From contig NC_091976.1 of assembly GCF_036711975.1 (NCBI RefSeq), positions 21,390,001 to 21,454,000 of the forward strand: a stretch of DNA of 64,000 bases, in the 5' to 3' direction. A program made the translations under genes and the position numbers. Shown here in pieces: positions 1 through 64,000 of this stretch. How positions within the stretch are numbered: position 1 is the first letter of the stretch; every line of letters begins with the position of its first letter. The stretch comes from Onthophagus taurus (taxonomy: Eukaryota > Arthropoda > Insecta > Coleoptera > Scarabaeidae). Below the pieces are notes generated by a model that made no database searches, was not told where the DNA came from, and was given only the letters and a program-made list of their open reading frames with translations.

Positions 1-214
1 AAATCAATTTGTTTAGATTTCTTACCAGTTGATCCAAATTATCCTATTTTGATCCCAATGATATTCTTCGGCCTGAATCCATAATTTTATGGTACAGCTT
101 CATCAATAAGTTATTTCTAAAATTCTCAGAACAATATATTTTACCTTGTTGGGTCATATCATTGTTAAATGCCCAAATACAGAGAGAAAGGAGCAAAAGC
201 CTTAAATATTTTGA

Positions 215-630
215 AACAAGAAGCTAATTTAACAATATGTAAAGAAAATAAATGAGGAGAAAGAACAAAGTAGGAAGATTTTCATGGCAGTACATCTCAA
301 AATGAATCTTAAAGGAATACTGTATAAGAATGCACACTACCAGCAAATAGAGTAACAACTCAGAGTAAGTCTACTAATTGCGAGAAGAAGGAAGAGGTAT
401 CAATGAAGCAAGAGCGTTATTATACCTCTACAAAGTCAAATCACTCTGCTTTACTAGATAAGGAATGCAACAATATGTAGAGATAATAAAGGAAGAGAAG
501 AAAAAAAGTAGGAAGACCTTTATGGCAGAACACCTCGAAACGAATCCCAAAGGAATAGTTTATAATAATGCTACCCGCAAACAGAGTAACTGCTCAGAGT
601 GTCTACTCATTGTGAGAAGATGTTAGGTAT
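215..630. repeat. Imperfect tandem duplication, ~240-bp unit
   Basis: Two diverged copies follow one another. Shared landmarks are AACAATATGTA near 230 and 470, AGTAGGAAGA near 270 and 509, ATGGCAG near 283 and 522, and CAGAGTAA near 350 and 585, always about 235-240 bp apart. No terminal repeats or coding content are seen. It could be the remnant of a longer satellite or of a duplicated mobile-element fragment. Confidence 0.6.
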
Positions 631-1591
631 ACGATAAACTGAAAAAAATAGAAGAGCAATCGAAGCTACAACATATAGGTTGCTAACACTACCGTAGTAA
701 CAATATGCAAGTACAATTTTACAGAGTGTGTCGTCTTAGATGCAAAAAGGAACCAAAAAGTGAAAAATGTACCAAGCCATGGTACCATGGATAACATTGG
801 AAATTCCAAATAGGTAAGCCAAGTCTTCCAAAAAGTTCTGAACTCTGCTTTGTAAAAAACTGTTGAAACAGAAAAAACAGCAAAAATGTCATGAGCAGAT
901 TTATGAAACTTCGGAAACTGTGACAAAAATAATATTAGACAGTGTAGATGGGTAATATCGTCACAATCAATACGTTGATCTACCTTGGCCCATTAATCTC
1001 TAACGAAGGAAGCTAGGACTAGACAAACATATTATCATGGAGATGTCATGTAATCACTTTGACAACAAAAATGAGGTTGGTAAGGAGCTTGGTCTTCTCT
1101 ATCTTTTTTTACAGATCAGAGTTGTGATTAAAAACAACGAATTAAAAGAAAATCGATGACACAAGGGAGAATAAATGAGTCAATACAACAACTGAAACAA
1201 AAAAAAGATTGCGAGTCGTGGTGGCACGTGGTGCCAAATAATGCCTTAGAGGTCACAGCAGCAGGCAAAAGGTGGCGTGGAATATCTTCTACAAGGTACA
1301 CGCACACCAGTCGCTCCAGTCATAATGTTTAGCGATGTAAAACAAAAAGGGCAGAAGCAACCATTCGCTTCGTGTTGTGGAGCGCACAATTCTAAAACAG
1401 TCCGGGGTCAGGTAATAAATCTGCTTCGCAACACTGTTAGTGCTTAATCATCGATCATACCAAGGTTAATAAGATCATTACTGTTATTATGAGTAGAACA
1501 AACTAGCCTGAACAAGTATTTATTATTTTACAATGCGATTATAACCCTGAAAGGAAATCCACAATACATTAAATTTAAAAGCAAAGTAAAT

Positions 1592-1613
1592 TGAACCAGT
1601 ATATACTGGTTCA
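1592..1613. repeat. 22-bp perfect palindrome
   Basis: GAACCAGTATATACTGGTTC with one more matching base on each side is a perfect dyad in otherwise non-palindromic sequence. It could be a dimeric factor site or the core of a decayed hairpin element; no function is assigned. Confidence 0.5.
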
Positions 1614-2834
1614 GGGTATACATGAAACTTTCTATGTGTCGGGTACAAAGCCGATTTCACTGAAGACCCTTTACAAATATAAATCTAATAGTAATCCGTC
1701 AGTAATTCGCTGCGACAAAAATTTGTATCCCGTACTTGGCTTATTTTTCACCAGTTGCTTTTCCACAAATCTTCCTGTGTAGGGTAAGGTGTCTTCATCG
1801 ATGGAAAAACATTTCAATTTCTGAAATAATTGGACGTATTTTCCATAATCAATCACTAGGTTGTATGGATTGTGGAATATCTGGGTCATTGGAGACCTTT
1901 AAGTGCAAACGACTCTCAGTGTAATGATTTCTTGTCATTGTAGTTGCCAATAAATCCCATCATGTATCTAAAACCTAGTTTTATTCTTGATATACTCAAC
2001 ATGCTATACCCAAAGAGCGTTGTATCTCTGTAACAGTTGTGTTCACAGATTTTTCTGTTCGTCCAATAGAGCTAATGGAGACTTCTTAAAAACACATTCG
2101 GCAAAAATCCTAAAGTTTATCCTCCAATAGTTTTCGTAAGAATCTTCATCAAACAAATATTTTGAAACAATAAATTATATAAAATTAAATATAAAAGTCA
2201 GAAAATAAGAAGATATCTTTCCCAATAACCTAAAGAAATTTTTCATTAAAATTGCACCATAAAAAAATGAAAGATAAAAGTAAAATTGCAAACCACAATA
2301 AGATCTCAAAAAAAACCTAACTTATAATTATGTTATTATAAAACCCACCATTTAATTTCAAAATTATTTAACTAGAAAGAAAATCCAAGTACAAATGAAA
2401 TCTGTAATATCATTAAGGAGAAAGTCTATTTATTAAATTCTTATCGTTTGAAATTCTCCACCTGGTTACATTTTTCTTGTCCCACTGTATTACATAATTT
2501 GTAGACCTAAACTTTTTCTAAAAACTATATCGGTGAAAGCGTTAAAACGACACGAAAACTATTTCGGTTCCTTACTTCAAATCTATTAAGTAATAATCCC
2601 GTTGGCAACGCAAAAAATAGTCCATTGAACGCACATATCATAATTAACATTCATTACAATTCAAACTTTTAAACCAACTGTGGCAAAATTAAAAGTAAAA
2701 CGAATAAAAACTCCGGCATCCGTAGTTAATTTGTTGAATTTCCGAAGTGGTTACGGTTCTATATCGAATTTGTTCAGCCAGGTGTAACAATCCGCATAAT
2801 CTGATAAAAAAAAACCTTCGAGAGAGGAAATGTC

Positions 2835-2842
2835 TATAAAAG
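2835..2842 (+). promoter_or_regulatory. TATA box of the DUF4779 gene
   Basis: TATAAAAG lies 75 bp upstream of the ATG at 2917. A pyrimidine-rich initiator-like stretch (GCTCTTTAGTTTTCC, around 2861-2875) follows about 30 bp downstream, the usual insect TATA-to-start distance. A TATA promoter suits a strongly and tissue-specifically expressed secreted protein. Confidence 0.6.
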
Positions 2843-2916
2843 CGATAGGAAGGGAAACAAGCTCTTTAGTTTTCCTTTAGTCGATACTCGAATCATATTG
2901 AAAGTGATCAACAATT

Positions 2917-4943
2917 ATGAGTGTTCATAAACACAGCAGCTTCATGCTGCGTTTATTATTAATCGGTGCCCTATTTTTAATCGGTGTATATGCAAACGAA
3001 AATCCAAAATACGAATTTGGAGCCAGATTACCCAAAAAGGATTTGATAACGCAACAAAATCAAAAAAAGATCGTTAAGGTTTTACCGCCTCCACCAAATT
3101 ATCGTGTTATAGAAAAACCAATCGCTGAAAACTTAGAACAAAAAGTGTACGATACTCTTCAAGAAGTTACAAAGGTTCAAAAACCAGTGAAAAATATTAA
3201 AAAACAAGTTTTACAACCGAAAAGAATAGTAAGACCAGTTGTTTATGTGAGAAAATCCGATTTGGCCAAACTTAATATCCAAAAAGTGAGTTCACCTCAA
3301 GTGGATTATCAAAAAAAAAATTACCCAAAAGAAAATTATCCGAATATAAATTACCCAAAAGTAGAATATCCAAAAGTATCGAAAGAAATTTTAAGTAAAA
3401 TTGAAACTCCAAGAGAAGTTTTAACTAAAGTTCCAACACCACAAGACATTTTATCCAAAGTTCAACCTCCACAAGAAGTTTTAACTAAAGTTCCAACACC
3501 ACAAGACATTTTATCCAAAGTTCAAACTCCACAAGAAGTTTTATCAAAAGTTGAAACGTTAAGAGAAATCAAATTAAATGGACCAAAATTAGAACCGCAT
3601 CAACAAGATTTGTTTAAACCCGAAACTCCCAAATCAATAAAAGAACAAATCATCAAAACATTATCCGAACCAGAAGATGCCCCAATAAGAGAAAAACCAA
3701 TTCCCAAACCAAGAAAGCTCAAAAAATATCCCCAAAAGATCGAATCTAAAGAACCTTTGGAACAACCAGCAACAACAAATGTTAAAATCCTTCAAAAACC
3801 CGTTGCGTTCTCTTTTACACCAAAAGATTCTAAAAATAAAAACGAAGATAATACTGTAGCTGGTACTGAAGTTCATGAAAGTGGTGATGATGAGGATGAT
3901 GAAGAAGAGGATGGAGGAAAAGGTGGACATGGAGGAGGTAGTGGTGGTGGAGGAGGTGGAGGCCATAGTGAACCTAAAGAAGCTTCTGCTTCATTTAAAC
4001 AAGGCGGAGGAAGTGAACAACATTCTGGGCACCACAGTGAAAAAGGAGATAAAGGAGAAAAGAAATTTGAAGGCCACGAGGATTATGAAAAAGCCGAGAA
4101 AGGACATCATGATAAAGAAGGGCATGAAAAGGAATACGAAGAAGATAGAGGAAAGAAAAAACAACACCATTACGATGATTCCCATCACGCCGAACATGAA
4201 AAAGCTGAAAAAGGAAGCAAAGATGCTGAGGTAATTTCCAAAAATAACTTTTTCCAATTAATAATATTTTATTTTTGTAGTATGATGAACATGGTAAATA
4301 CTCTAAAGGTTGGTCAACCAAAGGTGAACACGTAATCCATCGTTTAGATGATTACGATAAGAAAAAAGTTTTCTTCGATGAATCCCATGATGAAAGTGAA
4401 GAAGAAGATGAAGGCGCATATTACGAAGAAAAAGAACATGAATCGGGCGGTGGTAAAAAAGGTTCACATCGCGATTCCGGAAAACATCACGATCACTACC
4501 ACAAGGAAGGTGAACATAAAAAGGGTGGACATTACCATGATAGAAAAGGTCATAATAAAGGGGATAAACACTCAAAATATTATCATAATCACGAAGAACA
4601 TGGCAAAAAAGGTGGCGGTAAAGAGGCAAAGAAATGGGGTCAACAACACCAGGAAGCTTACCACCATGAACATCCGGTTCATCAACACCGTGAACCAACC
4701 AGACATATTATTTGGACAGGTCATGAAAGAAGCGATCATGATGTTGCTGACACTGAATATGTTCCAAGAACTGTTGAGAGGAGTTCCAAAGGAAGTTCGA
4801 AAGGATCAAAGAAATCTAAAAGAAAATCAAAAAGGCAAAATCCTGTGAATGAAGGAGGGAACGCAAGAAAGCATTGGAGTGAAGGTGTAAATATTGATCA
4901 AAGGCCAAGTAATAATGGATTTTATTTTGTAACGCATCATTAA
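2917..4943 (+). CDS. Secreted histidine-rich DUF4779-type protein
   Basis: Two exons (2917-4230 and 4281-4943, phase-0 GT-AG intron of 50 bp) encode 658 aa. Residues 1-27 form a signal peptide with the hydrophobic core LRLLLIGALFLIGVYA, so the product should be secreted. Then come a Lys/Pro-rich segment with KxNYPK repeats (about 128-152), tandem 20-residue repeats (169-208) built from two related 10-residue halves with TPQ, an acidic run, a Gly tract (about 332-350), and a His/Lys/Glu/Gly-rich half with EKGDKGEKK, EKGHHDKEG, STKGEH and GKKGG motifs. That half has the layout of the insect family DUF4779, often labelled histidine-rich glycoprotein-like; molecular function is unknown and a cuticle or matrix role is only a guess. 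The second exon continues the same His/Lys pattern, which supports the splice. A TATA box precedes the gene and AATAAA follows it. Confidence 0.8.
3421..3540 (+). repeat. 60-bp coding tandem repeat
   Basis: Two 60-bp units (3421-3480 and 3481-3540) differ at one base (CCT versus ACT). Each encodes 20 residues made of two related decapeptides (LTKVPTPQDI and LSKVQ-PPQEV type). Partial units flank them on both sides. The near identity implies a recent duplication or homogenisation inside the coding sequence. Confidence 0.9.
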
Positions 4944-5235
4944 AATGATAATAGGACACTAAAAAAAATGATTTTTGTTAAATATCTGATTGAGGGAAGG
5001 TGAAATGAATATGAAATGAACTCTATTACTGCTTTTTGTGGATATTAAATTGTTGTTTTGTTTGGATTTATCGTTGTTGTGTATAGTTTAATTAATTGTT
5101 GTTAAATATAATAGATTTTTTTATGGAAGAAGAGAAATAATTACAACTGGGGGTAACAATAAAAAAGAAGATAATCTAAAAAAATAACATTATGTAAATA
5201 CATTTTTTTGATGTAATTTTGAATTTAGTGATTTC

Positions 5236-5241
5236 AATAAA
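5236..5241 (+). terminator. Poly(A) signal AATAAA, DUF4779 gene
   Basis: AATAAA lies 293 bp after the stop codon at 4943, the first canonical hexamer with a downstream T-rich stretch. Confidence 0.45.
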
Positions 5242-5814
5242 ATGCTGAAATAAAGGAAAAAATACTTAGAAGCGGGCGACAAAAATATTTTTAATTAAAA
5301 TAATAACTTATTGTTTAATGGCTTTAGATGATCTCTAAAGTATGTTCAAAAAATCATTTCATTAAAAGGGATAAGAATTCGCACCAGTTAAACATCAAAA
5401 ATTTAAAGTTTATGCGCAGTTGGCATAGCATACTAATTTTGCGGTGTGAAAACTGGCAACAAAAATTGACTAAAATGCAAACTAATTCCAAAAGTTCTAC
5501 AATCACCACACTTCTATTTGGCTTCAGTCTCCTTTCTAAAACAAATCAATTTTTCTATATTAAATAAATTAGAACATACTTTATTAATTTCCGAAATTAC
5601 CAGTGTCCACAAACCAAGATGAATAAGTCTCCTGCTAGATACATCTGTTAAAATTTAGAAAAAATAAAGGAAATATAATTTGGAATCAATGGATTTGTTT
5701 CTAATCTCTTGGAGTTAAAAGGAGAAAGGCTGTTTGAATTTTTTTTAATCTCTTGGAGTTAAAAGGATATTTGATTTTACAGCTTTTCCAACAAAATCAA
5801 TTGATTAAGAACGA

Positions 5815-5820
5815 TTTATT
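5815..5820 (-). terminator. Poly(A) signal, ZNF318-like gene
   Basis: TTTATT on the plus strand reads AATAAA on the minus strand, about 120 bp past the stop codon at 5939. Confidence 0.45.
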
Positions 5821-5938
5821 CAACAAACGTGTCACTACAATCATACTTAAATATAACCAAAAAAAAATAATAATAATTAGCCAAACTAAACCAATTAAAA
5901 AGAAATCCCATAAAAGTTGGAACGAATTCTAATAAAAT

Positions 5939-8900
5939 TTACTTAACCATTTGAACAGCTAAATCATCTGAACTTAACCCCAAAAGTGCGAGGTCATCGT
6001 TGGGGTCATCTGGCGGTAATGGAGGCGGTTGTAAAGGCATGGTATGCGATAAAGGTACACCACTTTGATCCTCACCATTATCGCTTGTTACATTATAATC
6101 AAAAACAGGCGGCTGATACATCATTGTGTAATCATAATAATCGTAACCTGGATCTTGATATTCGCTCATAGGATTAATTGTACTTTCATCTTCCATAATC
6201 ATCATATCTTCAACCGTCGTATTATCTCCCGATTTGGAATCCTTTGCAGTTTCATTACCAACAGTTTCTTTCACTTCTTCTTCCGGTTTAATTTTCGGAG
6301 GTGGTGGAGCTTTTGGAATTGTTTCGCTTATTTTTGGGGGCGCTGGTGGTTCAGCGATTTTCGGGACTACCGGCGGAGGTGGAGGTAATATTTCTGGATA
6401 ACAGGATAATTTGGGGAAACAAACCACTTCTGGTTCGGGGATAAAAGCACGGGCTAAATTACCCGGCTGGAAACGCGAAGGACGCGGTACATCATAATCT
6501 TCTTTTTTCACCTCACGATTTTCCGATTTGTCGTCCATCTTTTTATTCTTAAAAAGCGGCATACGCCCAATGAATGGTAACTTTTTATATGGAGGTGGTG
6601 GCGGTGGCCCTTTTTTATCGTCGTATTTTCGTTTATGACGAGAATTGTCCTCGTATTCAGATGAACGATTACCATTTTCATATCTAGACGTTAAATTTGA
6701 CATGTAAAAGAAAATTTTTTATAAATATGAATGTTTTATATTTATCTTACCTTCTATGTTTATCAGGACTTCCTCTTCTTCTATGGTCCCCAGATGGACT
6801 TGAGTCTCTCCGCTTATAATCTGGACTCCTTGATGACGACCTCTTTCGTCGATATCGTTCTTTATCGCTTCCACTTCTGGTTTTAAATTTAACCTGTTCT
6901 CGAATCTCCTTCAATCTATCCAAATCTTCTCTTTCCTTGCGTTTTGCTTCTTCTCGTTCGCGAGCCTCCTTTTCTTCGCGTTCTTTCATCTCTCTTTCTT
7001 CTTTTTCTTTTTCCAAACGTCTCCGTTCCATTTCAGCAAATTTCACTTTTTCAGCTTCCTGTTTCTGTTTTAGACGATCCTTTAAATTCGAAAGAAGAGC
7101 TTTATCCTTATCTTGAGGTTGCTTAACACTCATCCATTGGTTGATCATTTGATCTTCTTCATGTTTCTCAACGATTTCAGCTTCCTTTTTCTTTCTTTCT
7201 TCAACGAGACGTCCGATCGCTTCCCATTTTCCACTTAATTCCTCGTTCATTAACATTTGCGCTTGAAGTTTCATTTTGTTACGCATTGCAACGTGAATAC
7301 TTTTTGATGTATCTTTATTGCCTTCCTCTCCGGAACTCGAAGAACTACTCGAACTGCTACTAGATTCGCTCGAATCTTTACGGCGTTTCTTCGATTTCTT
7401 TTTCTTACGTTTATCGCGCGATTGATTCGGCGATAAAGAATGTTTCTTGTGTTTTTTCTTCTTCTCGTGGGAATCATCCGAATCGGAACTTTTATTATGA
7501 CGAGAAAGACGACTTAACGATTTTTCGCGATCTTTTAACCATTCGATTTCCCAATGAGGATTCTGTTCAACAAAATTCTAAAAAAAATTGATTAATATTG
7601 CGTTATTTGATGCAGTTAGTTCGAATCTTGTTTTGTCAGATAGCGATAACTTTTTAACTAATTTTTAGGCTGTAAATTACATGTACTTGATAAATAATAA
7701 ATGAAAGAAATACAAATAACGATGAATTTATTTTTACTTTCAACGAGATTGTTCGGGTGCTCTATGTGTCAGAAGAGCCTTAAATTCAAGACCTTTATCG
7801 CTCATATAGCGCCGCACTTCTGGGATAAAATGTTTGACAAACGATTCGTTAAAAATTTCTTTAATCACCCACTCTTTTATTAGCTGAGCAGTAAACTGGT
7901 AAGGTGTCTAAATTTACACCTTTCATAGGCATAGTTTTAACATTCTTTGGCTGCTTTAAACCTACTGGCAGTTTTCTGAGATTTAGCTGCGTATGTTCTA
8001 ATTGGCATACGCTTCTAGAAAAGACCTGTTCCGTCCGCATTCTATACCTGATCTGGAGTGTAACCACCTTTTTCAATTATTTTAGACAGTTTTGCCGGAA
8101 ATTCTTTAGCGCCTGATCATCTGCAGATGCAATTTCACCTTTTATTTTTATATTATGTAGCGCGTGTCGTTGTAGAAAATCATTCATCCATCCCGAACCT
8201 GCAAAAAATTAAATTTTTCTTTTTTTCTCGCCTGATATTTGTGGTTCCGCTTCTTTAATCTGGTTGTAAATCTTTAATGCTACCTGCATGATGTTATTTC
8301 CGTCAACGGATATTCGTTTTTGAGACATATCCTCCATCCATATTACAAGAGCCTTTTCCATTTCTTGCTTCACAATGTCTCTTGTGTGTGATGTATAAAC
8401 ACTTAATTTTGTCCCAGCAATTACAGATTTCCTAATCATTTCCTCATTTTTCTTTATAGTTCTTATGGTGAATTTTCTTAAACCGAAACGTTGCCCTACA
8501 GTGGTGGTACTATCTCCACTAGCTAAATTATCCAAAATATTGATTTTAACTTCCAAAGAAATAGCTTTTCTTTTTGTTTGTTTTGTAATCGACATTGTGA
8601 TTAAATATAAAAATTTTATTTATTTATACGTAATAAGTAAAGAATAAATGTATCAAATGTTTAGGTTTGTTATCAATTAGAGCAAAATTATTCTAGATTA
8701 AAATTTGTTGCATCGCGTTAAATCAAACTAAATCGCTTAAAAAAGAAATGAAATACAGTGTTCGCCAAAAAGTCAGCAACACCCGTTTCATTTCTGTTAC
8801 ATTGTATCTACGTTTCTAAAATTTAGTTTATATAGGAGGTTCATACCGATCTTTCGATCTAAAGTATTTTCAAGATGGTGGCCACTTCCGGTCCTGCGGA

Positions 8901-11900
8901 AGTTGACCACTACTTCGTTATTTTAAATGGAATGCTATAGTTTTTATTACACCTTTTAATTATATGCGAAAAAATAAGTTGACTTTGATAAAAGTTATTG
9001 GTGCCTGGCGTTTTTCGTTTTCGAGTTATTTTGATTTTAAATTTTTCTTGGTAATTTTCACCATGCTCTTTAAAACTCCATATCTCAGCAAACGTTCATA
9101 CAAAAAAGCTCTAAATTGGCACGATTACTCTTCAAATGCTGTCAAATAGATTGTCATTTATTGTAGCAGAGTATCTTATACAGGATGGTCAAAAAGTGAA
9201 TTACCTTTCTTCTGCATTCAATGGCAACAAAGTCGAAAATTTTAAATGCCCCATATTTTATTAGATAACTCACCAGAAAGGGAGTTTGCTATTTATTAGG
9301 CCATGATATTTTGACAGTTTTTGACAACTTCGGTTAATAATCTTTTAGTTTACTATCTTTTATTTACCAAAAATATCAAACAGAAGAACAAATGAATTAA
9401 ACAATGAAAACAAAAATTAGATTTGGATAAAAAATTTAATTCTCTCTCTGCTAGGTTAAAAAAAATATGGGGCATTCCATTTAAAATTAAAATTTACAGC
9501 TTTCTTGCCATTAAATATGGAGAAACGATAATTCAATTTTTGATCACCTGTATAAGATACTCTGACATCAACAAATGACAATCAATTTAATATCGTCTGA
9601 AGAGTAATCGTACCAAGTTAGAGCTTTCTCGAATGAATATTGGCTGAGATATGGGGTTTTAAAAGCATGGTGAAATTTACGAAACAAAAACTTAAAATCA
9701 AAATAACTCGAAAACGAAAAATGCTAGGTACCAGTAACATTTATCAAAGTCAACATATTTTTTCGCATACAATTAAAAGGTGCAATAAAAATTATAACAT
9801 TCCATTTAAAATAACGAAGTTGAGGTCTATTTTCGGTGGACCGGAAGTGGCCACCATCTTGAAAATATTTTAGATCAAAAGATCGGTATGATCCTCCCAT
9901 ATAAGCTAAATTTGATGAGGAACGTTGATGCAATGGAACAGAAATAAAACGGGTGTTGCAGACTTTTTAGCGGACACTGTATATTTTTTTAATCGCGTTA
10001 AATCAAATTCGCGTAAAAACAGAATTATGTGTATTCTGATACTGTTGGATTATAGTAAGGTATTTGATAAGGAAACCATCAGATGCTCATAGCACAATGG
10101 CATTACTTTGTCTAGTTTGGCAATCAGATTGATTTCGAATTTCTTATCCAAGTGCAGCCAAGTTGTTAAAGTAGATAATGAATGCTCTACCTCTTTACTT
10201 ATTAATGCTTGTGTGCCACAGGGTTTCATTTTGGGTACCCTGTTGTTCTCAATTTGCACTTCCCAAATACCTTCATGTTTTAAACACTTAAATGTTCACA
10301 TGTATGCTGATGCCACTCAGCTGTATATTTTTTTTCCAAGACAGGCTCTTGTGTCGACCTGCTCGCTTATAAATCAGGATCTCAAATCGCTACTTGATTA
10401 TTGTAATAGAATGAATGTGTTCTCAGATGCATTTACTAGGCAGATATTGGATGTTATTAGTGGTGGAACGGATATCCGGAAATTTCTTGAAGAATCCTTG
10501 TGGAAATATCACAACTTATTAATTAAAGTATCCTCTTTTTAATGCAATAAGCCGTTTTGAAAAATCGCTTTTAGTTCTTGAGAAATAAAGTTTTGAAATA
10601 ATCGACAATTTTTACGAATTTTGCAATTTTCGCCGATTAAGTTTTAAAAATTCGTATAAAATCCATTTCTTGGAATATGAGTATGAAAATTTCCCAAAGT
10701 GTTAATAAGAGTGTCCTCTTTCCAATGCACCAACATGTTTTGAAAAATAACTTTTAGTTAATTAACTTAATAATTAATTTCTTGAAGGATTCTTGTGGAA
10801 ATATCACCAATTATTAATTAAAGTATCCTCTTTTTAGAGTTGCTTCATTAGTTATCTTATTAGTTAATCAGCATCAAAAAAGTTCATTTTGTATCTTGGA
10901 TTCAAATAAGTTGACATATCTTATCAGCTTTCTTATTAATTTTATTTTTATTCAAATATCGCAATAATGTGGCAATGTAGGGTACCACTTCAGTAATGTA
11001 CCAGAAATTATAACCATAATGGTCGGATAGATATGGCGGATAACCGAATATCCGGCTTTTCGCAAAATCACTATCTGTTCCATCACTAGATGTTACTGTA
11101 AAGAAACAGTTTAGTTTTTGCAATTTTGTTATTGATCAATAAAGGAATTTATTATTATTATTTCTGGAATAATGAGGAATAACCCACAAGATAACAACTG
11201 ATTAAATTAATAAAGCTAACACCAACATTAACAGATAAATTTACAACAGAGTTAACAAATAAAACCCATTGGTAAAACGTTTTCACTCTGAAAATAAAAA
11301 ATAAATTCATGGTTATTTGTTGTTCAATTTGTAAAAATGAGCTTTGAATCTTAAACAATTTAGAAGATATCGCTAACTATGATTTTAATGTTGACTGGTA
11401 GTGGATTTAAAATATTTACCGAGTAATTTTGTGAATGATTGATTGATTTTAAATGGAGTGATGCACAATGTAGATCTCCTATCCATGAGTCACATAAGCG
11501 ACAATACCAAGCTGTTGTAGAGACGAAAAATTGTAAACCTAAAAATTCGAAAGTGTTAACACATTTTAGGGTATTTTTACCCAAAATTTAATCCATTACA
11601 TACAGTACAATGAATGTTTACTATCAATCCATTTGTAAACAATTGTTATAAATCAATCCAAACTTATAAATAAATACATTTCACCTTAAATTCTACTTTA
11701 TATTAAAAAATTATTGTGTGTTAATTGTATTTTGTTTACCTTTTATGGGATGACGTTTTGTTGGGGCGCCTTCTATATAAGGAAATTCTTGTTCTGGTGG
11801 TAATTTATGCCACGGAGCTTCATCTTCTTGTACATTGGCCCTGTGCTCTTTACTCTGCAGATGAATAAGCAGATCTTTGGCAGTTTTAGGAAAAATGTCG

Positions 11901-13734
11901 CACATTCGGCACCAATGTAACTCCGGATCATAGTGAACATAATTGCAACGAGAATCAAACGGCATTTCGCTTGGTTGGCGTTTTGATTTCGTCGAGGGGG
12001 AGGACGATTCGGAATCGGCCTCCTTCCGGCCGCGTTTTCCTTCGTCTCCTATTAGTCCAGTAAAGATATCGATTACTTTGAACGCGTCCTTCAATTTATT
12101 CTGTATTTCAATCTGAAATAAAAACCGGGCCGGTTACAATAATCCACGTCCAAAACCAATTTAATTATTCAACAAATCAAATACATACTGCGCAATAAAT
12201 TTTTAGTTTTTTAAATTAATTTTTAATTTTTTATTTAAGATTTTTATTAATTCCAGTTAGGTTGTGAATATCCGAGACGTCGTCGTCTTTTAAAATGGGA
12301 CACACTGCGAAATTAAAATAAATACCTCTACCAAAAGAGCATCATGTTTGGTATTTTACAAAAAAATAATAAGTAAAACACACACTCAGGTTGACTCAAC
12401 TCAAAGTCAACGTAAATGTGGTTACATTTCTTTTTATTATTTTTACCTGTAATTTTCCATTTTCACGCAGTATCATATCTGTATCCCTGTCCGATTTGTG
12501 GTCTTGCATCAGCTGCTGTTTTTGTCTTCTGAGGAGATCTAACTCCTTTCGCAGAACAGAAACACGCTTGTTATACTCGTCTCTCTGCTTTATTAATTCC
12601 GCTTTTTGATGTTCTATTTCTTGGGCAATACCTATTAAATAAATATTTTTATTTAGTTTAATACAGAGATATTTAGTTTATTTAGAGTGGCTGTATTCAA
12701 GGTTGCCAGGTCCCACGATTTAACATGTACTTCTCACGATTTTATTACAAAAATAATATAATAATAAGTGTTAATGAAATCAAAGTAAAATCATAGCATT
12801 TTCAACACGAATTGTAGGTTACTGTAAATTTCTCTATTAGTTACATGTATTCGCCGCTAGATGGGAGGTTAAGGACATTCTATGTGTGTAACCTGGCAAC
12901 CCTGGCTGTATCTTTGTATTGTTGAGATACAACCACAATATTTTTAAATTTACCATCAGAATGTTGTTGTTTATCTGTAGAACTACCGGTCTGTTGCTGA
13001 TTAGATAGATAACCAGAACCAACTGGAGCCCAACCACCTTGGGGATATGCATCACCCGGCGGTCCTGGTTGCATATTCTAAAGAAAATGACGTGTTATAA
13101 TAAAAAGTTAAAAATGTGGTCCGCGAATACTGCCTTCGATTACCTTCTAAAAACATTCCTGCATACTCAAATAAATTTAGATCTAAACTTTGACTGATTG
13201 ATTGTAACTTAATATACGTCGAATGCGTACGGGTTCTGTAAAATTTGTGCCTGGTGAATGCCGCACCGATGCGTATTTCATAAAAATTTTATTTCCCCCT
13301 TCGATTTACTTACCGCAGTCGTTCCATACCCGGCGGCCTGGTGTTCGCGTCCATAGCCCTCATACGAACTATATCCCGACGGGTTGTAATTTGTATAACC
13401 AGCGTACGCGCTTTGATAACCCGGCGTTGGGTATTGGTTAGGCTATAAAAATTGTATCATCAATAACACGTTAAAAGGCGAACAAAAAGAAAAATATAAA
13501 ACCCCATTTTACTCGTCAAACTTAGGTATGTTTTAAACTCACATCGCTGTACATGGTTCCTTGTAAATGTTGATACGATGTTTGCATCGTAGAATAATGA
13601 CTTTGCCAGTTTGATTGCGTTTTTTCCGGCGAAGACTCTTTAGTCGCGCTGCTGCTGTCCCTTCGCGTTAACCTCGGATCTTCCCTGTTGCTACCGCTAC
13701 TGGTTCGGCGAAAAGAAGTTCCGTATTCCGCCAT
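5939..13734 (-). CDS. ZNF318/CG8108-like zinc-finger protein
   Basis: Eight exons join in phase: 13734-13543, 13442-13314, 13077-12954, 12631-12447, 12112-11740, 11538-11420, 7577-6751 and 6683-5939, giving 897 aa. The N-terminus is Ser/Arg- and Tyr/Gly-rich. Residues 149-210 form a charged coiled coil ([15 protein letters not shown]). A matrin-type C2H2 finger follows at 278-300 (HWCRMCDIF, then HLQSKEH) and a second at 347-368 (WYCRLCDSW). Next come ENP-type linker residues ([10 protein letters not shown]), a long Lys/Glu coiled coil, an RS-rich stretch near 620-650 and a Pro-rich acidic tail. Coiled coil, finger, finger, ENP linker is the order in vertebrate ZNF318 and fly CG8108, nuclear proteins with roles in transcription or RNA processing. 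The start is the first ATG of the 5' exon. Intron 6 (11419-7578) is 3.8 kb long because of transposons. The gene is clearly a homologue; its exact function in insects is not known to me. Confidence 0.85.
7735..10031 (-). mobile_element. Pogo/Tigger-like transposon relic
   Basis: Intron 6 of the ZNF318-like gene contains a decayed Tigger-type transposase on the minus strand. The ORF at 8595-8209 (128 aa) is a CENP-B-type N-terminal helix-turn-helix ([20 protein letters not shown]) with the second DNA-binding half. Frameshifted DDE-domain pieces follow at 8200-7740 ([23 protein letters not shown]). The right end near 9990-10031 (GTTAAATCAAATTCGCG, then GAATTATGTGTA) matches the terminal repeat of the related copy in NUB1 (50040-53164). 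The left part seems lost beyond 7735. A fold-back element (8756-9979) is inserted in it. It is broken by frameshifts and cannot encode an intact enzyme. Confidence 0.7.
8756..9979. mobile_element. Fold-back DNA element with TA duplication
   Basis: The ends CAGTGTTCGCCAAAAAGTC and, in reverse complement, CAGTGTCCGCTAAAAAGTC start an inverted repeat of several hundred bp on each arm, flanked by TA on both sides (8754-8755 and 9980-9981). TA duplications point to a Tc1/mariner-type mobiliser. The arms include CTTCCGGTCCTGCGGAAG and TTATTTTAAATGGAATGC, shared with the element at 57251-58406. No transposase is encoded. It sits inside the Tigger relic. Confidence 0.85.
10032..11160 (+). mobile_element. 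LINE reverse-transcriptase remnant with 3' tail
   Basis: Around 10108-10457 a reading frame shows reverse-transcriptase blocks: [10 protein letters not shown], then the [14 protein letters not shown] block and YADATQLY, where active enzymes have YADD. The second catalytic Asp is therefore replaced by Ala. After an inserted hAT MITE (10458-11088) the LINE resumes and ends near 11160 with (TTA)n, a typical non-LTR tail. It is 5'-truncated and dead. Clade was not determined; it looks jockey- or I-like. Confidence 0.75.
10458..11088. mobile_element. hAT MITE, copy 1
   Basis: It begins TAGTGGTGGAACGGATA and ends CTGTTCCATCACTA, inverted termini of hAT style. The flanks GATGTTAT (10450-10457) and GATGTTAC (11089-11096) form a 7/8 target-site duplication. 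The interior has AT-rich phrases (AAAGTATCCTCTTTTTAATG, TTTGAAAAATCGC) also found in copies at 28084 and 33136. It is non-autonomous and inserted in the LINE. Confidence 0.85.
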
Positions 13735-14964
13735 TTATACACATGCCCAATTAACAATACACTTATACCAAAACACTACAACACTATTTGTGAGTAAGTT
13801 ATTAGAATTCTAGTGGATTATTGCAAGGAGAAATCGCGTTAAGAGAAATTATTGGAAAACACAACATGGCTTACCGATTCTGATTAACGCCACCTTCTGT
13901 CAAAAAAGAAATTTGACAGTTATCAGTTATTAAATTGTTTGGTTTAAAAACCCTTTTTATTTATTAATTTTAAAAGGAAGGAGATATCGTGAGTTATTAA
14001 CTAATTTGTAAGCTTATAAAGTAAATAAATGCAATAAATTAAGTTTATATAAATTTTAACGGATAAACTAGTTATCAAAAATAGATTTAGCGCCATCTAC
14101 TATTTAATAGATAAAGTTCAATGTATTACACTGAATCAATAATAAAAATTTTATTTTATTACATTCTTTAATAATATAACAATAATATTATATTTATAAT
14201 TTGCTTTTAGAAATCATGGAATAAAATGTACAAGGTTTATGTTATATGGAACTAATATAGCAATGAAAATTCGGAGAGGGTTGTATCAAGCAAATTGAAT
14301 ATTTTTGTGTTGCTCTGGACCAACACCCCAAAATAGCACAATAGATGAAGAGAAAGAAAGATCTCAATGTACTAATCCATAAAATATTGCAGGAGGAATT
14401 TCATACAAACCTTTAGCACTTATATTTTCAACCCTCATAAGTGTTCTAAGAGATCTTGTCTTTTAGGCTTGCTTTGAATGTGATATTATGTGTTTAATGT
14501 TTTCTATAATTTGGTTTAGATTTGCTTGGTAAATAGTTCAGAAAGATATTCATAAGTACAACTTGATTTAACAAGTTTTAACAGATTGGAGAATAATAAT
14601 ACCAGCTATTATTCTTACATTTAGAATAAGTCATGTATCTCATATGCACCATACTCTTCTTCCTAGAGGTATCCAATCAAATAAAACAAAGTAAATATAT
14701 AAAAAAACATTTATTTAATGTCTAATAATTCTTCATAAATAAGTCTATGATTATATACAAACGCCATTAATATAAAGGCTAATCACACAAATCCTAACTA
14801 GAATAAATGAACACTTTGTACTCAACAAATGTAATAATAATACCCTCGAAATAAACAATAATAAATCAGTCAGGTAACTATAACATTAAATAAACCCGGC
14901 AAAGATCCGCTTATTTTGGTCTTTAATGGCAAATATAATCTTAACTAAACATACAGGAATAATT
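13735..14964. other. Intergenic: promoter of ZNF318-like gene and 3' flank of GPCR
   Basis: The first part is the upstream region of the ZNF318-like gene, the rest is 3' sequence of the GPCR gene with its poly(A) signal. No TATA box is obvious near 13760 and no further gene is seen. Confidence 0.5.
14710..14715 (-). terminator. Poly(A) signal, GPCR gene
   Basis: TTTATT on the plus strand reads AATAAA on the minus strand, about 250 bp past the GPCR stop codon. Confidence 0.45.
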
Positions 14965-17900
14965 TTAAGCTATGCTACCTTTGGAATGAGGCGATTGTAT
15001 CACATTCTTCGCATACATCACCGCCATACTTTTACTATTATGTACCGGTGTGCTTGAATCGATAGTATTCGTAAAATTACATGTTAACGTGTTAAAGTAC
15101 GCCCTGCGATATTGCTTGTTCATGGTTACATAAATAACCGGGTTAATACAGGCGGATAAATACAATAATAAATAAGCAACAACATGGAAAGGAGGGTTAC
15201 TCACAGTTTTATCAAAAACTTTTACCAAAGTTAAGGGTAAATAACAAACGACGAAGCAAAAGAAAATTGCTAAAACCATTTTGGTAATATTCATTTCGCT
15301 TCTTTTCGTACCGGAAGTATGTTGTTGTACACGTTTACTCGATTTTCTAACTACCCAATATATTCTACCGTAAGAAACTAAAATTATAATACAAGGGATA
15401 ATGAATGCAACTACAAAAAGGGCGGTTTTTGGGGAATTACCGTTATTATCTACAACTATTGAGCACGTTCCTAGGTTTTCATCTAAAGCGAACTTTCCCC
15501 ATTTTCCCGCTAAAGTTGGAATCATTATACCGTAACTAAAACACCAAATAAAAGCGATATAACCGATCACTTTCTGTTTATTAAAAATAGTGGTATAAAG
15601 CGATGGCCATGCTATTAAAATATATCTATTAATCGAAATTATCGCTATACTAAGGAGAGAAACTCCCACGCTGGAATAACGTAAAAGTGGAATTATCGCG
15701 CACAAAACATCGCCATGAATCCAATCTCCGTTGAAAAATTGACTCGCTGAGAATGGTAAGACGAGGAAACAGAATAATAAATCCGATATGCATAAACTGA
15801 AAAAAAAGAAAAAATGTAATTAGTAATTTGTTTTAAAATGGTTTAACAAATAAATTTTCATTGTTTAGATCATCAGTTTAAATAAATACGACCTCAGACC
15901 TTACGATGGTTTAAAGCCTACTGTGTTTATTATTTCACGGATGTCAATCTTTCTTTCCGGTTATGCTACACCGCCGTTATACAATCGGTTAAATGTCGCA
16001 TTTGTTAGGGTGTATGAAGCATAACAATGAGGCCACACGCACGAATTTTTTTTTTAGTGCCACTCAATATGATTAAATAATCACAAAAAAATAATAAAAA
16101 AATATAACTTGATTTTATTAGTTATTACATATTAATAAGATGAAAATAAAAGAAACTTCTATGCTTTTATCTCTTCTTGAGGTGCTCATTATACAATTTT
16201 ATATGTTTGATTAATGTTTTTGAGAATGGTTAGCTGCGGATATTATTGGCTTCAAATTCTTAATCACATCCCCCCAGCAAGCATTTTGAGTCATTTCGTC
16301 CACCCCACGAAATAATTTGGTTACCCTTATTTATACTGCGGAATCAACTTGGTTTATTTTGCATTGTGCAAAAGTTCTGCAAATATAAAGGAAGGAATCC
16401 TATAATTGATGAGTAGTCGTTGACGATTAGCAAGAATCAAACGTTGTCTATTTGATGAAGGCAAAATGTAAGGAGTAAATTTGATGAAATATAGAAAGAA
16501 CGTTTCCAGAAGAAAGCAAACTACAGATAAATAATTAGTTATATTTGCTGTCCTCTTTTTGAAGTATGATAATTGCAAGTTATGATATAAAGTGAAAAAG
16601 ATGAAAGATCTATCGACAAAGTTTTTGCCACGCGAATTCTGAATGCTAATTATTACTTTATTACACAACCTCATTATAAAAGACAAATTATTTAGTTTCT
16701 GTCACTCACAGATTTGTTGTGAAAGCCACTTATAATTTTACAGTATTTTTCGCTAACACTACTCCTAAGTTTTCATTTAAAACAGTTTTAAATTGTGAGT
16801 TTGGCATACATAAGCTAATCATCTTAACAGTTTTTGCCTAGGAATATGTATAAATGGGATAAATATGGCGTTACAACATTTTGTGAAATATGCAAATATA
16901 AGTTCTGCAATACGACCACTCCCTCATCATGCAGTACAAATGATTAACTTCATATAATGCAATTGTAGATGAAATTCTTGCTCCAACCTATGTACCTGAT
17001 AGTAAGAAACCTTATTTACTAACTCAAGGTTATCTTAGTGATCTGATTCGTGACTTGAAATTGTTAAAAAAGCAGTCTGGACTGTTAGGATCTAGATTGA
17101 AAGAATGGAATTTGCTTTATTTAGATATTAAGGTATGTAGTTTCCCTAAAAAGTACTTTTCACAAGAAGAAAATTTAGTTTATTGCAATGATATTACTTC
17201 ATGATCTGGATGAAGGGACCTTAGGGAGTCAAAATAAAGTAACAAATGCCAAAAAGTTCATGTGACAAATTAAAAGCTCATTTTTATCGATCAGTGTTAT
17301 TGCTAAAGATGAACAAGAAATGTTCGAACAGTTACAACAAATCGAGCAAATAAGTCTAGAGTGCGGAATACATCTAAATGCCACTTGATGATTATAGACT
17401 TGATGCAGCGATCATGCACTTTTACCTCAGATGCATCAATGTAGAGAAATATTCGAAAATATGAAAATTAGAAGAATTCGTAGTTTCATAAGTGGTTAAT
17501 GAAAAAAATCGGTATTCCGAGCATGATGCAGAAAAACTTTTAGAACAAAAGTTGTAGCAAATTTTACTCTTTACACATTGCTCTGTAACACTTTTGCTCT
17601 CAACTGCATCAATGTCGAGAAAAATATGAAAATTAGAAGAATTCATAGTTCCACATGTGGTTAATGGAAAAAATCGGTATTCCGAACAGGATACAGAAAA
17701 ACTTTTAGTACAAAAGTTGTAGCAAATTTTACCCGTTACACATTGTTCTCTAACACTTTTGCTCTCAGCTGCATCAATGTCGAGAAAAATTCGAAAATAT
17801 GAAAACTGGAAGAATTCGTAGTTTCACATGTGGTTAATGCAAAAAATCGATATTCCGAGCATGATACAAAAAAACTTTTAGTAGAAAAGTTGTAGCAAAT

Positions 17901-20244
17901 TTTACCGTTAACACATTGCTAATCCATGACATAGAGATTAAGGGTAAGATCATCTGTTTGGGCATGAAAATAACGAATAGGGGCGGGTCAAAACAAGAAT
18001 TAAAGAAAAGATTAGGAATGGCAGAAGAGGCTTTGGGGAGACTGGAGGAAACTAAAATAAGACTTTTGAAATCTTTATTGTTTCTTATTGCAACATATGG
18101 CTCAGAAGAGGATTGAAACTTTGGACATGATGTGTTACTGAAGAATGTTGAGAATATCTTGGACTGCATATAGCACAAATGCATATATGTATTCTAGAAA
18201 AACTAAAAATACACGATAATGAGAGATACTACCAACAATTCCGTGTCGCATAGTTGAAATTTTCGGTCATGCAATACGGAAAAATAGCATGGTATATTGA
18301 AAGATTGGATGGCAAAACGTCAAAAGATATAGACCAAGTAAAGGACCTGGCACAGATGTCGGTTTTCCAAGAGATGTGTACTATAGAAGACATAGATGTC
18401 TTCTCGGAGAAATTGGACAACCACTGAAAACAGAGAGAGTGATATATCTTAAGGTAACGAGAATCTTATATCTTATACCTTATTTTTAAGGTTATTAAGA
18501 TATACCAGAATATTTTCTTAGATGTAAATAAATAAAAAATGATTGCATTTATTCATGAATTGGAGGTTATTGCAAGGTCGCAAGAAGCTTATTTGCGCAA
18601 AGTAAATCGTTTCTATCGAGTATGTTTATATAGATATCAAACTTTAACGGTTTAGACTGAACTTCCACGCATAGAAGATTTATAAACTGAATTTCCTGAA
18701 AAAAAATTAATGTAATAATAGGATAGCAATGATGAAAACACATGAATATTTTAGTAACACATGATTAAACATTACAAAAAAAATGAATAATACAAATTTC
18801 ATTATAGATAATAAATTTTCTATTTGTTTTATAATATTTTTTTATTTCTTCAAAGTGTTGTAAATAAATTCATAGAAAAGAAAATATTACTGGAGATTTC
18901 GATATCATTCAAATTCCCCGTTTTGCGGTATTTATAATTAAAGATAATAGCAAAACCCACATCCTACGAAATATATTTAAAATAAATGACGTTAAATGAT
19001 GTTATACGTAAAACTTTGTGCATAATTTATTAAGCAGAAACCATTAAAAAGTGAGAATTTAAAATCAAATATTTGTTAAATATAAGATACTAATGTGTAC
19101 TTTAAAAATGAGCGCCTAAAATGTTTACTTATTACTACATCTTTATCACAAAATTTGAGAAAGCTATTTATGTTCGTATCTCATAATTAAAAGTTTTATT
19201 AAAGTTAAATGAAATCAACGATTCAAAAAGTATATAAATGAAGTAAACAAAGAAAATAAATGAAAAAAAAATGAATGATCGTAAACAATAGAAAGCGGCG
19301 TTGAGAGAAAATAAACTGTTAGACCAATTAATCATATTAAGAGAGGCAGATGCCCTCATCAAACGATGCACTCCTCACAGTCTCTTCGCGTCGTTCAATT
19401 AATAGTTAAAAAAATGGGAGTAGTTAATAAAAATAAAACGGCAAAAGCCACTAACCTCCCAATGAACGCAGCTGCCACAGTTCTAATTTTTGAATGTTTC
19501 ACCAAAGCTCCGACTGTTAAAATGTTTCCACACACTCCAACCACCATAATTATTAATGTTATCACTCCTGCTATTGTAATCATAGTTTTGGAGTATCTGA
19601 AACAAAAAATAAAAAAAATAAATAAGAAGAAACAATAAACAATGTAATTGGAACAAATTGGCAATATGTACCTTGATGAAACCAATAAATAAACAAACAA
19701 TTTTATGTAAATTACTCATTCAGTTATTGTTTTAATTTATTCCCACGTGTTTGAATAATTCATTATTTACTAAATTTTAAGTATATATCATGTGAAATGT
19801 AAATTTTTAAATCTAATACATAAAAATCCCTTCACCATAATTCTTTATTAAGTTTATGTGTTAAATAATTCATTACACGTGCTCATTTGAAATACTAGAG
19901 CGTTTAAATAAATTATCCATTATGTTAATTAGGTCGGAACTAAACAAATCAAGACACTACCAGCATAAAAACATAAATCTCTCGATACTCATTAACTTAT
20001 TAAGGATAGTTAATAAATAAAAAGGTCGAAATAAATAAAAAACAAATCTAAATTGCTTTAAATTCATCGTTTTTTAACCCCACCATATGATAACCACATG
20101 TTTTAAGCCTTCCTACTTTTTCCCACAAGAATATTTTTATCCCCATGAAAAAAAATTAAAAAAATATATAAAACAAACATTAAAAAAAATAATAACTTAC
20201 TCGACTAAATCCGAAAATTGAGTTGAATTGTTTAACGCAACCAT
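14965..20244 (-). CDS. Rhodopsin-like GPCR, Tre1/moody type
   Basis: Three exons join in phase: 20244-20201, 19596-19456 and 15796-14965, giving 338 aa. The short N-terminus (MVALNNSTQFSD) has an NST glycosylation site. All seven membrane segments are visible: TM1 with GN (CGNILTV), TM2 with LCISDLLFC, the ECL1/TM3 Cys (DVLCAII), NRY at the end of TM3 in place of DRY, an ECL2 Cys (GTCSIV), TM6 with CFVVCYLPL and TM7 with NPVIY. NRY and the LDEN-x-x-x-C loop resemble Drosophila Tre1 and moody, receptors for germ-cell migration, cell polarity and the glial blood-brain barrier. I cannot tell which of the two is the orthologue; the ligand is unknown. It would act in the plasma membrane through heterotrimeric G proteins. 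Intron 2 (3.66 kb) holds a tandem repeat and a LINE relic. Confidence 0.85.
17428..17925. repeat. Three-copy tandem repeat, ~165-175-bp unit
   Basis: TGCATCAATGTNGAGAAA recurs at about 17432, 17605 and 17770, each followed by AAATATGAAAA, AGAAGAATTC, GTGGTTAATG, AATCGGTATTCCGA (variants) and AAAGTTGTAGCAAATTTTAC. It lies in GPCR intron 2 directly before a LINE relic and could be part of that LINE or a small satellite. Confidence 0.75.
17930..18440 (+). mobile_element. RTE-like LINE 3' remnant
   Basis: Interrupted frames carry motifs typical of the C-terminal part of RTE/BovB-type reverse transcriptases: GKIICLGMKITNRGG, KKRLGMAEEALGRLEE, TKIRLLKSL, then frameshifted IAWYIERLDGK and QVKDLAQM. 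Stops and frameshifts make it a relic. It lies in GPCR intron 2. Confidence 0.65.
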
Positions 20245-21899
20245 ATTCATTCACTTATCAACTTCACTTAATTCGAAAAAATTATTTCGGACGCGAAATC
20301 CTTTTCTTCCGGACGATGTTGGTTTCGTTTCTGGTTAAACATTAGAGAGGACACCCTTCCTTATTAACAAAAGGACACAGGATGAAAACGTTAAACTGTT
20401 TTATTATTAAACTGTTTAATTGAAGGGGTCACGTTATATTTTGAATTTGTATTAATGTCGCGGTACAACTGAATCTTTCGTTTGAAAAAGCGCCACCGCT
20501 GTCGGAGTGTTAACACCTCGAACGCTAACGAGTTTATGAACGGCAGCTAAGTTTTTGTTGGAGAGCGGCGAATACCCCCACAAAACGGCGACGAATGCGG
20601 GTGATTCGTTTAAAAACGTATTTACTTAGTCATTTGATGATTAAGAGTCGAATGTCGAATTTATTGGGAAGTTTTTAATATAATATCTTTGGTTGGAGAC
20701 ACCCAAGAAAGTATGAAATGACTTGGGTTTTTCTCTAATGTTTGGTAATTTATGTATGTAATCAGTTTTTTTACCACAAGAATAATTCAGTAGCTTTCGG
20801 TCAGTTAATTATTATGAAACTTCTGTTCATTTTTCATATCTGTGTCAAAATTACTTCCGTTATACTTAATAGTCATAGACTAAATGGAGTCATTCCAATT
20901 TCAATGAAGATCGCAGGATGTTTTCCTACCCTAAAAGTTTATTCTAGGGATGACTTCTACATTTGCATCAATTAATTCAAGGTAAATCTTTATTCGGTGA
21001 CTAATTATGTCAGTGGGACAAAGAAACGGTTATGAGCAAGCCAAGTCGAGATCATCTTAATACAAAAGCTCTGAATGCTTTCTTAAAGCAGATTTTAAGT
21101 CGCTCAGATTCGGGTTTTATGACCAACCTTGCGACGATGTTATGAAACTAATTAACCTCAATGGTAATGTTATGATGTCTGGTTAGAACTGATCCTGAGA
21201 GAAAATTTCTTTATTTTGGGAAATTAATGAGCAGTTGGAATACTTTCAAAGTAGTCTGGAAGAGATGGGACCAGATCAAATACGTCAGAGAGTTACGATT
21301 CAGATTCAGCAGCATCAATGAGACTCAAGATTATTAATTCTGGAGAAGCAACATGGCATAACAGTGCTACATAAACCATGATGATAAGAGACACATTTGA
21401 AAATTATTACGAAAAATTTAAAATATCCTAAAACAAGTAACGAAAACGTGACGGGATATTTGAATTTTGAGGGACTGACAAGAATGGCAAATCCTGGGTT
21501 ATAAAATAATACAAAAATAGAGTAAAAAAATGAACAATATAAAAATTAAATTAAACTTAGGTGATGCCAAGAAACGAAGAAACTGGAGGGACTATAAACT
21601 GTTTGTTTATACTATTTGTGGACCACACAACAATTGTACATAAAGAGATTGTCGCATAGCCTCTTCTATCCAATTTCGACTCTCACCGCCAAGTATGGTA
21701 AACCTTGGTAACCTAATCAACCTCATCTGAGATCCGGTAACCAACCCATATGGATGATGAACGAGGATAGAGCTAAAGAAAGAGCATCCTCCGTCTATTA
21801 GGAGGTTAGGCGTAAAGTCAACAACCTCACCTTGAAGAAACAAAACAGTTATGAAACTTAAACAGCCTCGGAAACTTAGGACAAACACCAGCAACGAAG

Positions 21900-22180
21900 A
21901 CCATGCTATGTATAGACTGGAAGGATGATGGAGATTGGAGATGAACTGCTGAAATACAGGATGGATGTTGTGGTACTCCAGGAAATTAGGTGGAGGATGA
22001 GTAGATAAAAAGAATTATTCAATATTGTATAGTAAAAGACCAAATAAGGCAGGTCATCCCAGAACGGGTTTCTATTCAGATGGGCTGGGTGCTTTATAAG
22101 AATGAATAAGAAAAAAGCTACTAGTTAAATCTTCAAGGCGAACATGGTAGGTACAAGAACTAGGAACGAAGACGATGTAA
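21900..22180 (+). mobile_element. RTE-like endonuclease remnant
   Basis: Broken frames read GDELLKYRMDVVVLQEIRW near 21940-21990, the classical N-terminal endonuclease motif of RTE LINEs, followed by NEDDVKI-like pieces. It may belong to the same LINE family as the relic at 17930 (plus strand), but the two are separate fragments. Confidence 0.6.
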
Positions 22181-23802
22181 AAATTCTGATAACTTAAAGG
22201 ACTACAAGAGGATAGTGGAGGTAGCCAAATCCCACGCCGAGCTGTAGTGCTAAAAGAACAAGAAGAAGAATGAAGTATTATTCCTCATAATGTTATCATT
22301 TCTGCGAAATTAGTAAAAATGCTTGCTTTACCAAACTACTTGGAATCTACTTTTTTCATTATGTTGGAGTTACCAATAAGGAACTTCCAAGAAAGATGTT
22401 AAGTGGAGTAAAGGTTGCATTACAAAGTTTAAATAAGAAAGCCCTAGCCAGTACATCCTCAGCGAATCTCTAATTAACGTGACTTCACAGTTTTTAGTAC
22501 AGATATAGATACGCTTAACGATTTTAGTCTCGGAAAACATAAAATAAAACTGCGTGAACCTACTTTAGCCCATCTCATTGTAGCACGATTTTAAAGATCA
22601 AGATGAGTGAAGAGAGCAAGAACGTTCAGAAAAGATAAGATTTGGTAACGAAAAATGAGTTAGGCAGCAACCATAAGTGGAGACGAGGAAGCAAAAAGTG
22701 TACTCTATTTAGGTTAGCTTGAAGGAGATGAAGTCCAGGGCTGGTATTTAATGAAATACGCACAGAATGTGTTGAATACTTCTGATGTACAGAAGGCACA
22801 ATTTCTGGTTTTTGATATCTTGTCACAAATAGCACAGATTTTGTCTCAAATAAACATAGACGACGAAAACATCATACTTATAGTATGATTTACATTTATA
22901 ACATTAAATTTATGTTGTTGATTCAAATACAAAAATAACATAGCCATCATACAGAATATGATTTATAAATAATTGCTAAACTGCGTTACATAACCTAGAG
23001 TTGTTACAAAAAAGATACGTTCCAATAAAAACACATCAATTATTCATGTTTAGAATCATAAATTTTCACACAATTTAAATTAATTGTTTTTGCAATTTTC
23101 ATAGAACTAAAACAATCCAGTTTTGTTACAATGTTGCACCTAATTGGTAAAAAATTTAAGCAAGATTTTTATCATTTCCTAAAAGTTTTTAAAGCGTTCT
23201 AAATATTTAAAAAATAAATAAAATAGTAGACGTTCCTAAAATTATTAGATTCATAGCAAACTCCTTAAATCAATAATGCATACTTTAAATTTAATTACTA
23301 AATAAAAAATGTTCGTAGAATTTAAACAACCCAAATTTTATAGTTAAAAATGTTAATTACACCACAAAACCACCACACCTTTTAAATATTACTTATAATT
23401 AATTTAAAATTTCTGAAAATATTTAAGTAATTTTAGACAAGTTCTAACAATTATTTAAAAGTTCTTTGAAAATATTGGTTTATCATAAATTGTGCGATTT
23501 CTTAGTTTAACAATAAGACAAAAGTTATTTTGAAATTTCCAGGAAAATACATTTCTTGACCTTTAAACAATGATGAGTCAATGATTAACATCATTTAGCA
23601 TAAAAACCATCTAATTTTCATCGTTAAAAACTTCATCAATTAAAATCGTTTTTTTAATTCGTATTTATTTTAAAATTTTTTTTTAAGAATTGCGTTATAT
23701 TACTTCCTTTCGGTTTTCATTTCCCTATAATACTAGATTACATATATGACGACATTTCCTGTTATTTCCGTAATTTATTTTTTAATTTCGTAGGTTTTCA
23801 CT

Positions 23803-23950
23803 GTGTTATTAGATCTAGTTATAATATTAGGTCTAGTGTTAGTTCTAGTTTTAGTTTAATAGAAATATACAACAACCTAACGCTGAGTAACAACTAAAAC
23901 TAGAACTAACACTAGCATTAGAACTAACACTACACCTAATACTAGAAATA
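23803..23950. repeat. Inverted repeat of ACTAGAACTAAC-type units
   Basis: The left arm has GGTCTAGTGTTAGTTCTAG and the right arm CTAGAACTAACACTAG plus CATTAGAACTAACACTA, about 30 bp apart, so the block can fold on itself. The same units occur at 49795-49850 and 63448-63475. The loop phrase AATAGAAATATACAACAACC resembles AATAAAAATATACGTTGAAT at 49900. Confidence 0.7.
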
Positions 23951-25392
23951 GAAATAAACTTAAAACTCTCAACTTCCGAGTTATATTTATCAGTAATTTT
24001 TGCATACTTTTTAATTTAATAAATGTTAACATTTAAGTTTAAACAAAGAATCTTATTATACAATTTATTTAAATTAGATAAAATGTGTGTTGATTTACAA
24101 ATAATGTATACTGATAACGATACGTACAGGAAATGGGGAAGGTTGGTAAGGAAAAAAATTATTAATGTAGGGCAGATAAAAAATTGATAACAATGAGTTG
24201 TACCGTAAATTAGAAATGATGCACCTGAGAATATAATAAAATAAAAAAAAATAATATTTGAAATAAGAAAAACCACCCATATTAGGAAATACTTTGATTT
24301 CTGAGGATCCCGGGAAATTTATCAACGATTTCAACGTTGGATGAGTAATCGACTCGATCACCTTGGAAATATTAATGCGCAATGTAATGCACAAAAAGGG
24401 GAACTAATAATTTCGACTTTTATTAATCATCGATACTCTAAAGAAAATTTTAAATAAAATTCGTTGGAACACTTCAAAATTGTGTAATAAACGTTATTGC
24501 TTCCCGAAACAGTCGTTATTTTACAAACAAGTTATTTAAAAAATATTGTAGGAATCCTCTTTTATTTGTTTTTGGGGTAATTTAAGATATTTTTGGGTTT
24601 TATTAAAGGCAGGTAAGAAAAGGGAAACTTCCTTGAGTTTCTTCCGCATAGCTGAGTGATTATTAAGACTTAAAACTCAGACAGGTTGTCGCAAATAACA
24701 AAGACAAGGCGAGGAAACACAATGAGCGTTAAATCCAGGTCGAACGTGAATCATTTCACGTTCTTAGAACATTCTCAGAAATCGTCGTCGACTCCACTGG
24801 TAAACCTGCAGCCGGTTTATGACAAATAAAATGTTTTAAACAAATTTGAAATGTCAATAAAGAAAAAAAAATGCCTTAATTTATTATCACTTTTTCTTTT
24901 ATGTAAATTAAGATGAATCAATGTTTGTAATTCGTGAATCATTTTAGAAACATATTTAACAAATTTCTAATATTAATATTTTTTTCGTTTTACTGATTTT
25001 CTTTTTTGTTGTAGGGCATCTTCAGGGAACTTTAATGAACCTAAGTGAAATTAAGCAAACCCCAAAATAACTTGTGAAGTTCGTTACAAATAATAAAATG
25101 TCATGTTGTGAGGTTTCTTGTGAATCTAATTTTTGAGTATTTTATGATCTGTTAATGTTAAAACTCATAATTATTAAAAATCATGGTCGGTAAGAAGATT
25201 ATTTTTAGCCAGATTGGGTGGACTTAACATAAAGGTGCATCTCCACTATGCCGATTGGCAATACCGATCGGCAAAGCCAATTGGCTTTGCTGAAATTTTA
25301 GTTAACGTCCTCACAACACAGAAAGTGAGTACGTGCCGGACTATTTACACCCGATTCTATTTGCGTTTATTTATCCCTGAAAATGAGTGAAA

Positions 25393-27250
25393 ATGATTGT
25401 TAGTGAATGTGTTGTTAAAAAACGCACGAAATTGAAGAGAAGATTTTGGATTCGACCAAGCCTTCGAAACAGAAATAAATATCGGGGAAGTGATTTAATA
25501 AAAGAATTAATATTGGACGACGCTGATAATATAAACTTAGAATATAGAAGTGATGTTGGATTCACAAACTTTTTTCGAATGACGAGTTCGGATTTTGAAG
25601 ATTTACTAAATATGATAGGACCCAAAATTACCAAGAACGATACAAAATTTAGACAAGCCATACCAGCTAGCGAACGTCAAGCAGTAACATTGCGATTTCT
25701 TGCTACAGGAGATTCTTACCACTCTCTTATGTATACTTTTAAAATTTCAAAGCAAGTTATTTCAAGAACTGTACCGGACGTTTGTGAAGCATTAATACAC
25801 TCACTTCGAGATTATGTTAAGGTAAGAAATACAATGAGATTTTTTTATAATTTATTCATAAATAAAAAAATAAAAAACTCTATAATTGGCACAAAATTGA
25901 ATCAATATCTTCTGTTACTTCTGTTGTGGAAGACATTGTGTCCGAAATCAAATGCACTTCTGAAGGAGTAGTAGATGTGGTTGGAGGTCTTAAATTTGTT
26001 GAGTAGTTTGCATGAACCATTGGTTGGGGTTGTGGGTAATGATATTGTTGGGACCCAAAAAAAGGTTTGTCGTTTTTTCCCATTTCCGCCTCAAAGAGAG
26101 TGTTAGTTATTATGTGTTGTACCATAAATCGAGCATGAGGACATAGTAATTTCCTGACTTTGATGGCAACCTGCTCACCAAATATTGCGAACTCATCTTT
26201 TTCCTACTTCTTTGTGTTTAATGACCTTAAAATGTTCATGGCTTCGTGTAGTACAGGCGTAGTAGATGGAAATTCTCGTTTTCTTTTAAAAGATCTACTT
26301 GAAGATGATGTAGAAGATGCAGGTGTTGGTGGATTCTCTTCTGTTGGTGCATGTAGTGAATTCTCTTCTATTGTCTCATCTTCTTGTTGAAGTGTTTCCT
26401 TAATCTGAAAGAAATTTTTCGTTACAGATGCCACAAAATGAGAGAGATTGGGAGATTATAGCCCGAGAGTTCCAGGATAAATGGAACTTTCCACATTGTG
26501 TTGGTGCAATGGATGGGAAGCACATAACTCTACAAGCTCCTCTGAATAGTGGTTCCGATTTCTTTTAACTACAAGTCATTCTTCAGCATTGTACTAGTTG
26601 CAGTGGTTGATGCAAATTACAACTTTATATATGCAAACGTTGGTTCTCAAGGAAGAATATCAGATGGTGGCGTATTTAATGCAACACATTTCAAGAAATG
26701 TTTTGAAGAGAGCACATTGAATCTGCCTTCAGCCCTAGTTTTACCGGGACGGCACGTGGAAGTTCCATTTGTGTTTGTTGGGGATGACGCTTTTCCACTA
26801 TCATGTAATATTATGAAACCTTTTCCGGGATTACAAGACAAAGGATCTAAAACAAGGATTTTTAACTATCGATTAAGCAGGGCAAGAAGGGTTTCGGAAA
26901 ACGCGTTTGGAATATTGAGTTCAGTTTTTCGAATACTAAGAAAACCTATATTATTACAACCGGAAACAGCAACGAAAATAACATTGACTTTAATACATTT
27001 ACATAATTACTTAAGGAAAAATAGATCAAAAAATCTTTACAGCCCCAAAGAATGCTTTGATTTAGAATCTACGAATACTGGAGATATTACTCCAGGACTA
27101 TGGAGACAAGATGTTGCGCATTTCCAAATGATGAGTATTCCAAAAATACCTCGAAGGAGCACAAATGCAGCACAAGCTGTGAGAAACGAGTTTAAGGAAT
27201 ATTTTAATTCACCGGAAGGAGATTTACCATTTCAGCGCAAACATAACTAA
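25393..27250 (+). pseudogene. Harbinger (HARBI1-like) transposase, frameshifted
   Basis: Exon 1 (25393-25821) and exon 2 (from 26428) join in phase 0 through a GTAAGA...ACAG intron. Exon 1 encodes the N-terminal helix-turn-helix-like part (FRMTSSDFEDLLNMIG, RQAVTLRFLATGDSY). Exon 2 carries the DDE nuclease: the first Asp in VGAMDGKH, the second in VGDDAFPL and the Glu in RVSENAFGIL. The C-terminus is complete at 27250. Near 26562-26566 one extra T in a T run ends the frame right after GSDF; the next frame resumes with NYKSFFSIVLVAVVDANYN. A GTG six bases before the chosen ATG keeps the frame open but is not needed. The family cuts and pastes element DNA in the nucleus with its MADF/Myb-like partner. 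Confidence 0.9.
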
Positions 27251-27623
27251 TAAATTATTTTGTACTCTAACACTTAGTAAATATAAAATTAACTTACCTC
27301 TGTATCTCTAGTTTTTTTTGGTTTATTTCTATCCCTAAGAAATTCCATACTTTTATAGGCAAACCATTTGCTTTTATAGGAAGAATCTGAACCAGCGCCA
27401 GACTTATTACATTCATCTTCTTTTTTAATTTCTCTTGAAAAATGGCTCAATAAATTTTTAATTCAACTTCAGTCCTTTCCACTCCAAATGAAACAGCAAT
27501 TTCTAAAAGCGCATCATGCTTCTTATTTTTATTCTTATAATCTGCTGAATTGCAATCCCATAGATTTGTACGCTCGCGGTACATATCAATAATAATTATT
27601 GTATCAGAATTGGTCCACTCCAT
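25880..27623 (-). pseudogene. Harbinger MADF-domain accessory protein, disrupted
   Basis: Exon 1 (27623-27298) begins MEWTNSDTIIIIDMYRERTN and reads LWDCNSADYKNKNKK, a MADF (Myb/SANT-like) DNA-binding domain that includes SYKSKWFAYKSMEFL. Exon 2 (26404-25880) joins in phase 0 through GTAAGT...TTTCAG and gives a Ser/Pro-rich linker and a C-terminal tail. Two lesions are visible: a one-base loss in an A run near 27452-27456 (minus strand) shifts the MADF frame, and an in-frame TAG after LRSLNTKK (about 26202) cuts the tail. In this superfamily the accessory protein binds the ends and carries the transposase into the nucleus. Each of its exons lies in or beyond the transposase intron/exon on the other strand. 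Confidence 0.8.
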
Positions 27624-28207
27624 GTTGATTTAAACTCTTAATGAATTGGTAAAAATGTGTTGGTGGTCAGTACGTACACACTACTCGCATCGGCCCGGTT
27701 TTCTTTGATAAAAACCGACAAGAGTCGGGTTCGAATCGGCATGCCGGTCTGCTGATCGGCAAGGCCGCATAGGATGTCCCCACCACTGCGGATTTGCCAA
27801 TCGGCATAGTGGAGATGCACCTTAAGTGATATATCATTTCAACAAGATGGTGCGATACAGCACACAGCTGATCAAATAATTGATTTATTAAAGAGAAAGT
27901 TCAATAACTGTGTAATGGCCACCTCGCTCATAGGATTTTACGCCAATAGGTTCCTTTTTATGGGATTACGTTAGATTGTTGGTTTATGTTAACAAGTCAA
28001 CAACGTTAGAAGAGGTTATCGAACGTAAAATGCTAACTTTTTCACCGATATGAGTGATAAAATAATGCAAGATTGGTTCTAAATAGTGGTGGAACGGATA
28101 GTTACCAAATATCCGGCTTTGGGCGGATATTAAAAACTTATTACTTAGTACGCCACCATTCACAGGAATTAGTATCTCTTTTAGGTGTTGGACACTGCAG
28201 ATAATAA

Positions 28208-29955
28208 TCAAGTTAAATATGAGCGGCGCAATTTGTTGATATGCCTCGTCCCTGGTATGTTAACAATCTGAAGTGCTTTGCTCGAATTGTCGCTTTCATC
28301 TTTACCTTGATACTATGGTCGGAAAATTTCAATCTTCTGTCTATCGAGATTCCCAGGTATTTACAGCTTGTTGAGGGGGATATGATCGTGGATTGGATGG
28401 TTACAGAGCGAGAAGGAGGATGGGAAGAAATGGAATGAAAAATTGAGTTTTAGATAGGTTAACTTGGATTCTCCATTTTCCAGCCAACTCTCTGTGGATT
28501 GGATTAGCGCGTGAAGCCTTTGGATTGCGGATGTGATAATTGCACCGTGTGTCACCAAAGTGGCGTCGTCAGCGTAGAGCAGTGCGTATGATAATAAGAG
28601 GCTCCAAAAAAGATGATGGTCTATGCCTCCATAAAGAAGTAGCTGTCAGTATCAAGAACAAAACATACATAACGTTGGCAGAAGACTAGATACTGCTTCT
28701 AAAAAACTAAATACTGCTTTCTGAAGACTAGATACTGCTCTGGAAGATTAAATACTGCTTTCTGAAGACTAGATACTGCCGGCAGGTCTAAGTATTGCAA
28801 AAGAAAGATAAGATATTGTTGGAGAAAACATACATAACGTTGTCAGAAGACTAGATACTGCTTCTAGAAGACTAAATACTGCTTTCTGAAGACTAGTTAC
28901 TTCCGACAGGTCTAAATACAGCGTCTGGAACACTAAATACTGCCTTCTAAAGACTAAAATTGCTTTATGGAGACTAAATACTGCTTTCTGAAGACTAGAT
29001 ACTACTAACAGGTCTAAATACTGCAAAAGAAAGATAAAATATTTTGGAGAAAACATACATAACTTTGGCAGAAGACTACATACTGCTTCTAGAAGACTAA
29101 ATGCTGCTTTCTGAAGACTAAATACTGCCGACAGGTCTAAATACAGCGTCTGGAACACTAAATACTGCTTTCTAAAGACTAAAATTGCTTTGTGGAGACT
29201 AAATACTGCTTTCTGAAGACTAGCTACTGCTGACAGGTCTAAATACTGCAAAAGAAAGATAAGATATTGTTGGAGAAAACATTAAGAAGGCGCCGGCGTC
29301 TCCTTTTAAGCGGCGCCTGGGTGCTTTGCACCCCTTGCACCCCCCGGTAGCGCCGCCTCTGGTTATCAGGGATCTTATGTTTCGCGCGCAGACGATCATG
29401 TCCGGAGTTGTTTACCATAATAAAAGTTGGGGAAGTTTTAATTCGTTCAAAATTAGTCGAAGATACGAATCGGTTGATGTGTTTGCTTTTAGCAGGGTTT
29501 GGATTAAAATCACCAATAATCAAACAGTTATTATGCAAAGAAGCCATGTTGAATATTGACTCTTCGATTTGACTATGTAGATGAACGTAGACCAGATATA
29601 TAGATATGCAGTGCTTCTGTGCCGAGCGTGATAGTAAAATGAAGAGCGTTGTTTAACTCACAGTTGATTCGCAGATGACCACGGCTCCACCTCTCACGCC
29701 TCTATTAATCACGTTGCCTGCTTCTTCAATTACTCTCCAGTTCTTGAACTTCGATTTTGTCTCAACAAACATTGCACAGTTGATGCGGTTGCAATTTGTG
29801 AAGTTTTCAATTATATGGGATTTTGGATGGTAGCTATTAATGTTTGCGTAGAGCAATCGTAGCTCAGTCATTGCTGCTTCTGTAAGATCGTGGATTGGGA
29901 ACAATGACTCGGCTCTGTGGGAGACGGCTTGGAAACATCTTGCAGATCGATCATG
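28208..29955 (-). mobile_element. LINE remnant with endonuclease and RT pieces
   Basis: On the minus strand 29904-29653 encodes an endonuclease N-terminus (TELRLLYANINSYHPKSH), 29547-29350 its later motif (CLIIGDFNPNPAKS), and 28620-28250 reverse transcriptase with an intact YADD box (ALLYADDATLV). The order is correct for one non-LTR element. The segment between them (28665-29281), where the front of the reverse transcriptase would be, is a tandem-repeat array. Many stops and frameshifts are present. Confidence 0.75.
28665..29281. repeat. Nested minisatellite, ~224-bp unit of ~25-bp subunits
   Basis: The phrase GAAGACTAAATACTGCTTTCT recurs many times with small changes. A higher-order landmark, GAGAAAACATACATAAC, occurs near 28660, 28825, 29050 and (truncated) 29274, giving units of about 165, 224 and 224 bp. 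Long open frames on the minus strand are a by-product of the repeat and are not treated as a gene. Confidence 0.9.
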
Positions 29956-30766
29956 ATTATGTATATAAAGCTACCCGAAAAAGCAACAATTTTTTCGAAT
30001 TATGCAATTTTTGTCGATTAAATTTTAATAATTCGTATAAAATCCATTTCCTGGAATATGAATATGAAAATTTCCCAAAGTGTTAATAAAAGTATCCTCT
30101 TTCCAATGAACCAACCCGTTTTGAAAAATAACTTTTAGTTTTTGAGAAAACAATATTTGAAGTTTTGATAAAATTTTCTATGCTGCAATTTTCATCGATA
30201 ACTTTCAAAATTCGGTATAGAATTAATTTCCTTGTTCCAAGGATCCTTGTGGAAATATCGCCAATTATTAAAGTATCCTCTTTTTAGAGTTGCTTCGCTA
30301 GTTAAATCAGCATCAAAAAAGTTCATTTTGTATCTTGGATCCAAATAAGTTGACATATCTTATCACTTCAGAAATGCACCAGAAATTATAAGCATAATGA
30401 CCAGATATCATAATGATATATATAATGACCGATAGATATGCCGGATAACCGGATATCCGGCCGAAGGAGATGCCGAATATCCGACATTTCGCAAAATCAC
30501 TATCAGCTCAAATGACTTAATTAAAAGATGTGTACAGATGTGTAAAAAAGCACCTGAAATAAATTTTAAACCAATATCTCAATTATTTTATGTTTTATAT
30601 CTGAATACTTTTAAAGCTTCGATTTGAAGGTTAAATATTACTTCCGGTTGAAATATCTATAGCAACAATGTTTGTTACTATTTGATCGATTAAATGTCTT
30701 CTTGACAATTCTAAATACGTAATCGTTAATTTTAGAAAGAGTTTTAAAGAATATTATATATAAAAA

Positions 30767-33700
30767 ATGTCGAAACCTGAAAGCCAAGCGGGTGATAGTA
30801 CTTTAGGCGACCTTTCGAGTGGTTATTTTATTGGTGGTGAAGATTTTGGTGAAGAAGAAGAGGAGATTTATGAAGAACCACCGGTTATTTTAACAGCTGA
30901 AAATTTAATTTCTGGTCCTTATTTAACAACCGGTAGTACCGTACCGAGAAATATTTTGGAATTTGAGTATCCTTTCAAAAATGTTTGTGTTAATTTTAAT
31001 CGGGGGTAAATACACAAGAGCTTGACTTTTAATCGGATAATTTTATTTTTACACGAAAGTTTTGTTACCATGGAAATAACTCGAAATCAAAAGCATGATA
31101 AAATCGCGACAGCTTTAGCTGGAGCGATTTTATCTTCTGATTTTGATTGAGAGTTATTTCCAAAGGGTAACAAAACTTGAGTGAATTAAAAATAAAATTA
31201 TCCTGATTTAAAATCAAGCTCGAGCGTATTTTAGGGAGATTAATACACGACAATTGCACGATTTATCAACAATTTTTAATTATTTATTAACTATTTTTGA
31301 CTTAATTATAGTTGTCAAAAATGTGACGTAAACAAAAGTATATATATGGTAGTCGCGTTTTAATCAGTTATAAAATATCACGTGTGATTTATTCAGTTGA
31401 AAAACCTAGGTAACTTTTATCCACTTAGAAATTCACGTTATTGGTCGAAATTTTAAACGATCGTTACTCTGATTGGTTGTATATTATTGGAGTGCATTAA
31501 TCATCATAAAAAAATTTCTTAATATTTCATTTAGTTTTTCTTATGGTTACGATTGTAAGAAATTTTATAATTTGGTTGTTGCCGATCCGGATACTTTAAT
31601 GTTTATCTCTGGAAATCTCATCAACTTTTTCCACGTTCCAACGAAGCAGTTAACGTTTCGAAGAAGCGCTTTCGGCGGTGGATTAGGACATATGACTGTA
31701 AGGAAATTCATTAATAATAAAAATCTCTATAAAATAATCTTATTTATTACTTATTTTAAAGAAAAACCCCAACGTAGAATATCCACATATAGCGATAGCT
31801 GAAAACGGTGAACATCCCCCAATAATAATTTATGACTGGCCTGCTTTAGAAGTAGTTTGCTTCCTTCGCGGTGGAACTTCAAAATGTTTCCATCATCTAA
31901 ATTATAGCCCAGAAGGCGATTTGCTCGTTTCTCAAGGTGGGGAGCCTGACCATTTAATCACAGTTTGGAATTGGCGAAAATCTCGGATTCTTCTTCGCAC
32001 AAAATCATACGTGAGCGATGTTTATCGAGTTTTATTTTCCCCTTATTGCCCTGGACAATTATCAACATGCGGATTGGCTCATATAAAATTTTGGAAAATG
32101 ATACGAACCTTTACGGGATTAAAACTTCAAGGCGAACTGGGACGATTTGGTAAAACCGAATACTCAGATATCATGGGAATATATCCTATGCCTGATGAAA
32201 AAGTTATTTCTGGATCTTCTTGGGGAAACATATTAGTTTGGGAAGCTGGTTTAATTAAAATCGAGGTGTTTAGAAAACTAAGAAAAAAATGTCATGAAGC
32301 TCCTATTGTTAAATTTGACTTTATCGATGGTGAGTTATGGACCGTTTCGATGGATGGGAGTGTGAAAGTGTGGCATTACGATTCAATTGAACAAGCTGAT
32401 CCCCCAGACGATGATCGAGTTGTCCAAATCGAACCAATTTTTAATTTCAAAACACCAAATTGTCAATTCATGACTATCGATAAACGGGGGAGAGATGAAA
32501 AGGACACTTTTTATTATGCCCAAGATGGGAATGGTGGTTTATGGTTAATCGACTTAACAACTGAATTAAACGTTACACCATCTCGTCAATTATACTTTTG
32601 CCACGCTGGAGCAATATCTGATATGGCCACATGCCCTTATGGAAATTACTTCGTCAGTTTCGGAATCGACGGCCGTCTCCAGCTTTATAATTATATAAAA
32701 AAGTCTTTATTAATGGTTCAACAATACCCTGCAAAAGGAAAATGCATGATGTGGGTACCAATTTCGGTCGATCCATCTGGAGATGTTCTTATTTTAGGGT
32801 TTGACGACGGGTGTTTAAGAATAGTCGTTTTAACTATCAAAGAAGAACATAAACATACTGAATATAAAACAACAACTATACAAATTACAAAGCCACATAA
32901 CAAACCATTAAGATGTATGTCATTAAATAGCACTGAAGAAATTTTAGTAACAGCTGGAGAAGATTCAACTATTTTTGTTTATAAAGTGGCAGTTCCTGTA
33001 GAAGATCAAAGTTACGAGTATATTGAATTATTACCAATTGGTTATGTACAGACTTCAGATATAGTAACGTACATAACATTTCATAACACAGACGTAAGTA
33101 CTTTTAAAAAGAAATATTATATGGGTTATTATCATTAGTGGTAGAATAAATATCTGACAACTATCCGGTATCCGGCCATTTTTAAATCTCTTTTAGGTGT
33201 TGGACACTGCAGATAATAATCAAGAAATATCATCAATTATTATTTAAAGTATCCTCTTTTTAATGCAAAAAGCCGTTTTGAAAAATCACTTTTACTTCTT
33301 GAGAAATAAATTTTTGAAATAATCGACAATTTTTTCGAATTTTGCAATTTTCGCAGATTAAATTAAAAAAATTCGTATAAACTTCATTTCTTGGAATATG
33401 AGTATGAAAATTTCCCAAAGTATTAATAAAAGTGTCTTCTTTCCAAAGAACCAATCCGTTTCGAAAAATAACTTTTAGTTTTTGAGAAAACAAAATTTGA
33501 AGTTTTGATAAAATTTTTGATGTTGCAATTTTCATCGATAATTTTCAAAATTCGCTATAAAATTAATTTCTTGAAGGATCCTTGTGGAAATATCACTAAT
33601 TATTAATTAAAGTATCCTCTTTTTAGCGCAACGAGCCGTTTTGAAAAATCAATTTCAGTTCTTGAGAAATAAATTTTTGAAATGATCGACAATTTTTTCG

Positions 33701-36700
33701 AATTTTGCAATTTTCGCTGATTAAATTTTAAAAATTCGTATAAAATCCAGTTCTTGCAATATGAGTATAAAAATTTCCCAAACTGTTAATAAAAGTATCC
33801 CGTTTCCAATGAATCAACCCGTTTTGAAAAATAACTTAGTATTTGAGAAAACAATATTTGAAAACAAAAGTTCATTTTGTATCTTGGATCCAAATAAGTT
33901 GACATACCTTATTAGCTTTCTTATTAATTTCATTTTTATTCAAATATCGCAATAATGTGGCAATGTAGGGTGTGGTATCACTTCAGAAATGTACCAGAAA
34001 TTATAACCATAATGGCCGCATAGATATGTCGGATAACCGGATATCCGGCCGAAAGAGATGCCGAATATCCGGTATGCGGCATCCTGCAAAAAAACTATCC
34101 GTTCCATCACTAATTATTATTATTGCTGCTGAGCTAAGGAGAGCGGCCCCTCTCGATTTCCATCTTTTTACCTTCTAATGCTTGTTTGAAGTTGACAACT
34201 GTGGGCTTTTGTTCCTGCGGAAGATTGTCTCCGCTGGGAATGCTAATCACTTTCAGTGCTACTCTCTTCTCCTATTCACTAATAGGCTGTATGCCACTTC
34301 TTTGGGCTTCCTCAAGAGTCAGCCCTTGTTTGAGCAGCCATTTAAGCCTTTTTCCTGCAGCACCGCAGAGCTTCTTTCCTATAATAATAATTTATTGCCG
34401 CAATAATATATTACAGGGAATAGCAAATATATAATAAACATAACATTTATAGCTTAAGTATCAGTATGTACTGGGGAAGATGGTTAAACAATTCAATTAC
34501 CCAGAAATCCTTTTCCAAAAGCTTTTTGTTGAGTATTGTATTCATGCCTTCACAATTAACTTGAAAAGATGTTAGATTGCGGTTTCCCATCACTTTAACT
34601 AACAGGAGTTTTGCGTAACAGGGGTCTTGTACTTCTTATACATATATAAACATGATAAAATAAACCATTGATTACAACCTACATGATTCATATCTTTTCT
34701 GACAGATTATTTGCACAATAAATGAGCAAATCGAATTAGTATCAGTATTAGAAACCGCATGAGGCATCAATAAAAACGTTATTTAATATACAAACCACTC
34801 AAATCATGCTCAAAGTCCATTATAAAAAGAATTTATTACACGATTATACTAATAATCTCATTTTCAAATATACTGTTTTATTAAATAAATTGTAAAAATA
34901 TTCAAGGTTTTCACCGTAATTCTTGGTTGCGAACATGGATACATCAATATTATCCCTCTACCACACGAGCAACAACAGTACACAACAATAACTTATGTGC
35001 TTCATGTAAATCCGATTGTTCAAAGATTTTACACGTACAAGTCTCAAATACGAAGAGATATTTATCTCAAAGAAGTAGCTGCAAGGAAATTGAAGAAATT
35101 AGAAAAGAAAAAGAAAGCGTTAGAAATTTATAAGAAAGAAAATGAAGGATTAGAAGTGGATGAAGAATTATTTTTGGGTTTAAATAATCCTTTTTTTTAA
35201 TTCCAACAAAAAATTCATTGAATGTTGTTTTTAGCTGATTCTGAGAGTGAAGAAATACTCGAACCGCTTTTTGTGCCAGACGTTCCTAACAATGTTTTGT
35301 GGATCCAACACACTGTAGATAATACTTTATGGGTATCTATGAGTGGGTACGATGCTGGGTACATTTATGAGTATCATATCGGGCAAAAAGATGAAGTGCC
35401 ATTTCGTTTTAAAATGATTTATCATAGTGATGATATCGAAATTAATAACTTCATTTACAAGTAAGTCTTTTAATTAACCTTCTTAATAAAATAATAAACA
35501 TTATTTTAGTTCAACAAAAAAATATTTGATTTTTGCTATGCAAAATGGCGAAATTCGTGTGGTTAAAGTAAAAAAGGATTTTAGAAATTTATCTGATTAT
35601 TGGCAACTTTCAATGCACGATAATTACAACGGTTTCGTTCCAAAAATGTGCTTCAGTTATGATGAAAAATACTTTTTTACGTGCGGTCATGATGGAAACA
35701 TATTTTCGTATCTTTTTAACCCGGAAAATGACGAATATTGCGATTCAAGTATGGCTAAGTTAAGACAACATAAACAATGCTCAATGCATTCATTGGACGA
35801 TTTAAATTCTTATAAAAACTTAAGTTTAGAGGAAACTATAGTAAAAAAGGAACAGGATCGAAAAGATAAATTAGCCAACGATCGTAAACAAGAGTATTAC
35901 GATAAAATTCACGTATTAAAAAAAGAATTTCTTTCAATATTGAAGAAAAATCAAAAATTGTTACCAACACAAAGAATTCCAAGGGAGAAATTAGAATTGG
36001 ACCCGCGCATTACGAAGGATCTCAATAAAGTTTTAGACGCAAATTTGGCGTTGGTTAGAAGAAAATTGGCGTATCAATTGGAAAAATCTGAACTTCGTAT
36101 GGAAAAATTAAAAAAACATTTTATTGATCCTTTAGATATGTTTCCAATTGCCGTTTCCGCCGTTAGGACACCCATAAAAGTTACTATTTTAAGACAGAAA
36201 AGATTACCTGACAAATTTGAGGAAACTAAAGAGTATGTTGAACAAAAACTAATTGAAGCGGAACTCAAAGGCAGGTATAAATAACAAAGAAATATATTTC
36301 TTTTATATATAGGGTGTTGCAGAGAAATTTCCTTTTTTTCTATAGCAGTAAAAAATAATTTATAATTTTTATTATCAATCAAAGAATTATTTTTGGGACA
36401 CACTTCCATCCTTTCACAGTTGTTCTTTACAATAACCCGATAAAGTATTTTTGATTTTTTTTAATTAGACTTAACATCATATTGAAATCTCACTAGTAAG
36501 AAATCATGGAGCTTAATTTGACTGATTTTTGTAGAATATAGTGTCATATTAGAAATATCTTCATCATCAATAGCCCAAAATGTTTCAGAATCGTGAAGAG
36601 ATTAAGTGTCTTCCTCCTCTGACTCAATAACAGCAACTCAATAGTCTCAGCAAATTCTGCAACCAAATCTTTTGTTATTGTATTTCTCTTTTCCATTTTA

Positions 36701-39700
36701 TTAATTTCGTTTTCAGTTTTTTTCGGAGTATCGGTGGCAATCATGGTCTTGCCCTTTCTTCTTATCTTCTTACCTAGCACTGTCTCAATTTTCTTGGGGT
36801 ATCCTCTTATATCACTTGGACTTATAAACGTCCTTGTTATTTCATTTTTTGAAACAACACTGAAGACAAATTTGCATCGATCTCAATACCTCTGGTAGAA
36901 ACTGTAGGATCTGCATCCACCAATGAAAGTTCTGGTACTTGGCTTGCCAAAAAATCTTCTTCATTGGAAAAAAAATCCTTCGTACTTATGCCAGAACATC
37001 TTAATACCATCGTATTTTATGCTGCAACTAAGATTTCCACGTTGTTTTTGGTAGTAAGGACCATCCTAGGGTGTCTATGTAATTCAGGTTCAATGTTATT
37101 ACAACTTAGGCACATTATTCAAAACTTTTTCCTTGGAATCATAACTTGATGAACGAAGTGGTTAGATTTGCCTTTGTGCCAGCAAGACACTCACTCACTA
37201 TACACTGGAAGTTGCTCAAAATGTTTCAGAATCATGAAGAGGATAAGTGTCGGTAACTTCCTCCTCTGACTCAATAACAGCATTACTGCCAATAGTCTCA
37301 CCAAATTCAACAATCATGGTCTTGGCTTTTCTTCTTCCATTCCTTCCTGGCACTGTCTCAATTCTCTTGGGGTATCCTCTTATATCACATGGACGTCGGT
37401 GCTATTTCATTTTTTAGGGGGCTTATTAATCCTTTACATACTGATGACAAATTTGCATCGATCTGAATACGCTTGGTAGAGACTGTAGGATCTGCATCAA
37501 CTAGTGGAAGTTCTGATATTTGGGTTACCAAAACATTTTCTTCATTGGAGACATGACGAACATAAGGGAATATTCCAGTCTTTTTGAAAGCAGATGCGAT
37601 GTTTACCGGTATTCTCTTCCTTCGTACTTATGTCATGCCATCATATTTTAAGCTGCAACTAAAATTTCCACCATATTTTTGGCAGTAAGGACCATTCTAG
37701 GGCGTTTATGTAATTCAGGTTCAATGTTATTACAGTTCTCCAAAAGGCTGCTTCATTTTTGGCATATTGTTCAAGACTTTTTCCATAGAGATCATGACTT
37801 GATAGACGAAGTGGTTTGATGTACCCTTGTGCCAGCAGGATACTCACTGCCTATACACCGGAAGTTGCTCAGCACGCTACCCGTGAATATTCCTACACTC
37901 AATTGTAACATGACTAAATTAATAAAGCAGAAGTGTTTTTCCGGTGATGTTTCTTAACCACAAAATTCTAATTTGTTTTATCATATCTTTGTTGCCTCTT
38001 CTATGCATAAATAGTGTTGCCTCCATTCGTCAATAGTTATTATGAATCATGTTATGTGGTGTTCTTTCTTAAATTACTGTACTGTCGATTCCGAGACCTG
38101 CACCGACTGGTTCCCATGTCGAATCATATTAATCGATTCGCTGTTACTATGTTTCTTTCATTCGTCAATAGAAATGTGAGTCATGTAGTGCCGTGTTCCT
38201 TCAAAAATGCGAATGGTTTAAAATTCGCGAAAAAGATTTGAAATGTTCCGTATAACGTATTGAAATTTCAAATTTTCCTGAAAAACTGCAAAATTGGTCA
38301 AAACTGTCTAAAAATTATCAAAAATTTTAATGGACTACTAATTGACATTTCACAGCGTACTGATTGACACTCTCTATAGATTTACGATTTTTTAAGCTCT
38401 GATTTCTTGAAAAAGGGTTATTGGAAAAGGACTTTTATGCAATTTCGCCTAAAGATTTAGATAATTTTGTAAAGTTTTGATATTTTTGAACATGTTTAGC
38501 TAAGTTTAAATAATTTGAAATACAATTTGATCATTTTAGGATTTTTTATAAAATTGTTCAGTTTTGAACAAGTTTAGACAAGTTTAAACAATTTTAGATA
38601 AATAGTTTGCGCTTTTAAATAATTTTGAACAAGTTTACATAATTTCAGTAACATTTTAATCATTTTGAACTATTTTGTAAAATTTTGATAATTTCCTGAG
38701 CACTTTGCTGGGCGTTAGATCCACGGAAGGTCTGAATGTTGGTTACAGTATGGTACATAAAACATGGGGTTACACATAGAGACACTTCGCATCCTACTGC
38801 AGACCGCACACTGTCTAGTGGGATTTTCTTTCTTTTCAGTTGGTAGAAAACATTCAAGAATATGCCATCCGGTAAGTCTTTGAAGAAGAAGAACGGTGGA
38901 AGGTCGATCCATCTTAGTTAGGAATGCAGAATTTTCATGCATTAGTAACTCTTCGTAGTACACTGTGTTAATTAATTATCGTACCCGACGTCATCATTGC
39001 AAGTATGCAATCGCAATTTTGATGATATGACGTCGAGGTACGATAATTAATTAACACACTGTATGTAACTTCTCTCTTAGTAATTTCTTGCGTTAGTAAC
39101 ATTCAGGTGACACAAATCCTGACTCAAATTCACATGGTCTTCGGTCATTCGAAACTGTCAAATAGTCAGAGGTGAGTCTGAATGAAGATTACGTCCAGTT
39201 GGTATCCGGGTGGCAATTGCATTTCCGTACTCATAGAAATAACACAGTGTGATGTACGGCCTCTGGGTGTTCTTGTATTCAATAATGTTCCTTAGATGAG
39301 TGCGAATGAGGCCGAAAAAAAATAAGACATTTAATTCCAATATACAAAACCCCGCAAGGGTTTCACTCTCTAGACTCTAATACGACATTTCAAAAAAGGA
39401 AGTTTCTCCATAACGCCCTATACAGGATGTTTCATAATATATGCGCAGGACTTCAGAATGTGATAGCTTGTCCAAAAACTTACCCTCTAAAATGTACCAT
39501 TTTCGAGATACAGGGTGTTGAAAGTACCTTTTTTGTGTAGAAAACATTGGCGGTTCAAATGGGCGTCTCAAAACCGTAGTTTTTGCAGTGGTGTAGAAGT
39601 TGGGGAGAAAAACAACTACTACCCCTTCAAAATCTTCACCAATTATGACTTTACCCAGAAATAGGAAGATCTTTGTACGTGGATGACCTTTGTATATATT

Positions 39701-42700
39701 TGAAAGGATCCACAGTACAACAACTTAATAATTCACTTCAGCCTGCCATCAACACTATATTAGAAAACACCATGTCGATTGGTTATAAGGTATCTGCGAT
39801 ATATTCTCTAGGCGATATCGTCATCAAGAGAATCCCTCTTTGTATTTACAAAGTATCGTGTAGTGTTGTATAGTGTTGTTCCTGAATTTAAATTCTTGGG
39901 GATTATATTCGATGGCAAGTTACGATGGCAGAGCCATATTCAGTACATTATTTCGCGTTGTCGGAAATCATTAAATCTACTGCGCGTTTTATCTGGTGCA
40001 AGGTGGGGGCTGATACTACAGTGCTGAAGATGTTGTATAAAAGTGTGATATTACCTGTTATTGATTATGGTAGTATGGTGTATTCCTCTGCAATAATAAC
40101 CGTAGTCAAAAAGCTTAATGTAATACACAATCTTGAAATACGGTATATACTTGGAGCTTTTCCCACTAGTCCGGTTCATAGTTTATATTGTGAATCTGGT
40201 ATTGCCCCTCTTCACCATCGGCGTAATTGGAAAATTCTTAATTATTTTGTAAAAAAAATGCATACAACCTGAGCACCCAATCTCTGTATTGTTTTCCCAA
40301 CAGCCACAAGACCGGCAGTAGTAAAGGCCAAAGAACTGCTAGGAACTTTAGACTTTACGATGATTTAGACTTTCTTTATGCAGTATCGAATTTACTCCTT
40401 GGCAGTTAAATAAACCCGTTTTCAAATTAAATCTTACATGTTATGCTAAAGAGAGTATACCACGGGAATTACTTAGAGCTGAATTTAGAAATATAATCAA
40501 TGCCTGTGATGATGCTGTTTTTATTTATACTGATGGTTCCAAAAAGGAAATTCATTCATGGAGCTTACAGAGTTTTGCGTCTATCTTTGCGGAGTTGTAT
40601 GCCATCTTGCAGGCTTTGTTATTCATCCGTATGAGTCATAATGGAAATAACTTCGTTATAGTTACAGACTCGTTGAGTGCTGTTAAATCATTACAAGCAA
40701 TATGTCCAAACGAACCGATGGTACGGATGGTTGGAGAATTGTTACATGTTATCTTGCTTTCTGGAAAACAGATCGTATTTATTTGGGTACCGGGTTATAT
40801 CGGAATTGAGAGTAATGAAAGGGCAGAGAAAGCAGCAGGACATGGGGCTGACGATGTTATCGTCAATGTATGTCGTCATAAGGCAACTTAAATCTCTAGT
40901 ATATAACAAGTGGCAGAATGACTGGCAACACAGTGAAAGTTTTCTACACCGTATCAAACCCTTAATAAACCTTGGAATCAGTCCATTATCTTCAATAGAT
41001 CAAAACAGGTGAAACTAGCGAGAATACATATAGGACATACACAACTGACTTCCGGTTATTTGTTAAAATGAGAACCAAGACCTGTATGTTTGGGCTGCGA
41101 AGTTTATCTCACGGTAATGCATATCCTACTAGAGTGTGAATTATATGCCAGCGAGAGGCAATTACATAATATCTCATGTCTGGATGATACATACGCGAAT
41201 CCTGTTAATTTGGTTGAATTTTTTAAGTCTATTGATTTGTTCAACACCCTGTATCTTGAAAATGGTGCATTTTTGAGGGTAAAAACTTTTTTCAAATTTT
41301 TGGATAAGCTATCACATCCAGAAGTCCTGCGCAAATATTATGAAATACCTGTAAAATACATTAAAAATTTTATAAAAATAAGACATTTACTTCATATCTA
41401 ATTTTAAAGTTTAGTTGACCAAAAACGGGAGGATAAGTAAGTTATAGTAAAAACAAAACTTTAGCAAATAGATACACAAATTATTTATATAAATAACATA
41501 TTGTTTTATCGTTAAGTACGTGTCTTTTCTTTTTTAATAATTAGGCCTCCAGAACGTGCTGCTGCTGATAAAGAAGATATGCCCGCTATAAGATCAAAAT
41601 CAAAACAACTAGAATATTTCTTATCTGGTTTAAGCGCTTACACGCTCCAACACAAACTAGAAGCAAAAATAATGCGAATTTTAAAAAAATATAGGATGAG
41701 GAAAATTCGGATTGAAAAAAGACAAGCAGAAGTAAGCTGAAAACGATTTTTTTATTTTTTATTTTATTATTATAAAAAAAAACCAATATTATAATAACCC
41801 ATCAAAAACTTGCTTAAAATAAGTTACATAAACATATTATCAAAACCAGGCGGTGGCATTTCATCGTTGTCTGGATTATTATTGGGTCTTGGTCTTGGAA
41901 AGCGATCAACATCTGGTGGTCTAAATGGATCGAATCGTGCCCCAGGTGGTAAAGATCCACCAGGAATTCCTGTATTTATATCTGGACCAAATGGACCTCC
42001 ACCCCTAGGTGGAACAAACAACATTCCTCCAGTTCCAAAATCTGGTTGTCCAAAAGGCGGTAATCCCATAGGGTTTGCTCCAAATGGATGTAAATCACTA
42101 CTTCCAACTCCTAATGGGCTCCCACCAATAGGCCCACCAATTGGGCCAATTCCTAAAGGTGGCAAAAACGGTCCTATTCCTGATCTTTGTGGATCCATTA
42201 AACGAGCTGGAGTTTGATCACTCATTAACCTTTGTGGTTCTTTTGGAGTTTGTGAACTTGTATCACGAGTTTTTGTCGAAACAACAACTTTATCGATAAG
42301 TTGTTTTTTAACCAAATCTAATATGTTTAAGTTATCAGGGATCATATTATCTAACGAACCCGTACGTTGTAAAACCATCCTACTATTTAGTTGCACCATA
42401 GAAACAGATCTTTCATCAGTGCGTATCAAATTAATAATAATTCCATCCTCAATCTCTGAACCTTTCAAATTATACAATCTTCCTTGATAAATGTAACGTA
42501 TAGCATAACCGTCATTCCAACCAGATGGTAAAGCTTCAGTTTTCGATTCTGTACCATCCAACGTTTTCGATTCACCAATTCCAATACATTTAAATCCATT
42601 TGAAACTAAAATTAAATGGACAAAACATACCAGAACGTCTTGGTTGGTTTTTACATCTTTTTCGATACTCTGATATAACAAATCCCACCCGAACAAAGCA

Positions 42701-45700
42701 GGAGGCTTCTCAGACATGACGAATACTATAAATTTATATGATTATCGGTTTTACGTCGAAAATTACGCCGGCAAAAACCTTGTTGTCACTCTGTTGTGTT
42801 TTGAACTGTCATTGTTTGACATTTCTAGGTTATGTTATGTCAAAAATTAAAACATAGCTCTATCTCTTTTTAACTTATGCTTTATAAGAATCTATCCTTT
42901 TCTAATAATGTTATAATTTTTATGATAATAATTTTAACAATAATTAACTTTTAGTGGGATCAATTTAATGCAACAAAACCAAAAGATGGTATTAATAATC
43001 CGAAGGATATTATAGGTCATTGTTTGACATTTCTAGGTTATGTTATGTCAAAAATTAAAACTTAGCTCCATCTCTTTTTAACTTATCTTTATAAGAATCT
43101 ATCCTTTTCTAATAATGTTATAATTTTTATGATAATAATTTTAACAACAATTAACTTTTAGTGGGATCAATTTAATGCAACAAAACCAAAAGATGGTGTT
43201 AATAATCCGGAGGATAATATAGCTTATTCAATAGCATTAGATACAATTGGAGATTATAAATTAAAATCAGCACATGATTATAAAATACCAAAACATTTAA
43301 GAGAAACTAAATTAAAAAAATATAAACAATTATTAACAGCGCGTGAAAGAGTACGGTTTAATCATTTAATCCTTCCCCTTGTAATTATTTAAATTGTAGC
43401 AATTTAATCTCCGCCATAACTTTAACAAAAAAGTCCACGATTTAAGAAATAAAAAAGTTCAATTAAGAGATACTTTACAAGATTTAGAGAATTTATTAAA
43501 AGACGTCCAAAGTGAAATTCCACCAAGTCATCGTGAAAATGGCCCCGACGTTATTGAATTAAAGGATGAAGATTTTCCTGAAAAAAATTTAGATTTAGTT
43601 CTAAATCTACCAATAGAAATGAGAAAAAGACCCCCGCTAGAGGTTGTGGTGGTTTCTGAACCAACCGATGATCTTCTAGAAAAAGAAGTCCTCCCATGTC
43701 TACAATTCGGAGTTGCTTTAGAACACGACGAAGTTATTTCCCCCTGGGAAGATGAAATCAAACAAATCCGAATAAAACGGAAAGTGTTTCAACAAAAAAG
43801 GATCATATCAAAGATGAATCATCAAATCGATAAATTCGATAATGCTGTGGAAGAAATTTACAAAGAACATCTTCAGTTAGCGATGGACGCCAAATTTTTA
43901 GATCTTTACATTTTAACGCTTAATCAAGAATTGATTATTTTAAAACATTTCGAATCCGGCGAAAACAAACTTGCCGATGATATCCGGACTTTACAAGAAA
44001 CAGTTTTAGACCAACACGATATCTTAAAACAATTTAGTAATAGAATTGAAACTTACAAAAGGGAAATTGCAAATGCTGAAGACGAAGTAAAAGTTATACA
44101 AAAGAGTTTTCAAGATGCGGCTGGCGGTAACAAATTCTTTGATTTCTTAAGAAGAATTTTTAAAAAGAAATATAAACCACCAAAAATTGTAACAGACGGT
44201 AATTAATTTAATTTATCCATGTTTTATTTTAAAATTAAATTAATTTTATAGACGACGATTCGGATTCTGATAGCTCATCAAGTTCGTCAAGCGAAGATGA
44301 CGACGATGACGAAGGAAGTAGCGATGATTCGAGAAATGTTGGTGTAATTCGTATGGATGAGAGCGTTTGTCCAAAAGGATGCGATCAATCCCTTTATGAC
44401 ACTACATTTCAACTTCGTAACGACAGACATGCGATTGAGCAATTAATAAAAGATCGCCAAACGGCCATCGAAACAACAAAAAAAGATATAGATAATTTCT
44501 TAAAAAAAAATCGAGCAACCGAACTCGAATTGGAAGGCGTTCAAGAAGAATTAGAAGCTCGCCAAAGAGAAAAACAACGAGAATTAAACGAAATAATGTG
44601 CGTGGTTATCTTAAAAATGAATCAATTCCAACATTTAATAGAAAACGATAAATTAGTTAACATTAAAAATACTTTGCTGTTTTCAAAATCAATTTTGGCA
44701 AGATTACATAAACGCGTCGGGCAATTACAATTTGAAACCGAATACCAACAGAAAAAACATCAAAAAGACGTTCTCCATTTAATGAGAATGAAAACCGATT
44801 GTAAACAAATGGAAAAAACCATCTTGCATTCCTACGAAGAGGTCAGCGAATTAATGAGAATAAAATTTGGAAAATGCGTTAACATCGATGAAATAACCGA
44901 ATCTTCTCTTAAAAGAATGATTTGCGAAATGAAATTAACCATGATGGATATAAGATCACTTTATGAAAAAGAAATTATTTTTTGGGGGAAAAAATTCGCC
45001 TTCAAACAAACTTATCTAGCCCAAGAACTTAGAAACAATACTGAAAAATTAGAACTTTTAGCGTTACTCAACGTTGAAAAAACCGAGTTGATGAAAATTT
45101 TAAAAGTGCAAGACGAAAAAAGATGTCGAGTTGCAACCATTTCAGAGGCGAAAGAGCACATGAAAAACGATATTTTGAAATTATCGGAAGTAGCTAGGAT
45201 TCAACATAAAGAACTTAGAGTAAGTAAAAAATTTTAATTATGATACAAAAATAACAATTCTTTTTTTAAGTTGCTTTGTGAGGAAATAAGAAAGTTGAAA
45301 ACGAAAGGTTTGAAATTAAGGCCGTGCCCTACACGCGGACATTATGAAGAAGAGGTTGAAGAGGAAGAGTTGCCTTTAATGGAGCTTGATGAAAATGATG
45401 ATGTTGTATTTTTGGAAGATTATGAATGGGAAAATATTGTACAACCAGCTGAATCTTTCATAAAGTATCTATTAATTTTATATTTAATTATTACATCCAT
45501 GTATATTCAAGTATTGGTTAAGATACAGGGTGTCTCAGCGAGACCGGTCATTAGACATTTTTGGGGTTCCAGCCAAAATAAAAATTTGAGAATTCAGATT
45601 TAAGTATAATCAATTGCGTTCTCTTCGACATCGATATTTTCAGATTTCTAGCACTTTCCATTATACCAGAAGTCGCCACCTATTTTATTGTTTTAAATGA

Positions 45701-48700
45701 AACACCCGGTATATTTTCACATATTTGGATTTGCCTATTTTCCAGGTTTATGAATAACTTTACTTTTTGCAATTCGAGTTATTCGCTTTTCTCTAAAAAA
45801 ATCTGCTCTAGCAGACATTTGTTCAAAAAATCAGAGAACACTTGATTTTTGAGATATCATACTACAAACTTTGTCGCGCATTCCATGTATAAAAAATAAA
45901 TTAAGAATTTCTTGATTTGTGTAAATATCATTTTCGTTGTTATTATCGATTTACAGGGTGTTCCATTTCAAAAAATAAAGTAGGTGGCGATTTCCGGTAT
46001 AACCGGAAGTGTTAGAAATCTCAAAATATTTTAGTCGAAGAAAACGCAATTGATAATACTTAAATCTGAAGACACCCTGTATATTCATTTATACTATTTA
46101 TGGGTGATTTGCAAATAATAAGAGATTTCGAAACTAAGACGTCGACCATCATAAGTATATCAACAGAATAAAAACTTTTGCAATGAAAGAAATTAAAGGG
46201 GAATATGAAAACATTATTTATAATCCAGGGAGGCTCTAAGAAAACAAGGTTGGGAAACCCTGGTCTAAAGTAAAGGTTTTTCATGCCTTTACTTTACTTC
46301 CTCTGACCTTGTATTTATGTTAAGTCGTTTTTACTAACAACCTTTGACAGTCTGATGAATTCCTGATAATTCCTTATTAAGCAGAAAAGTCAAATGAACT
46401 AACTGCTAAATCTGGTAGTACAGAATCCCGATTCCTTACAAGTTGTACCTATAGAAGGGATGCTTAATAACGCATTACCACAATCTCTAATAAGAGTAGC
46501 ATTTAATAGAGGGGTGGAATCAATTATAAAAAGTTGAATCCATAACATGCTTATTGCAGAATTCTTTCTTCTTCTAAATGGCTTTATGGAGAGACGATAT
46601 GCTTCAATCCTGGAGGTTACTGCCATCCTATTAGTGGGGAAAGTTTTTAATGAAGAGTCATATACCGATGATATTAACATAGATAAAGGAACTTGAGTAT
46701 CAAAGTTAGAGGAAAGTCGTCCAAGGAATCCTATATAGTACATGCGGACTTTTCATTAAAGCTTTTAATTGAATAAATATTCACGAACCAGATGAAATAT
46801 CTATAAGTCACCCTAGATAAAACCTTTTCTTGGAATGCCGATCTACAGACAGTTCTCCAAAAGACAAGTCTACCTTTGCAATTTTCTTGATGTCTCTGTA
46901 GTAAGATTTGTCATTTTAATCCTGAAAGACTATACTGGTATTAGATATGATGCTGAGGGAAATCAGCGATGATATTAATCCTGAATAGAAATAACATTGA
47001 GGGAGCCTATATTATGAAATGTTAGGAATCTAGTTGAGACAGACTTTGAACGATGTTGCGAGGTGTCAGACAAGATGATGAAAAATGTTGAAGATGATAT
47101 GGAGAGAGTTGGATATGTCATTGAGAGGTATAAGGGATAATATTATAGAATGACGATGACTCTTGGAATATCCATCAACAGAAAGTTCTCCAAAAGACAA
47201 GTCTACATTTGCGATCTTCTTCATATCTCTGTAGTAAGATTTGTTATTTGAATCCTGAAAGACTATTTCATATTATTTCGTTTAATACAATACTGGTATT
47301 AGATATGATGCTGAGGGAACCAGGAACGATATTAATCCTGAATAGAAATAACGTTGAGGGAGGCTATATTATGAAATGTCAGGAATGTTGCGAGGTGTCA
47401 GACAAGATGATGAAAAATGTTGAAGATGTCCTTGAGAGTTATCAGGGATAGTATTATAGAATGATGATGTTTAGGAGATCAGGGACAATATTGTTGTGGT
47501 TACAAACGATTTTGATGGTGGTCATAGACGATGTTGGGAGATGACCAAAGACGTTAAAAACTTTCTTGAGCAATGTCAGGTTCAACATTGAGTACCAAGA
47601 ACAATATTAACAAAGATCGGACTTCATAATAATAACTATAACGATGTTGAGGTTGAGAGGTGTCAGAAACAACATTGAAAATGCAAACACAAATAAGTTG
47701 CGACAGCGACAATTTTGAAAGAGGTATCGGATTACCTTCAGAATTGTAAAGCACAATATTAAAAAAAAAATTATGAGTGATGTTGAGGAGAGCGACTCAA
47801 GATGATGTGAGTCAGCGCTATATTGAAAGACGATATTAAAGATTGTTAAGGATAATATCTAGGCTTGTCAGAGAGAACTTTGCGTCATGATGTTGAGGAG
47901 TACAAGAAATGATGGTAAGGTGTGTCCAAACATAGCATATAAAAATATGCGAAACATGCCAAACACTTACTAAAAATGTTCGCGAAAGGCAGCCACGCAA
48001 TGTTTGGACACGCCCTTAAAGAAACGATCCTAATGGTTATTAGAGACAATATTGAGGAATGCTTAGAATAATAGAAGGGTGACAGGAACGATACTAAGAA
48101 AAGTGCTAAAACGCAAAAGTCCCTCAAGTAAAAACCATAAAGTTAAGTTTTCGATAATGACATTCTGCTATTCTTGATAGTACTCGAAAAACAAACTTTC
48201 CGGCTTTTTCATTTATCTTTATTTCCAGTTCATTAGTTTGTATCAACGATCTGGCAACGTCACTCACTATCGTTATATTATATATCATTATTGTTAAGTA
48301 GTCGTATTTAATTAACGCAACATCTCTTAATATTTCTAAATTACCCATTTTAAGCCGATTAATTAAAACTTCTTGATATCATATAAATTGTATCCTAATA
48401 ATAATATAAATACTGATTAAAAACTTTTTTTAAGTCCATTTGAAAGTCGTAACGCAGCAAGAGAAATATTAAAAGAACTATTTGATGAACTAGATTTACA
48501 AAGAGAAGCTAGAACGATTTCTGAAGATGTAATCGATCATATTTTAAAACAAGTCAGTGTAACGGCGATTATCGAAGACATTTTAGATATGATTCCTCAA
48601 AAACTCGAAGAAGAGAAATTGGAAATTGTTGAATACGTAGCTGAAAGATTATTTGCATTGACAATGAATATTCTCGCCGAACAATCAACTTCCGAACAAG

Positions 48701-49008
48701 TGGTTGAGGAAATTTTAGAATTAATTTTAAATGATACATATGAAGTTCTGGATAATATTGATGATGTAGTGAACATGTTAAACGATTTGGTCGAATCAGT
48801 TCCTCTGAAATCTATTTTAGAGGAATCTTCGATATTAAAGATTATTTCAAAAATAATAAACGCTACATTCGAAATTGAGCAAGAAGAATTGACTAGAAAA
48901 GCAATGGAGGCAGCAGAAAAGAAGGAAGATATGGAACAAGTTTTAAAAGTAGTTTTGGAACGAGTATACGGAATCGGAATCGATTATTTATATTACATCA
49001 ATATTTAA
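30767..49008 (+). CDS. CFAP44: Cilia- and flagella-associated protein 44
   Basis: Twelve phase-compatible exons (30767-31005, 31535-31697, 31762-33093, 34907-35177, 35235-35460, 35510-36274, 41545-41731, 43162-43350, 43400-44198, 44252-45219, 45271-45464, 48435-49008) encode 1968 aa, close to human CFAP44. An acidic N-terminus is followed by WD-repeat propellers from about residue 90 to 830 (IKFWK, GNILVWEAG, DGSVKVWHYD, DSTIFVYK). The rest is mainly coiled coil, with an Asp/Ser run near 1391-1415. CFAP44 with CFAP43 tethers an inner dynein arm in the axoneme, so expression in testis and ciliated sensory neurons is expected. Weak points are the donor after 35177 (GTTTAA), the donor after 45464 (GTATCT) and the last exon's membership. 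Introns 6 and 11 are large and full of repeats; intron 7 contains PI31. Confidence 0.88.
31009..31232. mobile_element. Palindromic MITE in CFAP44 intron 1
   Basis: GAGCTTGACTTTTAATC and GATAATTTTATTTTTA on the left pair with TAAAAATAAAATTATCC and AAAATCAAGCTC on the right; the inner parts TTTTGTTACC and GGTAACAAAA also pair. The element lies almost directly against the exon 1 donor. Exact ends and target duplication are unclear. Confidence 0.65.
33136..34112. mobile_element. hAT MITE, copy 3, with internal ~180-bp repeats
   Basis: It runs from TAGTGGTAGAATAAATATC to TCCGTTCCATCACTA. The flanks ATTATCAT (33128-33135) and ATTATTAT (34113-34120) match 7/8. The interior alternates two diverged ~180-bp units beginning AAAGTATCCTCTTTTTA and AGTGTCTTCTTTCCAAAG; the pair is partly repeated, with GAAGGATCCTTGTGGAAATA between. 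It sits in CFAP44 intron 3 (33094-34906). Confidence 0.85.
34125..34420 (-). mobile_element. Possible LINE ORF1 fragment
   Basis: On the minus strand an interrupted frame reads KKLCGAAGKRLKWLLKQG, LTLEEAQRSG and ALKVISIPSGDN, which resembles ORF1-type fragments of some insect LINEs. An (ATT)n stretch adjoins it. The identification is from memory of such motifs and weak. Confidence 0.3.
36540..37880 (-). mobile_element. Tandem pair of Tigger transposase C-terminal relics
   Basis: In CFAP44 intron 6, two ~640-bp copies lie head to tail (landmark CTGACTCAATAACAGCA near 36619 and 37266). Minus-strand fragments read AFKKTGIFPYVRHV and RRKGKTMIATDTPKK, both hallmarks of the region after the DDE domain in pogo/Tigger transposases. 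Stops and frameshifts are frequent. The duplication is of the relic, so it happened after or during decay. Confidence 0.65.
38961..39061. mobile_element. 101-bp hairpin MITE with TA duplication
   Basis: CACTGTGTTAATTAATTATC at the left pairs with GATAATTAATTAACACACTG at the right, with GTACCCGACGTCATC and its complement inside; TA flanks both ends. A second copy lies at 52834. This looks like a mariner-type miniature element. Confidence 0.8.
39423..41351. mobile_element. Fold-back element carrying a LINE in its loop
   Basis: CAGGATGTTTCATAATATA at the left matches the reverse complement of the right end (CAGGTATTTCATAATATTT), with TA on both sides (39421-39422 and 41352-41353). The arms share GCGCAGGACTTC, GTGATAGCTT, TCCAAAAA and ATACAGGGTGTTGAA over roughly 110 bp. 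Between them lies a 1.7-kb LINE fragment. Confidence 0.8.
39640..41200 (+). mobile_element. LINE remnant: RT end plus RNase H
   Basis: Frames read YVDDLCIYLKGS (catalytic YVDD box), EFKFLGIIFDGKLRWQSHI, KMLYKSVILPVIDYGSMV, then an RNase H domain with its acidic residues (FIYTDGSK, IFAELYAILQAL, IVTDSLSAVKSL, SNERAEKAAG) and a C-terminal HILLECELY block. RNase H places it with I/R1/Loa-like non-LTR elements. It is 5'-truncated and has several frameshifts and stops. Confidence 0.85.
41751..41756 (-). terminator. Poly(A) signal, PI31
   Basis: TTTATT on the plus strand reads AATAAA on the minus strand, about 70 bp past the PI31 stop. More copies follow, so the PI31 message can end just before CFAP44 exon 7 (41731). 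Confidence 0.5.
41824..42717 (-). CDS. PSMF1: Proteasome regulator PI31 (PSMF1-like)
   Basis: A single uninterrupted frame encodes 297 aa; human PI31 has 271. The first ~150 residues match the FP domain that binds the F-box protein Fbxo7/nutcracker (FGWDLLYQSI, YAIRYIYQGRLYNLKG, IINLIRTDERS). Residues ~185-297 are the Pro/Gly-rich tail (GIGPIGGPIGG, PPRGGGPFGPD), ending PPPGFDNMFM. PI31 tails usually end in an HbYX-type motif that contacts the 20S core; here the Tyr position is Phe. The protein binds and transports proteasomes. The gene lies wholly inside CFAP44 intron 7 (41732-43161) on the opposite strand and has no introns, so it is either an old retrocopy or an ancestrally nested gene. 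Its upstream region begins within 92 bp of a 208-bp tandem duplication. Confidence 0.9.
   Translation of the reverse strand: MSEKPPALFGWDLLYQSIEKDVKTNQDVLVCFVHLILVSNGFKCIGIGESKTLDGTESKTEALPSGWNDGYAIRYIYQGRLYNLKGSEIEDGIIINLIRTDERSVSMVQLNSRMVLQRTGSLDNMIPDNLNILDLVKKQLIDKVVVSTKTRDTSSQTPKEPQRLMSDQTPARLMDPQRSGIGPFLPPLGIGPIGGPIGGSPLGVGSSDLHPFGANPMGLPPFGQPDFGTGGMLFVPPRGGGPFGPDINTGIPGGSLPPGARFDPFRPPDVDRFPRPRPNNNPDNDEMPPPGFDNMFM
42809..43223. repeat. 208-bp tandem duplication across a CFAP44 splice acceptor
   Basis: TCATTGTTTGACATTTCTAG starts copy 1 at 42809 and copy 2 at 43017. Each copy contains the tract AATTAACTTTTAG and the first ~57 bp of exon 8 (TGGGATCAATTTAATGCAAC). Few differences separate them (for example GGTATTAAT versus GGTGTTAAT). 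Only copy 2 continues into the rest of exon 8. Reading from the copy-1 acceptor reaches TAG after about 45 codons unless spliced again. Confidence 0.93.
45526..46079. mobile_element. Fold-back element in CFAP44 intron 11
   Basis: CAGGGTGTCTCAG at the left and AGACACCCTG at the right are inverted and flanked by TA (45524-45525 and 46080-46081). The arms share CAATTGCGTT, TTCCGGTATAACCGG-like and AGGTGGCGA phrases with their complements. It resembles the elements at 8756 and 57251 in layout and in a TTTTAAATG-A phrase. Confidence 0.8.
46846..47450. repeat. ~320-bp tandem duplication in CFAP44 intron 11
   Basis: AGTTCTCCAAAAGACAAGTC occurs at about 46853 and 47175, and GATATGATGCTGAGGGAA and AATCCTGAATAGAAATAAC follow in both. 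The second copy has an insertion of about 30 bp. Short units of the degenerate repeat downstream also appear inside. Confidence 0.8.
47451..48110. repeat. Degenerate GATGTTGAGG-type repeats
   Basis: Phrases such as GATGTTGAGGAGAG, GAGGTGTCAGAAACAACATTG, ACGATATTAAAG and GACAATATTGAGGA recur every 30-60 bp with heavy divergence. It seems an old minisatellite that continues the pattern started at 46940. No coding sense. Confidence 0.55.
47917..48019. mobile_element. Small palindromic MITE
   Basis: AAGGTGTGTCCAAACATAGC at the left and, in reverse complement, AAGGGCGTGTCCAAACATTG at the right frame about 100 bp with further internal pairing. Target duplication is uncertain. It interrupts the degenerate repeat. 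Confidence 0.6.
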
Positions 49009-49018
49009 ACATGTAAAC

Positions 49019-49024
49019 TTTATT
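49019..49024 (-). terminator. Poly(A) signal, NUB1
   Basis: TTTATT (plus) reads AATAAA (minus) 79 bp past the NUB1 stop and only 11 bp from the CFAP44 stop at 49008. Cleavage 10-30 nt further would place the NUB1 3' end opposite CFAP44 coding sequence. Confidence 0.5.
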
Positions 49025-49102
49025 TCTTTTTGTCATTATATAGAAAAAAATATATATATTATTTTAATTTTGATATGGTGTTTTAATCGTACCTACTTTT
49101 TT

Positions 49103-52100
49103 TTAATCACTTTGTAATAACTCCAAATACTGTTGTAAGAAAACCTCTTCTTTTAACAGATTTAAATCTAAATGATCATCATCCGCTATTGAAATATCTT
49201 GACAAAGTCTGTTAAAAGCCTCCTCTTTTAATTTACGTTCTTTTTCACGTTGCTCCTTATCCTGAACGTTTTTATCATCATCTAAAACTGTAAAAAACGA
49301 TATTATAAAACAATAATTTCATTTATTTATAATCCTACGATCTTCTAATCCTTCAATTAACCCATTATTAATTAATAAATCTTCCGCCGCTTTCATAACA
49401 TCACCGCTATGCTTTTTCAAAGCTAATTTAGACATTTCGTACGTAAAACCAGCAGCTTCAAGCTAATAATAATTATTAATAAAAAAATTAGATTGAATTT
49501 TTTTAATTAATTTCATACTTCTGGGATTAAATCTTCAATGAACGCTAAAATCTCTTGACTTTTTGTGTTACTCGGTCCGGGAACTGGATTTTCTTGTATG
49601 TACTGGATACTATCAGAAATGATGTTATTCGTTTTTTGTAGAGCAACTCGAGCTGCTTCTTTACCATAACCCATATTAACCAACATTTTTAAATAGTTTG
49701 GATCAACATATTGTTTACCATCAATGCAAAGACCCAATTTCTTTCTCTCCCTTTTTAATGAAAAAAAAAATTATTGTTCAAACGGATTAATATGGGGATA
49801 ACACTAGCATTAGAACTAACACTAGACCTAGAACTAGAAATATTCCGGTTTAGCCGTCTTAAGTGTCGCACGGCTAAACACGTGCGTACTTTTAATTCAA
49901 TAAAAATATACGTTGAATAACAATTAAAACTAAAACTACTGTCCTTGATTTATAGATCGTATAGACAACTCAGGGAATACCATGAGTTTATCTATAAACA
50001 TGAAAAAGAGCAATTTGCTAACATTTATATTTAAATATACACCTAATTCCCTTTTTACACGATAGATACGTTCCCAAAAATTCGTGTAAAAAGAGAATTA
50101 GGTGTAAACAATATTAAAAAAATTCTTGTTAGAGTTCACTTACAAATTTATTTCGTGCTTACACACTTTAATTCATTAAATATATTATAAAAAATAAATT
50201 ATACTTTGAAAAAAAGAAAATAATATCTGAAATTCATTAATATAAAAAAAGTAAAAATAATATAAACATAACAACATTTTATGCAGTCACTTTCTGACAA
50301 TAAGCGCATACGTTTGCAAGACACAATATCACTGCCATCACTAGAATTATATATTATATCATTTCTAGTCTCCTGTGTTGACAATTCAGTAGTTTTTAGA
50401 AGGAAATCAGTCATTAAAGATTGTATTTGATTTCGTAATAAACCGTTATAAAGTTTCCTGTAAGATGCCATTAATGATTTCAGTTCACGTTGAAATTTTG
50501 CAGTGATTACCTAATTTCCTGGTAAGATCAAAACCTTCTTTAATAAGAGTTGCGTTTAAAATGGGACGATCTTCTTCGTCATTATGTTCTCTGTCATAAT
50601 GAGTCTCAAAGATGAGGTCTATAATTTCATTTTCGCTCAAGCTTTTATCAACCAATTCGTCTATGTCGGCAAATGATAGATCATCGAATCCATCTCCACC
50701 AATTATTGTATGTCCCAGCGTTATGATGTCAGTAAAAGCAGTGTTATTATGGATGAGAGGATCAGGATCTTTGCTTTTGACACATTCTGGCCAAATATTT
50801 TTCCAACATGAGTACAAAGTTTATGGCTTTAAGACAGCTAATGCTAACACAACTTGATTAATGCCATAATAGAAACATTTTTCCACACATCAATAACTGT
50901 TTTATGTAGTACGCTTTAAAAGTAGCAATGATCTCTTGCTCTAACAGTTGTATTAAGGATGTAGTGTTAGGCGGAAGAAAGTAAAATGACACATTTGGCT
51001 GCACATTTATGCATTGTCTAGAATTAAAAGAACTTTAAATTTTAGACATTTTGCATTCATGTAGCGTCTAACTTCTGGGATGAAGTATTTCTGGAACCAT
51101 TCTGTAAAGATTCCACTGGTCATCCAAGCCTTTTTGCTGTGAATTGACAGTTTATTGAAATCTACACCTTTCATCGAGCGTGGTCTTAAAGCACGATTTA
51201 CTAGATTGGAACAAAACAACAATGTTACATGGTCCTTTGCTACTTTAAAATCACCGGCAGTTTTCTGCGATTTTGCAACATTTCATCTATATTCCAAACT
51301 TAATTTGGGGTTGATCCATCTTCAACAATTTTTCTAAGTTTTTCAGGAAATTCTTTGGCAGCCAATTTATCTGCAGACACAGTTTCTCCTGTCATCCAAC
51401 CTGTACTTGCAACAAATTCAGGTTGTTTTGACTGACAAGGGAAATAACACAACTGTGGTACGCCGATTTTGATGAAATTAGGTACAGCCATAGAATGGAC
51501 CAAAATAAGGTTTACGTACTTTTTTATACGTGCGTTAAAAGCCTCTGGGCCGAGTTTTAGGGGTTGAAAGTTTGGGGAAAAAGTACATTTTTGCATATAT
51601 ATTTTTATTTCACATATAAAACATATACCGTGGCATATTTCGCCAAACTTGACAAGTAACGCCTAAAATAGAATTAATTCTTAGGTAGTTAACCTCCACT
51701 ACCCCCAAATGTCGTATATGCCTTACTTTACACTAAAATTTTACTGTGCGACTAATTTACGGTTTTGTTTAAAATATTTTTAAAATACCGACAGTTTTAT
51801 CACATCATTCTTACGAAATATAGTTACATGTTAACCCTCGTAACATCGCTGTGGTTGATCTACGACGAATGAGAAAAAAACACTTAACTAATATTTTTGA
51901 ATGCACCACAAGTATATTTAACGCCATCAAAATCGATAGGGTGGTTTTTAAATAAACCCGAAAAAAATAAGGGTAGTTCGCCACTTTTCACCCTGTGGTA
52001 TATGTATGATACATTAAATATCATGAATATCAATTTCAATTTACCAAATTTTGATAGCACTATATATTCGAAACGATAACTATAATTTCGAAAACGAAAT

Positions 52101-54640
52101 TTTCGAAATATATGTAAAAGTGTACTTTTCCCCAAAGTTGCAACCCTTAAAACTCGGCTCAGGGGCTTTACCGCACGTATAAGAAAATATGTAAACCTTA
52201 TTGTCCATTCTATGGCTGTACCAAATTTCATCAAAACCAGCGTGCCACAGTTGTGTTACTTCTCTTGTGAGATGAAGTGCCTGGCTGAACTTCTTTAATA
52301 CATTTATAGATTCTTAATGCAGTTTGCTTAATAGCAATTCCATCTACTGGTATTCTTTTTTGTGTCTTTTATCTTCAATCCACATTATCAAAGTTTTTTT
52401 CATCTTCTCTTATGTACGACGTGTGATTTAGCACTTATTTTCGTTCCAGAACATACCGATTTTCTGATCGCAGTTTCATTTTTCTTGATCGTTCTTGTGG
52501 TAGCTTCTTTGTTGATCTAAAATTTTAATTTTAGTATCTAAACTTATCGCCTTTCTCTTCGCTTTTATTACAGGTGAATTATGTTACTTTGCTAATGTTA
52601 CCAAAATATCTTTCATATTAATAACGCAAAGATTAGAAAATTATTTAAAACTTACCTGTTATTGAGTTAATAAATCTATATAAGCACTAACTTTATTTTA
52701 CTTACAACTTTTTAAATATCCACAACAACTAAACGTCTTTTCTGTTCAACTTTCAAACCAAACCAAACTAAATTGCGTAAATAATTCATTACGTATTTAC
52801 TTTATGCATAATTCGGGGAATCTGACTCATATACAGTGTGTTAATTAATTATCATCATTGCAAGTATGCAACCAATATCACAGTATTGGTATTGCAATAC
52901 GCGATTTGCGTATTTGGTTGCATACTTCTAATAATGACGTCGGGTACGATAATTAATTATATGTATTGTCATAGCAACAGCTGTACATACAGGATAACAG
53001 CCCAAATCCTTCTCTTCCATCTCGCTCTATTTGCTCTATGAGATTCAAGAAAAATTCATAGAATATTGAAAATCGTGTTAAACCAAAACAATTCATGTAA
53101 AAAGAGAGTTTTTTTTTCATTTTAACTCGTGTTAAATCAAATTTGTGTAAAAAGAGAATTAGGTGTACTGATAACATTATACTATGACTTAAAAATATTT
53201 TGTCTATTCTAACAAGGTCCTTATCACTGTAATTTATACCTTTGCAAAATCCTTTCTGCCATAGCTTTATTCCTACTTTCCATTCTTTTGGTTCTTATTT
53301 CATTGATATGATTTGCAGCCATATTCACATCACCTTGAGTTGCTCTTAACCCCAATCGAGATTCAGCAATACTATAACCTAAATTTTTTTACTTATTTAA
53401 TTAATCCCCCGAAAATCGCAACCAACCTAATTCAACCAACATTAATAAACTATTCTCATCAACTTTTAATTTATTTAATTCCCCCTCGACGCGTATTAAT
53501 AACTGTTTGGCTTCGGTTCGTTTATTTTGATGATATAAAACGATTGCTTGCATTAAATGTAACCGCATTAAAAGAGCAGCTTCGTTTCCTGTTGTTCCTT
53601 TAACAGCTAATAATCTCTCTAAATTGGGGCCGTAAGTTTGATGGAATCGATCTTCGCAGCGCTTTAATCTTTCGTAAGCTTCTGGTAAATGAACGAAACT
53701 TTGCAGGCATAAATAACACCACGCGATATCTAAGTCTAAAAGGGCGTAATTGTCGACGGAATTTAAAATTTGTGCGTTACAAATGCTAAATTCTTTGTCT
53801 GCATCTAAGAAGAAAACCAATGCTTTGGCAAAATCTTCTTTTTTAAGAGCAGATCTTCCCTTTTCGTGTAAAGCCATCGCGACCATTAAAGCTTTCTTTT
53901 CTTTCATTGGGATGTTTATTGCATTTCCATGTTGATCTTCAAGCTAAATAATTTATAGTTTTAATTTAAAACATTTACAAAGTACTAAAACAAATTACTT
54001 GCATATATCCATCATCAGAAGCTAATAAAAATGTATCAGCCCTGGTAGATTCAATTTCCCTAACTCTATTTTCATCTTCTTTTATATTAGATAAACTCTC
54101 AACTAAAATAATAGCTAAAACTTGACTTCCGTTCTTTATACCTTGCTCGCCCAGCGTATCTAAATCTTTAATAACAATCCCCCCACTTATTAATTTACAT
54201 TGATCCAAAGGAACCCCAATTTCATCAATTATAGATTTTTTAAATTCTTCCCCAATCATTGTAAGCGGAACTTCTTTAACGATTACTTTAGGAGTCCCGC
54301 TTTGCTTTAATACTTTTATTTTTAACGTAGCCAAACCTGATTCTTTAAAACGATTTCTTTGTTTTAATTTTTCCAATGCATTCGATTGAAGTTCCAAAAG
54401 AGCGGCGAAACATGATTGTTGGGGTAGTTGAAGAGTTCTCGCATAATCAGCAGCTAATCTCTAAAATTGAAAAAACTTTATAAATAACAATATAAGATAA
54501 AGTTATCTTACCTGTAAGTCATCTTCGGATGGTCCTTTTTGCGAATCATAATACGGCAGTAACCATAATTTAACACTTTCTTTTTGAAGTTTATCCCTAA
54601 TTTGGATGAACACGTCTTCAATTTTCAATGAATTATCCAT
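49103..54640 (-). CDS. NUB1: NEDD8 ultimate buster 1
   Basis: Seven exons join in phase: 54640-54512, 54460-53999, 53943-53427, 53378-53240, 49750-49519, 49462-49339 and 49287-49103, giving 595 aa (human NUB1: 615). A ubiquitin-like domain lies near residues 85-162 (TLKIKVLKQSG to GSQVLAIIL). A helical TPR-like region follows (MALHEKGRSALKKEDFAKAL, DLDIAWCYL). Then three UBA domains: LVELGYSIAESRLGLRA, NMGYGKEAARVALQ and EAAGFTYEMSKLALKKHSGD. The tail is charged. NUB1 binds NEDD8 and FAT10 and delivers them to the proteasome. The last intron's acceptor could also lie 5 bases further on. Intron 4 (53239-49751) is 3.5 kb and holds a Tigger element. The gene is tail-to-tail with CFAP44 and head-to-head with M6. 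Confidence 0.9.
49795..49935. repeat. ACTAGAACTAAC-type repeat block
   Basis: CACTAGCATTAGAACTAACA and GACCTAGAACTAGAAATATT are followed by CCGGTTTAGCCGTC and a small CGCACGGCTAAAC hairpin, then AATAAAAATATACGTTGAAT. The unit plus GGTTTAGC is shared with 63448-63490 at the edge of the Mutator-like element. It lies in NUB1 intron 4. Confidence 0.7.
50040..50104. mobile_element. 65-bp hairpin made of Tigger-type ends
   Basis: CACCTAATTCCCTTTTTACA and its near complement AAAAAGAGAATTAGGTG are only ~25 bp apart and TA flanks both sides (50038-50039 and 50105-50106). It is either a solo miniature derivative inserted next to the larger copy or a duplicated end of it. Confidence 0.65.
51448..52255. 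mobile_element. Long fold-back element inside the Tigger copy
   Basis: CACAACTGTGGTACGCCG at the left pairs with the complement of CGTGCCACAGTTGTG at the right, and homology between the arms extends more than 130 bp (GATGAAATT, ACAGCCATAGAATGGAC, CCGAGTTTTA). It splits the transposase between KEVQPGTSSHKRS and the SKQPEFVASTGWM segment, so it arrived later. Flanks are TAA and TTA, so the target duplication is unclear. Confidence 0.8.
52834..52965. mobile_element. Second hairpin MITE of the GTTAATTAATTATC type
   Basis: CAGTGTGTTAATTAATTATC at the left and GTACGATAATTAATTA at the right match the 38961 element; the last bases of the right end are lost. A different loop (CCAATATCACAGTATTGG region) lies between. 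Confidence 0.65.
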
Positions 54641-55343
54641 CGTGTTAAACGACTTCACGCCCAAAATGAAAATGCAAGAGTCACCCTAAGTAAAAATAAC
54701 CTCAAAAAAAGTTTTGTGTTTTAACCCAATCTGTCACAATAAATGTGAAGTTAGCTTAAAATTATGTATAAATGTTTAAAATAAATTGATTATCTAGAAA
54801 TCGTTTAATTTCAATTAAAAATAATTTTGGTTAAAGTTAATAAAAAAATATTATTTAATTGATTAATTAATTTTTTTCTTATAATTTATTTGAAATTATT
54901 TCTGTGCTAAAAAAAGTGAATTTATTTTTATTTCAATTTGAGTTAATCCGTTTAAAAGAAATTTTCTATACATAAAATGTCAAATATTTTTAAACCAAAA
55001 TTGGTTAAAACAGATTTATATTTTTAATAAAAATTAATACTTTTTATGCATTTTAGTTAAATTTAAAACAAAAACTTTCTTTTGTGTTAAAGTTAAAGTC
55101 TCATTTTAAATACAATAGGAAGAAACGCTGCGTTTAAGCGAAAATGAACCTTATTTAGATTAACAATAAGAACTCCGCCCAACTCATTATTCACAGGTTT
55201 CTTGAGAAAACGTTGTGAGCTTCCCAAAGAACGGTAACATCATCGTATTTCATCCAGTGAAAGTCGTTAACCCCAGGCCTATATTTCTTCATAAATCCAA
55301 AAGAACTGTATGGGTTGAAAACTTTTTTGAAACAACAACGAAA
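54641..55343. other. Divergent promoter region, NUB1 and M6
   Basis: About 700 bp separate the NUB1 start (minus) and the first M6 start (plus). The stretch is AT-rich; no TATA box or further gene could be singled out. Confidence 0.5.
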
Positions 55344-56432
55344 ATGGGTAGGTTAATTATTAATTTACTTAAAAAAACTTATCTTATCGAGGTAGATACG
55401 AAATGTAGTGATACAATCGCGTGAATCATTCTCTACGTTAACGAATTTATATATTTAATTAACATTTTCGTGAAATAAATAGTTTTAATGGCTTTTAATC
55501 GAGAAAATTTCATTCGTGAGACTTCTTTTTTAACTGATGAAGATGCCCTTTCTGTGTTTGAAGAAAAGAAAGGTTTTTTAAAACTTACTTTTAATAAGTG
55601 GTGTTTTAATCTTTTTTTTGTGTTTTTACAGGAAAATGCGACGCTTGTCTTACAAGAATACCTTATGCCACCTTAATAGCCACAATTATGTGTCTGTTAG
55701 GTGTGGTTGTCTTTTGTGGAACGATGTATCGAGGTGCTACTTTGGCTTTCCTTATGTTTAACGATGTCTTTAGAATGAGACTCTTTTGGTGAGATAAAAT
55801 CAAATTTATTAATTTTAATTATTAATTTTTCTTGCTAATATTTTAGGGTGGAAGCAATTCAAATGACTTTTGTTATAATCGGAGCTTGTATGGGTGCTTT
55901 AGGTCTGATGATACTCACCATAGGGTGTTTAGCAACGGGACAAACGCGTTATAAAGTGTATAAAGCGTGGAGATCTCGAGTTGGGGGTCGAATTAGTTGC
56001 GCAGTATTCATGGTTATTACTTATATCCTTCAAATCGCTTGGATACTAATGTTTTGCTTTTTAATAATCATAACATTCACATTTACCACTTTTTGGTACA
56101 TGTGTGATAATCCGCGCGTTCAAGATCGACGAGACTGCATTGATTTCACCCAATTTTATTTCTTTTTCCCTGAAAATCATCGCCAAGAACACATGAAAGT
56201 CTGTTCCGATCAAGAAGTTAAACAATTTTGTAAAGATTACGTCGAAAAAGCGGAAATATTGTTTATTTTAGCAACCGCTTCCTGTTTATTAATCATTTTA
56301 AGTCTTGTTCATTATTTAATGTGCTTATCAGCTAATTACGCACACATTCGCGATCACGAAAAATTCCAAGAATTACAAGATTTGCATTATTTAACTGATA
56401 TGGATGCAATTAGTGGAAGAGATAGGTTTTAG
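55344..56432 (+). CDS. M6: PLP/M6 proteolipid tetraspan protein
   Basis: Exons 55344-55347, 55632-55788 and 55847-56432 join in phase to 248 aa. The four-base first exon gives Met-Gly before KCDACLTRIPYATLIATI, which matches the start of vertebrate PLP/M6 (Met-Gly, a Cys-rich motif, then IPYASL). Four membrane segments follow. The large extracellular loop between TM3 and TM4 has four Cys (WYMCDNP, RRDCIDF, KVCSDQ, QFCKDY) as in M6. The C-terminal tail has HIRDHEKFQELQDL. M6 proteins sit in the plasma membrane of neurons, glia and epithelia; in Drosophila M6 acts at tricellular junctions. A second start at 55488 would replace the first exon and give 275 aa. No clear poly(A) signal precedes the hAT debris at 56860. 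Confidence 0.9.
55488..55572 (+). other. M6: Possible alternative first exon of M6
   Basis: ATG at 55488 opens MAFNRENFIRETSFLTDEDA and reaches a GT at 55573 in the phase needed to join exon 2 (giving EEKKG then KCDACL). The donor is weak (AAAG/GTTTTT). The frame fit and plausible N-terminus suggest an alternative promoter and exon. Confidence 0.5.
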
Positions 56433-56859
56433 GATATGGCCCAGGAAATGCACGCACCAAATGTTTTCTCTAGATGGCAAGAAACCAGCGCAAACACAAT
56501 TTCTTGACACAGAATCGATTTTTAAAAAATGATTAATCTGTGATCTATTTTTATTCAAGTGTATTTCCTGGGAATATATGTATTTAGAACTATTTCTTTT
56601 TTTATGCATTTTTTTTGATATTTAATAATATTGCTTAAAGATATATTTAGATTTTTAGACTTTCTTAATCATTTTTTTGTATTTAAATGTTGCACAAAGA
56701 CTCCAAATCCTTCCTTATAATCAATTTACTACAATTTTAGTTATCTGGATTCTCTTTCATTCATCTATACATAGCTGATGTAGTTGCGCGTTTTGGAATA
56801 TTAATTCAGCTATGTAGGTTTATTTTGTCTAAGATTACTTTTCCTTGATTCAACATAAA
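56433..56859. other. M6 3' flank
   Basis: AT-rich sequence directly after the M6 stop, probably its 3' UTR. No other gene or repeat was recognised before the hAT copy begins. Confidence 0.4.
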
Positions 56860-57250
56860 CAGCACAAACTGAGTTCAAACCGAGTTGTTAGCAAAAATCT
56901 AAAATCGCAAATCGCGCACTGGTTTGAATTGATGAATGCCTAAGTCAATATTGTGTTCTTTGACGCAAATTATGGTATTTTTTAGGTAGTGTCGGACATC
57001 GTTATTAAAATTGTACCATAGGCAATAAATAGTCTACACTAATTCAAAGTTGAATTACAAGAATAATTTTTAATACAGTGTATTCAGAAACAGTATTTGA
57101 TTAAGTTTTGTGGGTCTTGAGAAAACAGTCTTTCTGCTTTATGGAGAGGTATTTATGCGCTATTTTAGCTAGCTTCGGAAATAGACATTTTTTTTCACTC
57201 CAGAATTGGAGGAAATCTTGTTTTCTGTCTATATATGGTAATTCAATATA
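56860..57250 (-). mobile_element. hAT element copy 1, end fragment
   Basis: This matches 58510-58965 of the hAT element downstream, including CGCGCACTGGTTTGAATTGA, TAGGTAGTGTCGGA and GCTAGCTTCGGAAATAGACA. On the minus strand it encodes the hAT dimerisation region (YIELPYIDRKQDFLQFW, FPKLAKIAHKYLS). It is cut at 57250 by the fold-back element; no continuation was found on the far side. Confidence 0.8.
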
Positions 57251-58406
57251 GAGGTGTCTCACGTTACTGGTCCTTAGAACTTTTTTAGGTTCCACTATTC
57301 GTACAGTTTTGAAATTTTGGTAACATGGGTTGTTCATTCGGAACTTTCGATCTAAAATATTATCAAGATATTCACTTCCGATCTACCGGAAGTAGACCAT
57401 AACTTTGTTATTTTAAATGGAATGCTATAATTTTTATTACACCTTTTAATTGTACGTAAAAAAATATGCTGACTTTGATAAAAGTTATCGCTACTAGGTG
57501 TCTTTCGGTTTCGAGCTATTTTGATTTTACGTTTTTTTTTACAAATTTCAACATGCTCTTTAAAACCTCATATCCCATCCAACGTTCATTCAAAAAAGCT
57601 CTAAATTGGCACGATTACTCTTCAGATGCTGTCAAATAGATTGTCATTTATTGTATCAGAGTATCTTATACAGTATGGTCAAAAATTGAATTACCGTTTT
57701 CCATATTCAACCGCAAGAAAGTCGAAAATTTTAAATGGAACGCCCCATATTTTATTAGCCTACCCCAAAGGGAATTTAATTCTCTACAATGGAACCGTTT
57801 ATATTTTTATTTTTTGCATGAACGCATGGCGTTTCAAAGAGCATGTTGAAATTTACAAAAAAAACTGAAAACCAAAATAAGTCGAAAACGAAATCACTAG
57901 GTGCCAATAACTTGTATCAAAGTCAACCTATTTTTTACGTAAAATTAAATGGTGTAATAAAAACTATAGCATTCCACTTAAAATAATGAAGTTATGGTCC
58001 AAGGTTTATATATAAGAGGTTGTCTAGGTTCGTACGCAATCATACTGCGCATTACGTCACATGTGGAAAATAATACCGCCAAGCAATTCAAATTAAACAA
58101 AGGCATGGAGCACCACATGGCCATGAGATTGCGTGCGCAATCCGTGATCGCTTACGTCACGAAACACTCCTGCTCTTGCCCCTCGCCCACAAACTAAAAT
58201 CAAAGTATTGCAGCATAGGAACTTAGACAACCTTTAATATATAAACCTTGGTTATGGTCTACTTCCGGTAGTCCGGAAGTGGCGGCCATCTTGAAAATAT
58301 TTTAGATTGTAAGTTCCGAATGAACAACCCATGCTACCAAAACTTCAAATCTCTACGATTAGTGGAAACTGAAAAACTTCAACGAATCAGTTACGTCAGA
58401 CACCTG
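57251..58406. mobile_element. Fold-back element inserted in hAT copy 1
   Basis: GAGGTGTCTCACGTTACTGG at the left pairs with the complement of CGTCAGACACCTG at the right, with TA on each side (57249-57250 and 58407-58408). The arms of several hundred bp share CATGGGTTGTTCATTCGGAA and TTATTTTAAATGGAATGCTA. The inner arms are homologous to the element at 8756, the outer ends are not. A smaller MITE (58000-58250) is nested in the right arm. Confidence 0.87.
58000..58250. mobile_element. 251-bp MITE with 9-bp target duplication
   Basis: CAAGGTTTATATATAAGAGG and, in reverse complement, CAAGGTTTATATATTAAAGG form the ends. GTTATGGTC is repeated exactly on both sides (57991-57999 and 58251-58259). 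The uninterrupted target can be read from the opposite arm of the host element (AGTAGACCATAACTTTG). Eight to nine bases fit hAT or Mutator-like insertion. The interior is comparatively GC-rich. Confidence 0.9.
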
Positions 58407-58485
58407 TATGTATGTGTAGTGGGGAATCTCCATGTGTACAACCTTTTCAGTGGTTGTTTAAAGAAAATATTGAGGTCCACTAAAC

Positions 58486-60603
58486 TAGCGATGGGCCAAC
58501 TCGGATTTTCGCCAAACCGAGTTGATAGCAAAAATCTAAAAATTCGCAAACCGCGCACTGGTTTGAATTGATGAATTCCTAAGTCAATATTGTGTTTTTT
58601 GACTTGCATTATGGTATTTTTTAGGTAGTGTCGGATATTGTTATTAAAATTTTACAGTAGGCAATAAATAAAATACTATAATTCAGAAAAGAATATATTT
58701 TAACGAATCTACACTAATTCAAAGTTGAATTACAAGAATAATTTTTAATACAGTCTATTGAGAACAGTATTTGATTAAGTTTTTTGGGTACTAGTCGGCT
58801 TCTTCGATCATTACATAAAATACCCGCTTTAGAAAATAGTCTTTCTGCTATATGGAGAGGTATTTTATGCGTTATTTTAGCTAGCTTCGGAAATAGACAC
58901 TTTTTTCACTCCAGAATTGGAGGGGATCTTGTTTTCTGTCTATGTATGGTAATTCAATATATAGTTTTATCATCGTGGCTGCTGAACAAGTTGTAGTGAA
59001 GTTGGACTTCTCGACAGTTTCTGATATTTATTGGTCTATAACACCCCAAATATCATCTTCAATAGTAGAAGCAGCTCCAAAAACAGTAGATGTAGTAGTT
59101 TGGTCGCTTGAGTTCAAGGTTTCCATTAATAAGTAGTCGTTTATCATAGTATCCACATTTGCGCATTTTTAACGTTGTTTTCTGAACTAAACGCTGATTT
59201 TTTATATAGCGGATCAAGAAAAGTAGCTTTTGCTGCTGTCCTATTAATCTCATAAACCCCAAGTTGTGTCTCTATTATAACAGCAAGAGTTAGATATCTT
59301 ATGGTATGTCGTAGACCGAATACAAGAGGTATAACAGATGATAGCGATGGATACTTCTCCCAAGATAAAATTGCAGTTACCTTTTCAAACGGATGTAAGA
59401 ATGCCACTACGTCTTCAGCAAATAATCACTCTTCAGAATCCAGATTCGGCGGAAGTGATACCAGTTAAAGTTTCGTTAAAGTAGCAGAAAACGGAATCTT
59501 GAGCTTTGAGCATATAAAAAGTACTGTTCCAGTAAGTGCTTTTGCATGGCGACCAAGCCACATGAAGATTTTGTGCTATGTTTAAAATGTGACACAATCG
59601 CTCGGCATTTATTTATCCAATACTCTTCTATCTTTTTCTATACAGTCTTTCACAGCAAGATTAAGATTATGGGCTACACAGAAATGGTTTTGCTTATTTA
59701 AAATTTCGATAACTGCTTTTTTCATTGAAGTTGCATTTTCTGCAACTATAGTCATTATTTTAGAACTAATCTGCCACTCGTCCAATATTTGTTGAATAAC
59801 ATTTGCTATATTTTGAGCTGTATGGTTATCTTGTATTTCCAAAATAGAAATAGCTATTGATTGCAATTTTGTTTCTTCTATAAAATGGGTGGTCACACTA
59901 ATGAAACTTTATATTACTGTCAGACGTCCAAATATCTGATGTCAAAGCAATAGTTGTAGATTCAATATTATACTTTTTGCCAACATCTGAGTCAATTTTT
60001 TTCTCGGAGGCAGTTCATAATCGGTTTTTAATATTTTGGTGTATTTGCGAAAACCCTTATTTTCGACAATTTGTAAAGGTCATAAGAATCTATGCATCAA
60101 CTCAAAATTTTTTGCGGTACGGTTAAGCGAGTTTGCTTGAATTGTTTTATTGGAGGTTCAACATCAAGAGATGAAGAAGAAGTCGGTGGTAGTCGTAGTA
60201 CTTTTAGTCGTAGAAGTATTATCATCCAAGTCTACGATTCTACAATATTCATTAGGATATTTTTTTGATATGATTTATCAATGTGTTTGTGTTTCAAAAA
60301 TATTTGTAAGTTTCCGAACATATTTTGCATTTTGCTTTTCCAGTTATTGCCCCGGCATTGTCCAATCTCCAATCACATACACTAAAACAAAATTTATTGC
60401 ACTTTTAAAAATCTCAGTACTTAATTACGTTCGATTCCCATGTATTTCTATACGCTGACTTGTAACTCGAATAAAATCCGGTTCAATCGACAAGACGACG
60501 CGCCGCGGTGGCTGATGGTCGCGCAAAAAGTAAACCCAACTCGAGTTAGTAACAGTCTAACTCGAGTTAACCCGGTTTGATAAATCGAGTTGACCCATCT
60601 CTA
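58486..60603 (-). mobile_element. hAT transposon with BED/DDE transposase pseudogene
   Basis: TAGCGATGGGCCAACTCGG at the left and, in reverse complement, TAGAGATGGGTCAACTCGA at the right are the ends; CACTAAAC and AACCAAAC (6/8) flank them. On the minus strand a BED-finger-like start with stops lies near 60350-60150. The core is at 59896-59609 (HFCVAHNLNLAVKDCIE), the later catalytic part at 59407-59160 (FEKVTAILSWEKYPSLSSVI, TFLDPLYKKSAFS), and the dimerisation part near 58965-58790 (AERLFSKAGILCNDRRSRL). Stops and frameshifts separate the pieces, so it is dead. It resembles ZBED-type hAT transposases. Confidence 0.85.
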
Positions 60604-61404
60604 AACCAAACAATCCTTCCTCTCCTTGCCTATTTCGTTGTAATAAATTTTTTTGATTACATATTGTTTAAGATTTTTATAGCTTTATAGAATGTTAAGA
60701 TAGAATACAAAAAGTTCTAAAACTAATAATGTTAAGAGACAAATTTATACAAAGTTGCTCTCCGTCCGATACAAATGTCAAAAAATATTTCATAATTTTA
60801 TATAAGATCTTTATAGGATAAGAATGTTTTTTTATAAGACCAAAATTGACAATATAATGTTTAAATTAAAAACAAGGTGTTTATATTAATCTTCATTTAA
60901 TTTCGTCAGAAAATTTTTTATCAAAATAATTGTTTATTATTTAAATAAATTTATTGCAATTATAAAGTCATTTACACTTAACATTGATTAATTAATTAAT
61001 TACGACACTAAAAAGATAAAAATGTTTTTTGATAAAAAAAATTTCGTTTTTATTCCTCATCATTATTTTTGTTTGAATTAATTTGATTGAATTCAAATCG
61101 TGTGTTATTTACGTACGCGATGGTTACGTCGAGTTGGGATTGTGGAGGTGGTGGTGATGGTGGTGGACCCCGAGGTGTCTCGCAGAGTCTACAAAAATAA
61201 GATCAACTGGATAACTTACGAATTAGCCTGTATTTTTCATCAAAAAACTTTCATTCGATTGCGATACAAAATTTACAAACTAAAATCTTTCCTTTTTCCT
61301 TTTTTTACTATGTACAAATTCTTTCTTTAACCTTTTTATCTTTTAAAATCTTTAATTTACACTTAACAAAAAAAAATTAAAAAAAAAAAAGACTTAAACT
61401 TTAC
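60604..61404. other. AT-rich 3' flank of IntS6
   Basis: No gene is seen. TTTATT at 61048-61053 (AATAAA on the minus strand) may end IntS6. A GGTGGTGGTGATGGTGGTGG stretch near 61146 is simple-sequence and not supported as coding. Confidence 0.4.
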
Positions 61405-63383
61405 TTAACCATCATTCAACATACTCTGGATGTGCTCTTCTAATAAATTCGCCAAATGTCTCCTTTTAAACCTTAACGATTCTTGTATCACTAATTTTAC
61501 AATCGCCACTTGTACTTGAGTGTCACCTTTTAACGTTTTTATATTTTCGAAAAGTTCTTTAAAATTTCGCCCGGGTCTTCTCACCAACATATTTAATGTT
61601 TTTCTTATTTGAAGATTTTGCTCATCGATTTCTTGCTTTGTATCAAAAGATATCTGAAAACATAAATTTCAAATAACGTTTAGATTTTTTTTGTTGTAAC
61701 TTACATTTTGTGGTTTTACTTCTTCTGTTCTTTCTTTTATAACGGAATTATTTATATTATTGGCCTCTTTAAGTATTTGTGAGATATCCGAATCGTAATT
61801 CATTGAATATGTGTTATCGTTTTGGTGATTATTTTCCACCGAGGAATAAGTATGTTGATTTAACGATGGTCTTATGGGTGTAAACGGCTCAGAAGAATTG
61901 TAAAATGGTACGTCTAACGTCGGGGAAGGTGACCGAGGTCTTTCTAAGATCACGTTTGAATCGAGCCCATTAACAGCCACTACTGTTGATAGGTTTGGTT
62001 TTTCTTCTATGTTAATTATTTCTTTATCAATTGCATTTAACCTAAAAATTTTATTTAATTTTATTAATATTAATTAATATTTTTTTTAATAGAATTTACC
62101 AAGGCACTGGAGAAGGCGCAAAAGGAATCAAAGGGCTTTGAGGTGGTGTTAAACTATCAGTTGCACTCGGACGTCTCACCACTAAATCTCTTGGTAAAGG
62201 ACCTGGTTTTCTTTTACTTGGTCGATTATTTGCGGTTAGATCAGTGTTAGGTCGCTTATTTGATTTATTTGTACCGGGAGCACCCACTAAATCTATGTCG
62301 GCTTCATCAACCTTAAAAAATATTCCAATCAAATTATTACAAAAAAAAATAATTGAAAAGTACCATCATTCGTTTATCAATTTTAAATGGATTCCCAAAC
62401 ATATGCTGCCTAACTGGGGCTGATTCAATTTCGCGTAATTGAGGAGTTTGCTTTTTAAGATACTCTTGATAATTTCCCATTTGCGAAATCGGAAGTGAAT
62501 GGGCACTATCCTGGTCTAAAGCTACGTAGTCGGATTGAAGGAAATTGTTTCGCATTCTTGCAACCTGTTGCATCAATCGATTTCGAGGAATATCAAAAGC
62601 GTTCCGAAAACTAACGGTGTGACGCTCTTTATCTAGAGCCCCAACAAATAAATTGCCTTGTTCCATGAGCTGTTCTTTTAAATTCGAGAATTTATCGACT
62701 AAAAGCGGGTGACTGATAAGATCTTTTTTTAGTGTTACTTTTGGAAGGATTCGAAACTGTTCTGGCGTATTAAAAATCGCCTTTGATGGCATCTAAAAAA
62801 TATTAGGGATAAATTTTTAAAGTTAAAATTTGATGTGTTCATTTACAGAGCTTTGTCTTTGTATAATTTCATTACACAATCTATCGTATTCATTTTTTGC
62901 TTGATTTTTCATCTTCTTTAAGTAGTTCATTACGGAATAACTAAGGCAGTTATCGGCATTTTCTGGTACTAATGATGAAGCTAAAGCAACCGGAGCTCCT
63001 AAATTATAAAAATAAATTAATTAAACTTTGTCACATTATAACAAAAAATCATTCATACCCATTCTAGTTAAAGCTCTTCGTAATGGTGTGGCATAATACA
63101 CAGGCAAAGTTCTTAAATAGTTTTGAAATTGATTCCTCCAATCGTTTGTTGGTTTACATCTGTGGACCTAAAACATATTGATCCCAAAAACAATCGTTTC
63201 TTCGATTTTAATGAATTAAAACATTTTTTTTCTAACCTTAAATAATTCATCTAGTAAGGGCAGTAGAACAGGATAATTATAAGGCATCACAAAGAGATTA
63301 ACACAGTTTAAGTTCGTGCTTGCTTTTAAATATCCAAATGGATGACCAACGTCCGAGTTTTTATAACTGTTTGCAACAAAAAC
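61405..63383 (-). CDS. IntS6: Integrator complex subunit 6, 3' part
   Basis: Seven phase-matched exons (63383-63237, 63167-63059, 62998-62847, 62792-62364, 62311-62100, 62041-61705, 61653-61405) encode the last 544 residues. STNLNCVNLFVMPYNYPVLL and LLDELFK, then PLRRALTRMGAPVALASS and NYLKKMKNQAK, are typical of INTS6/DDX26B. A Pro/Ser-rich linker follows, and the C-terminal INTS6-type domain RRPGRNFKELFENIKTLKGD with ESLRFKRRHLANLL ends the protein. INTS6 belongs to the nuclear Integrator complex and helps recruit PP2A to paused RNA polymerase II. The N-terminal von Willebrand A domain is missing; its exons must lie past the window edge, beyond the Mutator-like element at 63448-64000, which is thus in an intron. 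Confidence 0.9.
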
Positions 63384-63447
63384 CTATTTAAAAACAAATA
63401 AAAATATTTATTATAAAAAAAACCTTTTCAAGATGCAGTTAACATTT

Positions 63448-64000
63448 AAGAACTAACACTAGAACTAGAAACATTCAGGTTTAGCTGTACGTCTCTTAAG
63501 ACAGCACCGACAATGACGAAATTATAATTGATTACAGTCATGAGGGTATCGTATTATTCAGTTTGTGACTGTTTTCACAGCTATTAGCAATTTAGTCATA
63601 TGTAAAAATGGTAAAAAAAGACATAACATCCAATGAAGCAAGTCTACGGCGTTTAGGATTCAAAATTACTGTAATGTGTGAGTGCAGTGTTTCATATGTA
63701 AATTCTGGACCAATGATTAACAATGCTTATGAAATAAATTGACGAATAGTGTTTGTAATGCGACTTATAGGAGTTGATTTAAATGGACTCAATCTATTTT
63801 GCGGCTTGATGGATCTTCTTAGAAAATTCAATAAGAATACCTTCGCTGGATGCTTCGAAAACGTTACCAAATCAGCTGAAACAATTTATTAGCAGAGTGT
63901 AAAAATCGTCGTGGACGAAGAGAAGGCTAAGATGTTAGAAAAAGAAGTTTCAGATGCAAATTTGACAGTTTCTGGAGATGGAACATGGAAAAAACGCGGT
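63448..64000 (+). mobile_element. Mutator-like element, left part, runs off the window
   Basis: AAGAACTAACACTAGAACTA at 63448 leads into CATTCAGGTTTAGC and then, from ATG 63608, a frame MVKKDITSNEASLRRLGFKI. An in-frame TGA after NNAYEIN and a TAG after AETIY interrupt VFVMRLIGVDLNGLNLFCGL and DANLTVSGDGTWKKRG. The EIN-R-x-V-F-x-MRL-GV-LNGL-FCGLMDL and SGDGTWKKRG motifs are those I know from insect Mutator-like transposases. The element lies on the strand opposite to IntS6. Confidence 0.6.

Follow-up and report, generated by a model that had tools for sequence, protein, structure and literature searches.

A PIF/Harbinger element with predicted interlocked transposase and MADF genes in the genome of Onthophagus taurus

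The element and its two genes

The 64-kb stretch of Onthophagus taurus DNA that was analysed (hereafter, the window) contains a PIF/Harbinger element of 2,590 bp, with a transposase gene on the plus strand and a gene for a MADF-domain protein on the minus strand. Each gene is predicted to consist of two exons, called here T1 and T2 for the transposase gene and M1 and M2 for the MADF gene. In window coordinates, the features are as follows.

25230–25232, no strand: left target site duplication, TAA, pairing with 27823–27825
25233–27822, no strand: whole PIF/Harbinger element, 2,590 bp, with perfect terminal inverted repeats, a target site duplication and five other near-full copies
25233–25260, plus strand: left terminal inverted repeat, 28 bp compared, no mismatch against the right end
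25393–25821, plus strand: predicted transposase exon 1 (T1), found with the T1 profile in other families; donor GTAAGA
25822–26427, plus strand: predicted transposase intron, phase 0, holding all of M2; all six copies retain its donor and acceptor
25851–25856, minus strand: AATAAA past the MADF stop codon, within the transposase intron beside its donor
25880–26404, minus strand: predicted MADF exon 2 (M2), C-terminal region, with a stop codon at 26204–26206; found with the leave-family-out profile; acceptor TTTCAG
26405–26427, no strand: back-to-back acceptor segment, 23 bp, ending in AG on both strands
26405–27297, minus strand: predicted MADF intron, phase 0, holding all of T2; acceptor AG in all six copies, donor GT in four of them
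26428–27250, plus strand: predicted transposase exon 2 (T2), DDE_Tnp_4, with a frame break near 26565; PF13359, E 9e-20; acceptor TTACAG
27249–27254, plus strand: AATAAA in the gap that precedes M1, sharing bases with the transposase stop codon
27298–27623, minus strand: predicted MADF exon 1 (M1), with a short deletion near 27465 that breaks the frame; PF10545, E 1e-6; donor GTAAGT
27795–27822, minus strand: right terminal inverted repeat
27823–27825, no strand: right target site duplication, TAA

The original prediction had recognised a Harbinger element with a transposase and a MADF gene, and both parts of this assignment are confirmed. The ends are perfect 28-bp repeats flanked by a 3-bp duplication of TAA, and T2 is a DDE_Tnp_4 domain (Pfam PF13359, E 9e-20). 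As for the second gene, the match to Pfam PF10545 in the window copy covers the first part of M1 (E 1e-6), and the predicted spliced MADF frame of the window-family copy at locus L002 matches the whole PF10545 model (1–84 of 84, E 1.9e-17). At E ≤ 0.001, no Pfam family was matched by T1, by the first piece of T2, or by the two M2 pieces of the window copy, and a comparison of T2 with solved structures gave no match at E ≤ 0.1. A scan of the element for bacterial-type promoters returned 9 sites; shuffled sequences averaged 8.9.

The earlier idea that two proteins are packed into 2.6 kb holds for the 2,590-bp layout but not for the window copy itself: both of its genes are broken (a frame break in T2, a short deletion in M1, and a stop codon in M2), and, as read from its frames, it is unable to encode either protein whole. 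The start of T1 at 25393 is likewise, on comparison of the copies, an outcome of the decay of the window copy. In five of the seven other copies read, T1 starts at an ATG matching position 25383 and has 15–16 extra in-frame residues, an N-terminal extension that is missing from T1 of the window copy. The extra N-terminus of these five copies contains an alanine run from a GCT repeat (MSDEEDQLLLAAAAA...), which is one unit longer in the copy C7_28.2; the alanine-run stretch is absent from the window copy and from the copies C3_17.4 and C3_8.5.

In the neighbourhood of the element, about 0.9 kb away, lies a tandem array (28681–29282) in which a degenerate 21-bp unit is contained in a higher-order unit of 225 bp, present in 2.6 copies with 90% matches. 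Two open reading frames on the minus strand, 28361–28645 and 29239–29652, look by eye like parts of a non-LTR retrotransposon (a YADD-like motif and an endonuclease-like stretch). The second of these has a sub-threshold Pfam match to Exo_endo_phos_2 (E 0.06), and the first has no Pfam match.

Mutual nesting in the window copy and its close copies

Along the plus strand the four blocks are ordered T1, M2, T2, M1, with M2 and M1 facing the opposite way, so that each predicted second exon lies wholly within the intron of the other gene on the opposite strand. The reciprocal nesting that had been proposed is thus borne out by the predicted exon and intron coordinates, and it is repeated in all six near-full copies. 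The two acceptors, placed earlier about 20 bp apart, are separated by 23 bp, and given this spacing the branch site of each intron probably falls inside the opposite-strand exon of the other gene. It had also been suggested that both messages form long antisense overlaps, but the predicted exons have no base in common. Since the exons share no base and the AATAAA sequences lie in the short gaps, only the unspliced precursors would be complementary; on the predicted gene models, this complementarity would amount to about 1.4 kb.

A search of the genome (290.8 Mb, 33 contigs) found five other near-full copies, whose identity to the window copy is 97.7–98.6% and whose target duplications are TAA, TAA, TTA, TTA and TTC. 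Pairwise identity among all six is 97.5–98.7%. The transposase donor GT and acceptor AG are present in 6/6 copies, as is the acceptor AG of the MADF intron, and the MADF donor is GT in 4/6 and AT in 2/6; these counts leave out three aligned partial copies (C11, C8 and C5). The search had been proposed as a way of finding intact copies with the same layout, and the frames of both genes are uninterrupted at L002, where the predicted spliced MADF frame has 285 codons, T2 is open for 271 codons to its stop, and T1 is open too. A retrocopy with M1 and M2 of the window family joined was not seen among the 46 matches listed, none of which extended more than 5 residues across the junction. About 0.6 kb from M1 of the copy C3_17.4, at C3:17435054–17436304 (in L003), there is a second, facing PIF element.

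Diverged families, unlocked relatives and the predicted junctions

Loci of more distant relatives in the same genome were selected, among the matches listed, by similarity to the window proteins, and were searched with profiles of the four blocks. Clustering of T2 at 80% DNA identity gave 20 clusters, which are counted as 19 because L046 and L070 are the same place. All four blocks occur in the order T1, M2, T2, M1 with the orientations of the window copy in 9/19 clusters; in one of these nine (L082 and L064) the order was assembled from two loci, which are overlapping stretches of one element. Two further clusters (L017/L022/L052 and L065) have the partial order M2, T2, M1 only, two (L084 and L085) are unlocked, and six are too short or decayed for their layout to be judged. 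In none of the 19 were the four blocks found in any other order. With the decayed L046/L070 set aside, T2 of the interlocked clusters is 46–57% identical to that of the window. The interlocked layout is therefore not an accident of one copy.

When places were counted by M2 among the matches listed, M2 was located between opposite-strand T1 and T2 matches in 15 of 50 places (8 of the 15 belonging to the window family) and beyond T2 in one place, C7:1402856; the remaining places had no T1 or T2 match nearby or were ambiguous. In the sequence examined, M2 was not found upstream of T2 at L017, L018, L027, L030/L031, L051/L083, L077, L078 and L081, and fellow cluster members of L017, L018, L027 and L081 do have it there. 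We had considered L081/L058 as a short-intron family lacking M2; this reading was dropped, as L081 clusters with the M2-bearing L082, and L081 is now read as a deletion derivative. Homology to M1 falls into two pieces at L021, L026 and L038, which suggests an extra intron in the MADF part, and the same is hinted at in L020, L022 and L030. At the decayed locus L078 (C11:5029588–5031314), two element parts each match twice, about 450 bp apart, a doubling of the same type as the partial tandem duplication that the relocation model given below requires.

Recognition of M2 was examined with a profile built from the other families only, which was searched against the 1,105 open reading frames of the 64-kb window and L002. 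On the minus strand it matched L002 at E 4e-20 and the window piece 26203–25883 at E 4e-11, and beyond these two no match was listed among the 1,105 frames at E ≤ 10; this test is not wholly independent, since M2 of the other families was first found by iterated search from that of the window family. Among 16,117 open reading frames from 200 dinucleotide shuffles of L002, the M2, T1 and M1 profiles gave no match at E < 1e-3.

Splice-site sequences recur across the families. YAG stands directly before T2 in all 18 of the loci that could be displayed (of 28 given), and most families having a complete T1 end it with a GTAAG-like donor. M1 ends with a GT donor in most families, not in all (none is evident, for example, in L019 and L022). 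At 11 of the 13 loci read (all but L035 and L082), the start of M2 coincides with a phase-0 acceptor preceded by a pyrimidine-rich stretch, and in five of these 11 the acceptor AG is that of an in-frame stop codon, so that the phase of M2 is no independent test. The two acceptors are 23 bp apart at L002, 27 or 51 bp at L024, 61 bp at L022, 103 bp at L038 and L026, 112 bp at L034 and 114 bp at L028; for this measurement, the T2 start was not found at the expected base in L019, L021, L032 and L033.

Copies of the family showing no introns at these sites had been named in advance as evidence against the prediction. In the part of this comparison that was carried out, the close copies retain the splice sites, and in some distant relatives the intron or the nesting is missing; such relatives support the predicted junctions rather than refute them. 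At L084 the transposase is uninterrupted (334 codons, PF13359 E 2.2e-29), and neither M1 nor M2 was found within the 2.3 kb examined around it. When the joined transposase exons of five families were compared with this protein, the alignment crossed the junction ungapped in three (L035, L034 and L023). With L002 there is a gap 4 residues past the junction, at codons missing from the L002 copy, and with L082 the aligned block ends at the junction and a gap is located there.

The transposase of L085 reads ...DYVK, then a 56-nt GT...AG intron-like stretch, then FPQSENDW..., at the same place and in the same phase as the predicted transposase junction. Its MADF matches, M1 at C7:1402373–1402681 and M2 at C7:1402856–1403056, both on the plus strand, are past the end of the transposase and on the strand opposite to it, and from the match positions and frame lengths each is located in a 299-codon frame, in register. 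Another MADF gene, at L072, has a predicted phase-0 intron of 263 nt between the MADF and C-terminal parts, which is too small for a transposase exon; a T1 match at C8:6579297–6579548 precedes and faces this gene. The predicted 56-nt and 263-nt introns of L085 and L072 indicate that introns at these places exist without interlocking. In the same region of C8, a window-family copy (L072:195–1192) adjoins this MADF gene, which belongs to another, unlocked PIF family (L072 from about 1838).

Origin and possible roles of the interlock

Very probably, the window element is a decayed member of a lineage of two-gene PIF/Harbinger transposons in which convergent transposase and MADF genes became interlocked. 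Transcription of each gene would begin near its own end of the element and proceed inward, antisense through the second exon of the other gene, which would be removed as part of an intron during splicing. The 3' ends of the transcripts would fall in the short gaps that follow each stop codon, and with the opposite exons spliced out the mature messages would share no sequence. In this way an intact element may encode both proteins in full with no overlap between their codons. If the zebrafish element Harbinger3_DR is a guide, the MADF protein would attach to the ends of the element and take the transposase into the nucleus.

The most likely origin of the interlock would be a move of the M2 block past T2 into a pre-existing transposase intron, possibly by partial tandem duplication followed by reciprocal loss. 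A single relocation of this kind would convert the unlocked order T1, T2, M2, M1 (the last two on the opposite strand) into T1, M2, T2, M1, and would at the same time make the MADF intron hold T2; the interlock would afterwards be inherited by descent. The polarity from unlocked to interlocked is drawn from a few unlocked loci, and the number and mechanism of the changes are likewise provisional.

As to function, we consider it probable that the interlock is without regulatory role, a neutral side effect of a single rearrangement within a compact element. Unlocked relatives are present in the same genome, and families differ in their inter-acceptor gap (23 to 114 bp), which argues that no fixed shared acceptor has been kept. 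The presence of the interlock in nine diverged clusters could be held against neutrality, although descent alone could also account for it. It is unlikely, though in keeping with the predicted anatomy (about 1.4 kb of precursor complementarity, with 3' ends inside the opposite introns), that the interlock is instead a built-in regulator in which convergent transcription and double-stranded precursor RNA limit or balance the two proteins, as had been suggested earlier; the mature messages have no overlap, and unlocked families persist as well. We are similarly doubtful that the transposon lineage evolved and kept the interlocked pair as a selfish control device. If this were true, the element would limit its own expression, as neither gene could be transcribed without an antisense run through the other, and would keep the amounts of the two proteins matched, and internal deletions would tend to remove both proteins together. 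That M2 is a third, separate antisense gene in the transposase intron and not part of the MADF gene is very improbable: M2 by itself matches no Pfam family at E ≤ 0.001 and its junction with M1 is a predicted one, but no conserved start codon of M2 was seen by eye, the acceptor start recurs in most loci read, M1 ends in a donor in most families, the M1 and M2 matches appear to share one 299-codon frame at the unlocked C7 relative, and at L072 both parts flank an ordinary 263-nt intron.

PIF/Harbinger elements with two genes are well known. The present element resembles insect elements, zebrafish Harbinger3_DR and the rice elements in having a DDE_Tnp_4 transposase and a MADF-type second gene (a Myb/SANT/MADF accessory), and it shares the 3-bp target duplication and terminal inverted repeats with PIF/Harbinger elements that carry a Myb/SANT/MADF gene. 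According to the available portion of PMC9710019, both proteins of the rice and zebrafish elements are required for transposition, and the Myb-like protein of the zebrafish element binds close to the ends, with the nuclear entry of both proteins depending on it. Unlike those elements, as they are described in the available portions of PMC9710019 and PMC9179366, the present genes interlock through each other's introns. The co-domesticated insect pairs APLG/APM and DPLG7/DPM7 likewise unite a transposase gene with a MADF gene, both derived from one insertion; they are host genes lying side by side, with no interlock described in the available portion of PMC9710019, whereas here the genes are interlocked. 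Among host genes, a mutually nested pair is known in Drosophila, btv (Dync2h1) and CG5674 (available portion of PMC10556659). That case is a many-exon host locus; here it is a 2.6-kb mobile element with many families and unlocked relatives.

In a literature search to which subscription journals were mostly closed, we found no report of an interlocked gene pair in a Harbinger element or any other transposon. Drosophila PIF-like elements were reportedly treated by Casola et al. in 2007, and an interlock may have been described there. Mutual nesting of genes is mostly a one-off accident at one locus, and here it occurs in a mobile, multi-copy element and in many diverged families of one genome. 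For annotation, exon-by-exon masking can break such elements into four seemingly unrelated fragments. Relatives with introns in identical or similar positions that are not interlocked offer natural material for comparison, and this comparison bears on how interlocked genes originate and on what effect convergent transcription with overlapping precursors may have on a two-protein transposon.
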